From Brevinematales bacterium (GTDB lineage Bacteria; Spirochaetota; Brevinematia; Brevinematales; GWF1-51-8), in contig JABLXV010000029.1 of NCBI GenBank assembly GCA_013177895.1, forward strand, positions 1-54,905: a stretch of DNA of 54,905 nucleotides, written 5' to 3'. The notes below the pieces were generated by a model. That model saw only the letters and a list, made by a program, of their open reading frames with translations. It was not told the DNA's origin and did no database searches. The translations under genes and the position numbers were made by a program. Below, piece by piece: positions 1 to 54,905 of this stretch (positions are counted from its first letter, which is position 1; every line of letters starts with the position of its first letter).

Positions 1-2
1 CT

Positions 3-74
3 GGTATTGTTAAATTAGAGATTGAAGGGACGCTTCGGGAATTCTACTCCGGCGACCTGATGGGAATTACTTGA
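3..74 (+). CDS. Possible 3' end of a rightward gene cut by the window edge
   Basis: The reading frame beginning at base 3 is open for 23 codons and stops at TGA 72-74. Its end would overlap the 3' end of the leftward GspC/PilP-like gene by 8 bases, making a convergent pair. All three leftward frames carry stop codons in bases 1-66, so the secretion operon does not continue directly off the left edge with a tightly packed gene. The peptide is too short to assign a family. It could equally be chance open sequence. Confidence 0.25.
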   Translation, partial: GIVKLEIEGTLREFYSGDLMGIT

Positions 75-714
75 GATCGCTGATCGAATACCCGCCGGAA
101 AAGGTAATCTTATAGTACATCTTATTCTTCGTCATTATCACGAAATCCGCCCCGATACGCACGACGCGTTCTCCTAAAACCTCGTCTCCCTCATGTACGG
201 TATAGCTCTTCCCGGAACTTTGCTGGTATGCAGACGCATCCCATTTATAGGAATAAGGAGCGGAATTCTCAGACGAGCCGTAGTGCGAGGCTTCCTCGAG
301 GGTGGCGATATACTTATCGTTTATCTGGGAGATACCCTTGAGTTTGAAGCGCGAAACGAAGTTATTCTGAACCGTGCCTTGCTGGGGAGGATAACCCGTT
401 GGTGTGCCGCCCTGGGGCTTGACATTACCCGGCTGACTGCCGCCCTTAGAGGAGGCAACCTTATTATCGAAGCCCAGACCCTTTGGGATACCGCCGGGGA
501 GAGTAAACGGATCGCGGAGGGTATTGAAGTTGATGTGACCAAGCACTTCTTTTTTATATGAGGAATCCATCGGGGTGATAGAAACATTACCGGTATCGGG
601 GGATATGATCGCTTGGCTTACCGAGCTGATATTCGGCACGATAAAGATTATCCACACGATTATGTTCACTAAGAAAAGGACGATTGTCAGTAATCGTTTC
701 TGCTTCTCATCCAT
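67..714 (-). CDS. PilP/GspC-like type II secretion (pilus-type) inner-membrane protein
   Basis: This 215-residue protein is the last visible gene of a leftward secretion operon. It has a short cytoplasmic start (MDEKQKR), one membrane segment at about residues 9-29, a proline/glycine-rich linker at about 95-118, and a C-terminal beta domain of about 90 residues with a 'FKLKGI' strand and a 'VHEGDEV' turn. That layout is typical of PilP and of the HR domain of GspC, which link the inner-membrane platform to the secretin. Gene order after PilM/N and PilO supports this role. The start ATG at 714 lies one base beyond the stop of the PilO-like gene, so the two are probably translationally coupled. 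No secretin gene is visible to its left, which is unusual for such operons. Identity rests on topology and context more than on sequence. Confidence 0.6.
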   Translation of the reverse strand: MDEKQKRLLTIVLFLVNIIVWIIFIVPNISSVSQAIISPDTGNVSITPMDSSYKKEVLGHINFNTLRDPFTLPGGIPKGLGFDNKVASSKGGSQPGNVKPQGGTPTGYPPQQGTVQNNFVSRFKLKGISQINDKYIATLEEASHYGSSENSAPYSYKWDASAYQQSSGKSYTVHEGDEVLGERVVRIGADFVIMTKNKMYYKITFSGGYSISDLK

Positions 715-715
715 A

Positions 716-1216
716 TTATTCCTCTATAATTTTTTTATACACACGAACTTCGAGAGTGGTAGTGAGATTATTATTCACATAGTCCATTTCAGTCTTGGAT
801 ATCTGAATAGGAAATCCGGACATCTCTAGCGCATCTATGAAATTAGCGATATTCGGGAAGGAGGATATTAGGATCAGAGCAAGCTCGGTGACCTCGTAAG
901 GCGGTTCGTTCTTAACACCCTTATTATTGATATTGAGTTTCTGTATTCCAGTCATCTCCGCGATTTTCGGCAGGGTGGCAATGAACTCCGATGAGGATTT
1001 TTTCACGAAACCGGTCTGCCCGAGACTGTCATATTCAATCTGGAGATTTTGCAGGGATTTCTCGTAGTAGTTTTTATTCTCCACATCGCTGATAATCTGC
1101 TGGAGTTCGATTAGTTCAGCGTTAATGGTCTGATAATTGATAAAATTATAGGTAAAAAACACCAGCCAAAGGGCGGATGTGATAATGATGATCAGCGGTA
1201 AGTTTATCCGTTTCAT
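716..1216 (-). CDS. PilO/GspM-like secretion platform protein
   Basis: This 166-residue protein has an N-terminal membrane segment at about residues 7-27, then a predicted coiled coil (about 30-65), then a small ferredoxin-like alpha/beta domain. This is the PilO/GspM arrangement: a bitopic protein that dimerises with PilN/GspL in the periplasm and forms the inner-membrane platform of type II secretion or type IV pilus machines. The start codon overlaps the stop of the PilM-PilN gene as ATGA, so it is translationally coupled to it. Sequence in this family is poorly conserved, so the call relies on topology, size and position between PilN and PilP. Confidence 0.6.
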   Translation of the reverse strand: MKRINLPLIIIITSALWLVFFTYNFINYQTINAELIELQQIISDVENKNYYEKSLQNLQIEYDSLGQTGFVKKSSSEFIATLPKIAEMTGIQKLNINNKGVKNEPPYEVTELALILISSFPNIANFIDALEMSGFPIQISKTEMDYVNNNLTTTLEVRVYKKIIEE

Positions 1217-2685
1217 GGATTTGCTCCGAACGTCACTACGAATTTTATGAGTGTACTGCTCTTTGTCTTGATCAGGTCGGCGGATTTTAACACTACCTTC
1301 TGTACCACATGGGAATTGACGAGCGCGAAAATGAAGTTCTCCAGACCCTCGCTGGTCAAGGAATACCCGGTAATCTCGCCGCCGTTATTCTGCATGGAGA
1401 GTTTTTTCAGCCAGACCTCGCCGGGAATCTTCCGGCAAAGTTCGTTCAGGATGACCTTGAGGGACGATGAAACGATGCCCGTGGTTTTTATATCATTGAT
1501 CTTTCTCACCAACTCCACATGTTTATCCTTGAGCATTTTAAGTTCCTGCACCTCTTTCAGCTTCTCCGCCATCTCGCGGACCTGCGGATCAGGAATCTCG
1601 TTGATAGGTATCGTCGATTCTTTTGCGATCTTAATCAGGTTGAAACTCTGCTGGGATATGAGGATCGCGGGGAATAGGGCGATGGAGAAAAAATCGAGTA
1701 TCAGGAAGGCCATGAATGCGACACGGAGCGCGACATCTTTGATATGCATATTCCTGATATTCTGGTTGGTGATCTGGAGGTTGAGGTAGCTCTGATTGGC
1801 GAAACCGATCAGGTCGTAGATAGATTTATCATATGCGCTTTTATCGAATATGGAAAGGAAATCGTCATGCGTCGCGGGGAGGGTGAGAATATTCAACGAA
1901 TCGAACAGGGATTCGCTGATATCGGCGCTGACCATTTCATGCTTGGAAATCACAATGATACGTTCGAGGAACGCTATGCGTTTTTTGATGAACGACGCGT
2001 AATACTCGACGATATTTCTAAGCGTAATCTGGTTGATATTCTGGAAGTCGCCGATATAGTGGGCGAAATTGATAATCTTATTCTTCAGGATGATAATCAG
2101 TTCGATCGAGTGGTCGCAGATATAAACATACCCGACCGCGTTTTCGCTGCCACCGAGTTTGATAGCGCTCAGGATATTGATCGGGAGATAGGAAATATCT
2201 TCCACTATGATATTCAATCCCCGGAAAGTCGAGAGGTATTTATCGATTTCGTCTTTTTTAGCGATAACCGCCATAATATTCCAAACTTTTTTGCCGTCCT
2301 CGACAACCTCTGAAATAGTTTTGTACGAGAAGTAGGCTTCCTCAAGCGGTAGCGGAATATTCCTTTCAATCTCCCAGAGTACGGCGGATTCGATTTTGCT
2401 TTTCGGTATCCCGGGGAACGAGAAAAATAACGGGATGATCGATGTGCTGGAGAGGGTCAGATTGATCCTGCGAATTTTATGCGTGGTGTTTTTTTCGAGA
2501 AACCGTTCGATAATGAAAGAAAACTGGTCGACATCGTATACTTTTTCGCTTTTTATCGAGATGATGCGAAAGTAGACGAGAAATTTTATCGCTTCAATAA
2601 TGCGGATTTCCTCGTTGCCGATATCGATGATAACTTTCAGGATTCCCAAGTATTCCAAGATCATCCGAATTAGTTTACTCAGCAT
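1213..2685 (-). CDS. PilM-PilN fusion (GspL-like) secretion platform protein
   Basis: The 490-residue product combines two parts that are separate genes in type IV pilus operons. Residues 1 to about 305 resemble the actin-like ATPase-fold PilM, with the early 'IIDIGNEEIRIIEA' strand-turn and 'WEIERNIPLP', typical of PilM/GspL. A single membrane segment lies at about 315-340. Residues 350-490 form a coiled coil and a ferredoxin-like periplasmic domain like PilN, ending in '..EITGYS..' and 'FVVTFG'. The fused order equals that of GspL, the cytoplasmic-to-periplasmic scaffold that recruits the GspE ATPase. The start at 2685 follows a GTAGGAAA ribosome-binding site. The gene sits between the pseudopilin genes and pilO. 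Confidence 0.72.
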   Translation of the reverse strand: MLSKLIRMILEYLGILKVIIDIGNEEIRIIEAIKFLVYFRIISIKSEKVYDVDQFSFIIERFLEKNTTHKIRRINLTLSSTSIIPLFFSFPGIPKSKIESAVLWEIERNIPLPLEEAYFSYKTISEVVEDGKKVWNIMAVIAKKDEIDKYLSTFRGLNIIVEDISYLPINILSAIKLGGSENAVGYVYICDHSIELIIILKNKIINFAHYIGDFQNINQITLRNIVEYYASFIKKRIAFLERIIVISKHEMVSADISESLFDSLNILTLPATHDDFLSIFDKSAYDKSIYDLIGFANQSYLNLQITNQNIRNMHIKDVALRVAFMAFLILDFFSIALFPAILISQQSFNLIKIAKESTIPINEIPDPQVREMAEKLKEVQELKMLKDKHVELVRKINDIKTTGIVSSSLKVILNELCRKIPGEVWLKKLSMQNNGGEITGYSLTSEGLENFIFALVNSHVVQKVVLKSADLIKTKSSTLIKFVVTFGANP

Positions 2686-2696
2686 AGAATTTCCTA

Positions 2697-3161
2697 CTAT
2701 TTCTTTTTATAGCCCAATACAAATAAACGTGTAATTTTACCGTATGCAAATTCAATGGTCAGCCGGAAACCCTTCCGTCCGCCGGTCTCGACAACCTCGC
2801 CGGCGATGCTGGTCGCGCTGTCGATCTTAAACAGCCGGGTGTTCAGCAGTTTCCCGTCTTTATAATCGGCAAACAAGACGGACTTTTCTTTTAATACCAG
2901 CTGCATCGTCTTATCGTCGAATGTATCGATCAAGTATATCTGATTCGTCGTGTTCTTGATATTATAAGAGTTTTTAAAAGTATTATCAAGTAGTTTTGTC
3001 AATATCACGGCGGATGTTTTGGAATTATCTCCTCCCGTGATCCTGTCCATGATTTTTATACTGGTAGTCAGCAAATTGACAATCGTAACCATCGACAACG
3101 AGAACACCGTCAGCGTGACCAGCATCTCGATGAGAGTAAACGCCTTACGTCTGCGGGGCAT
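2697..3161 (-). CDS. GspJ-like minor pseudopilin
   Basis: A prepilin-type N-terminus (basic leader MPRRRKA, then FTLIEML and a hydrophobic stretch of about 20 residues) marks this 154-residue protein as a pseudopilin. It is cleaved and methylated by the GspO/PilD prepilin peptidase and built into the periplasmic pseudopilus. The residue before the cleavage site is alanine and not the usual glycine. The rest is a compact beta-rich domain, and size and position after the GspI-like gene suggest the GspJ slot. ATG at 3161 overlaps the stop of the previous gene as TGATG and is preferred over the adjacent GTG at 3164. Assignment to J as opposed to H or K is tentative. Confidence 0.6.
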   Translation of the reverse strand: MPRRRKAFTLIEMLVTLTVFSLSMVTIVNLLTTSIKIMDRITGGDNSKTSAVILTKLLDNTFKNSYNIKNTTNQIYLIDTFDDKTMQLVLKEKSVLFADYKDGKLLNTRLFKIDSATSIAGEVVETGGRKGFRLTIEFAYGKITRLFVLGYKKK

Positions 3162-3637
3162 CACTTGATCCTATTCATAAATACTTCCGAGAAAGTAGTT
3201 TCCACCCAGTAGGACTTGGGCTTCATATTCGACCCCTCGCGTTTAATCAGCATCTCGATACCGACATACACCAGCAGGGGATTGAGACGTTCCACCTTCT
3301 TATTGACAAGCATCGTAATCTGATCGTCGATCTTCGTCTCTTTCGCGCGGAACTTGACCGGGAAAACCTGCGCGTAATAAAGATTCGATAACTCGGAGTT
3401 GTCGAATAGGGCGGTCTTCAGGTCGGGGGCTAGATAAACCTGCGCGAGATAATTGTTCGCCTGACTGACCGCGCTTTCGGTGATACGGTCATACTGGATC
3501 AATGAAGACATACTCGCGTATATCGACAAGACCGTTAAAATGGTAACGGAGATAATCGACAGAGAAACAAGCGTCTCGATAAGAGTAAAGCCTCTGAAAC
3601 GTTTCTTATTAAATATTTCCTTCACTGACGATATCAT
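3161..3637 (-). CDS. GspI-like minor pseudopilin
   Basis: This 158-residue protein starts with a basic leader ending in RFRG, then FTLIETLVSLSII, the classical prepilin cleavage site with glycine at -1 and glutamate at +5. A membrane helix of about 20 residues follows, and then a small globular domain. This is a minor pseudopilin of the type II secretion pseudopilus; order (G, I, J) suggests GspI. The start at 3637 lies inside the end of gspG (stop at 3609), so translation is coupled. A GTG at 3625 is an alternative start but has no clear ribosome-binding site. Confidence 0.62.
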   Translation of the reverse strand: MISSVKEIFNKKRFRGFTLIETLVSLSIISVTILTVLSIYASMSSLIQYDRITESAVSQANNYLAQVYLAPDLKTALFDNSELSNLYYAQVFPVKFRAKETKIDDQITMLVNKKVERLNPLLVYVGIEMLIKREGSNMKPKSYWVETTFSEVFMNRIK

Positions 3638-3998
3638 CCTGTGTTTTCATCTTTTTATCGGGTCCGGCTGAGATAATTTTAACCGAATAGCTACCCGGCT
3701 GGTATTCCAGAAGGTAATCGGAGCCCCAGATATCAGTCATCAGTTCTTTCTGGATGATATTCGCGCGGTAAAGTTCTTCGACAGTCTGCGGCGGCGAACC
3801 GAAATCGGACTTATAGGTAACGATCGCGACATTGATGTTTTTCATCTCGATCTCGACATTCTTTTTGTTCGTCATTTCCTGCATCTTGCCGTAGGACACC
3901 ATACCGACAGCCATCAGGATACCGATAATAGTCAGGACGATCAGCATCTCTAATAGGGTAAACGCCTCCAAACGGGGCGAACCTTCGTGTTTTTTCAT
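3609..3998 (-). CDS. gspG: Type II secretion major pseudopilin GspG
   Basis: The 129-residue product is the major subunit of the type II secretion pseudopilus. It shows the prepilin site EA/FTLLEML with alanine in place of glycine at -1, a hydrophobic helix, then the GspG hallmarks: an alpha-helix of the 'NVEIEMKNINVAI' kind, a 'GSPPQTVEEL' loop, 'DIWGSDY', and a C-terminal 'SAGPDKK..TQDDI' segment that matches the calcium-binding loop of GspG. ATG at 3998 is chosen because GGAGG sits 6 bases upstream; an in-frame ATG 42 bases earlier has no comparable site. It is the first gene of the leftward operon. Confidence 0.85.
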   Translation of the reverse strand: MKKHEGSPRLEAFTLLEMLIVLTIIGILMAVGMVSYGKMQEMTNKKNVEIEMKNINVAIVTYKSDFGSPPQTVEELYRANIIQKELMTDIWGSDYLLEYQPGSYSVKIISAGPDKKMKTQDDIVSEGNI

Positions 3999-4028
3999 AG
4001 AATCCTCCACAAAACTCATTTCATTAAT

Positions 4029-4034
4029 ATTATA
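4029..4034 (-). promoter_or_regulatory. Putative -10 box for the gspG operon
   Basis: TATAAT on the leftward strand, about 30 bases before the gspG start codon. A convincing -35 box at 16-18 bases is not present, so the promoter call is weak. Confidence 0.35.
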
Positions 4035-4133
4035 ATACATTTTCAGAAAAATTCTACCTATTTTTTCATTATTAATAATTTAATATTGACAAATCCGGGT
4101 AAATAGAGGAAAATAGAAAATCGGGGGAAAACC

Positions 4134-4826
4134 GTGAAGCATATTCGCCTTCTCGCGCTCATCATTTTTTTTATTATACCGGCATACAGCGAATCCGCGG
4201 AGACAACATCGGCGGGCTTTGCCATCAAGCAGTTGGATGTCCATATAGATATCCTCATTGACGGGACGCTTCTGGTGACCGAAAAATACCTGATCGATTT
4301 TTATCAGCCTTATCACGGGTTTTTCAGGTGTATTCCGTTAAAGGGCGAATGGCGGACGTTTATTAACGGGAGCGATATCAACTTCCCGTGGAGCCTGAAA
4401 ATCAGCGATGTCGAATCGACGGATAATATCAAGAAGTATATCTACATGGACACTCTTTATATCCGTTTATTGAGTCTCAAACATGAAAACTACGGGAATG
4501 AAAAGGAATTTACTCTGACCTACCGGGTTCAGGGGGCGATCAACTTCGAGAACGATAATTATGACGAGCTGATCTGGAGTCTTTTCGGCGATAAGTGGCC
4601 GGTTTGGATAGACAAGGTAGATTTGACCGTAACGCTTCCCCCGGTTCAGACTGCGTCGACGATTGAGAAACATGTGATATTATATCTGGAGGATAAAAAG
4701 ATCAAGGAAACCAAGGGCAGTTTAATCGGGAACGAGCTGGCCTATCAGCATTCAATCCCGGTTCAGCCGCTCGGGAAGATACTGCTGTTTATCAAATGGA
4801 AGAAAGGGATTATATTCAATGACTAG
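4134..4826 (+). CDS. Secreted protein consisting only of a DUF2207 N-terminal domain
   Basis: This 230-residue protein starts at GTG 4134 behind a G-rich site (GGGGG). A signal peptide covers about residues 1-22. The remainder aligns by eye with the extracytoplasmic part of the DUF2207 protein encoded next door: both share 'F.IK..DV.I....G...V.EK..', 'G.FR.IP.KGE', 'W...I..', 'YDEL.W...G..W' and a closing 'KKG(I/F)I'. The protein ends just where its neighbour enters its membrane helix, so it is either a free periplasmic or exported version or the relic of a truncated paralogue. The function of DUF2207 proteins is not established. A TTGACA at 4086-4091 lies upstream but with no good -10 at the right spacing. 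Confidence 0.7.
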   Translation: MKHIRLLALIIFFIIPAYSESAETTSAGFAIKQLDVHIDILIDGTLLVTEKYLIDFYQPYHGFFRCIPLKGEWRTFINGSDINFPWSLKISDVESTDNIKKYIYMDTLYIRLLSLKHENYGNEKEFTLTYRVQGAINFENDNYDELIWSLFGDKWPVWIDKVDLTVTLPPVQTASTIEKHVILYLEDKKIKETKGSLIGNELAYQHSIPVQPLGKILLFIKWKKGIIFND

Positions 4827-4873
4827 GTTTTATTACAAAGGATTTATAGAATAAAAATAAGAGAGGCGGCAAT

Positions 4874-6601
4874 ATGAAAAGATTATTGTTTTTATTAACG
4901 GTGTTGTGTTTCCCGGTGTTTCTGTTCGCTGGGGAAGGATTTACCATCAAGAAGTTTGACGTCACTATCGGCGTGCACGATAACGGGACGATCGATGTGT
5001 ATGAAAAAATCCTCGTGAATTTTACCGAAGAAAAGCAGGGGATTTACCGTATAATACCTTATAAGGGCGAGTCGTCGGTGCAGATCAACGGGCAATGGCA
5101 GTCATACCCGTGGAACCTCGATATCACCGGAATCTCCGCGAATAAGGAAACCTTCGTCAGTAAGGAAGGCAGCTATCTCAATATCCGTCTCGGGACGAAG
5201 GGGGTTTATAATACAGGCGACGTCGAGTATAACATCCGCTATACCGTCGACGGCGCGTTTATCACCGAGAATAAAGAGTACGACGAGTTATACTGGAATG
5301 CAACCGGTAACGAGTGGAAAGTGAAAATCCGGTCGGCGTCGTTCACGGTGGTTTTCCCGGACAAGGTCAAAGACCTCGAAAATGTCGACTATCGCATTTA
5401 TTACGGCGCGACCGGCGATTCATTCGGGGGTGAGAGCGGACGCGAGGCCACCGGCGAATTTGCCGGCCAGTCCCTCGTGTATAATCATCCCTATACGTTG
5501 TCCGCCTACGAGGGGATCACTTTTCAGGTGCGCCTGAAGAAAGGATTTATCGCCCTCGACTCATGGCAGCTTTTTATGAAATTCCTCAAGCGGTACTGGC
5601 CTTTCATCCTCAGCGGGTTGTTTTTCATCGTATCCCTCCTGATCTGGGCGAAATGGGGCAAGGACAAGCGGGTTGTAATTATGACCGAGTTTTTCCCGCC
5701 GAAAGAAATTACCCCGTCCGAGGCGAACTCCATCCTATTGCAGAACGAAAAGTTCGATATTTCCCCGACGCTGGTCGATCTCGCGCGGCGCGGATTCATC
5801 ATCATCGGGAAAGAAAAAAATAAGACCTACATAGAGAAGGTGAAAGACCCGGACAATACCTGCCGGAGCTACGAGAAGAAGCTGCTGGAATCGTTGTACG
5901 ATTATATCACCAACGACGAAGTACCCCGCGTATATACCGAAGACCTCAAGGATTCGTTCTATACGGACGCGGCGGTTATCGAAAGCCAATATACCACCCT
6001 GTTTAACTCGAAGGGATTTTTCGAGACCGCGGGGAATATGTGGCGCGGGTTGTATGTTTTTCTCACCGTCGCATCGATATTTTACTTCATCGCCGCGATC
6101 TTTATGTTCGACGATCCGTCCAATCACATGATATTCGCGGCGTTCGCCTTTGTGAACAGCATCGTATTCGCGGCGATTATGCCGAGGAAGACGGGCAAGG
6201 GCCTCGATATGTACCAGAAGATCAAGGGATTCCGCGAGTTTATGAGCCGCGCGGAGAAGGACAAAATCCAGCGGCTTTGCGCCGAGTTCCCGACTTATTT
6301 CGACGATACGATTCCCTACGCGATGATATTCGGGATGGCGGGGCGTTGGGGCAACATGTTCGACGGCCTGATGAACCAGCCCCCCGATTGGTACCGTTAC
6401 GACTACGGCAGAGCCGGATACCGCCCGTCGCAGTTTATCTATAGCCTCCAGAGCAGCGTAGGGAGCATCAGTCACGCGTCGTACTCGTCGCCCTCGCAGA
6501 GTTCGGGCGGATCGAGCGGCGGCGGATGGAGCGGCGGCGGCGGAAGCTGGGGCGGCTCGTCCGGCGGCGGGTTCGGCGGAGGCGGAGGCGGAAGCTGGTA
6601 G
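4874..6601 (+). CDS. DUF2207 domain membrane protein with glycine-rich tail
   Basis: The 575-residue product has the full DUF2207 layout. A signal peptide (about 1-19) is followed by an extracytoplasmic beta domain (20-230), a membrane helix at about 239-257, a cytoplasmic part beginning 'EITPSEANSIL' with winged-helix-like 'LVDLARRGFIII', two more membrane helices at about 395-440, and a C-terminal low-complexity tail of Ser, Gly and Trp residues ending GGGGGSW. Such tails are characteristic of this family. The biochemical role is unknown. It lies 47 bases after its shorter paralogue and has a GAGAGGCGG site before the ATG, so the two probably form one transcription unit. Confidence 0.8.
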   Translation: MKRLLFLLTVLCFPVFLFAGEGFTIKKFDVTIGVHDNGTIDVYEKILVNFTEEKQGIYRIIPYKGESSVQINGQWQSYPWNLDITGISANKETFVSKEGSYLNIRLGTKGVYNTGDVEYNIRYTVDGAFITENKEYDELYWNATGNEWKVKIRSASFTVVFPDKVKDLENVDYRIYYGATGDSFGGESGREATGEFAGQSLVYNHPYTLSAYEGITFQVRLKKGFIALDSWQLFMKFLKRYWPFILSGLFFIVSLLIWAKWGKDKRVVIMTEFFPPKEITPSEANSILLQNEKFDISPTLVDLARRGFIIIGKEKNKTYIEKVKDPDNTCRSYEKKLLESLYDYITNDEVPRVYTEDLKDSFYTDAAVIESQYTTLFNSKGFFETAGNMWRGLYVFLTVASIFYFIAAIFMFDDPSNHMIFAAFAFVNSIVFAAIMPRKTGKGLDMYQKIKGFREFMSRAEKDKIQRLCAEFPTYFDDTIPYAMIFGMAGRWGNMFDGLMNQPPDWYRYDYGRAGYRPSQFIYSLQSSVGSISHASYSSPSQSSGGSSGGGWSGGGGSWGGSSGGGFGGGGGGSW

Positions 6602-6660
6602 ATTAAGTGACAAGTGACATGTTGCAAGTATAAAGTGAAATATATGAACGTGGCTTGGAG

Positions 6661-6795
6661 ATGGTTACGAAGAATAAAAATTATTACAATGCTTTCATCG
6701 ATGCAGCCGGCGAGTGCCCGGCTGTATCGGCGGAAATTCACTCCATAAAGGGGGATGAGAAAACCGCGCACTATGAATACCTTTGCTACAGATAG
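6661..6795 (+). pseudogene. N-terminal fragment resembling a DUF6157 protein
   Basis: An open frame of 44 codons starts at ATG 6661 and stops at TAG 6793-6795. Its 'NYYNAFIDAAGECP' and 'AEIHSIKGDEKTAHYEY' stretches resemble, from memory, the beginning of the DUF6157 family, which is normally about three times longer. It therefore looks like a truncated remnant rather than a working gene. GGAG directly abuts the ATG, too close for a normal ribosome-binding site. An overlapping 36-codon frame starting at 6643 is less protein-like. It lies in a 229-base gap between the DUF2207 gene and ridA that otherwise shows nothing clear. Confidence 0.35.
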
Positions 6796-6830
6796 ATAAG
6801 CAAGCTCAATCTAAAAAGAGAGGGAAGGGG

Positions 6831-7232
6831 ATGAAAATTCAGTCGATCAATCCTGATAATATGGCAAAGCCGCGAGGGTACTCGCACGCGATATCTGTCG
6901 AGGGAAATTATAAAACCGTATATATCGGCGGGCAAAACGCCATTGATGAAAACGGGAATCTTACCGGTAAGGGCAGTCTCAAAGAGCAGACCGGGCAAGT
7001 GCTGACAAATATTGAGAAAATTCTAGCAAGTGTCAATGCTAAAATTGAAAATATTATTAAATTCAATATCCATATTCTTCAGGGGCAAAATCCCGGGGAT
7101 GGATTTCAGGTTTTTCAGCAGAGGTGGGAGTCAGTCAGGAATGCCCCGGCTATAACCGTTTTATTTGTCGCGGGATTGGGAAATCCCGACTGGCTGGTCG
7201 AAATTGATGCGGTAGCAGTCATACCGGAGTAA
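6831..7232 (+). CDS. RidA family protein (YjgF/YER057c/UK114)
   Basis: The 133-residue product has the compact RidA fold signatures: 'GYSHAISV..YKTVYIGGQ', 'GSLKEQTGQVLTNIEKIL', 'IIKFNIHIL' and the C-terminal 'WLVEIDAVAVIPE'. RidA proteins form trimers, and the archetype deaminates reactive enamines from PLP enzymes. That activity needs an arginine in the strand before the last loop; here the corresponding segment reads 'APAITVLFV', with no arginine, so this protein likely belongs to a subfamily without imine deaminase activity. ATG at 6831 follows AGGGAAGGGG; an upstream in-frame start at 6783 lacks a site. Lower GC than the neighbours suggests later acquisition. Confidence 0.85.
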   Translation: MKIQSINPDNMAKPRGYSHAISVEGNYKTVYIGGQNAIDENGNLTGKGSLKEQTGQVLTNIEKILASVNAKIENIIKFNIHILQGQNPGDGFQVFQQRWESVRNAPAITVLFVAGLGNPDWLVEIDAVAVIPE

Positions 7233-7234
7233 AT

Positions 7235-7342
7235 ATGTTATTAAACTTTAAAACATACCCAATAGATGGGTGGTTTATTGCATTAATAATAGTCTTAGTA
7301 ATTGTGCTTATTTTTCTTTTCCGCTATTTGATAAAACGTTAG
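7235..7342 (+). CDS. Predicted 35-residue single-span membrane peptide
   Basis: A frame of 35 codons begins 2 bases after the ridA stop. It encodes a short polar start (MLLNFKTYPIDG), about 19 hydrophobic residues (WFIALIIVLVIVLIFLF) and a basic end (RYLIKR), which is the classical pattern of a small inner-membrane protein with a cytoplasmic C-terminus. No ribosome-binding site of its own is visible beyond the end of ridA (CCGGAGTAA), so translation would depend on ridA. AT-rich sequence can yield such frames by chance. No family is recognised. Confidence 0.35.
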   Translation: MLLNFKTYPIDGWFIALIIVLVIVLIFLFRYLIKR

Positions 7343-7490
7343 ATCGGATTATTCTTTGAATAGGGATAGAGAAGATAAAGATAGACAAATCGTTTCCTTT
7401 ATTTTAAAATACAACCCCTATGAGCATAGCGCGGGAGATTAATTTGAATAGGTGATGAATCATATTCAAGGCAGGGATAAATACCAGCCG

Positions 7491-7832
7491 TTACGCCTTG
7501 TATTCTTTATGGCGGGCGGACTCGATCGACTTCGCTGTCCCGATATTGGGGTCGACCGTGTTCGCTTTTTCATACGCCGAAATCGCCATTTTATAGCTCT
7601 GGGTCTCCTCGTAGGTGCGTCCGACTTTGTTATAATACGCCGCCATTTCCTGAAGGTGCTGACGGGTCATAGGCTGAGGGATATTGATTCCCTTCGAGGG
7701 GGAATCCTTGACGTTTACCGACGGCATATTCGCCGTGAGGGGCTTTACATTGGCCTTGGGCGCAACGTTAGCGGAACGATTGACAGCGGCGTGCTGAATT
7801 TTCGGTTGAGGAATATTTCCGTCAATTCTCAT
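7491..7832 (-). CDS. Short protein with one TPR-like repeat, directly downstream of tmRNA
   Basis: This 113-residue product has a low-complexity, Asn/Pro/Lys-rich first half (about 1-60, with 'NIPQP' appearing twice) and a C-terminal helical hairpin. In that hairpin 'YYNKVGRTYEETQSYKMAI' and 'AYEKANTVDPN' fit a tetratricopeptide repeat. ATG at 7832 follows a GGGGGT site; a longer frame would run into the tmRNA 3' end and is rejected. It starts 30 bases beyond the tmRNA end on the same strand with no terminator seen between them, so read-through from the tmRNA promoter is likely. Function unknown. Confidence 0.55.
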   Translation of the reverse strand: MRIDGNIPQPKIQHAAVNRSANVAPKANVKPLTANMPSVNVKDSPSKGINIPQPMTRQHLQEMAAYYNKVGRTYEETQSYKMAISAYEKANTVDPNIGTAKSIESARHKEYKA

Positions 7833-7861
7833 ATTGTACCCCCTTAATCCGGTACAACAAA

Positions 7862-8203
7862 TGGAGGCGGCGGGAATCGAACCCGCGTCCTGAAACCAGA
7901 AAAATAAAACCTTATCCACAGGCTTGGTCGGGTCTTTGTTTTGTCGGGGATTTCAGGAAGGCCTGACAGACCGTGATCCCCCTAGCCGAAGTATTTCGCC
8001 CCTGTTTATCGGCGCCACAAGGACTATCTCCCTAGTTTTTACCCATTAAACGCCCCGGGAGAAAAGGCGAGTAACAGGTTGCCGCGTTACGCGGCTAATG
8101 CGTAACTTTCGTTCGCAGTTATAGTTTTGAGCCTTTAAAGGGTTGCTCAGCCCTGCCTGAAGTCTTACTCCTCCGATGTCCCAGTCGAAAGCCTGTCGCC
8201 CCC
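7862..8203 (-). ncRNA. ssrA: Transfer-messenger RNA (tmRNA, SsrA)
   Basis: A 342-base RNA with both ends of the tRNA-like domain visible. The 5' GGGGGCG pairs with 3' CGCCTCC (with one G-U), the T-arm GGTTCGATTCC lies near the 3' end, and the discriminator A is at 7862. CCA is not encoded. The tag frame reads GCG AAC GAA AGT TAC GCA TTA GCC GCG TAA, giving ANESYALAA after the resume codon. tmRNA frees ribosomes stalled on broken messages and marks the product for proteolysis. A one-piece (non-permuted) gene is indicated. Confidence 0.93.
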
Positions 8204-8223
8204 TTTGTATTGGTATCCTAATA

Positions 8224-8252
8224 ATTATACCGTAGTATTCGTAAAAAAACAA
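8224..8252 (-). promoter_or_regulatory. Promoter of tmRNA (TTGTTT-17-TATAAT)
   Basis: On the leftward strand, TTGTTT (8252-8247) and TATAAT (8229-8224) are separated by 17 bases. The predicted transcription start is about 13 bases before the mature 5' end, which fits RNase P trimming of a short leader. Confidence 0.65.
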
Positions 8253-8338
8253 CTTCTCTTATCAAACTTATCGGAAGACGCCGCTATTTTCTTTAATGAA
8301 TCCTGAAAAATATTTATTAAATTCGAAAGGCTTGTTAA

Positions 8339-8367
8339 TTGAATATTTTTGAATCACGGTTTACAAT
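8339..8367 (+). promoter_or_regulatory. Promoter of glyA (TTGAAT-17-TACAAT)
   Basis: TTGAAT at 8339-8344 and TACAAT at 8362-8367 with a 17-base spacer, about 28 bases before the glyA start codon. Confidence 0.5.
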
Positions 8368-8395
8368 ATAAGTAACTAAAAAATTGGGAGATAAC

Positions 8396-9658
8396 ATGTT
8401 GAATCCTATTGATGCGCTGAAAGCCGCCGACCCGGAAATCTATGAAGTCGTTAAAAATGAGGAAAAGCGTCAGGAGCTCAACCTTGAACTGATTGCATCC
8501 GAGAACGCCGTATCTCAGGCCGTGCTCGAAGCTCAGGGCAGCGTCCTTACCAATAAATACGCCGAAGGCTATCCGAAGAAGCGTTACTACGGCGGATGCG
8601 AATTTGTCGATACGGCGGAGAGTCTGGCTATCGAACGCGCCAAGTCGCTGTTCGGCGCGGGGCATGCCAATGTCCAGCCGCATTCTGGCAGTCAGGCGAA
8701 TATGGGCGCTTATTTCTCGGTGATGTCTCCCGGCGATACGATTCTCGCGATGGATTTATCCAACGGCGGGCACCTCACCCACGGTTCCCCGGTGAATTTT
8801 TCCGGTAAGCTGTTCAAGGCGATATTCTACGGTCTGAATAAAGATACCGAAATGATCGATATGGAGCATGTCCGCAAACAGGCGATGGAGCATCGCCCGA
8901 AGCTGATTCTCGCGGGCGCGTCCGCATACTCCCGTTTCATCGACTTCGCCGCGTTCAAGAAGATCGCCGACGAGGTGGGTGCGTACTTCATGGTGGATAT
9001 GGCGCATATCGCGGGGTTGGTTGCGGCGGGTGTGCATCCGTCACCGGTGCCTCACGCTCATTTTGTCACCACGACTACCCACAAGACCCTGCGCGGGCCT
9101 CGCGGGGGTATGATATTATGTAGGGAAGAGTTCGCGAAAGACGTCGATAAAACTGCGTTTCCGTTCATGCAGGGCGGGCCTTTGATGCATGTGATTGCGG
9201 CGAAGGCTGTCGCGCTGAAGGAAGCGTCCACACCCGAATTTAAAAAGTATCAGGAACAGGTTGCTAAGAACGCCAAGGTATTGTGTCAGACGGTTTCCGA
9301 CAAAGGATTTTATATTGTGTCCGGCGGAACCGATAATCATTTATTCCTCGTCGATCTTTCAAAGAACGAGCTGACGAAGGATACCGACGGCTTAACCGCG
9401 CAGAACGCGCTCGAAAAAGCGGGGATGACCGTCAGCCGTACGACGATACCCGGGGAAACCCGTAAACCGTACTACGGAAGCGGAGTAAGAATTGGTTCGC
9501 CTACTGTTACTACGCGCGGAATGAAGGAAAAAGAGATGCAATTGATAGGGGAATTCCTCTCAGAAGCATTATTACATGTAAACGATGAAAAAATACTAAA
9601 TTCTATTCGAGAAAAGGTCGAAAATCTATGTAGGGAATTTCCGCTATATAATAAATAG
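8396..9658 (+). CDS. glyA: Serine hydroxymethyltransferase
   Basis: This PLP enzyme interconverts serine and glycine while loading tetrahydrofolate with a one-carbon unit, in the cytosol. The 420-residue product has the family length and signatures: 'NLELIASEN' (about 29-37), '[13 protein letters not shown]' (55-67), 'VDMAHIAGL' (200-208, cofactor Asp and His) and '[14 protein letters not shown]' (225-238) with the PLP lysine at 230. ATG at 8396 is preferred because GGGAG lies 5-6 bases upstream; the TTG at 8384 overlaps that site. It diverges from tmRNA. A gene for a cNMP-binding protein follows 25 bases later and may be co-transcribed. Confidence 0.95.
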
Positions 9659-9683
9659 GTTTGTGCTATAAACTGGAGACAGT

Positions 9684-10931
9684 ATGTCTGATGACGTAAA
9701 ATTCGGGGTCGCAAATTTCAGGAAAGGCGCGTATATCTATATCGAGGATCAGCCGGAGAGTAACGAGTTCTATATTATCCGGCAGGGCAGCGTCGTAGAG
9801 AACCGTTCAGCCGCGCAGATACTCGGCGAACAGGGTACAGTTATCCGGGTGGGCGACTTCTTCGGCGTATTGTCATGTATGGCGCGACGCCCCAGGATAG
9901 GCTCGGTACAGGCGTTGGAAGACGTATCCTGCATCGTAGTAAAAGGCGAACAATTCGGCGCGCTGATCCAGAAAATGGCGCCGATCGCCCTGAAGATCAT
10001 CCGTTATTTTTCCAAACAACTCCGCAGCTACGACTCCATCCTGACCAAGATGACATTCAAGTCGTCGGTCGAGGAGAATCCCTGCAACCTCTTCCGCATC
10101 GGTGAGTACTATTTCTCCAAGCAGAATTATTTACAGGCCGCGCACGCCTATGTGCATTATATCAAGTTCTGTCCCGACGGCGGGTTTGTCCCTCAGGCGA
10201 AAATGAAGCTCGCGAAGATCAATCCCAAGCAGGAAGACCTGATTCCCAAGAAAGAAAATTTCTACTATATCTACGACGATAACAAAATTATCTTCCTCGA
10301 ACATGAGCCGGGCAGCGAGCTCTATATCATCCAGGAAGGCAAGGTCAAGATCACGAAACTGGTGGACGAGAACGAGGTGATGCTCGCCGTACTGAAGAAG
10401 GGCGACATTTTCGGCGAGATGGCCATCCTCGAGAACAAGCCCCGCAGCGCGAGCGCTATAGCGTTCGGGCCGACCAAGCTGATGGGTGTCACCAAGGCGA
10501 ACTTCGAGCCGATGGTGCAGGCGCATCCTGAGATCGCCAAACGTATCATCGAACTTCTCTCCGAACGCATCTGGCTCATCTATAAACAGATATCGAACAT
10601 CCTGATCAACGACCCGTCCGGTAAAATATACGATTCACTCTATACCCAGCTCCAGAAAAACCGCGTACCGATTGCCGAGGGAAATTCGTTCACATTCGAC
10701 TTCGGACCCGAGGACGTGCTGAAATTTATCGGGCTGAACAATAACGACGGGAAGCTCGCGCTCAAGAAAATCCTCGACAGCGATAAGACCATGAATATCG
10801 TCGACGGCAAACTGATGTGCAAGGATGTATCGAATATCCAGAAGGCCATCAACGTCATCAAACGCAACCAGGAGCTCGAGCGCAAGAAACAGGAATCCGC
10901 GCTCAGTCCCGCCACCCCCACATTCTATTAA
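9684..10931 (+). CDS. Protein with two cyclic-nucleotide-binding domains
   Basis: The 415-residue product contains a Crp-type cNMP-binding beta-roll at about residues 8-115, a helical TPR-like linker with 'FRIGEYYFSKQNYLQAAHAYVHY' character (about 130-165), a second beta-roll at about 190-300, and a C-terminal region (about 310-390) that could be a winged helix ('EDVLKFIGLNNNDGKLALKKIL'). The second domain keeps the phosphate-binding cassette, 'FGEMAIL..KPRSASA', so it can probably bind a cyclic nucleotide. In the first, the matching stretch 'FFGVLSCMARRPRIGS' lacks the glutamate. It may be a transcription regulator or a cNMP-responsive scaffold. Double-domain proteins of this type are known from spirochaetes. 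ATG at 9684 follows GGAGACAGT. Confidence 0.8.
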   Translation: MSDDVKFGVANFRKGAYIYIEDQPESNEFYIIRQGSVVENRSAAQILGEQGTVIRVGDFFGVLSCMARRPRIGSVQALEDVSCIVVKGEQFGALIQKMAPIALKIIRYFSKQLRSYDSILTKMTFKSSVEENPCNLFRIGEYYFSKQNYLQAAHAYVHYIKFCPDGGFVPQAKMKLAKINPKQEDLIPKKENFYYIYDDNKIIFLEHEPGSELYIIQEGKVKITKLVDENEVMLAVLKKGDIFGEMAILENKPRSASAIAFGPTKLMGVTKANFEPMVQAHPEIAKRIIELLSERIWLIYKQISNILINDPSGKIYDSLYTQLQKNRVPIAEGNSFTFDFGPEDVLKFIGLNNNDGKLALKKILDSDKTMNIVDGKLMCKDVSNIQKAINVIKRNQELERKKQESALSPATPTFY

Positions 10932-10940
10932 GGAACCGGT

Positions 10941-11321
10941 ATGCTTCTGTTTGTCTACGGCTCTCTGATGAAAAACGCGCCCAATCATTATATCATCGAA
11001 AGTACCTCGAAATTTATCGCGCAGGGAACTATTAAGGCGACCCTCTACGACCTCGGGGTGGGATTTCCCGGCGTGGTGGAGGAAAAGAACTCGGACGAGG
11101 TTTACGGCGAGGTTTACGAACTTTCCGACGATGAGCTGGACGATATCGACCAGTTCGAGGGGTATAATCCCGCCGATAAAGGCGACAGCCTGTATATCCG
11201 TAAATTGACCGAGGTACGCACGTTCAAGAAGGAAACCCTCAAGGCATGGGTGTACTTCCTCGCGCCGAAACGCCTGAAAACATTCTCCCATTCGAAAATC
11301 CCCGGCGGCCGCTGGGTGTAA
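10941..11321 (+). CDS. Gamma-glutamylcyclotransferase-like (GGCT/AIG2 family) protein
   Basis: The 126-residue product opens with the family signature 'LLFVYGSLMKNAPNH', continues with 'ATLYDLGVGFPGVVE' and 'VYGEVYELSDDEL..DIDQFEGY', and ends '..IPGGRWV'. These are the substrate-binding loop and the conserved acidic residue region (the glutamate in 'FEGY') of the GGCT-like fold, which cleaves gamma-glutamyl amides to pyroglutamate. The actual substrate cannot be told from sequence. It starts 9 bases after the cNMP-binding gene behind AAGGAACC, so it is probably in the same operon. Confidence 0.82.
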   Translation: MLLFVYGSLMKNAPNHYIIESTSKFIAQGTIKATLYDLGVGFPGVVEEKNSDEVYGEVYELSDDELDDIDQFEGYNPADKGDSLYIRKLTEVRTFKKETLKAWVYFLAPKRLKTFSHSKIPGGRWV

Positions 11322-11330
11322 TATTTATAA

Positions 11331-11579
11331 TTCCATCAATTTCATCGGGACGGTCTGAATATCGATTTTTCACCGTATTCCGACAACGGATTCGGAAATC
11401 CTGGCGCTCTTTTTATTGATGAAGCAAGAATGGTTGCTTTCGCCAACAAATATGGATTTGCCGTTCTGCATGAATATGACCCTGAGCATTATCATATAAA
11501 ATATATAAGTAATGATAACATTAATTATTACTATGATGTAACTAAAGCTGTTCCCTATTTTCCGAATTTCTCATGGTAG
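11331..11579 (+). pseudogene. C-terminal remnant of an M15/M74-like murein metallopeptidase
   Basis: An open frame of 82 codons follows a TAA at 11328-11330 and has no start codon near its beginning. The peptide carries 'HRDGLNID', matching the H-x-x-G-x-x-x-D zinc motif of M15-type peptidases, and about 50 residues later 'DPEHYHIKY', matching their D-P-x-H-x-H closing motif. The front half of the protein is missing. The fragment is AT-rich compared with the GGCT gene just before it and ends 9 bases before the next ATG, so its 3' end may once have been the leader of that operon. It is best read as a decayed, 5'-truncated gene. Confidence 0.5.
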
Positions 11580-11588
11580 GAGGCAAAT

Positions 11589-12458
11589 ATGAAAATGATA
11601 AAATATGTAATTCTATTAACGGTAATTTTTTCTTTCCGGATTTTATATGCGGTAAAACCGTACAGCGAGCAGATGAGTAATTTTTCCGCTACGGTCTCCG
11701 TAACGGTCATTCCGAATACAAACTTTACCGAGTATAAGTACGAATTGAATTATTCACAAAATAATCAAAGAGATTTCCATACCCTTTCTTTTGCTTTTTC
11801 CCCGCAGATTTTAGAGCAAGAATTTATGATTTCCAGTGGAATGTCGGACAGCGGGATACAATGGAATGGAATGTACGGATACTTCGGAAACATTTCTGTA
11901 TTTAAATTCAGCGCAAAAGGTGGAGTTCTTTCCCGTGAATGGATTATCGAACATCTATTGCTTTATAAAAAAACTTCGTATCTAAAACCGGGTCAAAAGC
12001 TGAATATTTCTCTAAAAGTTAAAGGAATACAAACAATACCCGGAATTACGGTTCTGGAGGGCTATTGTAGCGCCGCACATTGGGTATGGGATACGGAAAA
12101 AGAAGGATACCCGGACAAAAATTTCGATTCCGGAAACCATCCCAAATTATATAAAGTCGTCAGCCCCGTACTAAAACCCGCCGACAATACAGGTCTGATT
12201 GATAAACTCATTGAACTGACGACCGGATCGTACGAATTGAAATGGATATCCAAATTAGACGTGTATCAGGGACTGATGGATAAATTGAACGCCGCGAAGC
12301 AGCAGATTCTACAGGGACAGTCGAAGTACCATACCGCGTGGAATATCCTCGAAGCGTATAAGCATCTGCTGATCGCGCAGCGATGGAAGGCGATTACCGA
12401 GCCGTGCTTCCAGATGCTGTACTTCAATGCGGATTTGCTGATAAGCAAACTGAAATAA
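11589..12458 (+). CDS. Secreted protein of unknown function
   Basis: The 289-residue product has a signal peptide (MKMIKYVILLTVIFSFRILYA, split here as basic start plus hydrophobic core), then a beta-rich region (about 30-170) and a helical C-terminus (about 195-289) with 'YHTAWNILEAYKHLLIAQRW'. No known family is recognised. The beta-rich part with 'VSVTVIPNTNFTEYKYEL' and 'LKPGQKLNISLKVKG' looks like an immunoglobulin-like fold. The start is supported by TAGGAGGC 7 bases upstream. Its first half is AT-rich and its last third returns to the GC level of the surrounding genome, which may point to a composite gene. Confidence 0.65.
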   Translation: MKMIKYVILLTVIFSFRILYAVKPYSEQMSNFSATVSVTVIPNTNFTEYKYELNYSQNNQRDFHTLSFAFSPQILEQEFMISSGMSDSGIQWNGMYGYFGNISVFKFSAKGGVLSREWIIEHLLLYKKTSYLKPGQKLNISLKVKGIQTIPGITVLEGYCSAAHWVWDTEKEGYPDKNFDSGNHPKLYKVVSPVLKPADNTGLIDKLIELTTGSYELKWISKLDVYQGLMDKLNAAKQQILQGQSKYHTAWNILEAYKHLLIAQRWKAITEPCFQMLYFNADLLISKLK

Positions 12459-12465
12459 TATCACA

Positions 12466-12622
12466 GAGGCTGTCTCAAAAGGGTGTTTTTCCTGTCACTG
12501 CGAGTACCCGAAGGGTGTGAAGCAGTCTATCTAACTCATTATAAACGTTAAAAATAGATTGCTTCGGCTTACGCCTCGCAATGACATAGAAAACTCATTA
12601 CAATACCTTTTGGGACAACCTC
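12466..12622. repeat. 157-bp MITE-like element with nested inverted repeats
   Basis: The outer 17-bp ends match as inverted repeats at 15 of 17 positions (12466-12482 and 12606-12622; GAGGCTGTCTCAAAAGG on the left). Inside them a second imperfect palindrome runs from TGTCACTGCGAG to CTCGCAATGACA, with GAAGCAGTCTAT and ATAGATTGCTTC as inner arms. The inner sequence belongs to the same family as the repeat at 35597-35761. No coding capacity, and no clear target-site duplication, is seen. It fills most of the 248-base gap between two genes. Confidence 0.65.
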
Positions 12623-12651
12623 TTTTTGTTCACCGTCTCAACTAAATATCT

Positions 12652-12680
12652 TTGCGTTTCCGCGCGTTATCGGTTATAAT
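12652..12680 (+). promoter_or_regulatory. Promoter (TTGCGT-17-TATAAT)
   Basis: TTGCGT 12652-12657 and TATAAT 12675-12680 with a 17-base spacer, 26 bases before the start codon of the small barrel-like protein at 12707. Confidence 0.55.
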
Positions 12681-12706
12681 AATCCTTCATTATCTACGAG
12701 GCCGCT

Positions 12707-13216
12707 ATGAGAAAAATATCAATAGTATTCGTTATCCTTACTTCCATGACGATTCTGTCGTTCGCGGAGGAAAAACCGTCGTATACCGCCGGGGGATCGT
12801 TCAATCTGATGGGCGTCCTCTTAGGATACTACGGCGGGATGTTCGAGGCCGGGATAGCGCCGTGGATGTCCATATCGGCGGATTTTTACTACTCCGGTAA
12901 TACGATCGATAATAACGGGTATGCGGTGTTCTATATCGGCGCGATGCCGCGTTTTTATATCATCGGCGGGTCGCTGGAAGGGCTATGGGCGGGGATGGGC
13001 GCGGGCGTGAAGTTCGTTTCTATCAAATCGGGCGGTACGGATTACTCAGGTACGGTGCCTATGCTGAGTATCGCCGGGGGATATAAAATCGTCTTCGGCG
13101 GATTCTTTATCGAGCCGTACGGCGGGTATTCGGCCGGATTGTCCGGTGTGAACGGACAGCCGTCCTACACCGGTTCGGCGTCTCTCTACGGCGTGAATAT
13201 GGGCATCCTCTTCTAA
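12707..13216 (+). CDS. Small predicted outer-membrane beta-barrel protein
   Basis: The 169-residue product has a signal peptide ending near '..ILSFA' (residue 20), followed by alternating hydrophobic and glycine/aromatic strands ('FNLMGVLLGYYGGMFEAGI', 'ISADFYYSG', 'GLWAGMGAGVKFVS', 'MLSIAGGYKIVFGGFFIEPYGGYS'). It closes with 'YGVNMGILF', whose terminal phenylalanine is typical of outer-membrane barrels recognised by BamA. Eight strands would fit the length, as in OmpA/OmpX/OmpW-type porin-like proteins. Exact family and role are not recognised. It stands alone between its own promoter and a convergent operon. Confidence 0.65.
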   Translation: MRKISIVFVILTSMTILSFAEEKPSYTAGGSFNLMGVLLGYYGGMFEAGIAPWMSISADFYYSGNTIDNNGYAVFYIGAMPRFYIIGGSLEGLWAGMGAGVKFVSIKSGGTDYSGTVPMLSIAGGYKIVFGGFFIEPYGGYSAGLSGVNGQPSYTGSASLYGVNMGILF

Positions 13217-13260
13217 TCAACAATATCCTGAAAAATATCTATCCTGTTTAAAGAATTTCT

Positions 13261-14490
13261 TTACAGATTCGTCTCTTCAGTATTTTCCGCTTTTTTATCT
13301 ATTTTCACGAAAAAGTCGCCGATGTCGAATTTATAGGCGATTCTCAGCCCTACTATATACATATACTTCGGCGCGGTATCGGTTCCGGGGTTGAACAGGT
13401 ACTCGAACTCCGGTAAAACGTTCCAGTGATAGGCGTAATGGTCGTTCCCGGCGGGGTTGATGAGAAGCTGGAAGTCCGGGGAAATCTCGAAGATACCGAG
13501 CATGGTCGTGCGGAAGAAAAATTCGAAAACCTGTTCTGGGATGGCAGAATTGAATGTTTTCAGCAGGCTGTACGCCACTCCGAAACCGAAGTCCTTGGTC
13601 TGGAACGCCAACCCGAAGGCGAAATGTTCGCCGTAGGGCGAGAATTCCTTTGCGACACGGTACGGGTCGGTGATCGTTGTCGGCGGCGTACGGAACGTGG
13701 TGATATCGGGATACACGATGCCGTACTTCACGAATACCGCGAGGGGTTCAAGAACTCCCGCTATCAGATAGAACGGTTTTATCTCGGCTAGGCCTGACAC
13801 GGACGGGGAAACCTTATGCACGAGCGAGCTGTCCGCGTCGACAAATCCTCCCTGAAGGCTCAGGTTCATATATTCGTTATGGAAGCTGATCTCAACGGGG
13901 AAGGAGTTGCGGACGAACAGGTGCTCGAACGCCTTCCCGAACGTTACTCCCACACGCAGGGTGAAGTTTTCGTTAAAGTCGACCCGGAGTATCATCGCGG
14001 GGATAGTGGGATAGTAGATATGGTCGAGGCCGGGATTGCCCAGCATCCGCAGGAAGTGTGACGAGAAGAAACCGTCGTACTCGTTTCCGCAGAAACGGAA
14101 ATTAAAAAATCCGCCGCCGTCGGTCTCATAGTCCTGCAGGTCCATATTTCCGAGATAGAACTGGATATGCCCGCCGGCATAGTAGATATAGGTCTCGTCC
14201 AGAGCGAAATTGTAATTGGATACGATGATGTTATTCGCGGGCGCGAAAACAGGGGTTGTCCCGAAGAACTGGGTGCCGTAGGATGCGTTCAGGCGGAACT
14301 TGAAGAGAAGGTTCTGGATCGGGGTGGCAAGGTCCGCGTTTATCTGCAACCGCGCGATAGGGGGGGATACCGCTCCCAGCGCGGGATAGTTCAACTGCGC
14401 GCCCGCCCATACGTCGCCCCAAATCCTCGCGGAAAGTATCGCCGGGAAAAACAGGCTCAGCGCCGCGAGGGGTAAAAGTATCTTCTTCAT
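13261..14490 (-). CDS. Predicted outer-membrane protein of unknown function
   Basis: The 409-residue protein has a signal peptide (MKKILLPLAALSLFFPAILSA) and then many amphipathic strands with repeated Tyr/Phe/Asn, such as 'ALDETYIYYAGGHIQFYLG', 'FTLRVGVTFGKAF', 'FGVAYSLLKTF' and 'YIVGLRIAYKFDIGDFFV', a barrel-like pattern. The last 15 residues are charged (KKAENTEETNL), unusual for a BamA-type terminal strand. It lies 47 bases after the 257-residue protein on the same strand, so the two likely form one envelope operon. A specific family is not recognised. Confidence 0.6.
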   Translation of the reverse strand: MKKILLPLAALSLFFPAILSARIWGDVWAGAQLNYPALGAVSPPIARLQINADLATPIQNLLFKFRLNASYGTQFFGTTPVFAPANNIIVSNYNFALDETYIYYAGGHIQFYLGNMDLQDYETDGGGFFNFRFCGNEYDGFFSSHFLRMLGNPGLDHIYYPTIPAMILRVDFNENFTLRVGVTFGKAFEHLFVRNSFPVEISFHNEYMNLSLQGGFVDADSSLVHKVSPSVSGLAEIKPFYLIAGVLEPLAVFVKYGIVYPDITTFRTPPTTITDPYRVAKEFSPYGEHFAFGLAFQTKDFGFGVAYSLLKTFNSAIPEQVFEFFFRTTMLGIFEISPDFQLLINPAGNDHYAYHWNVLPEFEYLFNPGTDTAPKYMYIVGLRIAYKFDIGDFFVKIDKKAENTEETNL

Positions 14491-14537
14491 GTCGACTCCT
14501 TATAATCAAATCCGTCTGAACCGCGAACACTACAACT

Positions 14538-15311
14538 CTAGAAAATAATCATCTCGAGGCCGAATCGCTGCTGGAGGTCGCGGAAGTCCTGCCCCAGTCC
14601 GTACTGGTACTCGTAATGCGCCATCAGCTTAAATCCGCCGAAATCGGCGCCCGCCCCGAGATTGATCGCTGGATGCCAACGGCTTTCGTAGAAGAGCGCG
14701 AAGTCCCCCGAGAGAATGAGGCGTGTTTTCAGGTCGAGCGGGATAAAATAATCCCCCGAGACATGCCACCGGAAAATCAGCGGCCTTGCCATCTGGTCGA
14801 GAGTTTTATTCGGGGGATACATAAAAAATATCATACCCGATGTCAGGTACGCCCGCTCTAATTGATAGGTTAGGTCGAACCCGATATACTCGTTGCTGTC
14901 GAATACCTTATCGGTTGCGATATTACCGCGGTCGTATCCGTCCACCAAGTGCGTGGATTCATGCACCACGGGATAGAACAATAGTGTCAGCGCCGGGTCG
15001 AAAAAGTTCGTCCGCTCTATGTATAACCCGATATACCCGATGAGGTTATCCACCGGGTACGCTCCCCAGAAGTTGTCGGTGGGATGGATAAAGATGGTGA
15101 TGCTCCCGAGGAAGCCGATGTCGCACCCGAGGATATTCCCGAGCGCGAGGGTCTGGGACACCTTAGCCTCGATCTCCGTCCGCTGATAAGTAAAGTTGTA
15201 ATTGAATCGAACCCGCGTCACATAGGACTTCGGGTCCTCCGCGTTATGGTAAACGAGCGAGTAAGCGGCGGACGCGGAAAATAGCAGGACGGTCAGGAAA
15301 ATCGTTTTCAT
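14538..15311 (-). CDS. Predicted outer-membrane protein, possibly DUF1207-like
   Basis: This 257-residue protein has a signal peptide (about 1-18), a beta-strand-rich body and a terminal 'RFGLEMIIF' that ends in phenylalanine, as expected of an outer-membrane barrel. The stretch 'YPVVHESTHLVDGYDR' in mid-protein recalls the conserved histidine-rich H-x-S-x-H-L motif of DUF1207 proteins; this comparison is from memory and only tentative. The promoter at 15338-15366 lies just upstream and the 409-residue barrel follows in the same direction. Function unknown. Confidence 0.6.
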   Translation of the reverse strand: MKTIFLTVLLFSASAAYSLVYHNAEDPKSYVTRVRFNYNFTYQRTEIEAKVSQTLALGNILGCDIGFLGSITIFIHPTDNFWGAYPVDNLIGYIGLYIERTNFFDPALTLLFYPVVHESTHLVDGYDRGNIATDKVFDSNEYIGFDLTYQLERAYLTSGMIFFMYPPNKTLDQMARPLIFRWHVSGDYFIPLDLKTRLILSGDFALFYESRWHPAINLGAGADFGGFKLMAHYEYQYGLGQDFRDLQQRFGLEMIIF

Positions 15312-15337
15312 GCAACCCTCGATAGATAAAGTGGAGT

Positions 15338-15366
15338 ATTATAGCTTATTTTTACAGTCCCCTCAA
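15338..15366 (-). promoter_or_regulatory. Promoter of the leftward outer-membrane operon (TTGAGG-17-TATAAT)
   Basis: On the leftward strand TTGAGG (15366-15361) and TATAAT (15343-15338) with a 17-base spacer, 27 bases before the start of the gene at 15311. Confidence 0.55.
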
Positions 15367-15382
15367 ATAAGGCGCGGTTTCT

Positions 15383-15411
15383 TTGAGTAATATGCGGATT
15401 TCTGATAAAAT
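15383..15411 (+). promoter_or_regulatory. Promoter of the PHP-lipoprotein unit (TTGAGT-17-TAAAAT)
   Basis: TTGAGT 15383-15388 and TAAAAT 15406-15411 with a 17-base spacer, about 43 bases before the PHP gene start. It lies back to back with the leftward promoter. Confidence 0.5.
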
Positions 15412-15453
15412 AAATGGTGTATTCCGGCTGTACCGCAGTAGAGCGAGGATAAT

Positions 15454-16113
15454 ATGATAGATTTGCATACCCATACGCTTTGGAGCGACGGCGAACTGAT
15501 ACCCGCCGAACATATCCGCAGGGCTTATCTCATGGGCTACGAAGCGATCGCGATTACCGATCATGCCGACGCGTCGAATATCGACGTATTATGCCGGCAG
15601 ATCGTCCGGTTCGCCGATACGATGGCGCGGATGGACGCGGAGCTGATCGTCCTGCCGGGAGTGGAACTGACCCACGTCCTGCCGGAGGAGATTCGCGAAC
15701 TGACCGAGTATGCGCGCGGGCATGGCGCTAAAATCGTAGTGGTGCACGGCGAAACGATTGTCGAGCCGGTGCGTCCCGGAACGAACTGCGCCGCGATCGA
15801 AGCGAAGGTGGATATCCTCGCGCATCCGGGGCTGATTCTCCCCGAGGAAGCCGAGCTTGCCGCGAAGAACGGGGTATATCTCGAAATCACTGCCAGAGGC
15901 GGGCATAGTCTCGCTAACGGGCATGTCGCTAAGACGGCGCGCGCAGCCGGGGCGTCGATGGTGATCGATACCGACGCGCACCGGATGCGGGATTTTATCG
16001 ACGACGGGTTCGCCGGGAAGGTGCTTGCCGCGTGCGGACTCTCTCCCGAGGAGATTAAGAAAGTTTTCCTGAACTCCCGCGAGATTGTGAAACGTAAGAC
16101 AAAGGGCGGATAA
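15454..16113 (+). CDS. PHP-domain phosphoesterase
   Basis: The 219-residue protein is a stand-alone PHP (polymerase and histidinol phosphatase) metal hydrolase. It has the N-terminal metal motif 'DLHTHTLWSDG' (3-13), 'ITDHAD' (about 35-40), 'PGVELTH' (with metal-binding Glu), 'VVHGE', 'ILAHPG', 'LEITAR' and the closing 'IDTDAH', all in the expected order. Such proteins hydrolyse phosphate esters, for example of nucleotides or histidinol phosphate; the substrate is not fixed by sequence. It begins at ATG 15454 after GAGGATAAT and is followed after 4 bases by a lipoprotein gene. Confidence 0.85.
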   Translation: MIDLHTHTLWSDGELIPAEHIRRAYLMGYEAIAITDHADASNIDVLCRQIVRFADTMARMDAELIVLPGVELTHVLPEEIRELTEYARGHGAKIVVVHGETIVEPVRPGTNCAAIEAKVDILAHPGLILPEEAELAAKNGVYLEITARGGHSLANGHVAKTARAAGASMVIDTDAHRMRDFIDDGFAGKVLAACGLSPEEIKKVFLNSREIVKRKTKGG

Positions 16114-16117
16114 CCGC

Positions 16118-16474
16118 ATGAATATAAAGTTATATGCGGTAATTTCCGCGTTCGTCCTATCTATTATTCTGGTATCATGCTCAAATATTACCGGCGAGAA
16201 AAACCAGCTTCTCTACGAACTGAACGACGAGGTGAGCGGGATAGTCCAGTATAACGAGGACTCCGGGAGTATAGGGATCGAGGATCAGGAGAAAATTAAT
16301 CAGGCGATCCTCCGTATCGGGAAAATTCTGGACAGGGCGAAAATAATCAGTCTTCAGTTGAAGGATAAAGAGAAGAAACAGTTCGACGAAGAGATCGCCC
16401 GGCAGTTGTCCCGTTTATATGGCTCGATTCAGGAACCGTTATATCGTGAACTGTTGAAATATAAAATGCAATAG
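16118..16474 (+). CDS. Short lipoprotein, first of three in a row
   Basis: The 118-residue product has a lipoprotein signal ending IILVSC at cysteine 21, then a highly charged helical domain ('EDQEKINQAILRIGKILDRAKIISLQLKDKEKK'-type, probably a coiled coil or small helical bundle). It has the same size, topology and opening style as the next two genes, suggesting an expanded lipoprotein family. It lies 4 bases after the PHP gene and 11 bases before the next lipoprotein gene, so it belongs to that operon. No family is recognised. Confidence 0.7.
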   Translation: MNIKLYAVISAFVLSIILVSCSNITGEKNQLLYELNDEVSGIVQYNEDSGSIGIEDQEKINQAILRIGKILDRAKIISLQLKDKEKKQFDEEIARQLSRLYGSIQEPLYRELLKYKMQ

Positions 16475-16485
16475 GCAGGGAGAAA

Positions 16486-16905
16486 ATGATGAAACATCTA
16501 CAAATCGGGATAGTTTCCGCGCTTTTTGGGGTTCTGCTGATTTCCGGATGTTCCAATCCTAAGGACGAATGGAAGGGATTGATGAACGAGTACGAATCGC
16601 TCGCGAACCAGTACAGCGCCATAGCCGATAAATCGTCCCTCGACGATAAGGGCGCGCAGGAACAGCTCAAGGGGATCTTTTCCAATATGCAGGTGATTTC
16701 AGAGAAATTCCGCGAGACGAAAATCAAACTCTCGCCGGAAGACCTGCAGGTGTTCGAAGAGAGAATGGACGCCGCGAATGCCGTTCTTTTACAGGCGAAG
16801 GCCAACCAGGTCAAGAAGGCGATGGAAAGCATTATGGGCGGGTCGCTCGGGACATTGATGAACGGAGTGCTGATCGACACCCTGACGAATCAGACGAATA
16901 AATAG
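16486..16905 (+). CDS. Short lipoprotein, second of three in a row
   Basis: This 139-residue lipoprotein has a signal peptide ending LLISGC at residue 22, followed by a helical domain ('KDEWKGLMNEYESLANQY', 'LKGIFSNMQVISEKFRETKIKLSPEDLQVFEERM'). Lys-Asp/Glu-Trp shortly after the lipidated cysteine ('NPKDEWKGL') is echoed in the third lipoprotein ('SDWKKWTTEL'), supporting common descent. It starts behind GCAGGGAG, in the PHP operon. Function unknown. Confidence 0.7.
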   Translation: MMKHLQIGIVSALFGVLLISGCSNPKDEWKGLMNEYESLANQYSAIADKSSLDDKGAQEQLKGIFSNMQVISEKFRETKIKLSPEDLQVFEERMDAANAVLLQAKANQVKKAMESIMGGSLGTLMNGVLIDTLTNQTNK

Positions 16906-16920
16906 ATGGAAACGGAAATC

Positions 16921-16949
16921 TTGCGATATTTTGGATAAAGCGATAAAAT
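16921..16949 (+). promoter_or_regulatory. Promoter (TTGCGA-17-TAAAAT)
   Basis: TTGCGA 16921-16926 and TAAAAT 16944-16949, 17-base spacer, about 31 bases before the third lipoprotein gene, which therefore probably has its own promoter. Confidence 0.5.
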
Positions 16950-16980
16950 AATCCCTTAATGATACGGGCTAGGAGGAAAC

Positions 16981-17382
16981 ATGCTCAAGAAGATAATCGG
17001 TTCACTTTTCGTTTTAACCGCGTTGGTATATCTGGCGTCCTGCGGGGCTTCCGATTGGAAGAAATGGACGACCGAACTCGATCAGACTGTCGATGATTAT
17101 ATTATCGCCGTGCTGAATACGAAGGATCAGGGTGACGAGAATCATACTAAAGCTCAGGTAAAACTTGAGAAGCTCAACACGATGTTCCAAGATTCGCAGA
17201 AGCTTCGCGAGGCGATTGCTTCGTCCAACGAGCAGGAAGAGTTTTCCATGCGCGTTACCGTCTCCTATATCAAGTATCTCGGTTTGAAAGAGTACTTCGA
17301 TATGATGCAGGAACAGATGATGCAGATGATGGGCTCCAATGGCGGGATGATGGGAACCAACATTATCGGCGGTCAGCCCTAG
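16981..17382 (+). CDS. Short lipoprotein, third of three in a row
   Basis: The 133-residue protein has a lipoprotein signal with cysteine at residue 21 (VYLASC), then 'SDWKKWTTELDQTVDDYI', a helical charged region, and a methionine-rich tail (MMQEQMMQMMGSNGGMMG). Met-rich ends of this kind can bind Cu(I) or Ag(I), but may also just be low complexity. A strong CTAGGAGG site precedes the ATG. A 63-bp repeat element and a convergent gene lie downstream. Confidence 0.7.
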   Translation: MLKKIIGSLFVLTALVYLASCGASDWKKWTTELDQTVDDYIIAVLNTKDQGDENHTKAQVKLEKLNTMFQDSQKLREAIASSNEQEEFSMRVTVSYIKYLGLKEYFDMMQEQMMQMMGSNGGMMGTNIIGGQP

Positions 17383-17436
17383 GTCTTTTGACGCTTTGAT
17401 TTACCTTTGAATCTCGACGGTAAGGAAGCGGTCATC

Positions 17437-17499
17437 GGGCGTATTCGATTTATTATATTATAGAATTAAAAGTATAATAAACTAAATTTAGAATCGCCC
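17437..17499. repeat. 63-bp element with conserved ends (copy A), hairpin-forming
   Basis: The ends read GGGCGTATTC and TTTAGAATCGCCC; GGGCG and CGCCC pair, and in the core TTTATTATA pairs with TATAATAAA. An element of exactly the same length with the same first 10 bases and 12 of the last 13 lies at 39004-39066. Both end directly at the stop codon of the leftward gene of a convergent pair. It may act as a bidirectional terminator or be a small mobile or structural repeat. Confidence 0.6.
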
Positions 17500-18312
17500 T
17501 TATTTCACGATCACGTTGATATAGATAATCCGCCACTCGGCCTTCTCCTCTCGATAATCGAGCTTGAACTCTACGGTCTGGGGCGGATTATCCAAATAAT
17601 ACTTACCGTGCAATACCATATCCCCGGCTCCGTCAATCATAGGCATCTGGTCGAAAATCGGGTGATAATTCGTCACCCCGGAAATATCCACCTTCTTCGC
17701 GATAAACCCCTTGAATATATCGAGCATCTTTGCCGGCGTCAGTTTTTGCTGGAGCGGCGTCGAGGCTTTCCCGAGGAATGCCGAAAAATTCGTCGTCTTG
17801 AATGCCTGCTGCAGGGACGTCAACGTTTTATTGATATGCCCGATCATCGAACTCGTACTGGGCAGTTTCTCTTTGTAATAAGTTTGCAGTTTGAGGGAGA
17901 GAGGTTTCCATTGCGCATCCTCCTTCCTGAACTGGATCGTAAACTCGATGAGGTTCGGGACGCTGGTCTCCAGCACATAAAACCCGTCGACAATCATATC
18001 GCCGGCGTCGTCGATAACGGGAATCTTGGTGAATAACGGGTACGATGTGCGGATGGAGCTGATATCGATATTGTTCTCGATAAACTGCCCGAACAGTTCC
18101 TTGAGCTTGGCTGGCGAGTAGTTTTTCTGGGAGCTCGTAGCGAAGGTTTTATGGAAATTCGTGAAGCTCTTCGTTTTGATTGCCTGGTCGAAATTGAGAA
18201 GGGTGGTCGACACTAGACTGTTTAACAAGGTCTCGTCTATTGGGAGTTTGCTTTGCGCGTAAATTAGAACGGATAGGGAAAGGAATACCAGTACAGCGGC
18301 CGTCTTCTTCAT
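17500..18312 (-). CDS. Secreted protein made of two tandem homologous domains
   Basis: A signal peptide (about 1-19) precedes two related domains of about 110 residues (30-142 and 158-270). Both contain a helix ending in 'SPAKLKELF' or 'TPAKMLDIF', then 'IENNIDISSI'/'IAKKVDISGV', a loop 'FTKIPVIDDAGDMIVDGFYVL'/'FDQMPMIDGAGDMVLHGKYYL', and a closing strand with 'EFTIQFRKEDAQWK'/'EFKLDYREEKAEWR'. The fold looks like the NTF2/cystatin-type domains common in periplasmic proteins. The specific function is unknown. It is an internal gene duplication, transcribed leftward from its own promoter, and converges on the lipoprotein gene. Confidence 0.7.
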   Translation of the reverse strand: MKKTAAVLVFLSLSVLIYAQSKLPIDETLLNSLVSTTLLNFDQAIKTKSFTNFHKTFATSSQKNYSPAKLKELFGQFIENNIDISSIRTSYPLFTKIPVIDDAGDMIVDGFYVLETSVPNLIEFTIQFRKEDAQWKPLSLKLQTYYKEKLPSTSSMIGHINKTLTSLQQAFKTTNFSAFLGKASTPLQQKLTPAKMLDIFKGFIAKKVDISGVTNYHPIFDQMPMIDGAGDMVLHGKYYLDNPPQTVEFKLDYREEKAEWRIIYINVIVK

Positions 18313-18336
18313 TTATATCTCCTGATTTTTTCAGGT

Positions 18337-18365
18337 ATTATAAACGGAATCGGTCAAAATGACAA
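18337..18365 (-). promoter_or_regulatory. Promoter of the leftward two-domain secreted protein (TTGTCA-17-TATAAT)
   Basis: On the leftward strand TTGTCA (18365-18360) and TATAAT (18342-18337) with a 17-base spacer, 25 bases before the start codon. Confidence 0.6.
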
Positions 18366-18540
18366 GCAATAGCGGAGTATCTCTCGCACCGCGTGAAACC
18401 ATGTTCTGCATTCCTCGACAGGCTCGGAATGACGGTTTTGTCATACGAAATGACGCGGTTGTCATTCTGAGCTTGCCGAAGTATGAGCTTGCCGAAGCAG
18501 GGGCGGAGCCGAACCCGTTGCGTGGACGATTGGAAAGGGA
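18366..18540. repeat. Degenerate dispersed-repeat region in the gap before secA
   Basis: This 397-base gap holds fragments of the genome's GTCATT-type repeats: AGGCTCGGAATGACGG, two GTCAT starts, and a 16-base unit GAGCTTGCCGAAG(T/C)A(T/G)G repeated in tandem around 18470-18500. No open frame with protein-like composition is present. The remaining part, 18541-18700, is AT-rich leader of secA. Confidence 0.45.
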
Positions 18541-18640
18541 ATACTTATAATATCATTATTTGTACGTAACGGATATTTTTGATTATATTATGAGGCCGGT
18601 AAAAAATTGTTTACATCGATGCCGCCTGAAAAGTGCCGTT

Positions 18641-18671
18641 TCTCTATAAAAAAACTTTATTTATATAGAGA
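18641..18671 (+). promoter_or_regulatory. Inverted repeat in the secA leader
   Basis: TCTCTATA (18641-18648) and TATAGAGA (18664-18671) form a perfect 8-bp inverted repeat with a 15-base A/T-rich centre, 45 bases before secA. A possible -10 (TATTCT, 18679-18684) follows directly, so a protein bound here would overlap the promoter. The operator role is a guess. Confidence 0.3.
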
Positions 18672-18715
18672 TTTATGCTATTCTATATGTTAATAATAAC
18701 CAAGAGGATATGAAA

Positions 18716-21427
18716 ATGAATCTTTTGAAGAAGATATTTGCGCTCATTTTCGGAACCAAGCAGCAGCGCGATATGAAGAAACTTATACCGTTGGTAAAAC
18801 AAATAAACGAATTTGAACCCGCCGTCTCCGCGTTAAATAACGACGAACTTCATGCGAAAACTCAGGAATTCCGGGGACGTCTCGAGAACGGCGAGGACAT
18901 CGACGGCATTATGCCCGAGGCTTTCGCGGTAGTCCGCGAGGTATCCAAACGGACGCTGAAGATGCGCCATTTCGACGTGCAGCTGATGGGAGGCATCGTT
19001 CTCCACCGCGGGATTATCGCCGAAATGAAAACGGGTGAAGGTAAGACCCTGGTCGCCACTCTCCCCATGTATCTCAACGCCATCTCCGGGAAGGGCTGTC
19101 ACCTGGTCACGGTGAACGATTACCTTGCGAAACGCGACGCGATATGGATGTCGCCGATCTATAAATTCCTCGACCTGACCGTCGGGGTCATCAATCACGA
19201 GAAGTCCTACCGTATCGAATGGGACGACATATCGGCCTACACGATGAAAGCGATCGAATGCACCCGTCAGGAAGCCTACCGTTGCGATATCACCTACGGG
19301 ACGAACAACGAGTTCGGCTTCGATTACCTCCGTGATAACATGGTGTTCCAGCCCCAGCAGAAAGTCCAGCGCAAGCACCATTACGCTATAGTGGACGAGG
19401 TCGACTCGATCCTGATCGACGAAGCGCGTACCCCGCTCATAATCTCCGGCCCTACCGACGAGACCACCGACCTCTATTATAAGATCGATAAAATTGTTCC
19501 GCGTATGACCGAGGCGGAAGTGAACGAGAAGAAGGAGCCTGTCGAGGGAACCGGCGACTACACGGTCGACGAAAAAGACCGCGCGGTCGTACTGACCGAA
19601 ATGGGCTTGCAGAAGGCCGAGAAACTTCTCGGGGTTACCGATATTTTTTCGCCTAAGAACAGTAAGATGGTGCATCATGTCATACAGGCAGTCCGCGCAC
19701 ATAAGCTCTATCACCTCGATGTGGATTACGTGCTCGAGAACGGGGAAGTCGTGATAGTCGACGAGTTCACCGGGCGTAAGATGCCCGGCAGACGATGGTC
19801 GGACGGACTCCATCAGGCCATCGAGGCTAAGGAACGCATGGAGATCAAAAAGGAGTTCCAGACCCTCGCGACCATCACGTTCCAGAACTACTTCCGTATG
19901 TACACCAAGCTCGCCGGTATGACCGGTACGGCTGAGACCGAAGCGACAGAATTCTACTCGATCTATAAGCTCGACGTCGCGGTCATCCCGACGAATGTTA
20001 ACGTAACGCGTATCGACGCGGCGGACAAGATATATATCAACGAGAAGGCGAAGTTTAACGCGATCGTGCGGGATATCGCCGAACGCCATGCCAAGGGACA
20101 GCCTGTTCTCGTAGGTACTGTTTCTGTCGAGAAATCGGAGAAACTGGGTATCCTGCTGAAACGTAAAAATATCAAGCACAACGTGCTGAACGCGAAGTTT
20201 CACGAGCGCGAAGCCGACATCATCCGCGACGCGGGTATGCTGGGCGCGGTCACTATCGCGACTAATATGGCCGGGCGCGGTACCGACATCAAGCTCGGAG
20301 AAGGCGTAGTCGAGGCGGGCGGTCTGATGGTGATCGGCAGCGAGCGCCACGAAGCGCGCCGTATCGATAACCAGCTACGCGGACGTTCCGGCCGTCAGGG
20401 AGACCCCGGCGAATCCCAGTTCTATGTCTCCCTCGAGGACGACCTGATGCGCCTCTTCGGAATGGACCGCCAGATCGGCCTGATGACCCGTTTCGGGTTC
20501 AGTGAGGAAGAGGAGATCCAGAGTAAGATGATCAGCCGCGCTATCGAACGCGCGCAGAAACGTGTGGAGACCCGTAACTTCGAAATAAGAAAGAACCTGC
20601 TCGAATACGATAACGTGATGAACGAACAGCGCAGTTATATCTACAATATACGCGACAGGGTTCTGGATATCCAGAACAACATGCCGGTTGTCGATGAAAT
20701 TGTCGACGATGTGGTAGAAACATATCTTTCGGCTATGCCTAATCCGTCCCGTCCTGATACATGGGAAAACGATGAGATTGGGCTATGGTTTCGTATTAAT
20801 TTCTTTACCGACCCTGAGCTGGACTTCTCCGATCTGACCTATAAGGACGCTAAAGAGTTAATGATTAATACGATCAAAAAGCTGACATGGGAACGTCTTC
20901 AGAATATTCCCGACCAGATTCGTGCGGAGGGGTTCAAGTATGTCATGCTGAATACCCTCGATACCAAATGGAAAGAGCATCTGAGGAATATAGACGCCCT
21001 GCAGGAAGGTATCGGCCTGCGCGGATACGCGCAGAAGAACCCCATAGTAGAGTACAAGGTGGAAGCGTCGAATATGTTCTACGGTATGCGCGAACGCTTC
21101 AAGCTGGAAGGAGTGTCGCTCCTTTCGCGCCTCCAGATACAGGCGAATTTCGAGACGAAGGAAGAGGATTACGAGGCGGTTCCGTCCACAACGCAGACCA
21201 AGCATGCCGAGTACGGGCAGTTCGACAGTATTTCCAGCGGCAGCGCCAGTCAGCAGAACGCCGCGATCGCGGGGATGCATTCCAAGCCCCAGCCGATCCG
21301 TAAGATGCAGAAACCCGGGCGTAACGAGCCCTGCTGGTGCGGAAGCGGTAAAAAATATAAACATTGTCATATGGACGAGGACCTGCGTAAAGAGCGCACG
21401 GGTCGAACGCCTCCGCCGCCGCAGTGA
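18716..21427 (+). CDS. secA: Preprotein translocase ATPase SecA
   Basis: SecA drives secretory proteins through SecYEG with ATP. The product of about 900 residues has the family's full layout: Walker A 'MKTGEGKT' near residue 105, the DEAD-type 'VDEVDSILIDEARTPLI', a preprotein cross-linking domain, the second helicase domain with 'GTVSVEKSEKL', 'NMAGRGTDIKLG' and 'LRGRSGRQGDPG', the helical scaffold, and a C-terminal zinc finger 'PCWCGSGKKYKHCH' used for SecB and phospholipid contact. ATG 18716 is favoured over the in-frame ATG 18710, since GAGG is 8 bases from the former and only 2 from the latter. A small oxidoreductase gene follows with a few bases of spacing. Confidence 0.97.
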   Translation: MNLLKKIFALIFGTKQQRDMKKLIPLVKQINEFEPAVSALNNDELHAKTQEFRGRLENGEDIDGIMPEAFAVVREVSKRTLKMRHFDVQLMGGIVLHRGIIAEMKTGEGKTLVATLPMYLNAISGKGCHLVTVNDYLAKRDAIWMSPIYKFLDLTVGVINHEKSYRIEWDDISAYTMKAIECTRQEAYRCDITYGTNNEFGFDYLRDNMVFQPQQKVQRKHHYAIVDEVDSILIDEARTPLIISGPTDETTDLYYKIDKIVPRMTEAEVNEKKEPVEGTGDYTVDEKDRAVVLTEMGLQKAEKLLGVTDIFSPKNSKMVHHVIQAVRAHKLYHLDVDYVLENGEVVIVDEFTGRKMPGRRWSDGLHQAIEAKERMEIKKEFQTLATITFQNYFRMYTKLAGMTGTAETEATEFYSIYKLDVAVIPTNVNVTRIDAADKIYINEKAKFNAIVRDIAERHAKGQPVLVGTVSVEKSEKLGILLKRKNIKHNVLNAKFHEREADIIRDAGMLGAVTIATNMAGRGTDIKLGEGVVEAGGLMVIGSERHEARRIDNQLRGRSGRQGDPGESQFYVSLEDDLMRLFGMDRQIGLMTRFGFSEEEEIQSKMISRAIERAQKRVETRNFEIRKNLLEYDNVMNEQRSYIYNIRDRVLDIQNNMPVVDEIVDDVVETYLSAMPNPSRPDTWENDEIGLWFRINFFTDPELDFSDLTYKDAKELMINTIKKLTWERLQNIPDQIRAEGFKYVMLNTLDTKWKEHLRNIDALQEGIGLRGYAQKNPIVEYKVEASNMFYGMRERFKLEGVSLLSRLQIQANFETKEEDYEAVPSTTQTKHAEYGQFDSISSGSASQQNAAIAGMHSKPQPIRKMQKPGRNEPCWCGSGKKYKHCHMDEDLRKERTGRTPPPPQ

Positions 21428-21435
21428 GGCCGCCC

Positions 21436-22029
21436 ATGACTGTTTCGCTGATAGTCGCGCATCCTAACATCGAGAGTTTCAATTTCGGTATCGCCGAACG
21501 GGTAAAAAATACCCTCGGGGAATACCGCCATCAAGTATATTTTCACGATCTGTACCGCGAGAACTTCGACCCGCTGATCCGGTATGACGAAATCCCGAAA
21601 ACCGGCGGGGTCGACCCTGTTTTGAAACAATACTGCGGCGAGCTTGCTGAGTCCGACGGGATAGTCGTTATCCACCCGAACTGGTGGGGACAGCCTCCCG
21701 CCATACTCAAAGGATGGGTCGACCGGGTGATACGTCCCGGTATCGCGTACGAGTTCGAGGAAGGCGACACCGGCGAGGGTGTGCCACGCGGCCTGCTCAG
21801 GGCGCATACCGCAATTGTATTGAATACATCAAATACCTCGTCCGAAAGGGAGGACAGCGTATTCGGCGACCCTCTCGAAAGGATATGGAAGGACTGCATC
21901 TTCGGGTTGTGCGGAGTGACAAAGTTCGTCCGGCGGATGTTCAGGGTGGTGGTGACCAGTACCGCGGACGAGCGTGAAGATTGGCTGAAGGAAGCGGAAA
22001 CAATAATCAGGGAAAACTTCGGAGAGTAA
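21436..22029 (+). CDS. NAD(P)H oxidoreductase, flavodoxin-fold (KefF/MdaB/NQO type)
   Basis: The 197-residue protein opens with a flavodoxin-like beta-strand and FMN/FAD loop ('LIVAHPNIESFN'), has 'HDLYRENFDPLI', the conserved 'HPNWWGQPPAILKGWVDRVI' block, and 'TSNTSSERE' in place of the usual second flavin loop. Family members reduce quinones or gate potassium efflux; the electron acceptor here cannot be told. ATG at 21436 is preferred to the GTG at 21424 that overlaps the secA stop. The gene sits between secA (8 bases) and purM (1 base) in one operon. Confidence 0.85.
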   Translation: MTVSLIVAHPNIESFNFGIAERVKNTLGEYRHQVYFHDLYRENFDPLIRYDEIPKTGGVDPVLKQYCGELAESDGIVVIHPNWWGQPPAILKGWVDRVIRPGIAYEFEEGDTGEGVPRGLLRAHTAIVLNTSNTSSEREDSVFGDPLERIWKDCIFGLCGVTKFVRRMFRVVVTSTADEREDWLKEAETIIRENFGE

Positions 22030-22030
22030 A

Positions 22031-23047
22031 ATGGATTATCGTTCGGCGGGAGTAGATATCGGGAAGGCGGACGGGCTGATCGGCGACGTCAAACGCGCGG
22101 CACAGTCCACCTATACGCCCGGCGTATTGAGCGGGGTCGGCGGATTCGGCGCGTGTTTCGCGGTGCCGCCCGGGTATAAGGAGCCGGTGATGGTTTCGTC
22201 CACCGACGGGGTCGGGACGAAGATACTCCTCGCGCGGAGTTTGGACGACTACTCCGGTATGGGCTACGACCTGGTCGCGATGAACGCGGACGATGTGATC
22301 TGCGCCGGCGCGAAACCGTTATTTTTTATCGATTATATCGCGGTCGGGAAGCTCGAAGAAAAACAGTATCTGTCTATAATAGAAAGTATCGCGGCGGCGT
22401 GCCGCGAGAACGATATCGCGCTGATCGGCGGGGAGACCGCCGAGCTTCCGGGGATGTACCCGCCGGGCGAGTTCGATCTCGCGGGATTTACCGTCGGGGT
22501 CGCCGAACGCTCGGAACTGCTCGATGCGAAAAATGTGAAGACCGGCGATACGGTGATCGGCCTCATGTCCTCGGGATTCCACAGTAACGGGTTTTCCCTC
22601 GTGCGGAAGGTTGTCGAGACCGCGAAACTCGACCTGAAGAAGGACTACGGTTTCGGCTCGCTCGGTAAGGCGCTGATCGCCCCCACGCGGATATACTGTA
22701 AAGTACTCGGCGAGACGCTAGCCGAATTCGGTAAAACGGTCAGGGGTATCGCGCATATTACGGGCGGCGGTGTCCCGGGAAATCTGAACCGGGTGCTCCC
22801 TGAGAACGCCGACGCCGAGATTGATACCGCGAGTTGGAAAGTTCCGCCCGCCGTCGAATTTATCGTAGAGAAGGGCGGCATCGATCGCGACGAATCGTTC
22901 CGCGTATTCAATATGGGTATCGGGATGGCGGTCGTCTGCGAAACGGCGAAGGCCGAAGATATCCGGGGCTTCCTGAAGGGGAAAGGTTTCGAGTCCGCTA
23001 TTATCGGAAAGATTATCCCGGGCGACGGTAAAGTCATTCTAAAATAG
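22031..23047 (+). CDS. purM: Phosphoribosylformylglycinamidine cyclo-ligase (AIR synthase)
   Basis: PurM closes the imidazole ring of purines (FGAM + ATP to AIR). The 338-residue protein has the typical length and motifs: 'YRSAGVDIGKAD' at the start, 'STDGVGTK' (about 57-64), 'MNADDVICAGAKPLFFIDYIA', 'GGETAELPGMY' and 'ITGGGVPGNLNRVLP'. It starts one base after the oxidoreductase stop, so it is translationally linked to it. No other purine genes are present nearby. Confidence 0.96.
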   Translation: MDYRSAGVDIGKADGLIGDVKRAAQSTYTPGVLSGVGGFGACFAVPPGYKEPVMVSSTDGVGTKILLARSLDDYSGMGYDLVAMNADDVICAGAKPLFFIDYIAVGKLEEKQYLSIIESIAAACRENDIALIGGETAELPGMYPPGEFDLAGFTVGVAERSELLDAKNVKTGDTVIGLMSSGFHSNGFSLVRKVVETAKLDLKKDYGFGSLGKALIAPTRIYCKVLGETLAEFGKTVRGIAHITGGGVPGNLNRVLPENADAEIDTASWKVPPAVEFIVEKGGIDRDESFRVFNMGIGMAVVCETAKAEDIRGFLKGKGFESAIIGKIIPGDGKVILK

Positions 23048-23300
23048 CCGCTGCGCGGTGGCTAAACCCGATATAGTACAGTGTATGAATATACGGAAAT
23101 AGCCCTTGATGAAAACATCGATGCAGGTGCCGTCCACGATCTGCGCGGAGGCTAAACCCTTTTATTGCAAGAAATAATTAGCTATATGATAACAGGCGCT
23201 TATTATATGACTGATAGGAAAAAGTAAACTCAGTCTGTATCCATGAGTACAATATTATACGGGGCTATGCTTTATCGGGATAAATGAGACACGCTGAATT
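23048..23300. other. Non-coding gap with a 19-bp direct repeat
   Basis: Between purM and the rpsF promoter no gene is seen. A 19-base unit, CTGCGCGG(T/A)GGCTAAACCC, occurs at 23051-23069 and again at 23141-23159 with one mismatch, 90 bases apart. There is no obvious terminator hairpin for purM. The rest is AT-rich without further structure that I can see. Confidence 0.5.
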
Positions 23301-23329
23301 TTGACAAAACCCTGAAAACCGGATATAAT
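23301..23329 (+). promoter_or_regulatory. Perfect consensus promoter of the rpsF operon (TTGACA-17-TATAAT)
   Basis: TTGACA 23301-23306 and TATAAT 23324-23329 with an exact 17-base spacer. Both boxes are perfect sigma70 consensus, in keeping with strong expression of ribosomal protein genes. The transcript would start near 23336, right at the leader structure. Confidence 0.85.
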
Positions 23330-23335
23330 AATAAA

Positions 23336-23379
23336 TCCTTCCTGCGTTGAGACATACGCAGGCATTGACCGTAAGGAGG
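23336..23379 (+). promoter_or_regulatory. rpsF leader RNA resembling the S6:S18 autoregulatory motif
   Basis: The leader can fold into an outer stem TCCTT (23336-23340) with AAGGA (23373-23377) and an inner perfect 7-bp stem CCTGCGT (23341-23347) with ACGCAGG (23356-23362). The 3' internal strand between the stems, CATTGACCGT, holds the ACCG that in known bacterial rpsF leaders is bound by the S6:S18 complex. The outer stem buries the ribosome-binding site AAGGAGG, so binding would shut down translation. Family assignment is from memory of the published motif. Confidence 0.6.
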
Positions 23380-23383
23380 CAAA

Positions 23384-23674
23384 ATGAATAGGAAGTATGA
23401 AATCGCTTTTCTGCTGCGTGAAGGCGAATCCGCCGAAAACGCGATCGTGCGCATCAAGGACAATCTTGACAAGCACCAGTCCGCTGTTACTAAGGAAGAC
23501 AAAATGGGTCTTCGCGATCTGGCTTATGAAATCCGAAAAAAACGTGAAAAGTTCCACAGAGCTATGTACTACTTTGTGAAAGCCGACGCGCGTATCGAAT
23601 CTCTCCCTGAAATCGAGCGTATCTTCAAGCTGGATGAGGATATCATCCGCTACATGATTCTCCTGGAGGACTAG
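23384..23674 (+). CDS. rpsF: Ribosomal protein bS6
   Basis: The 96-residue protein is bS6 of the small-subunit platform, where it pairs with bS18. It shows the family start 'RKYEIAFLLREGESAE', the middle 'DLAYEIRKKREKFHRAMYYFVKADA' and 'RIFKLDEDIIRYMILLED'. It is the first gene of the operon rpsF-ssb-rpsR-DUF2232-rplI-dnaB, preceded by AAGGAGG and by a probable autoregulatory leader. Confidence 0.96.
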   Translation: MNRKYEIAFLLREGESAENAIVRIKDNLDKHQSAVTKEDKMGLRDLAYEIRKKREKFHRAMYYFVKADARIESLPEIERIFKLDEDIIRYMILLED

Positions 23675-23675
23675 G

Positions 23676-24176
23676 ATGGCCTGGGATATTAACCGGGTAA
23701 TCGTAGTCGGCCGGGTTGCGAGCGATATCGAACTGAAACATACGCAGAACGGGAAATCCGTCGCGAATTTCCGCGTCGCGGTCGGCGGTATGCCGAAACC
23801 CGACGGCACGGATAATGTTTCGTTCTTTCAGGTAGTGGTATGGGGCAAGACCGCCGAGAACTGTCAGCAGTACCTTGCGAAAGGGAAGCAGATAGGTATC
23901 GACGGGCGTCTCGACCAACGCTCATGGCAGGCACAGGACGGATCCCGCAGGAGCACAGTAGAAATCGTAGCCGACCGCGTGGAGTTCCTCGGATCGAACA
24001 CGTCGTCACAGGGCGGGTCAAGCCCGTACCGTGCGCCCGATAAGGCTCCGAAGGAACAGCAGGGCGGATTTCAGGATTCCGCGTCTCAGTTCTACGATAA
24101 CACCGATGCGGATTATGACAGCTTTAATTCGGATCCGATCGATATGACCGACGATCCGAACGACCCACAATTTTAA
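23676..24176 (+). CDS. ssb: Single-stranded DNA-binding protein
   Basis: SSB coats single-stranded DNA in replication and repair. The 166-residue protein has an OB fold over about residues 1-108 ('NRVIVVGRVASDIELKHTQNGKSVANFRVAVG', 'FFQVVVWGKTAENCQQYLAKGKQIGIDGRLDQRSW', 'VEIVADRVEFLG'), a flexible Gly/Ser/Gln/Asp-rich linker, and an acidic C-terminal tip 'DDPNDPQF' that departs slightly from the canonical DDDIPF used to recruit partner proteins. It starts one base after rpsF and lies directly before rpsR, the usual context. Confidence 0.95.
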   Translation: MAWDINRVIVVGRVASDIELKHTQNGKSVANFRVAVGGMPKPDGTDNVSFFQVVVWGKTAENCQQYLAKGKQIGIDGRLDQRSWQAQDGSRRSTVEIVADRVEFLGSNTSSQGGSSPYRAPDKAPKEQQGGFQDSASQFYDNTDADYDSFNSDPIDMTDDPNDPQF

Positions 24177-24187
24177 AGGAGAAAACT

Positions 24188-24655
24188 ATGGAAAACGATA
24201 TCATCGAAAACAGCGAAATAGAGAAGGGTAACGATTTACCTGTCGAAGCTCAGGCTGAAGAAGCCGCTGACGCTCCGATCGAAGCTGTGATGGCTGAAGC
24301 GGCTAAAGATGAGCCTGCTAAAATGGAAGCGATGAAGGCCGAGTCCGATGCGCCGTTCTCGGAAACCCCCGACGAAGTGGAAGTCGAAAGAGATTTCCGC
24401 AGAGGCGGCGGAGGTGGCGGCGGAGACAAGAAGAAATTTTTCTACACTAAGAAAGTATGTAAGTTCTGCACGAAGCAGATTGACGAAAAAAATATCGATT
24501 ATAAGAATATCGAACTGATGCGGAAGTTTGTGATGCCAAGCGGAAAGATTGTTCCCCGCCGTATCAATGGTAGCTGCGCGCGCCATCAGCGCCGTGTCTC
24601 CGAGGAGATCAAGAAGGCAAGAATAATTGCATTATTGCCGTTCTTAGACCGCTAA
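24188..24655 (+). CDS. rpsR: Ribosomal protein bS18 with long acidic N-terminal extension
   Basis: The C-terminal 78 residues are a normal bS18: 'KVCKFC' (cysteines 91 and 94), 'IDYKNIELMRKFVMPSGKIVPRRINGSCARHQRRV' and 'ARIIALLPF', with a second Cys-His pair that would complete a zinc ribbon. Before it lies an extension of about 75 residues, very rich in Glu, Asp and Ala, ending in a run of seven glycines. Usual bS18 is 75-90 residues in total. The start at 24188 has the only good ribosome-binding site (AAAGGAGA), so the extension appears to be genuinely translated. bS18 with bS6 binds the 16S central domain and probably the rpsF leader. Confidence 0.93.
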   Translation: MENDIIENSEIEKGNDLPVEAQAEEAADAPIEAVMAEAAKDEPAKMEAMKAESDAPFSETPDEVEVERDFRRGGGGGGGDKKKFFYTKKVCKFCTKQIDEKNIDYKNIELMRKFVMPSGKIVPRRINGSCARHQRRVSEEIKKARIIALLPFLDR

Positions 24656-25540
24656 ATGGAATTTTCGTTCGGGTTTGTTATAACCACATTAGCGGGATGG
24701 GGGCTTTACACTGCCGGTAAGCATTTGCTCGGCGTAGTAAAGAAATCCCATATAGCGCAATGGATCGCGGGAATACTATCCGCGGGATTGTTGTTTTTCT
24801 TTCCGGCGGCGGGCGCGGTCGTAGTAATATTTCTCTCGATGCCGTTGTGGATAGAAAAGCTCGCGCTATTCCGCAGGTTTGACGGGCTGGTGTATCAAGT
24901 CCCGTTTCTGGTAATCATGCTCATGTTTTCGGTGTTTTACATCCCGGAGACGTCGCGGATTTGGTATGCGGCGGATAACGCGATTACAGGGATACTCAGT
25001 TCGTTCAGTCTACTGGACGGATACGGGTTTATAGATGTTTATTATGTACTCAGGTTTTTCAGGAATATATACCCCGCGCTCTTTGCGTTTATCCTGTTTC
25101 TCGCTTATTATGCCGGGACGGAAGGCGGAAAGTACCGGCATGGTTTATGGTATCGCTACTTGCGGAAGTTCGATCACCGTCAGGTATGGCCTGTCCTGGG
25201 ATTGCTTGCAATGCTGGGGGGCGGATATATCCTGATGTTTTCGCTGAATGAGATCAACCCGGTGATGAATGATATCGGAATATGGATGTTTAACACATCG
25301 TTGTTTTTCGCGATGCCGTACATCCTCTACGGATGTCTGACGCTGATCTACGGATTACGGCGGGCGGGCGTACCGGGGATGATCAGCCTGATGGGGTTAT
25401 TTCTCCTGTTTCTCATATCGGGGCCTGTTTTTATATTTACCCTGATATTTCTCATGGGGATTGGTATTTCGGATATTTGGATGAATTATCACGCGAGATT
25501 ATCGCATAAAAAAAAGGAAAATGAACGGAGGCTTCCATGA
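24656..25540 (+). CDS. DUF2232 (YybS-like) membrane protein
   Basis: The 294-residue protein has about eight hydrophobic helices and the C-terminal pattern of YybS-type DUF2232 proteins: a '[22 protein letters not shown]' segment, a long hydrophobic helix, then '[10 protein letters not shown]' at the end. In many bacteria a DUF2232 gene lies next to rplI, as here. The biochemical role is unknown. Its start abuts the rpsR stop and its end overlaps the rplI start (ATGA), so it is translationally coupled to both. Confidence 0.75.
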
Positions 25541-25980
25541 AGGTTATACTTTTAGAGAATGTCGTGGGGCTTGGCAGAGCCGGAGATATAAAGAATGTTC
25601 GTGACGGATACGCGAGAAACTACCTTTTACCGACGAGAAGCGCGGAACTCGCCACCAAAAAGACGGAAGAAGTGATTCTCAAGATGAGGGAAAAACTCGC
25701 GAAGAAAGCCGCGGCGATGTTCGAAACCGCCAAACAGCAGAAAGATGCATTGGAACTGGTTACTCTCGAAATCAAAGCGAAGGCCGGCGAAGAGGAAAAA
25801 CTTTTCGGTTCCGTCACCGGCGCGCAGATTGCCGACGCCCTGAAAGAACAGGGTTATGATGTGGATAAGAAAAAACTCGTCATGGAGCACATCAAGACTT
25901 TGGGCGAGCATACGATTAAAATCAAGCTTGACGAAGGTGTAACTGCTATTGTTAAAGTGAATGTTGTTAAGGAATCATAA
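25537..25980 (+). CDS. rplI: Ribosomal protein bL9
   Basis: bL9 binds domain V of 23S rRNA and influences reading-frame maintenance. The 147-residue protein has the N-terminal signature '[21 protein letters not shown]' (split: [14 protein letters not shown]), followed by 'GYARNYLLP', the long connecting helix at about 40-75, and a C-terminal domain with '[15 protein letters not shown]'. It follows the family layout exactly. ATG at 25537 overlaps the previous stop; dnaB follows after 24 bases. Confidence 0.96.
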
Positions 25981-26004
25981 AAAACAAGGATTACGGTAGG
26001 ATTT

Positions 26005-27399
26005 ATGCCGTCCGACGACCTGTTAAAACGAGTCCCGCCGCATAACCTTGAGGCGGAAGCCGCTTGCCTCGGGGCTATGATGATGAACAGCTATGCTGTC
26101 GATACGGTTCTGCAAATCCTGTCAGATGAGGATTTTTTCGATATTAAAAACCAGATTATTTTCCGGGCTATCTCTTCCCTGAGGGATAAGAGTGTTCCGG
26201 TGGATATAGTCAGCGTATCGGAGTACCTCGGCTCGAAGGGCGAACTGGAGGGTATCGGCGGAAGCGCTTATCTCTCGCGTGTGGTCGAGGGCGTTCCCGC
26301 CGCGACCAATGTCTCCTACTACGGGAAAATCGTCCTCGATAAAGCCGTACTCCGCAATCTTATCAACACCTGTTCTAATATCATCGATAACGTATACGAA
26401 TATCAGACCGAGGTGGAGCGCGTCCTCGACGAGGCGGAAAGCTCCGTGTTCGAGGCGTCGAGCCGTAAGGTAAAATCCGACTTCGCGCAGTTGAAGGACG
26501 TGCTGGCGGATACCCTCAAGGCTATCGACAAACGGAAGGGGATGGGCTTATATACCGGACTCCCGACCGGGTTCAATAAATTCGACGAATTGACAAGCGG
26601 CCTGCAGGAAAGCGACCTGATCGTGATCGCGGCCAGGCCTTCGATGGGTAAGACCGCGCTCGCGCTGAATATGGCGGTCAATATCTGCCGGCAATTCCCC
26701 GATCTGGGCGTGTTGTTTTTCTCACTCGAAATGTCCACTCAGGAACTGACGATGCGTATTCTTTCGACCGAATCCCGTCTCGAGATCGGAAAGCTCCGAA
26801 GCGGACGGGTGCATCAGTCCGACTGGAAGGGTATTCTCGAAGCGGCGGCGATGCTCGAAAAATGCCGTCTCCTGATCGACGATACACCCGCTGTCTCGGT
26901 GAATGAGCTTCGTTCCAAGGCGCGCCGCGCTATCCGTAAATATAACCTCAAGCTGATTGTGATCGATCACCTCCAGATTGTAACCGCGGGCGATCCGAGC
27001 AAACCGTCGTATAACCGTGTACAGGAAATGTCGTTTATTACCCGCAGTCTCAAGGCGCTCGCGAAGGAACTGAAAATCCCAGTGCTCGCGCTTTCGCAGT
27101 TGTCCCGCGCGTCGGAAAAACGCGGCGATAAGGATAAACGCCCGATTCTGTCCGATCTGCGCGATTCGGGTACGATCGAGCAGGACGCGGACGTCATCGC
27201 ATTCCTGCATCGCGAGGAATACTATAATAAAGATACCGAAGATAAGGGGCTTGCCGAATTGATTATTTCCAAGCAGAGGAACGGCCCTATCGGTATGACG
27301 AAACTTGGATTCAAAGCCGATTCCGTATGGTTCTATGACCCCGAAATGCATCGCGGCGATCAGGAGTACCAGGCCGAGGCGATGTCGAAGGATTTTTAG
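26005..27399 (+). CDS. dnaB: Replicative DNA helicase DnaB
   Basis: DnaB is the hexameric helicase that unwinds DNA at the fork. The 464-residue product has the N-terminal primase-binding domain ('PPHNLEAEAACLGAMMM', about 10-26), the linker and the RecA-type motor: Walker A 'ARPSMGKTALALN' (about 211-223), 'FFSLEMS', 'IVIDHLQIV', 'ALSQLSRASEKRGDKRP'-like segment and the 'LRDSGTIEQDADVI' arginine-finger region. There is no intein. The gene closes the rpsF operon; an mla-type operon follows 9 bases later and may be read through. Confidence 0.96.
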   Translation: MPSDDLLKRVPPHNLEAEAACLGAMMMNSYAVDTVLQILSDEDFFDIKNQIIFRAISSLRDKSVPVDIVSVSEYLGSKGELEGIGGSAYLSRVVEGVPAATNVSYYGKIVLDKAVLRNLINTCSNIIDNVYEYQTEVERVLDEAESSVFEASSRKVKSDFAQLKDVLADTLKAIDKRKGMGLYTGLPTGFNKFDELTSGLQESDLIVIAARPSMGKTALALNMAVNICRQFPDLGVLFFSLEMSTQELTMRILSTESRLEIGKLRSGRVHQSDWKGILEAAAMLEKCRLLIDDTPAVSVNELRSKARRAIRKYNLKLIVIDHLQIVTAGDPSKPSYNRVQEMSFITRSLKALAKELKIPVLALSQLSRASEKRGDKDKRPILSDLRDSGTIEQDADVIAFLHREEYYNKDTEDKGLAELIISKQRNGPIGMTKLGFKADSVWFYDPEMHRGDQEYQAEAMSKDF

Positions 27400-27408
27400 G
27401 GAGGGTGT

Positions 27409-28173
27409 GTGCTTAAAAAGTTAAAAGATTTTTTTATCGAGCTGGGACATTTTTTTTCTTTTTTTATCGAAGCGCTTAGGGAATTTCCCAGTAATATTCG
27501 TCACCCCATAGAAATAATAAAAAATATCTGGTCGGTCGGGGTGATGTCTATCCCGATTATTGTCGCCACATCGTTCTGTGTCGGCTTGATTCTCGGGATG
27601 CAGCTCGGTAACGGGATGGAAAGAATTATCGCCGGAACCGCCCAGTATATGAGTGGAGCGCTGGCGGTATCCACTGTTCTGGAACTCGGCCCCATCTTTT
27701 CGGCGCTGATACTGGTCAGCCGGGTATGCTCGTCCGTGACCGCTCAGATCGGAACGATGAAAGTCACCGAGCAGATCGACGCGTTACGTACATTGTCGGT
27801 CAACCCCATCGGGTATCTGGTTACTCCCCGTATCATCGCCGGAATGATTTCCCTGCCGATATTAGGATCTATGTCCATTCTCGCGACTATGTTCGGCGGG
27901 TGGATCATGCTGGGTTCGGTGCATGGGGTCGATACTACGACCTACCTGATGTGGTCGCAGCTTTTCCTGAAGGTACGTTACGTATGGGAGTCGATCACGA
28001 AGATGACGGTACTCGGCGGAATGCTTCTCGCGGTGAGCACCTATCACGGGTTTTATACGTCGGGCGGCGCGGTCGGAGTAGGGAACTCTACTATTAAATC
28101 GGTTGTCACGAGCAGCTTCCTTGTAATCCTGATCGATTATGTGATGAGCTCGATATTTTCATATATTAAATAA
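27409..28173 (+). CDS. mlaE: MlaE-type phospholipid transporter permease
   Basis: The 254-residue protein is the permease of an MCE (Mla) lipid ABC transporter. It shows the MlaE hallmarks: five or six hydrophobic segments, 'FCVGLILGMQLGNG', 'ELGPIFSALILVSRVCSSVTAQIGTMKVTEQIDALRTL', 'PRIIAGMISLPIL' and 'GGAVGVGNSTIKSVV'. Transport of phospholipids between inner and outer membrane is known for the family. It starts at GTG 27409 after GGGAGG, 9 bases downstream of dnaB, and is followed by the ATPase and the MCE protein. Confidence 0.9.
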   Translation: MLKKLKDFFIELGHFFSFFIEALREFPSNIRHPIEIIKNIWSVGVMSIPIIVATSFCVGLILGMQLGNGMERIIAGTAQYMSGALAVSTVLELGPIFSALILVSRVCSSVTAQIGTMKVTEQIDALRTLSVNPIGYLVTPRIIAGMISLPILGSMSILATMFGGWIMLGSVHGVDTTTYLMWSQLFLKVRYVWESITKMTVLGGMLLAVSTYHGFYTSGGAVGVGNSTIKSVVTSSFLVILIDYVMSSIFSYIK

Positions 28174-28184
28174 GGACGGCGGAA

Positions 28185-29015
28185 TTGAGTACGAAAACGG
28201 CAAAGAAGCCGATAGTCGAACTTTACGGGATTAAAAAAAGCCTCGGCGGGAAAGTAATTCTCGACGGTATCGACCTCACGATATACGAGGGCGAGACGTT
28301 TGTCATCATCGGACAGAGCGGCGTCGGAAAAAGCGTAACCCTGAAAATCATCATCGGCCTCATGGATCCCGACGAGGGCGAAGTGTATATCATGGGCGAG
28401 AATATGACGAACGCGACCGAGAATCAATGGACGGAGAAGCGCAAGCATTTCGGGATGCTGTTCCAGGGCGGCGCGTTGTTCGATTCGCTGACGGTCGGCC
28501 AGAATATACTGTTTTCTCTGGATCATATCCGGCATGAATTGACCGAAGAGGAAAAAATCGATAAAATATTGCACTCGCTGGAAATAGTAGGGCTTCCCGA
28601 TACCGAGGACATTATGCCGGCGGAACTTTCCGGGGGTATGATGAAACGCGTCGCGCTCGCGAGGGCGATTGTGGCATCCCCGGAGATTGTACTGTTCGAC
28701 GAACCGACTACGGGTCTCGATCCGATTATGACCGCCAATATCAACGAATTGATCGTATCGGTCAAAGAGAAGATAAAGACCACCTATATTGTGGTGACGC
28801 ACGATATAAAGAGCGCTAAATATGTTTCCGACAGGATCGGAATGGTGTATAAGGGTAAACTGGTGTTTCTCGGTACTGCGAAGGAGCTCGAGAATTCGAA
28901 GGATCCGCTGATCAGGCAGTTTATCGAGGGTAATTCACAGGGGCCGATCACGGAAGAATATATGCAGGCGATAGAAAGAATTAAGCGGCATGAAACAGCC
29001 GCGAAAAATCGATAG
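28185..29015 (+). CDS. mlaF: MlaF-type ABC transporter ATPase
   Basis: The 276-residue ATPase energises the MCE transporter. Walker A 'GQSGVGKS' lies near residues 44-51, the Q-loop in 'MLFQGGALFDSLTV', the signature 'LSGGMMKRVALARA', Walker B 'IVLFDEPTTGLDP' and the H-loop in 'VVTHDI'. The 'GALFDSLTV' block after the Q-loop and the signature with MMKR are characteristic of MlaF/Ttg2A ATPases. It starts at TTG 28185 with GGCGG nearby. A short C-terminal extension of about 25 residues follows the core. Confidence 0.92.
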   Translation: MSTKTAKKPIVELYGIKKSLGGKVILDGIDLTIYEGETFVIIGQSGVGKSVTLKIIIGLMDPDEGEVYIMGENMTNATENQWTEKRKHFGMLFQGGALFDSLTVGQNILFSLDHIRHELTEEEKIDKILHSLEIVGLPDTEDIMPAELSGGMMKRVALARAIVASPEIVLFDEPTTGLDPIMTANINELIVSVKEKIKTTYIVVTHDIKSAKYVSDRIGMVYKGKLVFLGTAKELENSKDPLIRQFIEGNSQGPITEEYMQAIERIKRHETAAKNR

Positions 29016-29026
29016 CGAGGAAAAAA

Positions 29027-29947
29027 GTGCAGAAAAAAGAAAAAATCAATTTTGTAGGGATAGGGATATTCATCTTTATGGGAATCGTCCTATTTGGCTT
29101 TATCATCTTTTTTGCCGGGAAATACGGGTACAAGATCGGCGGCGGGTACAAACTGAATATTATCTATAAGTTTGTCAATAACCTTTCACCCGGCCAGAAA
29201 GTATCGATTGCCGGCGGTATGGAGATCGGGAGTGTGGACGATATCCGTCTGGAAGGCGATCACCTGGTCGCGTCCATCAAGATCGAAGGAAAGTATAAGA
29301 TAAACCGAGAGGCGACATTCCATATCTTTTCCACCAGTCTCGTGGGGATGCAGTATATCAATATCAACGGGTATAACCCGGATTCGACCGATTTTTATTT
29401 GCCCGACGAGTATATACGCGGTAACGATCCGTTTGAAATGTCCAGTCTGATGGAGATGTTCGGTAACGCTTTGGGGAGCTCGATGACGTCCACTAACGGG
29501 CAGGACGTGCTGAGCAAGATCGGGAAAATGTTTCAGGATACCGGCGAACTGATCGCGTCATTGAACGATATAGTACGCAATAGCCAGAAGAATGTGGAAT
29601 CGACGCTGAAAAATCTCGATATCGCGATGGCGTCTACTGCCAATGTGATGAAGAAACTCGAGAATACGACTGAAAAACTCAACGAGCTTACCGTGAAAAT
29701 CTCCGATGCGGTCGGCGCTGTTGACAAGGATAAAGTCAGCGCGATCGTGGGTAATCTCAACTCGGCGGTGAATGACCTCAAGAATTTTAGTACGACCCTG
29801 AATGATATGACTAAGGATAAGACCGGGGCGTTGTCGCTTCTGAAAGATAAAGAAGTTACGGAGAAACTGAAAAGCATGATCATCAACCTCGAGCAATTCA
29901 GTAAAATCCTAAAAGATAATCCCAACGCGATTATCTTCGGGAAGTAG
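29027..29947 (+). CDS. mlaD: MCE-domain (MlaD-type) lipid-binding protein
   Basis: This 306-residue protein has an N-terminal membrane anchor (about 9-29) and one MCE domain (about 38-125) with 'NLSPGQKVSIAGGMEIGSVDDIRL' and 'STSLVGMQYININ'. The long C-terminal part (about 160-300) is helical, with heptad-like Asn/Leu/Val pattern, likely a coiled coil that may form a tube or barrel extension. Such proteins bind lipid as hexamers in the periplasm. It starts at GTG 29027 as the third gene of mlaE-mlaF-mlaD. MlaB and MlaC partners are not present here. Confidence 0.88.
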   Translation: MQKKEKINFVGIGIFIFMGIVLFGFIIFFAGKYGYKIGGGYKLNIIYKFVNNLSPGQKVSIAGGMEIGSVDDIRLEGDHLVASIKIEGKYKINREATFHIFSTSLVGMQYININGYNPDSTDFYLPDEYIRGNDPFEMSSLMEMFGNALGSSMTSTNGQDVLSKIGKMFQDTGELIASLNDIVRNSQKNVESTLKNLDIAMASTANVMKKLENTTEKLNELTVKISDAVGAVDKDKVSAIVGNLNSAVNDLKNFSTTLNDMTKDKTGALSLLKDKEVTEKLKSMIINLEQFSKILKDNPNAIIFGK

Positions 29948-29959
29948 GCTGATTAGCGG

Positions 29960-30658
29960 ATGATACCGTTACGGGAGTACGCAGGGTCTCAGAAATTTCC
30001 CGCGGTTAATTACGGAATTATCGCCCTGACGGTGATCGTATTCCTGCTGGAGTTGACCGGCGGGTTTTCTCAGGAGATTTTCGCCCGATACGGAGTCGTA
30101 CCGTCTTTAATAGGTGGCGCGTTCTTCGCCGAATGTTTTCGCTTTGTTACCTCGATATTCATTCATGCCGATATTTGGCATATCGCGGGAAATCTCCTTT
30201 TCCTGTGGGTGTTCGGGGAGCATATCGAGGAATTCCTCGGGCATGGCAGATACCTGCTGTTTTTCCTTACCGCGGGTATCGCGGGGGGACTTTTACATAG
30301 TCTGATTTATCCCTATTCGGCGATACCGTTGATAGGGGCGAGCGGGGCGATTTCCGGGGTTATGGCGCTTTATATGCTCTATTTCCCGAAGATGAAGATT
30401 ACCGTTCTGTTATTATTTGTTTTTTTAGTAAGGATACCCGCGATTGCGTTTATCTCCATCTGGATAGTATTCCAGATATGGAACGGGTGGATGTCTTTAC
30501 GGATGCCGGAAATCGGCGGTACCGCATACCTCGCGCATATCGGGGGGATCGCATACGGGTTTATATTTGCGGTCTTCTGGGGAAATAAAATCCGTAAGCA
30601 ATGGTTAAAAAGAATGGCAAGGAAAGCTAAAAATAGAAATGTAAGGAGCGCTGTATGA
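29960..30658 (+). CDS. Rhomboid-family intramembrane serine protease
   Basis: The 232-residue protein has six hydrophobic helices and the rhomboid active site: 'HIAGN' (His 74, Asn 78, oxyanion side), 'GASGAISG' with the nucleophile Ser 128, and His 193 in 'AHIGGIAYG'. Rhomboids cleave membrane proteins within or near the lipid bilayer. The gene lies 12 bases after mlaD, and its stop overlaps the start of the following aminotransferase gene (ATGA). Natural substrates are unknown. Confidence 0.93.
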   Translation: MIPLREYAGSQKFPAVNYGIIALTVIVFLLELTGGFSQEIFARYGVVPSLIGGAFFAECFRFVTSIFIHADIWHIAGNLLFLWVFGEHIEEFLGHGRYLLFFLTAGIAGGLLHSLIYPYSAIPLIGASGAISGVMALYMLYFPKMKITVLLLFVFLVRIPAIAFISIWIVFQIWNGWMSLRMPEIGGTAYLAHIGGIAYGFIFAVFWGNKIRKQWLKRMARKAKNRNVRSAV

Positions 30659-31752
30659 ATTTTATCGATTTAAAGCGTCAGTATCATGAATACAAGACGG
30701 AGATCGACAAGAAGATCGCCGACGTTATAGATAATACCCGTTTCATCATGGGTAAAGAACTGAAGGATTTGGAGGCCGAGCTTGCGGCGTATGTCGGAGC
30801 GAAGCACGGTATCGGGGTAGCATCCGGTACGGACGCCCTTCTCGTACCGCTCGCGTCTTATGGCGTAGGCCCCGGCGACGAGGTAATTACCACCCCGTTC
30901 ACGTTTATCGCCACTGTCGAGGTGATATCGTTCCTCGGCGCGACCCCTGTGTTTGTGGACATCGACCCCGACGATTACAATATCGATATATCTAAGATAG
31001 AGTCGAAGATCACGAAAAAGACGAAGGGCATTATCCCCGTCTCGTTGTACGGCCAGACGCCCGACCTCGATAAAATCAACGCGATCGCTAAGAAGCACGG
31101 GATATTCGTGCTCGAGGACGGCGCGCAATCGTTCGGCGCAATCTACAAGGGTAAAAAATCCTGCGGGCTTACCGACGTCGCGGGGACGTCGTTCTATCCG
31201 TCGAAACCGTTGGGATGCTACGGCGACGGCGGCATGATCTTCACTAGTGACGACGCGCTTGCGGAAAAGATGCGCATGATCATGAATCACGGTTCCTCCC
31301 AGAATTATGTACATAAATATGTGGGCATCAACGCGCGTATGGATACGGTACAGGCGGCGGTACTGCTCGCAAAGTTCGCGCATTTCGAGAATGAGTGCGA
31401 TACCCGGATGCGGCTCGGCGCGCGTTATACGGAACTCCTTTCCGGCGGTAAGGTGATTACTCCTAAAGTATCCTCCACTACCGGCAGGCATGTTTACGCG
31501 CAGTATTCGATACGGGTGAAAAACCGCGACGGGCTTAAAGAAGCCTTAGCGAAGGACTCGATCCCGACCGCGGTGCATTACCCGAAACCTATTCATCTTC
31601 AGGAGGCGTACCAGAGTCTCGGGCATCAGGCGGGAGATTTCCCGGTGAGCGAACAGGTGTCCAACGAAATTATCTCACTGCCGATGCACCCGTTCCTGAC
31701 CGACGACGAGCAGAAATTGGTCGCCGGGAAAATTTTAGGGGCTGTTTCATAA
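30655..31752 (+). CDS. DegT/DnrJ/EryC1-family sugar aminotransferase
   Basis: These PLP enzymes transfer an amino group to keto-sugar nucleotides in surface polysaccharide or amino-sugar synthesis. The 365-residue protein shows 'IGVASGTDALLVPL' (about 53-66), 'ITTPFTFIATVEVI', 'LEDGAQSFGA' (Asp 155 against the pyridine nitrogen) and 'SFYPSKPLGCYGDGG' with the PLP lysine at 184. C-terminal 'SLPMHPFLTDDEQ' is also typical. No other sugar-nucleotide genes lie next to it, so the product sugar is open. It is coupled to the rhomboid gene by a 4-base overlap. Confidence 0.92.
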   Translation: MNFIDLKRQYHEYKTEIDKKIADVIDNTRFIMGKELKDLEAELAAYVGAKHGIGVASGTDALLVPLASYGVGPGDEVITTPFTFIATVEVISFLGATPVFVDIDPDDYNIDISKIESKITKKTKGIIPVSLYGQTPDLDKINAIAKKHGIFVLEDGAQSFGAIYKGKKSCGLTDVAGTSFYPSKPLGCYGDGGMIFTSDDALAEKMRMIMNHGSSQNYVHKYVGINARMDTVQAAVLLAKFAHFENECDTRMRLGARYTELLSGGKVITPKVSSTTGRHVYAQYSIRVKNRDGLKEALAKDSIPTAVHYPKPIHLQEAYQSLGHQAGDFPVSEQVSNEIISLPMHPFLTDDEQKLVAGKILGAVS

Positions 31753-31763
31753 ACGCGAGTAAT

Positions 31764-31792
31764 TTGATTAAACCCGCATTTCATTGTATGAT
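31764..31792 (+). promoter_or_regulatory. Promoter (TTGATT-17-TATGAT)
   Basis: TTGATT 31764-31769 and TATGAT 31787-31792, 17-base spacer, upstream of the two CNNM/CorC-type genes. Confidence 0.5.
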
Positions 31793-31805
31793 ATTTGCGG
31801 AGGAG

Positions 31806-31823
31806 ATGGCGTCTAAAAAATGA
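31806..31823 (+). other. Five-codon leader minigene overlapping the next start codon
   Basis: Immediately after a strong ribosome-binding site (GGAGGAG) a frame reads ATG GCG TCT AAA AAA TGA (MASKK). Its TGA overlaps the ATG of the CNNM-type gene at 31820 (ATGA). That gene has no other site at normal distance, so its translation may depend on re-initiation after this minigene. Alternatively the site acts directly at an unusual distance of about 16 bases. Confidence 0.35.
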
Positions 31824-33055
31824 AGACTGAAGAAATAATATCGCTGATACTGATAGTTGTACTTCTAATACTCTCCGCGTTTTTTTCTTCCACCGAAACA
31901 GCGCTCTTTTCGCTCGATGCGATTCAGCTTCGGAAAATGCGGCGGAATCGCGGATTTAAACGCATAAAACAATTGTTAGGAGAAAGTTCCACCCTTCTGA
32001 TTACCCTTCTTTTAGGGAATACGATGGTGAATGTCGCTTTGTCGTCGCTGATGGAAGAACAGATTAAGGTCGATAACTATGTTATTCAGACTGTTATCGT
32101 CACGGCGATACTGCTATTTATCGGCGAGATTTCCCCGAAAGCGGTCGCGATCAATTTTAAAGAGCCGGTCGCCGTATTCAATTCGCGTCTCATATACCCG
32201 TTATTTTTAATTCTCAAACCGATTACCCGTCCTATTACCGCGCTGTCCCATCTTATCCTGAAGGGGCTGGATAAATTCGTACCGGACGACGATTCGAAGG
32301 ATGAGGATCATCTCGCGGCGCTTCTGAGCATGGTCTCGAAGGAGGCGTTTTTAGCCGACGAGGAAAAGAAGCTGGTAGAAAGCGTATTGAAATTCACTCA
32401 GAAGAACGTAGAAAATATTATGACGCCGCGAAACAGTCTTATATCGGTGAACGAGAACTCGCCTGTAAAAAAGGCCATCGATATCCTGCATTCCGGCAAG
32501 CATTCGAAAATCCCGGTCTATTCGAAGACGGACGATAATATTATCGGGGTCATCGGCCTGTCTCATGTTTTTCCTTATTTATTTAAAATCTCGTTCATCA
32601 ACGTCCTTCTTGTGCAGGAAATAATGGAGCCGATGTACTTTGTCCCGCCGACAAAAAAACTCTCCGAGATGCTGGAGGATTTCCAGACAAGGAATATCCA
32701 GATGGCGACTGTTGTCGACGAGTACGGGAGCGCCCTCGGGATAGTGACTATCGCCGACGTGCTTGGGGAAATCGCCGGGGAAATTATCGATGAAAGTTTC
32801 GATATTCAGAGAAAGGTTCTGCCGATATCGCAGAAGCGTTTTCTTGTCGCGGGGGATATTTCTATAGACGATTTTAACGAATACTTCGGGACAAGGATTT
32901 CCAGCGAGGAGTTCGACTCGCTCGCGGGTTATCTGATCGAGATCGCGGGAGACCTTCCGCCCGCAGGGTACTCCGCCGAGATTGAAAAACTGAACGTTAC
33001 CGTACGCGACCGTTCCAAGAACCGTATCGACAAGTTCATTGTGGAGAAGCAGTAA
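31820..33055 (+). CDS. CNNM/CorC-type membrane protein with CBS domains (copy 1)
   Basis: The 411-residue protein has a DUF21 (CNNM) membrane domain of three to four helices at about 1-150 ('FFSSTETALFSLDAIQLRKM', 'LLGNTMVNVALSSL'), a CBS pair at about 195-310 ('NIMTPRNSLISVNENSPVKKAIDIL', 'ATVVDEYGSALGIVTIADVLGEIAGEI') and a C-terminal CorC_HlyC domain ('GDISIDDFNEYF', 'TVRDRSKNRIDKFIV'). The family is linked to magnesium or sodium/magnesium transport and was formerly annotated as hemolysin. A paralogue follows with a one-base overlap. Confidence 0.9.
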   Translation: MKTEEIISLILIVVLLILSAFFSSTETALFSLDAIQLRKMRRNRGFKRIKQLLGESSTLLITLLLGNTMVNVALSSLMEEQIKVDNYVIQTVIVTAILLFIGEISPKAVAINFKEPVAVFNSRLIYPLFLILKPITRPITALSHLILKGLDKFVPDDDSKDEDHLAALLSMVSKEAFLADEEKKLVESVLKFTQKNVENIMTPRNSLISVNENSPVKKAIDILHSGKHSKIPVYSKTDDNIIGVIGLSHVFPYLFKISFINVLLVQEIMEPMYFVPPTKKLSEMLEDFQTRNIQMATVVDEYGSALGIVTIADVLGEIAGEIIDESFDIQRKVLPISQKRFLVAGDISIDDFNEYFGTRISSEEFDSLAGYLIEIAGDLPPAGYSAEIEKLNVTVRDRSKNRIDKFIVEKQ

Positions 33056-34329
33056 TGGAAATATTGATTGCTGCCGGATTTATAATTCTAGCGGGATTTT
33101 TCGCGGGGAGTGAAACAGGATTTATGTCGCTTGACAGGATTCATCTCCACGCCAACCTTGACACCAAAGACCTCAGGTATAAGGCGCTTGACTTCCTGCA
33201 CCGTTATCCCGAGGATATGATCGGCGCAATGCTTTTAGGCACGAACGCCTGCATTGTGGCGGCGACACTGATATTTACTTCCTACCTAGGACGCGTCCTG
33301 CCGGGGGATCCGCTGATACCGTTATATGTAACCTTGATCGAAACCCCCACAGTTCTCCTTATTTCCGACGTTATTCCGAAAATCATATTCCGAAAGTTCG
33401 CCGATCCGATTATGCACGGGTTGTCGTTCCTGTATTTATTAATATTTATCATTTTTTATCCGTTCCAATTTATTTTTGTGAAAACCATTAAAATGCTGCT
33501 TTCGATTTTCAGACGGGGTAAAAAAGTGCACGGTACTATATCCCGCGAGGAATTCCAGGAAATGCTGAACATGAGCGCCGATAAGGGATTCCTGATGGAG
33601 AAGGAAAAGGAATATATTGAGAGCATTATGAACTTCAAGAATGTCACCGCGCGGGAGGTGATGGTTCCGCAGAACCGGGTGGTGGGTGTTGAGGAGAACG
33701 ATTCGGTCGCGAAGGCGGTCGAGCTGATGATCAAGTCCCATCATTCGAAACTTCCCGTATTCTCCAAACGTATTTTTAATATCATCGGGTTTGTCGATAA
33801 TAAGTCGCTCCTGACAGCGAAAAAGGACGACCCGATCAAGCATTATATCCAGAAATCGATTTATTTCCCGGAAATCATCCCGATCGATAAACTGATTGTC
33901 GAAATGCAATCCTCGATCAAGCAAATGGTGTTCCTTGTGGACGAGTACGGCGGTACGTCGGGTGTCATCACATCGAACGACCTTGTTACCGAAATAGTGG
34001 GCGAGTTTATGGAACTCGGCGGCGGGGAGATCGAGAAGAAGGGCGACGAGTATATTATTAAGGGAAGCCTCGATATTGACGATATGAACGACGAGCTCAG
34101 GATGGGTATCAAGAAGGAAGGATTCGAGACTATCGCGGGATTTCTCCTGCACCGGATGCAGCGTCTTCCTAAGGCGGGCGACGTTTATGAAGAGGGGCGT
34201 TACCGTTTCGAGATAAAAAGTATCAAGGAATTTCGGATAGATAGAATTATTGTCAGTCTCCGCCGTAAAGCCGGGGCTAAGAAAAAAAATGTGAAACAAA
34301 AGGCGGATAACGATCATGCTGCCGGATAA
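33055..34329 (+). CDS. CNNM/CorC-type membrane protein with CBS domains (copy 2)
   Basis: The 424-residue paralogue of the preceding gene has the same order: DUF21 membrane domain (about 1-150, 'FFAGSETGFMSLDRIHLHANL'), two CBS motifs ('EVMVPQNRVVGVEENDSVAKAVELM', 'VFLVDEYGGTSGVITSNDLVTEIVGEF') and a CorC_HlyC domain. A basic, Lys-rich tail ends the protein. Two unlike copies side by side suggest a heteromeric or divided role, a common arrangement in several phyla. Translation is coupled to copy 1 (TAATG) and the end overlaps the next gene by 14 bases. Confidence 0.9.
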   Translation: MEILIAAGFIILAGFFAGSETGFMSLDRIHLHANLDTKDLRYKALDFLHRYPEDMIGAMLLGTNACIVAATLIFTSYLGRVLPGDPLIPLYVTLIETPTVLLISDVIPKIIFRKFADPIMHGLSFLYLLIFIIFYPFQFIFVKTIKMLLSIFRRGKKVHGTISREEFQEMLNMSADKGFLMEKEKEYIESIMNFKNVTAREVMVPQNRVVGVEENDSVAKAVELMIKSHHSKLPVFSKRIFNIIGFVDNKSLLTAKKDDPIKHYIQKSIYFPEIIPIDKLIVEMQSSIKQMVFLVDEYGGTSGVITSNDLVTEIVGEFMELGGGEIEKKGDEYIIKGSLDIDDMNDELRMGIKKEGFETIAGFLLHRMQRLPKAGDVYEEGRYRFEIKSIKEFRIDRIIVSLRRKAGAKKKNVKQKADNDHAAG

Positions 34330-35539
34330 CAAAGAATTTCGTAAGATAAAAAGCGTCTGCCGTCAGGTCGAACTCACTATCGAGAAATACGCGTCGGACG
34401 GCGTCAGTATCGGGTACGACGATAACAAGGTGATTTTCGTCCGTTATGCCATACCCGGCGAACGGGTCAAGGTCAATATTTATAAAGAGACCAAAGACTA
34501 CGCTCTCGCCGAGCCGCTGGAGATCATTACGCCATCGCCGGACAGGATTGTCCCGGAATGTAAATATTTCGGCCTCTGCGGGGGATGCGACTACCAGATG
34601 CTCGATTATGCCCGCCAATTGGAGATTAAAACATCGCTGGTGCTCGAGGCGTTCCATAAAATCGGTAAACTCGAAATAGAAAAATTGTCGGGCATCGTCT
34701 CGTCGGGGCAGGAGTTCTATTACCGCAACACCGAAACATTTAAGGTCAACCCGCGCAGACAGCTCATCGGGTTCTTCAGGAAGGATACCAAGTTTATCGT
34801 CGATCTCGAGGAATGCAGGCTCGCGATGCCGGATATCAATAAAGCGATGAATTATATGCGTACTATCGAGCCGTATCCCCCGCATAACTTCAAAGTCCGC
34901 AGCACGTCCCTCGGGGAGACCACTGTGAACTGGGTGGATACCGATATCTACGAAGACCGTCCGCTATACGAGGATATCACCGCCTGCGGAAAGACCATCC
35001 GTTATAAAATATCCAAGGATAGTTTCTTCCAGGTGAATAATTCCGTCATACCGCTCTGGCTCGAGAAAATAGTCGGGTTCCTCGACGAGAGCCATAACGA
35101 GAGGATTTTCGATCTCTACTGCGGAATAGGGCTGATTACGCTGTTTGTCGCGCCGTTCGCGAGAGAGACGATCGGGGTGGAGATCGCTAAGAGCTCGGTC
35201 AAGGACGCCGAGCATAATCTCGAGATCAACCGCGACACCGGGCTGAAGGACGCGAATATCCGTTTCATCCTCGGCGATGTGATGCAGGCTCTCCCGGGAT
35301 TGGGGAACGCCGATGTGATGATTATCGATCCGCCGAGACGCGGCGCCGACCGTCCGGTACTCGACCTGATGATGGGGATGGAGCCGGGAAAGATTATTTA
35401 CTCATCGTGCAAACCGTCGACAATGGCGCGCGACCTGCAAATCCTTTCTGAGAAGTACGAGATCAAGGAAATCTACCTGGTGGATATGTTTCCCCAGACC
35501 CATCATGTCGAGATGCTGAGTCTGCTGGTCAGGAAATAA
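34316..35539 (+). CDS. RlmD/TrmA-family RNA (uracil-5-)-methyltransferase
   Basis: The 407-residue enzyme methylates C5 of a uridine in rRNA or tRNA using SAM. It has an N-terminal TRAM-like domain (about 15-70), a [4Fe-4S] cluster motif C-x5-C-x2-C (Cys 82, 88, 91, plus one in 'LEECRLAMP'), a SAM site 'FDLYCGIGLITLF', 'IIDPPRRGAD' and the catalytic cysteine in 'IYSSCKPSTMARDL'. The iron-sulfur motif supports RlmD/RlmC over TrmA, but the exact target nucleotide cannot be assigned. It overlaps the preceding gene by 14 bases. Confidence 0.9.
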   Translation: MLPDNKEFRKIKSVCRQVELTIEKYASDGVSIGYDDNKVIFVRYAIPGERVKVNIYKETKDYALAEPLEIITPSPDRIVPECKYFGLCGGCDYQMLDYARQLEIKTSLVLEAFHKIGKLEIEKLSGIVSSGQEFYYRNTETFKVNPRRQLIGFFRKDTKFIVDLEECRLAMPDINKAMNYMRTIEPYPPHNFKVRSTSLGETTVNWVDTDIYEDRPLYEDITACGKTIRYKISKDSFFQVNNSVIPLWLEKIVGFLDESHNERIFDLYCGIGLITLFVAPFARETIGVEIAKSSVKDAEHNLEINRDTGLKDANIRFILGDVMQALPGLGNADVMIIDPPRRGADRPVLDLMMGMEPGKIIYSSCKPSTMARDLQILSEKYEIKEIYLVDMFPQTHHVEMLSLLVRK

Positions 35540-35596
35540 TCATTTTATCAATCCATAAAAAAACCGCCTTCGAGAAGGCTTGATGACGAAGTGTTT

Positions 35597-35761
35597 TTTG
35601 TCATTGCGAGGCGTCATGGTGAACGCTTGCCTGGCTTCTACCTTCGGCAGAAGGTAGACATGTCCCGCGTTCAGCGGGATGCCGAACCATAGCCGAAGCA
35701 ATCTATTTTAATAACTTAAAAGGAGTTATACAGACTACTTCGCGCTGCTCGTAGTGACAAA
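35597..35761. repeat. 165-bp dispersed palindromic repeat (GTCATTGCGAGG type)
   Basis: Left end TTTGTCATTGCGAG and right end GCTCGTAGTGACAAA are imperfect inverted repeats. Inside are GAAGCAATCTATTTT, shared in the opposite orientation with the element at 12466-12622, and small hairpins such as CTACCTTCGGCAGAAGGTAG. It fills the convergent gap after the RNA methyltransferase gene. A short hairpin, GCCTTCGAGAAGGC at about 35568, with a U-run only on the leftward strand, precedes it. No coding capacity. Confidence 0.6.
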
Positions 35762-35781
35762 TAACGTTTATCATAAAAATA

Positions 35782-35804
35782 GGCCGCCATTAAAAATGGC
35801 GGCC
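35782..35804. terminator. Bidirectional rho-independent terminator
   Basis: GGCCGCCAT (35782-35790) pairs perfectly with ATGGCGGCC (35796-35804) around a 5-base loop. Leftward the stem is followed by TATTTTTAT, rightward by TTTATA. It serves the leftward PpiD-like gene ending at 35825 and possibly the rightward RNA methyltransferase unit. Confidence 0.85.
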
Positions 35805-35824
35805 TTTATAGAGTGATATTCCGT

Positions 35825-37300
35825 CTATTTTAGGTATTCCATCTTGAGCTTCTCTTTATCCATGACAATCATTGAATTGGCGCGGAGATTTTTCACCCAG
35901 TCCTTGATGATGGTCTGGTTTTTCATCGAGAAGTAATCGCGCATCAGGTCGGTAAGTTCGTCGGCATTTTTCTGTTTGGTTTCCATCTGACGCGAAAGAA
36001 CCTTGACAAAAAGGTGATAACCGCTCGGGCTGAACAATGGACTGACGGAGTTGATATCCTTCATAAAAACGAAATCCATGATCTGATCGTTTGCGACAAT
36101 CGGGAGGGGTATCATCTGCTCCTTGTTCTCGGTCATAATAGAGTTATCAAGCGCGGTAAAGTCAGCGGACTTTTCATATTCCCAGCCGATCTTTTCGGCG
36201 ATCGTTTTCATATCGATCTTCTGCGCGATCAGCGCCTGAGCCTCGGTAATAGACGCCTGGATAAGGGGTTCGTACTTCTTCAGAAGTATCGGGAAGTAGT
36301 ACCTGACGTATTCCTTGGATAGATACTGCTGGTAATCCTTCGAGAGCGACTTGAATTCGGGAATAGAAACCACCTTCATCACATGATAGTACCCGCTTTC
36401 GAACACGATATTCGGGATAACCTGTCCGGGGAAGTAGTTCAGCGCTTCATTGAAACGCACGAGAGTGGTATCCCCTTTAGTCAGGGTATATTTATTCGAG
36501 ACGGTGATATTATCTTTATACTCCGCGATGGCCTTATCCCAACCGTTCGACTGGATGGAGTTGAGTACCTTGGGCGCGAGAGCCTTATCCTTGACTAATA
36601 TATCCTGTACGGTGATTTCCTGAGCATAGTTTTTCTGGATATAAAACTCGGAGACTTGTGTCACTTCAACTTTATTGGCGATAAAATTCGTGACATCGAT
36701 GAAAAGCACGTCTATTTTAGCCTTATACTGTAAAATATCCAGATAAGAATAAAGCCCCACCTCGCTGAAATACCCCGCCGCGTTGACTACATCCCCGTAA
36801 GTACCGATCAATCCCCGATGAGCATAGTCCATCTTGATGAAATCGATAAAGTCTTCGCCGGGTTCATAGTTCTTGGACTGGCTCTCGTAACGGAAATAGG
36901 CTTTTAATAAATCCATCGATGGCTGTATGTTCTGCTTTTTAGCGAAATCGTAGATCACTACGAAATCCACAAGATTTTCAGCGGATTGGATAAAGATAAA
37001 CTTCGACAGTTGTTCGGGTGTAAAAAGCTGAGAGTACATTCCCGACTGGAACTGGGATTGAACCTGGCGGTAGATATACCAGAACGGCGAATAGGGACGG
37101 TTTTCATACGCCTTTCCGTCTATTGTAGCGATTATCGGGAAACTACTCCCTTCATTATGGTTCCTGCCGCCTACCCAGAATATGAAGGATACGCCTATGA
37201 TGACTACCAGAACCCACATCATTACCTGAGTAATTTTCTTTTTAACGTTGACTTCTTTTTTCTTCTTGGGGCCTTGGGTAAAATCGGAATACTTAGCCAT
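35825..37300 (-). CDS. PpiD/SurA-like membrane-anchored periplasmic chaperone
   Basis: The 491-residue protein has a basic cytoplasmic start, one membrane helix at about 24-44 ('VMMWVLVVIIGVSFIFWV'), a SurA-N-like helical region (about 60-200), and a degenerate parvulin-like domain at about 225-320 with 'EITVQDILVKDKALAPKVL' and 'SGYYHVMKVVSI' but without the full catalytic signature. A second domain follows to residue 491. The layout is like PpiD, which helps fold proteins leaving the Sec translocon. Isomerase activity is doubtful. It lies downstream of the TolQ-type gene in the same direction (28 bases). Confidence 0.7.
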   Translation of the reverse strand: MAKYSDFTQGPKKKKEVNVKKKITQVMMWVLVVIIGVSFIFWVGGRNHNEGSSFPIIATIDGKAYENRPYSPFWYIYRQVQSQFQSGMYSQLFTPEQLSKFIFIQSAENLVDFVVIYDFAKKQNIQPSMDLLKAYFRYESQSKNYEPGEDFIDFIKMDYAHRGLIGTYGDVVNAAGYFSEVGLYSYLDILQYKAKIDVLFIDVTNFIANKVEVTQVSEFYIQKNYAQEITVQDILVKDKALAPKVLNSIQSNGWDKAIAEYKDNITVSNKYTLTKGDTTLVRFNEALNYFPGQVIPNIVFESGYYHVMKVVSIPEFKSLSKDYQQYLSKEYVRYYFPILLKKYEPLIQASITEAQALIAQKIDMKTIAEKIGWEYEKSADFTALDNSIMTENKEQMIPLPIVANDQIMDFVFMKDINSVSPLFSPSGYHLFVKVLSRQMETKQKNADELTDLMRDYFSMKNQTIIKDWVKNLRANSMIVMDKEKLKMEYLK

Positions 37301-37328
37301 GAAGAGCTCCTTTTATCAGTAAAAATTT

Positions 37329-37967
37329 CTACCAGCGGCGAAGTTCGTCTTTACGGAACTCGTCCTTTTTCTTTAACAGCTTAATAAGTTCGGTCGTACT
37401 GATTTCAATATCGGAAATGATAGAGTCGATTTTCGAAACAAGATAATTATAAGCGATCAGGGCGGGGATTGCCACGATCAAGCCCGCGGCTGTGGTTATC
37501 AACGCCTGCGCGATACCGTCGATCAGTTCCGACGGATTAGCGAGACCCTTGGTCGCCAGAATGGAGGTGGCTTGGATCATACCCAGAACGGTTCCGAGAA
37601 GGCCCAGAAGGGTGGATACGCTGACGATAGTTCCGAGAATAGGGAGGTTTTTATTGAGCTTCGGCATCTCGTATTTGGACGCGTCCTCCATCGAACGCTC
37701 GATATCCTCACGGGATTTATCGGCGACGTCGAGGCCGGCTTTCATGATGTTTGCCGCGGGGCCGGGATGGTTTTCACATACCGCGAGAGCCTCGTCGATA
37801 CGGAGCGCTTTCAGCTTTTCCTTCATCTTCTCATTGATTATCTTGGCATTCTGGTTCACTTTCTGTAAATAGGCAAGGCGTTCGATAAAAACTCCCAATG
37901 CGATGATCGATGCGAGAATGATGGGAACCATGACCCATCCGCCTTGGACGATATACGTAAATATCAT
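37329..37967 (-). CDS. MotA/TolQ/ExbB-family proton channel protein
   Basis: The 212-residue protein has three hydrophobic helices (about 5-30, 108-138 and 150-178) and the family core 'LPILGTIVSVSTLLGLLGTVLGMIQA' and 'GIAQALITTAAGLIVAIPALIAYN'. That combination is the TolQ/ExbB ion-channel signature. These proteins use the proton gradient to power TonB, Tol or similar systems, normally with an ExbD/TolR partner, which is not encoded next to it here. ATG at 37967 is chosen because GGAGGG lies 5-6 bases upstream; the ATG 12 bases earlier overlaps this site. Confidence 0.88.
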   Translation of the reverse strand: MIFTYIVQGGWVMVPIILASIIALGVFIERLAYLQKVNQNAKIINEKMKEKLKALRIDEALAVCENHPGPAANIMKAGLDVADKSREDIERSMEDASKYEMPKLNKNLPILGTIVSVSTLLGLLGTVLGMIQATSILATKGLANPSELIDGIAQALITTAAGLIVAIPALIAYNYLVSKIDSIISDIEISTTELIKLLKKKDEFRKDELRRW

Positions 37968-37999
37968 TTCTCCCTCCATACAGGGATATTATTGCAAAT

Positions 38000-38028
38000 A
38001 TTATATATCCGATTTGGATTTTTGTCAT
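38000..38028 (-). promoter_or_regulatory. Promoter of the TolQ-PpiD unit (ATGACA-17-TATAAT)
   Basis: On the leftward strand ATGACA (38028-38023) and TATAAT (38005-38000) with a 17-base spacer, 33 bases before the start codon. Confidence 0.6.
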
Positions 38029-38135
38029 CTATTTTATGATTCGTTTGTTAGAACGGAATAAATATATTATTCTGATGAAAATTTTGTGAAAACGATTGCA
38101 GGAATATAAATAGTAAAAAATGTTTATTTTCTAAT

Positions 38136-38164
38136 TTGACAAAACGTTAAAAATAATCTACATT
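38136..38164 (+). promoter_or_regulatory. Promoter of tRNA-Ser (TTGACA-17-TACATT)
   Basis: TTGACA 38136-38141 and TACATT 38159-38164, 17-base spacer, 13 bases before the mature tRNA 5' end. Confidence 0.6.
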
Positions 38165-38177
38165 ATTAACCGAATTT

Positions 38178-38262
38178 GGAGAGGTGTCCGAGTGGTCGAT
38201 GGAGGCAGTCTTGAAAACTGTTGAGCCGTAAGGTTCCGGGGGTTCGAATCCCTCCCTCTCCG
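38178..38262 (+). tRNA. tRNA-Ser (anticodon UGA)
   Basis: An 85-base tRNA with acceptor stem GGAGAGG/CCTCTCC, D-arm with GTGGTCGATGG, anticodon loop CTTGAAA (anticodon TGA at 38212-38214), a long variable arm as in serine tRNAs, and T-arm GGGGGTTCGAATCCCTC. CCA is not encoded; the discriminator is G. It reads UCN codons, mainly UCA. The XRE-type regulator gene starts 23 bases downstream and may be co-transcribed. Confidence 0.96.
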
Positions 38263-38284
38263 CATTTAATAACAGGAGTGGTAT

Positions 38285-38950
38285 ATGAATATCCGAGAAA
38301 GATTTAGGAAAGTCAGGAAACGACTCGGTTTGAAACAGGCCGAGATTGGAAAAGTTCTGGATTTATCCCAGGATGCCATCAGCGCTATCGAGACCGGCCG
38401 TAATAAGCCGACTTTGGATGTTCTGTCTATTCTTTATAATAATTATGACGTCAACATCGAGTGGATGCTGACGGGTAACGGGACTATGTTCCTGAACGGG
38501 ATAGGCGAGGACGAGGAGAGTACCGAGAAGAAACAGACCGCTGTTTATATTCCCGTTATCGGCGCGAAGGTTCCGCCGGAATACGGTAAAGCCTTCGAGA
38601 ACGTTAAAATCGAGATCGACGAATATTTCCCGCTCTCGGGCAAGGTATTAAGCACATTTCCCACCGAGAAAATCAAGGCTTTCAAGATCGCGTCTGACAT
38701 CCTATACCCGTTTCTTTCATCGGGCGATTATGTGGTGTTTGTCGAGGAATTCCGGCCGAAGACCGACGGTATTTATATCGTGAATAAGTCCGGCGTTTTA
38801 TCGGCGCAGCGTATAGTCTACCGTACCGATGGAAGTCTCAAGCTCAGCCCCGATAACACCAAGTATCCGCCCGAGGAGATTTCCTCCAAAGACGCGGAAA
38901 AAGTGAATATTGCCGGGAAAGTGGTTTCCAAACTCCAGAGCGTACTCTAA
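38285..38950 (+). CDS. XRE-family regulator with degenerate S24-like domain
   Basis: The 221-residue protein has an N-terminal helix-turn-helix (about 5-60, 'GLKQAEIGKVLDLSQDAISAIETGRNKPT') and a C-terminal LexA/CI-type domain (about 85-215). Where catalytic members have G-D-S-M-x-P, this one reads 'ASDILYPFLSSGDYVVF', with isoleucine in the serine position; the usual lysine in V-K-R is replaced by glutamine in 'LSAQRIVY'. Self-cleavage is therefore unlikely and the domain probably serves dimerisation or ligand sensing. It begins 22 bases after tRNA-Ser with AGGAG before the ATG. No phage genes accompany it. Confidence 0.85.
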   Translation: MNIRERFRKVRKRLGLKQAEIGKVLDLSQDAISAIETGRNKPTLDVLSILYNNYDVNIEWMLTGNGTMFLNGIGEDEESTEKKQTAVYIPVIGAKVPPEYGKAFENVKIEIDEYFPLSGKVLSTFPTEKIKAFKIASDILYPFLSSGDYVVFVEEFRPKTDGIYIVNKSGVLSAQRIVYRTDGSLKLSPDNTKYPPEEISSKDAEKVNIAGKVVSKLQSVL

Positions 38951-38953
38951 CTT

Positions 38954-39002
38954 ATGGGCACTTCTGATAACCGCCGCTTCTCGGCGGCAAGATAGTGCCC
39001 AT
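38954..39002. terminator. Two-tier hairpin after the XRE regulator gene
   Basis: ATGGGCACT (38954-38962) pairs with AGTGCCCAT (38994-39002), and between them CCGCCG (38971-38976) pairs with CGGCGG (38982-38987) around CTTCT. No U-run follows directly, so termination would rely on the structure alone or on the adjacent 63-bp element. It may also be a distinct RNA motif. Confidence 0.4.
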
Positions 39003-39003
39003 T

Positions 39004-39066
39004 GGGCGTATTCTATAAAACTACAACGCCATTTGTTATAAATGTTATGAGTTTTTAGAACCGCCC
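39004..39066. repeat. 63-bp element with conserved ends (copy B), hairpin-forming
   Basis: Starts GGGCGTATTC and ends TTTAGAACCGCCC, as in copy A at 17437-17499, with identical length. GGGCG pairs with CGCCC, and TTCTATAAAAC pairs with GTTTTTAGAA with one bulge. The core sequence is unlike copy A. It abuts the stop codon of the leftward ribA fragment. Confidence 0.6.
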
Positions 39067-39519
39067 TTATTTTTCCTGATGATTGAACATGTGCCCCATT
39101 TTTTCTTCCTTTGTCCGTAGATAACGTTCGTTATGCGGGTTGGGCTTTATTTCGATCGGCACGCGTTCGACAATCTCCAAACCGAAACCTTCGAGCGCAT
39201 GAGTCTTCGTAGGATTGTTCGTCAATAGGCGAATTCGGCTGATCCCTAAATCCTTGAGGATTAACGCGCCGACGCCGTAATTCCGGAGGTCGGGGGCGAA
39301 TCCCAAGTGAATATTTGCTTCGACCGTATCCAATCCCTGATCCTGTAAGGCGTATGCCTTGATTTTATTGAGCAGTCCGATACCGCGTCCTTCCTGCCGC
39401 ATGTAAAGCACCACGCCGGCTCCCTCGTTCTCGATCATCTGGAGCGCGGAATGAAGCTGGTCGCCGCAATCGCACCGGAGAGAGCCGAGAATGTCGCCGG
39501 TGAAGCATTCGGAATGCAC
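39067..39519 (-). pseudogene. ribA: C-terminal GTP cyclohydrolase II part of frameshifted ribBA
   Basis: This frame encodes most of GTP cyclohydrolase II, the first riboflavin enzyme: '[21 protein letters not shown]' with the three zinc cysteines, '[23 protein letters not shown]' with the catalytic motif, and 'RLLTNNPTK'. The first start codon in frame is GTG 39519, which would omit the N-terminal strand of the domain; that strand lies at the end of the ribB frame. A 7-bp exact tandem duplication (39592-39598 and 39599-39605) separates the two frames. Removing one copy restores a single RibBA of 406 residues. The fragment is unlikely to work unless ribosomes shift frame or the duplication is an assembly error. 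Confidence 0.75.
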
Positions 39520-39580
39520 GCGTACCAGAGCCTCCTTTTTCCGGGAAAAATCACCTTTAAAAATCGCAAGGTGCTGATAA

Positions 39581-40294
39581 CTATCGAGATCGTTCTCGGT
39601 TCTCGTACATGATGATATGAAAGTCGCCGTAGATGGTGGGGAGTTTCGCTTCGGCTTCCCGCCAGATATGGGTTTCGTGTTTGCGGCGGTGTTCGATAAT
39701 CTGCGCGACGGAAATGATTTTCAGCCCGTGCTTTTTCGCAAACCCGGTCAGTTCCGGCAGGCGCGCCATACTTCCGTCGTCGTTCAGGATTTCGCAGATA
39801 CACCCGACCGGCGTCAGCCCCGCGAGCGTCAGCAGGTCGACAGTGGCCTCGGTATGTCCGGCGCGTTTCAGTACGCCTCCGGTCTGCGCCTTCAACGGGA
39901 ATACGTGCCCCGGCTTCTCGAAATCGCCGGATTGCGAATTTTTATCCGCGAGGCGGTTCAGGGTGAGAGCGCGGTCGGCGGCGGATATCCCTGTGGCTGT
40001 TTCCTTATGGTCGACCGATACGGTGAACGCGGTTCCCCATTTCTCGTTGGGATGGTCGATCATAATATCTAGCCCGAGATGCTCCGCGAACATGGCGGGC
40101 ATCGGGGCGCAGAGAAGCCCTCTGGCTTCCTTGATGATAAAGTTTATTTTCTCCGGCGTCGCGAGCTCCGCGGCCATCACGACGTCGCCTTCGTTCTCAC
40201 GGTCCTCGTCGTCGACTATGACGATCATCTCGCCTTTTTGTATCGCGTGAATGGCTTCTTCGAGCGTATTAAAGTCCTTTTTATCCACGGTCAT
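39581..40294 (-). CDS. ribB: 3,4-dihydroxy-2-butanone 4-phosphate synthase (RibB part of split RibBA)
   Basis: The product converts ribulose 5-phosphate to the four-carbon riboflavin precursor. Residues 1 to about 205 are a complete RibB domain: '[17 protein letters not shown]' (acidic metal-binding loop), '[14 protein letters not shown]', '[17 protein letters not shown]', '[23 protein letters not shown]' and '[16 protein letters not shown]'. The end ('[16 protein letters not shown]') is the start of the GTP cyclohydrolase II domain, after which a 7-bp duplication adds RERSR and a stop. The RibB activity should survive. It starts at ATG 40294 and is transcribed away from the M18 aminopeptidase gene. 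Confidence 0.88.
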
Positions 40295-40318
40295 TTCCGT
40301 CCCCTAAATGTTTCGATA

Positions 40319-40324
40319 ATTATA
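40319..40324 (-). promoter_or_regulatory. Putative -10 box of ribBA
   Basis: TATAAT on the leftward strand about 25 bases before the start codon. The expected -35 position reads TTTATT, so recognition may need help. No FMN-riboswitch-like conserved leader is seen in this short upstream region. Confidence 0.35.
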
Positions 40325-40360
40325 CATCACCTTTAGAAAAAAATAAATATTCCTGTCAAA

Positions 40361-40389
40361 TTGACAAAACCCGAAAAGACCTATAGAAT
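40361..40389 (+). promoter_or_regulatory. Promoter of the M18 aminopeptidase gene (TTGACA-17-TAGAAT)
   Basis: TTGACA 40361-40366 and TAGAAT 40384-40389, 17-base spacer. The -35 box is half of the 13-base palindrome TGTCAAATTGACA (40354-40366), a possible operator between the divergent genes. Confidence 0.6.
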
Positions 40390-40410
40390 ATTTCCTTTAA
40401 GGAGGCTCCT

Positions 40411-41817
40411 ATGGCTGAGGATAAGAAATCCAAATACGCGTATGAACGGGAAAGCTCGTGGAAGAACGTGACCGAGCCGGAACGCCGAAAAATAGATGAT
40501 TTTGCCGCCGATTATAAAAAATTCCTGAACTTCTGCAAGACCGAAAGACAATGCGTGACGTACCTCGAGAAGGAAGCCAGATCGTTGGGATTTAAGGACT
40601 TAGCGGATGCGAAACCCGTGCCCGGCGAGCGTATTTTGTTTAAAAACGAGAATAAAAATATCGTTCTGGCGATCCTCGGCAAACAACCCCCGGCGAAGGG
40701 GATTAACTTTATATCGTCCCATCTCGACTCGCCGCGTCTCGATCTCAAGCCTATGCCGCTGATCGAGGAAAACAATCTCGCTATGCTGAAAACCCATTAT
40801 TACGGTGGGATAAAAAAGTACCACTGGGTCAATATCCCGCTGTCCCTGCACGGCACAATCGTCCGTAAGGACGGATCCATCGTCGATATCAGTATCGGCG
40901 AGGGTGAGGACGACCCGGTATTCACGATTACCGACCTGATGATCCATCTCGCGCAGAAGGCGCAGGGCGATAAAAAGCTCCTCGAGGGCATCGAGGGGGA
41001 GAACCTGACATTGCTTGCCGGGAGTATTCCCGTCGACGATAAAGATATCAAAGAGAAAGTGAAGGAAATGGCGCTGCGGAAGCTGAACGAGATGTACGGC
41101 ATTATCGAAGAAGATTTCGTATCCGCTGAAATAGAGGTTGTCCCCGCATTGAAGGCGAAGGACGTCGGCTTCGACCGGAGCATGATCGGCGCCTACGGGC
41201 ATGACGACCGCGCGTGCAGTTATCCCGCGTACCGTTCCATCGTCGACGTCGAGGGAGTGCCCGAAAAGACTCTCCTCGTCTTCCTCGTCGATAAGGAGGA
41301 GATCGGCTCCTATGGCGTCAGCGGTATCCGCTCGCGCTTCTTCCAGAATACGCTGACGCGTCTCCATGAGGTCTACGGGAGCGAGTGCCGTCAATCAGAC
41401 CTGCGCGACATTATGGAGAACTCCTTCTGTATCTCCGGCGACGTGGGCGGAGTGGTCGATCCGATGTACCCGCAGGTGAACGATATGTACAACGCCGCGA
41501 AGCTCGGATACGGTATCATCCTCGAGAAGTACACCGGCTCGCGCGGGAAATCCGGGGCGAGCGACGCATCGGCGGAATATATGGGCAAGGTACGCAAGAT
41601 ATTTAACGATAACAAGGTCGTCTGGCAGCCCGGTACGCTCGGTAAGGTCGACGAGGGCGGCGGCGGCACTGTCGCGGCATATATCGCCGATCTCGGCATC
41701 AAAGTGGTCGATTGCGGCGTGGGCGTGCTCGGTATGCATTCCCCTTACGAGATCATCTGCAAGGCCGATCATTACCAGACCTACAAAGCATATATAGCGT
41801 TCCTGAAGGACGCGTGA
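40411..41817 (+). CDS. M18-family aminopeptidase
   Basis: The 468-residue zinc peptidase belongs to the M18 (aspartyl aminopeptidase/ApeA-like) family, which trims N-terminal residues in the cytosol as a large dodecamer. Visible metal-site blocks are 'SSHLDSPRLDLKP' (His 104, Asp 106), 'GAYGHDDRACSYPAYRS', 'VDKEEIGSYGVSGI' (the Glu-Glu pair), 'SGDVGGVVDPMYP' and 'DCGVGVLGMHSPYE'. The long opening before residue 95 is normal in the family. TAAGGAGG precedes the start. Close relatives are known from spirochaetes. Confidence 0.93.
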   Translation: MAEDKKSKYAYERESSWKNVTEPERRKIDDFAADYKKFLNFCKTERQCVTYLEKEARSLGFKDLADAKPVPGERILFKNENKNIVLAILGKQPPAKGINFISSHLDSPRLDLKPMPLIEENNLAMLKTHYYGGIKKYHWVNIPLSLHGTIVRKDGSIVDISIGEGEDDPVFTITDLMIHLAQKAQGDKKLLEGIEGENLTLLAGSIPVDDKDIKEKVKEMALRKLNEMYGIIEEDFVSAEIEVVPALKAKDVGFDRSMIGAYGHDDRACSYPAYRSIVDVEGVPEKTLLVFLVDKEEIGSYGVSGIRSRFFQNTLTRLHEVYGSECRQSDLRDIMENSFCISGDVGGVVDPMYPQVNDMYNAAKLGYGIILEKYTGSRGKSGASDASAEYMGKVRKIFNDNKVVWQPGTLGKVDEGGGGTVAAYIADLGIKVVDCGVGVLGMHSPYEIICKADHYQTYKAYIAFLKDA

Positions 41818-41825
41818 GGGGTAAT

Positions 41826-42383
41826 ATGAAAAATAAAAAATTCTTTCTGCCGGCGCTGATTACGCTGGCGTTCGTTTCCTGCTCGACCTCGAAGGACTGG
41901 AAGACGGGCGTATCGTTCTACGGCTTCACGCTCGGCGAGTATTATGCCGATTCTTACGCCACGCTCCAGAATATGGCGAAACTCGGACAGATCAGCAATA
42001 TCCTCGTGCCGGGTATGTCGTTCGTCGATACGCGGGTGATGTACTATCCGCTTCCGATCGATCCAGCGTTGATGGGGATACAGACCGGCGGGCTGGAATT
42101 CGTCGGGTCGGTGACGCATCAGAAGTCCTACCTCGTGGAAGCCGATTTCACGTTCGATAAGACCCCCGCGTCTACGGAAAAAATCAGGGCTCTGCTCGGC
42201 GGGTTTACTTACCTGTCGAACGCGGTCCAGACATACCAGACCTATACGGAGTCGAACAGATACTACGTTTTTACCAATAAATCGCCGGCTATCGAAGCGA
42301 AGCACACTGTTTTAAGTAACTCCCAGCGGCTGGTTGTCGTTTACTGGGGATGTATTCTCTATATCCAGGAACACGAGCAATAG
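41826..42383 (+). CDS. Lipoprotein of unknown function
   Basis: The 185-residue protein begins with a lipoprotein signal ending in FVSC (cysteine 19). A mixed alpha/beta domain follows, with 'WKTGVSFYGFTLGEYY', 'GMSFVDTRVMYYPLPID', 'ESNRYYVFTNKSPAIE' and 'RLVVVYWGCILYI'. No family is recognised. ATG 41826 is preferred because GAGGGG lies just upstream. An earlier in-frame start would lie inside the aminopeptidase gene. It is 8 bases after the aminopeptidase stop and 2 before the radical SAM gene, so it probably sits in one operon. Confidence 0.7.
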   Translation: MKNKKFFLPALITLAFVSCSTSKDWKTGVSFYGFTLGEYYADSYATLQNMAKLGQISNILVPGMSFVDTRVMYYPLPIDPALMGIQTGGLEFVGSVTHQKSYLVEADFTFDKTPASTEKIRALLGGFTYLSNAVQTYQTYTESNRYYVFTNKSPAIEAKHTVLSNSQRLVVVYWGCILYIQEHEQ

Positions 42384-42385
42384 GG

Positions 42386-43357
42386 ATGTATCGTTATATC
42401 TACGGCCCCGTTCCGTCGCGCCGTCTGGGAATCTCGCTCGGTGTCGATATGGTTCCGCATAAAACCTGCACGCTCGATTGTATTTACTGCGAATGCGGCG
42501 GTACGACCGGCCTGACGACCGACCGGGCGGAGTATATCTCTATCCGCGAGATTCTCGCCGAGCTCCGCGATTACCTGTCGAAGAACCCCGCCCCGGAATA
42601 TGTGAGCCTTTCCGGCTCCGGCGAGCCCACCCTGAATTCGGGCATCGGCGAACTGATTGCCGCGGTCAAACGGGAGTATCCGCATATTCCGCTGGCCGTG
42701 CTGACGAACGGGACTCTCCTCTACCGGAAGGATGTGCGCGGCGAGATACTCGCGTCCGACCTCGTGCTCCCGTCTCTCGATTCCGCGTGCGCGGGAGGGT
42801 TCGGGAGTATCGATAAGCCCGCCCCGAAGCTCGACCTGAACGCTATTATCGACGGGATAGCTTTATTCCGCGACGAGTTCAAGGCGGCGGGCGCGTCGAA
42901 ACAGGTCTGGCTCGAAGTGTTTATCGTAGAAGGGATTAATACTACGCCGGAGGAAATCTCCGCGCTGAAACATGCAATAGATAAAATACGCCCCGACCGC
43001 GTCCAGTTGAATTCGCTCGACCGCCCCGGGACCGATTTGTCGCTGAAAGCCCCATCGATGAAATTGATGGAGCGCGTGCGGGACGAACTCGATCCCGGCG
43101 GGGGGAAGTGGCCGGTCGAGATTGTGATGAAATATAAAAGCCGCGGCGAGATCGCGTCCTACCTCAGCTCGAAGGAAGATTCTATTGTCGAGGCCATATC
43201 GCGGAGGCCGCTGACGGCGCGCGATATTCACGAGGTTACGGGACTGCATATCCATGAACTGGAGAAATACCTCGACGTGCTTGTCCACGATCAGAAGGTC
43301 AGGCCGGTAATCGGCGACCGCGGGGTATTTTATCAAATCGTTTCGGGCGGTAAATAA
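42386..43357 (+). CDS. Radical SAM protein (COG0731-type, Fe-S oxidoreductase)
   Basis: The 323-residue protein starts 'YRYIYGPVPSRRLGISLGVD', then has the SAM cluster motif C-x3-C-x2-C (Cys 28, 32, 35 in 'CTLDCIYC'), 'VSLSGSGEPTLNSG' and 'AVLTNGTLL'. A winged-helix-like tail ('RRPLTARDIHEVTGLHIHELEKYLDVLV') follows from about residue 265. Members of this COG0731 group are widespread and mostly uncharacterised. ATG 42386 follows AATAGGG and lies 2 bases beyond the lipoprotein stop. The end overlaps the helicase gene start by one base. Confidence 0.87.
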   Translation: MYRYIYGPVPSRRLGISLGVDMVPHKTCTLDCIYCECGGTTGLTTDRAEYISIREILAELRDYLSKNPAPEYVSLSGSGEPTLNSGIGELIAAVKREYPHIPLAVLTNGTLLYRKDVRGEILASDLVLPSLDSACAGGFGSIDKPAPKLDLNAIIDGIALFRDEFKAAGASKQVWLEVFIVEGINTTPEEISALKHAIDKIRPDRVQLNSLDRPGTDLSLKAPSMKLMERVRDELDPGGGKWPVEIVMKYKSRGEIASYLSSKEDSIVEAISRRPLTARDIHEVTGLHIHELEKYLDVLVHDQKVRPVIGDRGVFYQIVSGGK

Positions 43358-45591
43358 TGGATCCTATCCTTGACGGGCTGAACGAAAAACAGCGCGAGGC
43401 GGTAGTCGCCTCGGACGGCTCCGTACTGGTGCTCGCGGGCGCGGGCTCCGGCAAGACGCGCGTCATCACGAACCGTTTCGCGTACCTCATTCGCGAGAAA
43501 AACCTCAGAATGGAAAATATCCTCGCCGTGACGTTTACCAATAAGGCCGCCGGTGAGATGAAGGAACGTATCGCGCGGCTGACCGGGGAATCGACCGCCC
43601 ATTCGTGGGTGCGGACTTTCCACGCTACCGGCCTCATGATTATCCGGCGTAACCCCGAGACTATCGGATATCCCCATAACTTCGTGATTTACGACGCGGA
43701 CGATTCGAAGGACGTTGCGGGCTCCGTCATGCAGGACCTGCGTATCAACACGACCGTCTACAAGACCGGGCCGATCATGCACTCCATCTTCCGCGCGAAG
43801 GATAATATGATTACCCCCGACGAGTTCGAGAACGACGCCGCGACCGAGATCGACAAGATAACCGCGTCGGTATACCGCGAGTATGAGAAACGGCTCCGGG
43901 AGAACTTCGCGCTCGATTTTAACGACCTTCTCCTGATGCCGATCCGCATATTCCGCGAAAACCCACGCCTGTTGGAGTACTACCAGAATCTCTGGCGGTA
44001 TATGATGATCGACGAATTCCAGGATACCAATATCGCGCAGTACCAGTTTATGAAGCTAGTCGTGTCCCGCGATAAGCACATCTGTGTGGTCGGGGACGAC
44101 GACCAGTCGATCTACGGCTGGCGCGGCGCGAATATCGAGAATATCTATAAATTCAAACGCGACTACGAACCGGCGGTCGTCCCGCTCGAGCAGAACTACC
44201 GTTCGACCCAGCTTATCCTCGACGCGGCGAACAATGTGGTCAACAAGATTCCCGGCAGGATGGAGAAGCGGCTCTGGACGGCGCGGAGCGGCGGAGACAG
44301 GATCGGGCTGATCGAGACGATGCGCGAGACCGACGAAGCGAGGGTGATCGCCGGCACGATCCGCGATCTATCCGCGAAACATGGGTATGACAAAATCGCG
44401 GTATTTTACCGCACCAATTCGCAGTCCCGCGTTCTGGAAGAAGCGATGCTCCGCGCGAATATCCCGTACCAGATATTCGGCGGGCAGAAGTTTTACGAGC
44501 GCAAGGAGATCAAGGATGTGATCGCCTATATCCGCCTGATTATCAACCCGTTCGACCGTCAGGCGTTCGAGCGGATCGTGAATATTCCCGCGCGCGGGGT
44601 GGGGAATGTCGGCAAGCAGAAGCTGATCTCCTACGCCAAGGAAACGGGTATCTCGTATGTCGAGGCGCTGACGAAGGCCGGCGAGGTCTCCGGTATCCAG
44701 CGCGAATCGGTGCGGAAGCTCGACGATCTGGGGCAGGTGCTTTTCGAGCTGAACCAGTCGCTCGAACAGATCACCCCGACGAATTTTGTGAAGATACTGA
44801 TCGAGTCGGTCGATTACAAAAAATACATCCGGGAGTTCGACGAGACCGGCGCGGAGCGTTGGGAGAACGTCGAGGAATTGGTCAACTCGGTGAAGGAATT
44901 GGAGGTCAGCGGGGAAGGCAGTACGATTGTCGATTTTATCAACAGTATTACCCTCCACGCGGAGATCGACGACCTGAAGGAAGAGAACGAGCGCGAGACC
45001 GTGTCGCTGATGACTATCCACAACGCGAAGGGGCTGGAATTCCCGGTGGTGTTCATCTCCGGGGTGAACGACGGCCTGATCCCGCATTCCAACTCCCGCC
45101 ATTCGCCGGAGCAGATGGAGGAGGAGCGCAGGCTGTTCTATGTCGCGGTCACGCGCGCGAAGGATAAGCTGTATATGTCGCTTTCCGGGTCGCGGATAGT
45201 GTACGGCGAAATTATCCCCACCAAGCCGTCGGTGTTCCTTCTGGATATCCCGTCGGAATTGTTCGACCCGATACAGACCCACTCGATGTACGATACGCGG
45301 AAGCCGTCCTCGGGGAAAGGGGTGGGCAAGTTCACCAACCGTACCGTAACCCCGAAGCCCGTTCCGGCGGAAGAGCCCGCGTACACCTACGAGGGCAAGA
45401 TCGGGGGCGCGGAGAAGGGGGAGTCCGTCGGCGGGATGGACGAACTGAAATCCGGCGACCGGGTGCGTCACCCCATGCTCGGGGCGGGCACCGTCAAGTC
45501 GGTATCCGCGAAGCTCATGCAGATAGAATTCGATAACTGGGGCCTGCGCGCGATGGGCGGCAACTTCCTTTCCAGCCTCCGTAAAATATAA
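43357..45591 (+). CDS. pcrA: UvrD/PcrA-family DNA helicase
   Basis: This superfamily 1A helicase unwinds DNA in 3' to 5' direction in repair and rolling-circle replication. The 744-residue protein has motif I 'AGAGSGKTRV' (about 27-36), motif Ia 'AVTFTNKAAGEMKERI', motif II 'MIDEFQDTN', 'GDDDQSIYGWRGA', 'LEQNYRST', 'VAVTRAKDKLYMS' and 'VSLMTIHNAKGLEFPVVF'. The C-terminal end carries 'GDRVRHPMLGAGTVKSV', a Tudor-like domain that binds RNA polymerase in PcrA. It overlaps the radical SAM gene by one base. Confidence 0.94.
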   Translation: MDPILDGLNEKQREAVVASDGSVLVLAGAGSGKTRVITNRFAYLIREKNLRMENILAVTFTNKAAGEMKERIARLTGESTAHSWVRTFHATGLMIIRRNPETIGYPHNFVIYDADDSKDVAGSVMQDLRINTTVYKTGPIMHSIFRAKDNMITPDEFENDAATEIDKITASVYREYEKRLRENFALDFNDLLLMPIRIFRENPRLLEYYQNLWRYMMIDEFQDTNIAQYQFMKLVVSRDKHICVVGDDDQSIYGWRGANIENIYKFKRDYEPAVVPLEQNYRSTQLILDAANNVVNKIPGRMEKRLWTARSGGDRIGLIETMRETDEARVIAGTIRDLSAKHGYDKIAVFYRTNSQSRVLEEAMLRANIPYQIFGGQKFYERKEIKDVIAYIRLIINPFDRQAFERIVNIPARGVGNVGKQKLISYAKETGISYVEALTKAGEVSGIQRESVRKLDDLGQVLFELNQSLEQITPTNFVKILIESVDYKKYIREFDETGAERWENVEELVNSVKELEVSGEGSTIVDFINSITLHAEIDDLKEENERETVSLMTIHNAKGLEFPVVFISGVNDGLIPHSNSRHSPEQMEEERRLFYVAVTRAKDKLYMSLSGSRIVYGEIIPTKPSVFLLDIPSELFDPIQTHSMYDTRKPSSGKGVGKFTNRTVTPKPVPAEEPAYTYEGKIGGAEKGESVGGMDELKSGDRVRHPMLGAGTVKSVSAKLMQIEFDNWGLRAMGGNFLSSLRKI

Positions 45592-45612
45592 CCCCCTCAA
45601 TACTTCCATTGC

Positions 45613-45641
45613 TTGAGAATAACTTAAAAACAGTATAAAAT
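45613..45641 (+). promoter_or_regulatory. Promoter of gltX (TTGAGA-17-TAAAAT)
   Basis: TTGAGA 45613-45618 and TAAAAT 45636-45641, 17-base spacer, 26 bases before the gltX start. Confidence 0.5.
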
Positions 45642-45667
45642 ATTCCACTTCACAATCGGAGAAAACC

Positions 45668-47125
45668 ATGATAAAGACCCGTTTCGCCCCGTCGCCCACA
45701 GGTCACCTGCATATCGGGAATATCCGCACGGCGCTTTTCGCATACCTGTACGCGCGGCATACCGGCGGAAAGTTCATACTGAGGATAGAGGATACCGACG
45801 TCGAGCGTTCCCATGAGGATTTCACGGTCGCGCTGATGGAAGATATGCGATGGCTGGGGCTGGAATGGGACGAAGGCCCCGAGGCGGGCGGCGGGAACGG
45901 TCCCTACCGCCAAAGCGAACGTCTCGCGATATACAAGGAGTACGCGGAGAAACTCGTGAGCGAGGAGCGCGCGTACTACTGCTACTGTTCCGAGGAGGAG
46001 ATCGAGGAGCGGAAGGCCAAGCTCGAAGCGGAGGGAAAACCCCCTCACTACGACGGGAAATGCCGCCATTTATCCGCGACCGAGCGGAAGGCTCTCGAAT
46101 CCGAGGGGCGTGTCCCGGTCATCCGTTTCTGGTCTTACGAGGAGGATTTCGAGTTCGACGACGTCGTCAAGGGTAACGTCAAGTTTCCCAAGGGCATGGT
46201 CGGCGATTTCGTGATTCTCCGTTCCAACGGACTCCCGCTCTATAACTTCGCAGTGGTGATCGACGATATGCTGATGGAAGTCAGTCATGTCCTCCGCGCC
46301 GACGAGCATCTCTCGAATACGGTGCGCCAGTTGATGATATACAAGGCGTACGGCGCGAAACCGCCGGTGTTCGCGCATATGGCGCTCGTGCTCGGCCCCG
46401 ATAAGAAGAAGCTCTCCAAGCGTCACGGCGCGACGAGTGTGGACGAGTTCCGCAAGATGGGGTATCTCCCTGAGTCGCTCCTGAACTACCTCGCGCTTCT
46501 GGGATGGTCGAGCCCCGACGGGCGTGAAATCCTCTCGAAGGACGAACTGGTCAGACTGTTCGACCTCGACCGGCTTTCTACCAGTCCCGCGATATTCGAC
46601 CCGGTTAAGCTCGACTGGATCGCCAAGCACGACGTGATTAATTCCGATATCGAACGTATCTTCGATCTCGCGCTTCCGTATATTATGGAGACCGGATTGA
46701 TCGACGACGCGTACCTATCCGATACGAAGAACCGCGATTTCCTGAAGGGAGTCGTCCAACTGACGCGCGGGTATTGTTCGCGCCTCTCGCAGATCAAGGA
46801 GCATATCGATTATTTCCTCAACGACGATTTTGAGATACATCCCGAAGCGATGGCATTCCTGAAGAAGGACACTTCCGCGCCCGTCATCAACGCGTTCCGG
46901 GAACTGATCCTGAAGGAGACCGGCGATGTCGGCGAGGAACAGTTTGTAAAGATCGCGGACGAGATTTCCCGCAGGACGGGGGTGAAGGGTAAGAACCTGT
47001 TCATGCCCCTCCGGGCGGCGCTGACCGGACGTCCCCACGGCCCGGAAATATATTTCCTGATACCCGTAATAGGCTCCGAACGCACCGTCAAACGGCTCGA
47101 CCGTGCCTTAGGGCTGATCGGATAA
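45668..47125 (+). CDS. gltX: Glutamate-tRNA ligase
   Basis: The 485-residue class I synthetase charges tRNA-Glu (in many bacteria also tRNA-Gln). The HIGH-type motif is 'PTGHLHIGNIRTALF' (10-24) and the KMSKS-type motif 'KLSKRHGATSV'. 'YCYCSEEEI' (an SWIM-like cysteine cluster), 'RFWSYEEDFEFDDVVKG' and 'GDFVILRSNGLPLYNFAVVIDD' are also typical. It is of normal length. It follows its own promoter, with GGAG before the start, and a barrel gene comes 4 bases after the stop. Confidence 0.95.
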   Translation: MIKTRFAPSPTGHLHIGNIRTALFAYLYARHTGGKFILRIEDTDVERSHEDFTVALMEDMRWLGLEWDEGPEAGGGNGPYRQSERLAIYKEYAEKLVSEERAYYCYCSEEEIEERKAKLEAEGKPPHYDGKCRHLSATERKALESEGRVPVIRFWSYEEDFEFDDVVKGNVKFPKGMVGDFVILRSNGLPLYNFAVVIDDMLMEVSHVLRADEHLSNTVRQLMIYKAYGAKPPVFAHMALVLGPDKKKLSKRHGATSVDEFRKMGYLPESLLNYLALLGWSSPDGREILSKDELVRLFDLDRLSTSPAIFDPVKLDWIAKHDVINSDIERIFDLALPYIMETGLIDDAYLSDTKNRDFLKGVVQLTRGYCSRLSQIKEHIDYFLNDDFEIHPEAMAFLKKDTSAPVINAFRELILKETGDVGEEQFVKIADEISRRTGVKGKNLFMPLRAALTGRPHGPEIYFLIPVIGSERTVKRLDRALGLIG

Positions 47126-47129
47126 TCCG

Positions 47130-48029
47130 ATGAAACGTCTGGCTGTCGCGCTCCTCGTTCTATTTGCCGTGTCCGCCGGGGGATACGGCGCGGTATTCGC
47201 CGACAGGAATATCCTGTATAACCCGTTCGAAACCGGCACGAATTTCAGCCGAGTCTATTTCACGCAGGTGTGGGGCTGGGGCGAGTTCAGCCGTTATGTC
47301 GTCCAGTCGGACGGATTGCATTTCTGGGACGCGAAGATCGGCGCATACGGCGAGTTTCTGCGGATCGGCGACCTTTTCAGCATCGTGGTCGGGGGCGACC
47401 TCGAGCTGATATCGTCGTCGAACAGTACGATATTTTTCGAGCCGCGCGCGTTTTTCTGGCAGGAAGAGTTCCTGCTGTTCCTCAAGCTCGACAATCATAC
47501 GTTCGGGCTGGGGTACTACCACCGCTGTAAGCACGATGTGGATAACCTGAACCAATTCATCCGCACGGGGATGTATCTCGCGCGGGTATCGATCTATGAC
47601 AGCATCACCCTGCGATGGAGCATGGAACCCCCCGTGATCGGCTGGGGGGGCGGGCTGTCCAGTTCGGTGAAGCCGTTCGTGAGGAATCATTTTTTCGTGC
47701 TGACAAGCGACCTGACGAGCACGAATTATTATCCGTCGGACGTGCGCCTGACGAATCTGATCGACGCGTTGGAATTCGGCGCGTATATCAAAATGCTGGA
47801 ATGGCAGGGGATATGTTTTTATCTTTATCCCCGCGTGATGATAAATTTCTACAATGACGACGGGAGAATTACCGCGCCCGTCGATTGGTTTTTCGAGGGG
47901 GGCTTCCGCTTCGGCGGGGATGTAGCCTCGCTGAGCGTGCTGTTCCGGTACGAGCACTTTTTCGACGCCGGGATCGAGCATTATCGTGTCAGCGGCGACT
48001 ACTGGATGATCGGATTAAAAGTGGAATAA
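47130..48029 (+). CDS. Predicted outer-membrane protein of unknown function
   Basis: The 299-residue product has a signal peptide (about 1-20), then strand-rich sequence with many aromatic residues: 'FSRVYFTQVWGWGEFS', 'HFWDAKIGAYGEFLRIG', 'FGLGYYHRCKHDVDN', 'SITLRWSMEPP' and a closing 'DYWMIGLKVE'. That is a barrel-like pattern. No family is recognised, but 'YYHRCKHDVDN' is reminiscent of the histidine motif in the 257-residue protein at 14538. It starts 4 bases after gltX, so it is probably co-transcribed with it and with prfB. Confidence 0.6.
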   Translation: MKRLAVALLVLFAVSAGGYGAVFADRNILYNPFETGTNFSRVYFTQVWGWGEFSRYVVQSDGLHFWDAKIGAYGEFLRIGDLFSIVVGGDLELISSSNSTIFFEPRAFFWQEEFLLFLKLDNHTFGLGYYHRCKHDVDNLNQFIRTGMYLARVSIYDSITLRWSMEPPVIGWGGGLSSSVKPFVRNHFFVLTSDLTSTNYYPSDVRLTNLIDALEFGAYIKMLEWQGICFYLYPRVMINFYNDDGRITAPVDWFFEGGFRFGGDVASLSVLFRYEHFFDAGIEHYRVSGDYWMIGLKVE

Positions 48030-48045
48030 CGATAAAGGAAGCAGC

Positions 48046-49153
48046 ATGGGAGCATTATACGAACGGGTGACCGAGCTGAAAAAGACATTCGAGCATGACT
48101 GGAGGTATCTTTGAGATCGAAAAACGGGTCTCGGAGATCGAAAGTATCCGCGTCCAACTGACCGACGAAAAAGTCTGGAGCGACCATAAACTCTCGTCCA
48201 AGCTGAATTCGAACCTGTCCATGCTGGAACGGGAGATCGAGGCGTGGAAAGTCATGCGGAAGGATATCGAAGACCTGCAGGGGCTTGCGGAGTTGACCGA
48301 GTCCGAGGGTGACGAGGCCATGATCGACGAGCTCCAGCGCAATTTCGAATCCCTGACAGCGAAACTATCCCGGCTCGAGATAGAGATGATTTTCTCCGGG
48401 GAGAACGATACCCATGACGCGTTCCTGAATATCCATCCGGGCGCGGGGGGAACCGAATCCCAGGACTGGGGAGACATGCTCCTTCGGATGTATCTCCGGT
48501 GGGCGGAAATCAGCGGCTTCAAGGCGGAACTGGTCGATTACGAACCGGGCGACGTCGCCGGGCTGAAGGACGCTACCATCTATGTTCGGGGTACTTACGC
48601 CTACGGCTACCTTCAGGCGGAGAACGGGATTCACCGTCTCGTGCGTCTTTCGCCGTTCAACGCGAACAATAAACGCCAGACGTCGTTCTGCGCGATCAGT
48701 ATTATTCCCGAAGTCGACGACGAGATAAAAGTAGACATTAAGGACGACGATATCCGTATCGATACATTCCGTGCGAGCGGCGCGGGCGGCCAGCATGTCA
48801 ATAAAACCAGCTCCGCGATACGGATCACGCACTTCCCGACCGGGATAGTCGTGACCTGCCAGAACGAACGTTCCCAGCACCAGAATAAAGACCTCGCGAT
48901 GCGCGTACTGCGCGCGCGTATCTATAAGTACGAAGAGGAGAAGCGCGACCGCGAGGATGCGGCGAAGATGCCGGAGCGCAAGTCCATCGAATGGGGCAAC
49001 CAGATACGGAGTTACGTATTCCAGCCGTACACGATGGTGAAAGACCATCGTACAGACATCGAGAAGGGAAATATTCAGGCGGTAATGGACGGTGAAATAG
49101 AAGATTTTATTATCGGCTACCTGAAAATGACTAAAATGAAAACATCCAAATAA
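48046..49153 (+). CDS. prfB: Peptide chain release factor 2, with programmed +1 frameshift
   Basis: RF2 terminates translation at UGA and UAA. The frame from ATG 48046 (MGALYERVTEL...) runs 22 codons to TGA 48112-48114, and the main frame continues after skipping base 48112, giving about 368 residues. The site reads GGAGG TAT CTT TGA, matching the classic RF2 autoregulatory frameshift (Shine-Dalgarno-like GGAGG, then TAT, slippery CTT, UGA). The body has the release motif 'GAGGQHVNKTSSAIRI' and the stop-codon recognition motif SPF in 'RLSPFNANN'. An ATG at 48095 in the main frame could give a shorter product, but the shift signals argue for the longer form. Confidence 0.93.
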
Positions 49154-49163
49154 GGCGGAAAAT

Positions 49164-50012
49164 ATGAAAGGTGTCATAGTCGCGGCGGGCTACGGTACGC
49201 GTTTTTTACCGGCGACCAAATCCGTACCTAAGGAAATGCTCCCGATGTTCACGAAGCCCCTCATCGACTTCATCCTCGACGAGTTCGAGGAAGCGGGTAT
49301 CAGGGACGTCGTGATTATTACAAGCCGCCGCAAGAAGGCTCTCGACGATTATCTCGACCGCGAGGTGGAACTCGAGACCGAGCTTGAGAAGGCCGGGAAG
49401 GACGTATGGGTCAAGGCGATACAGCCCCGCAATATGAATTTCACGTTTATCCGCCAGCAGAGAATGCGCGGCACAGGCCACGCCCTACTTATCACGCATC
49501 CTGTTATCGGGGACGACCCGTTCGTGGTGGCGTATCCCGACGATATCGTGCTGGGCACGCCGGGGGTGACGAAATCGCTGATCGATCTTTATAACAAGAC
49601 CGGGAAATCTGTGCTCGCCGTCCGCGAGGAGTATATCGACGTTACCCGGTACGGGGTGATTGCCGCCGATAAAATAGACGGTCTGCTTCACGTGCGGAAG
49701 ATTGTCGAGAAGCCCAAGAAGGAGGACGCGCCCGGCAACCTCGTCTCCATAGGGCGTTACCTTTTCTCGGCGGAATTCCTGCCCCTGCTGGAGAAGTACT
49801 ACGCGGAGTTCACCGGGACGGGAGAATTTTTTCATATCGACACCATCCTTCAATTAGCTGGCGAGGATAAAGTGCTCGCGCACCCGGTGCAGGGGATGAT
49901 GCTCGATACGGGCGAGCCGTACTCGTATTTCCGTTCGATGCTGGAATATGCGTGGACGATGGAAGAACCGCGCAGGATTCTCAAGGAATTTTATAATGAG
50001 AAATACCGTTAA
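49164..50012 (+). CDS. galU: UTP-glucose-1-phosphate uridylyltransferase
   Basis: This enzyme makes UDP-glucose from UTP and glucose 1-phosphate. The 282-residue protein has the nucleotide-binding loop 'AAGYGTRFLPATKSVPKEMLP' (7-27, split here: GYGTRFLP, KSVPKEM), 'FVRQQ..GTGHALL'-like 'RQQRMRGTGHALL', 'YPDDIVLG', 'EEYIDVTRYGVIA', 'KIVEKPK' and 'SIGRYLF'. These are the GalU signatures. It lies 10 bases after prfB and 60 bases before metH. Confidence 0.94.
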   Translation: MKGVIVAAGYGTRFLPATKSVPKEMLPMFTKPLIDFILDEFEEAGIRDVVIITSRRKKALDDYLDREVELETELEKAGKDVWVKAIQPRNMNFTFIRQQRMRGTGHALLITHPVIGDDPFVVAYPDDIVLGTPGVTKSLIDLYNKTGKSVLAVREEYIDVTRYGVIAADKIDGLLHVRKIVEKPKKEDAPGNLVSIGRYLFSAEFLPLLEKYYAEFTGTGEFFHIDTILQLAGEDKVLAHPVQGMMLDTGEPYSYFRSMLEYAWTMEEPRRILKEFYNEKYR

Positions 50013-50072
50013 AATGCTAGCGAAAAAGTTCGATAAAGTTTACAATAATTAAAGTTTGAAATCGGAGTTAAG

Positions 50073-52574
50073 ATGAACTGGAAAGAATTTTACGGCCTCG
50101 CGCTGAACGGCATCGTATTCAGCGACGGCGCGATGGGAACGCTTTTACAGCAGATCGGGCTCACGTCCGACGAATGCCCCGAGATATGGAATGTCACGCA
50201 CGCCGAGGATATCTACGCTATCCATAAGCAGTATGTCGAATCCGGCTCCATGATGCTGACAACGAACACATTCGGGGGAAACCGTCTCAAGCTGTCGAAT
50301 TATAAATCCGCGGATCGCCTGAAGGAACTGAACGAGGCGGGAGTTCGTAACGCTAAACGCGCCGCGAACGGGAAGGCGATAGTCGCCGCATCGGTAGGCC
50401 CGACCGGGAAATTTATCGAGCCGCTCGGCGAATTATCATTCGACGAAATGGTCGAGATATACAAGGAACAGATAGAAGTGCTCGCGAACGCGGGCGCGGA
50501 TGCGATCGATTTCGAGACGCATGTCGACCTATTGGAACTCAAAGCCGCGATGATCGCATGCCGCGAGATATGCGACCTCCCGATGATCGCGAATATGACG
50601 TTCGACGCGGAGGGGCGCACGGTTACCGGGACACCGCCCGAAGCGGCATTCGCGATGATGGAAGCGCTCGGCGCGGCGGTTATCGGTACGAATTGCAGTA
50701 CCGGGCCCGACAAGATGGCGGAAATTATCGCACGCACGCGCGGGCTTTTCGATATCCCGATGATCGCGCAGGCGAACGCCGGGATGCCGCATATCCACGA
50801 GGGAAAGACCGTTTTCGACGAGACGCCGGATTCCTTCTCGGGCAAAGCGGTCAAGATGATCGACCTCAAGGATATCGGCGGTGCGAACATTATCGGCGGA
50901 TGCTGCGGGACATCCCCGGAGCATATCGCGCGTATGATCGAGGAGATGAATTATACCGGGGTCAATGTGATCGGCGGATGCTGCGGCACCACGCCCGCGC
51001 ATATCGCGCAGTTGATCGAATCCTCGAAGGGAACGAAGATCAACCGCCGAGATATTGTCCGCAGGAATTTTTTAAAGATTTCATCGCGCTACCGGATAGT
51101 CCTGATGAACCATGACGAGCCGTTTGTCGTGATCGGCGAAAGGTTGAACCCCACCGCACGTAAGAAGCTCGCGGAGGATATCAGCAGCGGCGATTTCAGC
51201 ATGTTTAAGGACGAGGCGCTTGCCCAGGAACTCGCGGGAGCGGCGATTCTCGATATGAATATGGGGATTCCCGGGGCGGACGAACCCGCGCTGATTAAAA
51301 AGGGCGTCGAGATACTTTCGAATACAGTACAGGCTCCGTTCGCGATAGATACGTCCAATCCCGAAGCCGCGAGGATCGGGATGCGGCTTTACCCGGGCAA
51401 ACCGTTGCTGAACTCCATCAGCGCCGAGGCAGATCGTCTCGAACTCCTCAAGGATATAAAAAAGTACGGCGCGGCTTTTATCGCGCTCCCGATCGACGAG
51501 AACGGGATACCCGAGACCAGCGAGGGAAGAATCAAACTGATGCGGAAGATTATCGGCGAGGCGGAACGTCTCGGTATCGATAAGAAAAACATCATCGGAG
51601 ACCCCCTTGTCCTGACTGTGAGCGCGCAGCAGGCGGGCGCGAAGGTCACGCTCGAAACGATCCGCCGCTATAAGACCGAACTCGGCATTTATTCCTCGAT
51701 GGGGCTATCGAACATATCGTTCGGCCTGCCCGCGCGTGGAAATGTCAACCGGGCGTTCCTCAATATGGCGATCTCCGAGGGGCTGACCTCGGCGATTATG
51801 AACCCGTTGGATGCCGACCTGATGGGGCTCGTACGCGCGTCGGACGTCCTCCTAGCGAAGGATGCGAACTCCAAAGAATATATCCGTGCATACTCGGAGA
51901 CCGATAAACCGGGCGCGCCGCAGATGAAAACGGACGCGAAGCCGGAGAGCGCTCCCGCGACTATAGGCGAAAAGATGTACGACGCGATACTGAAAGGCAA
52001 CAAGGGCGGGATACTCCCGCTGATCGAGCAGGCGCTCGCTGAGAAAATGTCCGCGATCGAGATACTTGATAATCACCTGATAGCGGCGATCAATAAAGTC
52101 GGCGAACTGTACGAGAAACGTTTCTACTTTTTACCCCAGTTGATGATGTCCGCCGAGGCGATGAAGGCGGCGTTCGTAAGGCTCGAACCGCTGTTGAAGG
52201 CGGAGTCGCAGGAACCGAAGGGCACAATCGTGATCGCGACGGTGAAGGGGGATGTGCACGATATCGGTAAAAACATAGTGATCATCATGCTCCAGAATAA
52301 AGGGTTTCAGGTGATCGACTTAGGTAAGGATATCGCGAACGATGAGATAGTGCGGAAGGCGAAAGAGGTGGAGGCGGATATCGTAGGCCTTTCCGCGTTG
52401 ATGACGACTACTATGCCGCGGATGGAGGAGTTTATGAAACTCGCGTCGGGCGAGAAGTTCCGTGTCATGGTAGGAGGGGCGGCGGTCACTCCGGGATATG
52501 CCGGTGAGATAGGGGCATACTATGCCGCCGACGCGGTCAATGCGGTAAAACTGGCCGAAAAAATGATGGGATGA
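50073..52574 (+). CDS. metH: Cobalamin-dependent methionine synthase lacking the activation domain
   Basis: The 833-residue enzyme makes methionine from homocysteine and methyltetrahydrofolate through cobalamin. Order of domains: homocysteine-binding (about 1-310) with zinc cysteines in 'IGTNCSTGP' and 'GGCCGT'; pterin-binding (about 345-615, 'FVVIGERLNPT', 'GDPLVLTVS'); cobalamin-binding cap and Rossmann domain (about 635-833) with the histidine ligand in 'GDVHDIGKNIV'. The C-terminal SAM-dependent reactivation domain of E. coli MetH is absent, as in some other bacteria. Oddly, the 'IGGCCGTxPxHIA' zinc segment occurs twice (about residues 273-285 and 299-311), a tandem duplication of about 26 residues. 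Confidence 0.92.
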   Translation: MNWKEFYGLALNGIVFSDGAMGTLLQQIGLTSDECPEIWNVTHAEDIYAIHKQYVESGSMMLTTNTFGGNRLKLSNYKSADRLKELNEAGVRNAKRAANGKAIVAASVGPTGKFIEPLGELSFDEMVEIYKEQIEVLANAGADAIDFETHVDLLELKAAMIACREICDLPMIANMTFDAEGRTVTGTPPEAAFAMMEALGAAVIGTNCSTGPDKMAEIIARTRGLFDIPMIAQANAGMPHIHEGKTVFDETPDSFSGKAVKMIDLKDIGGANIIGGCCGTSPEHIARMIEEMNYTGVNVIGGCCGTTPAHIAQLIESSKGTKINRRDIVRRNFLKISSRYRIVLMNHDEPFVVIGERLNPTARKKLAEDISSGDFSMFKDEALAQELAGAAILDMNMGIPGADEPALIKKGVEILSNTVQAPFAIDTSNPEAARIGMRLYPGKPLLNSISAEADRLELLKDIKKYGAAFIALPIDENGIPETSEGRIKLMRKIIGEAERLGIDKKNIIGDPLVLTVSAQQAGAKVTLETIRRYKTELGIYSSMGLSNISFGLPARGNVNRAFLNMAISEGLTSAIMNPLDADLMGLVRASDVLLAKDANSKEYIRAYSETDKPGAPQMKTDAKPESAPATIGEKMYDAILKGNKGGILPLIEQALAEKMSAIEILDNHLIAAINKVGELYEKRFYFLPQLMMSAEAMKAAFVRLEPLLKAESQEPKGTIVIATVKGDVHDIGKNIVIIMLQNKGFQVIDLGKDIANDEIVRKAKEVEADIVGLSALMTTTMPRMEEFMKLASGEKFRVMVGGAAVTPGYAGEIGAYYAADAVNAVKLAEKMMG

Positions 52575-52578
52575 CGGG

Positions 52579-53079
52579 ATGTTCCACCTGGTAAAAAAGT
52601 ATTCCAACAGGAAAATGTACGATACGTGCGGCAAGAAATTCATCAAGCTCGAGGAACTGATACAGTTTATTCTCGACCATGATGAAATAAGAATTGTCGA
52701 TAGCGATACGAATGTCGATATCACGGGGCTTGAGGTATCGAAGGCCATCGTGCGCTATATGAACGACGGCAACGCGGTTCCGGAAAGTTTGACGCTCCTT
52801 TTACGGGATATTTCCGAGCGGCGCAACGAACAGCCCCCCGTACCCCGCGGAAAGTTCGGGAAGTACGAACAATCCGCCGAGTCCGATAACGAGGTTCTTT
52901 CCTACGTACCCGCCGAGATCCGTCTGCTGAATAAGTCGATGGAATATCTCCACGGCGCGATCCATATCCTCAAGGACGAAAATCCCTATAACGCGAAACT
53001 GCACGACGAGCTTTATGTGACATTCAAGGAGTTCGACCGGAAACTGACCGAATTAAAAAAGCGGTACAGAATCAGCTAA
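52579..53079 (+). CDS. PhaR-like (PHA accumulation regulator) DNA-binding protein
   Basis: The N-terminal 60 residues match the PhaR DNA-binding domain: 'LVKKYSNRKMYDTCGKKFIKLEELIQFI' and 'IRIVDSDTNVDITGLEVSKAIV' follow the family's 'IKKYxNRRLYDT...YITLEDL..D..TGEDIT' pattern. The C-terminal 100 residues are charged, with a proline-rich patch and a coiled coil, unlike the PHA-granule-binding part of the classical proteins. In many bacteria this family represses polyhydroxyalkanoate genes; no such genes are seen here. It starts 4 bases after metH, so it is co-transcribed with it. Its target is unknown. Confidence 0.78.
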   Translation: MFHLVKKYSNRKMYDTCGKKFIKLEELIQFILDHDEIRIVDSDTNVDITGLEVSKAIVRYMNDGNAVPESLTLLLRDISERRNEQPPVPRGKFGKYEQSAESDNEVLSYVPAEIRLLNKSMEYLHGAIHILKDENPYNAKLHDELYVTFKEFDRKLTELKKRYRIS

Positions 53080-53125
53080 TTCCTTTTTCTGCCGATAATC
53101 AAACAGATTAAACCGGGAGAGGAAT

Positions 53126-53719
53126 ATGCTGAGAAATATCCTTTTTTTTGGCATGATAGGGCTTTTTATCCTGATGGTGCAGTTCTTTAAAATCACCGAC
53201 GTCCGCGGCGTAAGCTGGGGAATGAATCCCTACGAGATTAAAAAAGCCGAAAAAGCGCAGTTTATCCCATACTTCGTCCAGAACTTCGACTATTTTTCAT
53301 CGACGAATTACTTCGACGGAAAAGAGCGGATCGCGTTTATGGACAATTTGTACGGCTACGATATTCTGGTTACCTACGCGTTCGAGAGCAATCAGTTGAC
53401 ATCCCTTGTCTACCAGATCACCAATGTTTACCATCATGACGAAGTGCTCGATCATTTCCGGATCGTCAAGGAAAAACTACAGAAGGATTACGGCGAACCG
53501 GACAGTGTTATCGGTAACGAGATCATGCACTGGAAAACCCTCAATCTCGAGGTAACCCTGCTCTATGTCGATACGTTCAACCGCAGTACGATTATGATTA
53601 AATTCGCGCCGCCGTCGGATGAAACACTAGCCGAGAAATACCAGAAAGCCGCGTTGGAATATCCCACCAATCAGGCGAAATTATTCATCGATACCCCTTC
53701 GGACATGGGCGCATTATAG
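53126..53719 (+). CDS. Small membrane-anchored or exported protein of unknown function
   Basis: The 197-residue protein has a signal anchor (about 3-21, 'NILFFGMIGLFILMVQFF'), then 'GVSWGMNPYEIKKAE' and 'IVKEKLQKDYGEPD..GNEIMHW', which follow a pattern common in bacterial exported proteins that begin with a 'GVxWGMxxxEV' stretch. The central strands have many Tyr and Asn. No named family is assigned. It starts behind GGGAGAGGA, 46 bases after the PhaR-like gene and 3 before the GNAT gene. Confidence 0.6.
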   Translation: MLRNILFFGMIGLFILMVQFFKITDVRGVSWGMNPYEIKKAEKAQFIPYFVQNFDYFSSTNYFDGKERIAFMDNLYGYDILVTYAFESNQLTSLVYQITNVYHHDEVLDHFRIVKEKLQKDYGEPDSVIGNEIMHWKTLNLEVTLLYVDTFNRSTIMIKFAPPSDETLAEKYQKAALEYPTNQAKLFIDTPSDMGAL

Positions 53720-53722
53720 CCT

Positions 53723-54688
53723 ATGACTATCCGGCAGTCTGAAGAAAAAGATATCCCGCGTCTTATCGAGCTCTCCTTTTTGTTCGACTACTCGCCGTTC
53801 ACCATCGATAAAAAATTCAGGGCGTTGTCGCCCGATTTTTACCCGACCTTCGCGGACGATATGATCCGTAAAAAGTCGTCCGTCAATATTGTCGCCGAGG
53901 GCGACGAGGGAATTATCGGGTATATTACAGTCGGGATGAACGAAGCGCTGTCGAAGGCAATCGGGAAAAAAATCGGGAATATTTATCTGCTTTCAGTCGA
54001 ACCGACATACCGGGATAAGGGAATCGGGCGATTCCTGGTGGAGAAGGGGTGCGGCGTACTTTACACTTACGGCGCGGACCTTGTTACCGTCGGTACAGAC
54101 CTGTACAATATTCCCGCTATCCACGTGTACGAGTCCAACGGTTTCAGGAGCGCGATGTTCTGGCATATTTACCGCTATTATCCCGATACTCCGCGCGATC
54201 CCACCCTCGTATCGGATAAAATCGATTTAATCAGTATGCACGGCCTGAACCAGTACCTCCCGTACCTTGAGCGTCCGGTGTCGTTGCTCCGCGACAGAAA
54301 GATTTCGCAGGAACGCCTGATGGGGTATATCTCCGAACAGTTCCTCAAGAAATCGATAGGGGAGAACGAGACAGTTCTCGAGTACCGCGATAACGGGCGT
54401 TCGATGGGAATGATTCATCTCAGTATCGATAAACTATCGATGAGCACCCTGAATGTGAGTACTCCCGTGTATAAGATAGCCGACCTGATTGTGATGGACG
54501 AGAATACCGGCATGGAAATCGGTGAAAAGTTACTGGAGGATATTCAGAACCGGATGGGGGAATACCTGATGTTGGAAATGTGGGTGGAGCCGTCGCAGAC
54601 CCGGTTGATCGAATCGCTTGAAAAGACGGGATTCCACCTTTGTTACTCCGGCGTCAGCCTGCATCGATGGAAACGGGAATCCTTATAA
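53723..54688 (+). CDS. GNAT-family acetyltransferase with a second degenerate domain
   Basis: The 321-residue protein has an N-terminal GNAT domain at about 1-150: 'IGYITVGMNEALSKA', 'IYLLSVEPTYRDKGIGRFLVEKG' (acetyl-CoA pyrophosphate loop R-x-x-G-I-G), and 'IPAIHVYESNGFRSAM'. A second half (about 165-321) also looks GNAT-like, with 'DLIVMDENTGMEIGEKLLEDI' and 'LIESLEKTGFHLCYS', but lacks the glycine-rich loop. The substrate is unknown. It lies 3 bases after the previous gene, probably in the same unit. Confidence 0.82.
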   Translation: MTIRQSEEKDIPRLIELSFLFDYSPFTIDKKFRALSPDFYPTFADDMIRKKSSVNIVAEGDEGIIGYITVGMNEALSKAIGKKIGNIYLLSVEPTYRDKGIGRFLVEKGCGVLYTYGADLVTVGTDLYNIPAIHVYESNGFRSAMFWHIYRYYPDTPRDPTLVSDKIDLISMHGLNQYLPYLERPVSLLRDRKISQERLMGYISEQFLKKSIGENETVLEYRDNGRSMGMIHLSIDKLSMSTLNVSTPVYKIADLIVMDENTGMEIGEKLLEDIQNRMGEYLMLEMWVEPSQTRLIESLEKTGFHLCYSGVSLHRWKRESL

Positions 54689-54905
54689 GGGAAGTTCTAA
54701 CAACTCTCCCAGAGATAACAAAATCACCTGTTCTTTCTTTCCCCCTCCGGCAAGTCCTTCGGGGACAGGCTGCGAACCCAGAAAGATGATATGATAAAAG
54801 ACCGGTGAGAAAATCCTTTTCTAATTCTGAATAATCAAATTGAGATAGAAAAGGAGTAGATAGGTTATAGGTTGGCCGCTTTCTTAGGGCAAATGACCCT
54901 GACAG
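54689..54905. other. Non-coding end of the window
   Basis: No gene is seen. A 10-bp inverted repeat, TCCTTTTCTA (54814-54823) and TAGAAAAGGA (54846-54855), is separated by 22 bases. A stretch with CCGGCAAGTCCTTCGGGGACAGG resembles the genome's GTCATT-type dispersed repeats only loosely. The gene that ought to follow lies beyond the window. Confidence 0.4.

Follow-up and report, generated by a model that had tools for sequence, protein, structure and literature searches.

In cobalamin-dependent methionine synthase (MetH), zinc is held in the homocysteine (Hcy) barrel by a cysteine following strand 6 and two vicinal cysteines following strand 8, and this three-cysteine site is common to MetH and betaine-homocysteine methyltransferase (BHMT; PMC539065). 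Within MetH, Linker I keeps the Hcy barrel locked, or zipped, to the folate barrel (PMC10567725). The MetH of T. maritima (PDB 1q7m, 3bol, 3bof and 1q8j) has the same Hcy and folate barrels as the protein described here; it contains one beta8-alpha8 unit, whereas the present MetH contains two, with about four additional residues before the first. BHMT and MmuM (PF02574) belong, as found by sequence, to the same homocysteine methyltransferase barrel family. Both have a single-copy site and lack folate and B12 domains.

Reportedly, a (beta/alpha)8 barrel with duplicated beta-alpha units and 'redundant folding possibilities' was engineered by Luger et al. in 1990. The study is among the references of PMC10880431. 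That engineered TIM barrel resembles the one described here in its additional beta-alpha unit at the terminus, but it was made in the laboratory, whereas the present duplication is natural, dates most simply from the ancestor of a genus, bears catalytic metal ligands and is under selection. A literature search found no paper describing a MetH with such a duplicated unit. A natural, selected duplication of one beta-alpha unit bearing catalytic metal ligands, in the TIM barrel of a core enzyme that apparently has no replacement, is a natural experiment on how a (beta/alpha)8 barrel accommodates nine candidate units, and on whether two copies of an active-site element can be interchangeable within one enzyme.

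A MetH-type methionine synthase in Brevinematales

The window, the whole 54,905-nucleotide stretch of Brevinematales DNA analyzed here, encodes a MetH-type cobalamin-dependent methionine synthase of 833 amino acids (50073-52574, forward strand), recognized by its Pfam domains and by PDB matches, the best of which are the MetH structures of T. maritima and Thermus. According to Pfam, the protein consists of the Hcy barrel (S-methyl_trans, residues 17-290), the folate barrel (Pterin_bind, residues 356-576), and the cap and B12 domains (B12-binding_2, residues 633-704; B12-binding, residues 718-821), without a reactivation domain. Scores exceed the cut-offs for the homocysteine S-methyltransferase barrel (PF02574, 258 bits against 22) and the folate-binding barrel (PF00809, 71 bits against 25.5), as they do for the cap and B12 domains (PF02607, PF02310), and the DxHxxG motif is present as GDVHDIGKN. 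The score against the NCBIfam metH equivalog TIGR02082 (1182 positions) is 515 bits, below the curated cut-off of 1010.85, and the matches reach profile position 858 only, consistent with the missing reactivation domain. PF02965, the C-terminal AdoMet-dependent reactivation domain, which repairs oxidized cob(II)alamin, was found neither in MetH nor in five genomes searched (G000, G001, G003, G005 and G007). A control search did not find it in the T. maritima genome either, though PF02574 is present there, and PF02965 is thus not defining for MetH.

Neither MetE (PF01717) nor a second PF02574 gene was found in three genomes of the genus (G000, G001 and G003), which are 93-96% complete and, as drafts, miss genes. 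Since neither turned up in any of the three, the duplicated MetH is probably the working methionine synthase, with no other of these classes beside it. Judged from its domains and the absence of MetE, it would transfer the methyl group from methyl-THF to homocysteine. Elsewhere in the class Brevinematia, nine of 18 members (G006, G009 and G011-G017) gave no MetH match, so that methionine synthesis is patchy in this class, and one member (G007) has both MetH and MetE.

An in-frame duplication of the beta8-alpha8 unit

The metH gene contains an in-frame tandem duplication of 78 nt (26 amino acids), the two copies of which abut directly. Copy 1, GANIIGGCCGTSPEHIARMIEEMNYT, spans residues 270-295 (50880-50957, +) and includes Cys277-Cys278; copy 2, GVNVIGGCCGTTPAHIAQLIESSKGT, spans residues 296-321 (50958-51035, +) and includes Cys303-Cys304. 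The best 63-nt core of the repeat (50879-50941 and 50957-51019) is 76% identical, ATCGGCGGATGCTGCGG (17 nt) is identical at 50892-50908 and 50970-50986, and the motif GGCCGT is kept in both copies. The repeat exceeds chance in both DNA and protein. The best 63-nt self-match within 300 nt has 48 of 63 positions identical, and none of 500 codon shuffles exceeded 39; the best 26-residue self-match is 16/26, whereas 60 shuffles reached 10 at most. Pfam S-methyl_trans likewise matches MetH twice at the C-terminal end of the model, at 50121-50942 and again at 50949-51017; the second match, on copy 2, covers only the last 20-30 model positions. The Hcy (beta/alpha)8 barrel including both copies was therefore delimited at 50121-51035 (+, Pfam S-methyl_trans).

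Alignment places Cys208 (codon 50694-50696, +), the first zinc ligand, and Asn235 (codon 50775-50777, +) at T. maritima Cys207 and Asn234, and both residues are invariant in alignment A1. Asn235 is presumably a resting-state ligand. The full set of three cysteines is present, since one GGCC pair aligns with T. maritima Cys272-Cys273, and the second pair is extra. From the described ligand layout (PMC539065) and the alignment to T. maritima MetH, the repeated unit is a complete beta-alpha module, made up of strand beta8, helix alpha8 and the zinc-ligand turn between them, and supplies two of the three zinc-binding cysteines. Immediately before copy 1, the alpha7-beta8 connection is about four residues longer than in outgroups (DLKDIG; 50862-50879, +), in this genus only. 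Linker I (51036-51120, +), located by alignment and assigned its role from PMC10567725, connects the Hcy to the folate barrel directly after copy 2. A preliminary description of this DNA had reported that the zinc-ligand segment of MetH is duplicated in tandem, which the 78-nt spacing and the shuffled controls bear out; it had placed the repeat correctly, without recognizing that the unit is exactly one beta8-alpha8 module or that it is preceded by the change of about four residues.

Which copy holds the catalytic zinc

MAFFT aligns copy 2 with the single GGCC of homologues, and an HMM of the outgroup single-copy segment scores copy 2 at 54-56 bits and copy 1 at 47-51 bits. In the AlphaFold model built on alignment A1 (m2c577b7a1ea9; mean pLDDT 90.5, pTM 0.90), which matches T. 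maritima MetH in the PDB, the copy-2 strand (299-302) occupies the beta8 place with a block pLDDT of about 96; copy 1 is disordered at 270-284 (pLDDT below 50), and its helix is moderately confident. The placement of copy 2 in this model is partly built in, because MAFFT had aligned the homologues to copy 2. A first neutral alignment (A2) was left out, its folate-domain rows being misaligned onto the Hcy barrel, and a further one (A3) had no homologue row over either copy; on A3, AlphaFold predicted each copy to contain one strand and one helix, at a pLDDT of about 26-41 throughout the two copies, and the folate domain was poor. Modeling, which the preliminary description had suggested for deciding which GGCC pair sits at the barrel mouth, thus points to copy 2 with an alignment bias in one case and gives low confidence for both copies in the other.

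Copy 2 is favored because it fits the outgroups better, adjoins Linker I and lies in the barrel in the confident AlphaFold model. With about even confidence, we take copy 2 to be the catalytic site and copy 1 to be kept for packing or as an alternative occupant. We propose that beta8-alpha8 of the apparently sole methionine synthase became repeated in the genus ancestor through an in-frame tandem duplication of 78 bp, and that the duplicated enzyme would still be an ordinary zinc- and B12-dependent MetH. Copy 2 would most likely close the barrel, because its native junction to Linker I is kept, and would hold the catalytic zinc with Cys208 and Asn235. Copy 1 would then be a supernumerary beta-alpha unit lying between alpha7 and beta8, and selection keeps it as well, perhaps because its strand and helix now take part in the packing around beta7-beta8. 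Alternatively, either copy might fill the beta8 position in some molecules, a form of redundant folding. A packing role or redundant folding would make damage to either copy costly for activity.

Taken as a whole, the account in which copy 2 closes the barrel and binds zinc and copy 1 is a selected extra unit may equally well be right or wrong. Against it, copy 1, not copy 2, is contiguous with alpha7, pairwise searches with the barrel alone aligned copy 1 to T. maritima Cys272-Cys273, and copy 1 varies no more than copy 2 does, an odd pattern if it were merely inserted.

These points lend credibility to the reverse arrangement, which we nevertheless hold to be on the unlikely side: copy 1 would be the working beta8-alpha8 with the catalytic zinc, and copy 2 an added beta-alpha unit between the barrel and Linker I that makes the barrel end, or the connection to the folate barrel, longer. 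Copy 1 directly follows alpha7 and is nearly invariant in the genus, the local barrel alignment to T. maritima MetH stops within copy 1, and the residues of copy 2 and the linker vary more. However, the junction between alpha7 and copy 1 contains the roughly four extra residues absent from relatives, the outgroup profile fits copy 2 better, and copy 2 would part the barrel from Linker I, which normally locks both barrels (PMC10567725).

Both copies could also contribute cysteines to function: close to the catalytic zinc, the extra pair might form another metal site, enlarge the existing one or act as a thiol/disulfide switch. None of the four species has a change in the Cys pair of either copy (P ~2e-4 per pair without constraint). 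Moreover, the copy-1 helix and the copy-2 strand together have the spacing of a normal alpha7-beta8 and match its profile about as well as the real alpha7 does, better in one species; in that arrangement the cysteines of copy 1 would lie on the catalytic face. We regard such a site as unlikely: no extra conserved ligand was identified outside the copies, the AlphaFold confidence is low for copy 1, and a conserved beta-strand-to-helix turn alone may account for the conservation of the cysteines. The fit of the copy-1 helix likewise allows a third conceivable topology, in which that helix would replace alpha7. A barrel rebuilt in this manner, with the copy-1 helix in the alpha7 place, the copy-1 GGCC on the catalytic face and a second thiolate site or switchable zinc ligands, seems to us quite doubtful.

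Constraint on both copies

Whole-gene pairwise dS within the genus ranges from 0.31 to 1.13, and dN is low relative to dS in both copies; folate-domain dN values with one carrier (L003) were left out as too high, apparently owing to a stretch that is masked or divergent. Across the four species, GGCCGT shows zero amino-acid changes in either copy and silent changes in both, whereas about 21 nonsynonymous changes per motif would be expected without constraint (P ~1e-9), a rough expectation based on four taxa, NG86 distances, whole-gene dS and a tree whose total length is about 1.56 synonymous substitutions per site. With the tree length halved, about 10 changes would still be expected for the motif. 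Copy 1 is no less invariant than copy 2, and more variation falls in copy 2 and the linker. Both copies are, on this pattern of substitution, under selection.

In all four species the copies differ from each other, at silent sites as well as by fixed copy-specific residues (A/V, I/V and the helix ends). Wholesale gene conversion is therefore not what keeps the motifs alike, and was rejected as an explanation. It is correspondingly very improbable that the repeat is a neutral insertion yet to decay, or that the copies are homogenized by conversion. Part of the core is nearly identical in DNA, including the 17-nt identity in the window, but synonymous divergence has reached 0.3-1.1 per site with no amino-acid change in either GGCCGT, and the fixed differences indicate that the copies have not been homogenized as a whole. 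Among the three meanings offered in the preliminary description, the neutral insertion is thus disfavored by motifs conserved over saturating synonymous divergence; an alternative metal site and a lengthened barrel end are possible.

Distribution and origin of the duplication

The duplication is present, with the same 26-residue (78-nt) spacing and frame, in all four genomes examined of one uncultured Brevinematales genus. These are distinct genomes whose MetH proteins are 84-90% identical and which share the gene order galU-like, metH, phaR-like; two of them are independently named public assemblies, JAGVBZ010000032.1 (Brevinematales bacterium DeMMO6_14) and MIBD01000029.1 (Spirochaetes bacterium GWF1_49_6). 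The nearest MetH proteins of the same order (G004, G005, G007 and G010; 57-63% identity) have the same domain order but a single GGCC, without the 26-residue insertion. Every other Spirochaetota MetH read out to the GGCC motif is single-copy; some relatives with local matches extending further upstream were read directly, and these too are all single-copy.

The search was extended with a doubled 52-aa query to about 1,130 genomes of three other groups (approximately 398, 398 and 331), namely those of a Caulobacteraceae, a Lachnospiraceae and a Deltaproteobacteria record. No candidate was found in this sample, where the best score was 43 bits; the real duplicates of the window and two relatives score 100-113 in a blastp calibration, the scoring scheme of which is not identical to that of the genome search. 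A collection-wide scan for two TGYTGYGG motifs 21-31 codons apart returned at least 119 stretches; among those listed, the only ones with a MetH gene are L070 and L136, which belong to the genus; the remainder are simple repeats or chance. With all four genus genomes carrying the duplication, the other Spirochaetota MetH proteins single-copy and the sampled groups without a candidate, the duplication would most simply have arisen once, in the ancestor of the genus.

An assembly or chimera artefact, which the draft or metagenome origin of the source genomes might suggest, was rejected and has a negligible probability, given that four distinct genomes at 84-90% protein identity, including both public assemblies, share spacing, frame and neighboring genes. 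The preliminary description had named clade-wide alignment as a check and single-copy relatives, together with reads showing one copy, as the sign of an artefact; the alignment finds the duplication conserved throughout the genus and absent from relatives outside it. The duplication is a real, old and lineage-specific change to the MetH core.

One record in the collection (L109, CP051228.1) is labeled Mesoflavibacter (Bacteroidota); its phylum sample shares genomes with the sample of the Caulobacteraceae record, which suggests that its organism name is mislabeled.

Genes flanking metH

Directly downstream of metH, a gene for a protein resembling PHB/PHA accumulation regulators (PF07879) lies at 52579-53079, and is adjacent to metH in all four genus genomes. 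Upstream, prfB (48046-49153), encoding release factor 2, has a programmed +1 frameshift, a classic and known mechanism. Its short lead frame, MGALYERVTELKKTFEHDWRYL, runs as far as CTTTGA (48109), after which reading goes on in the main frame at +1.
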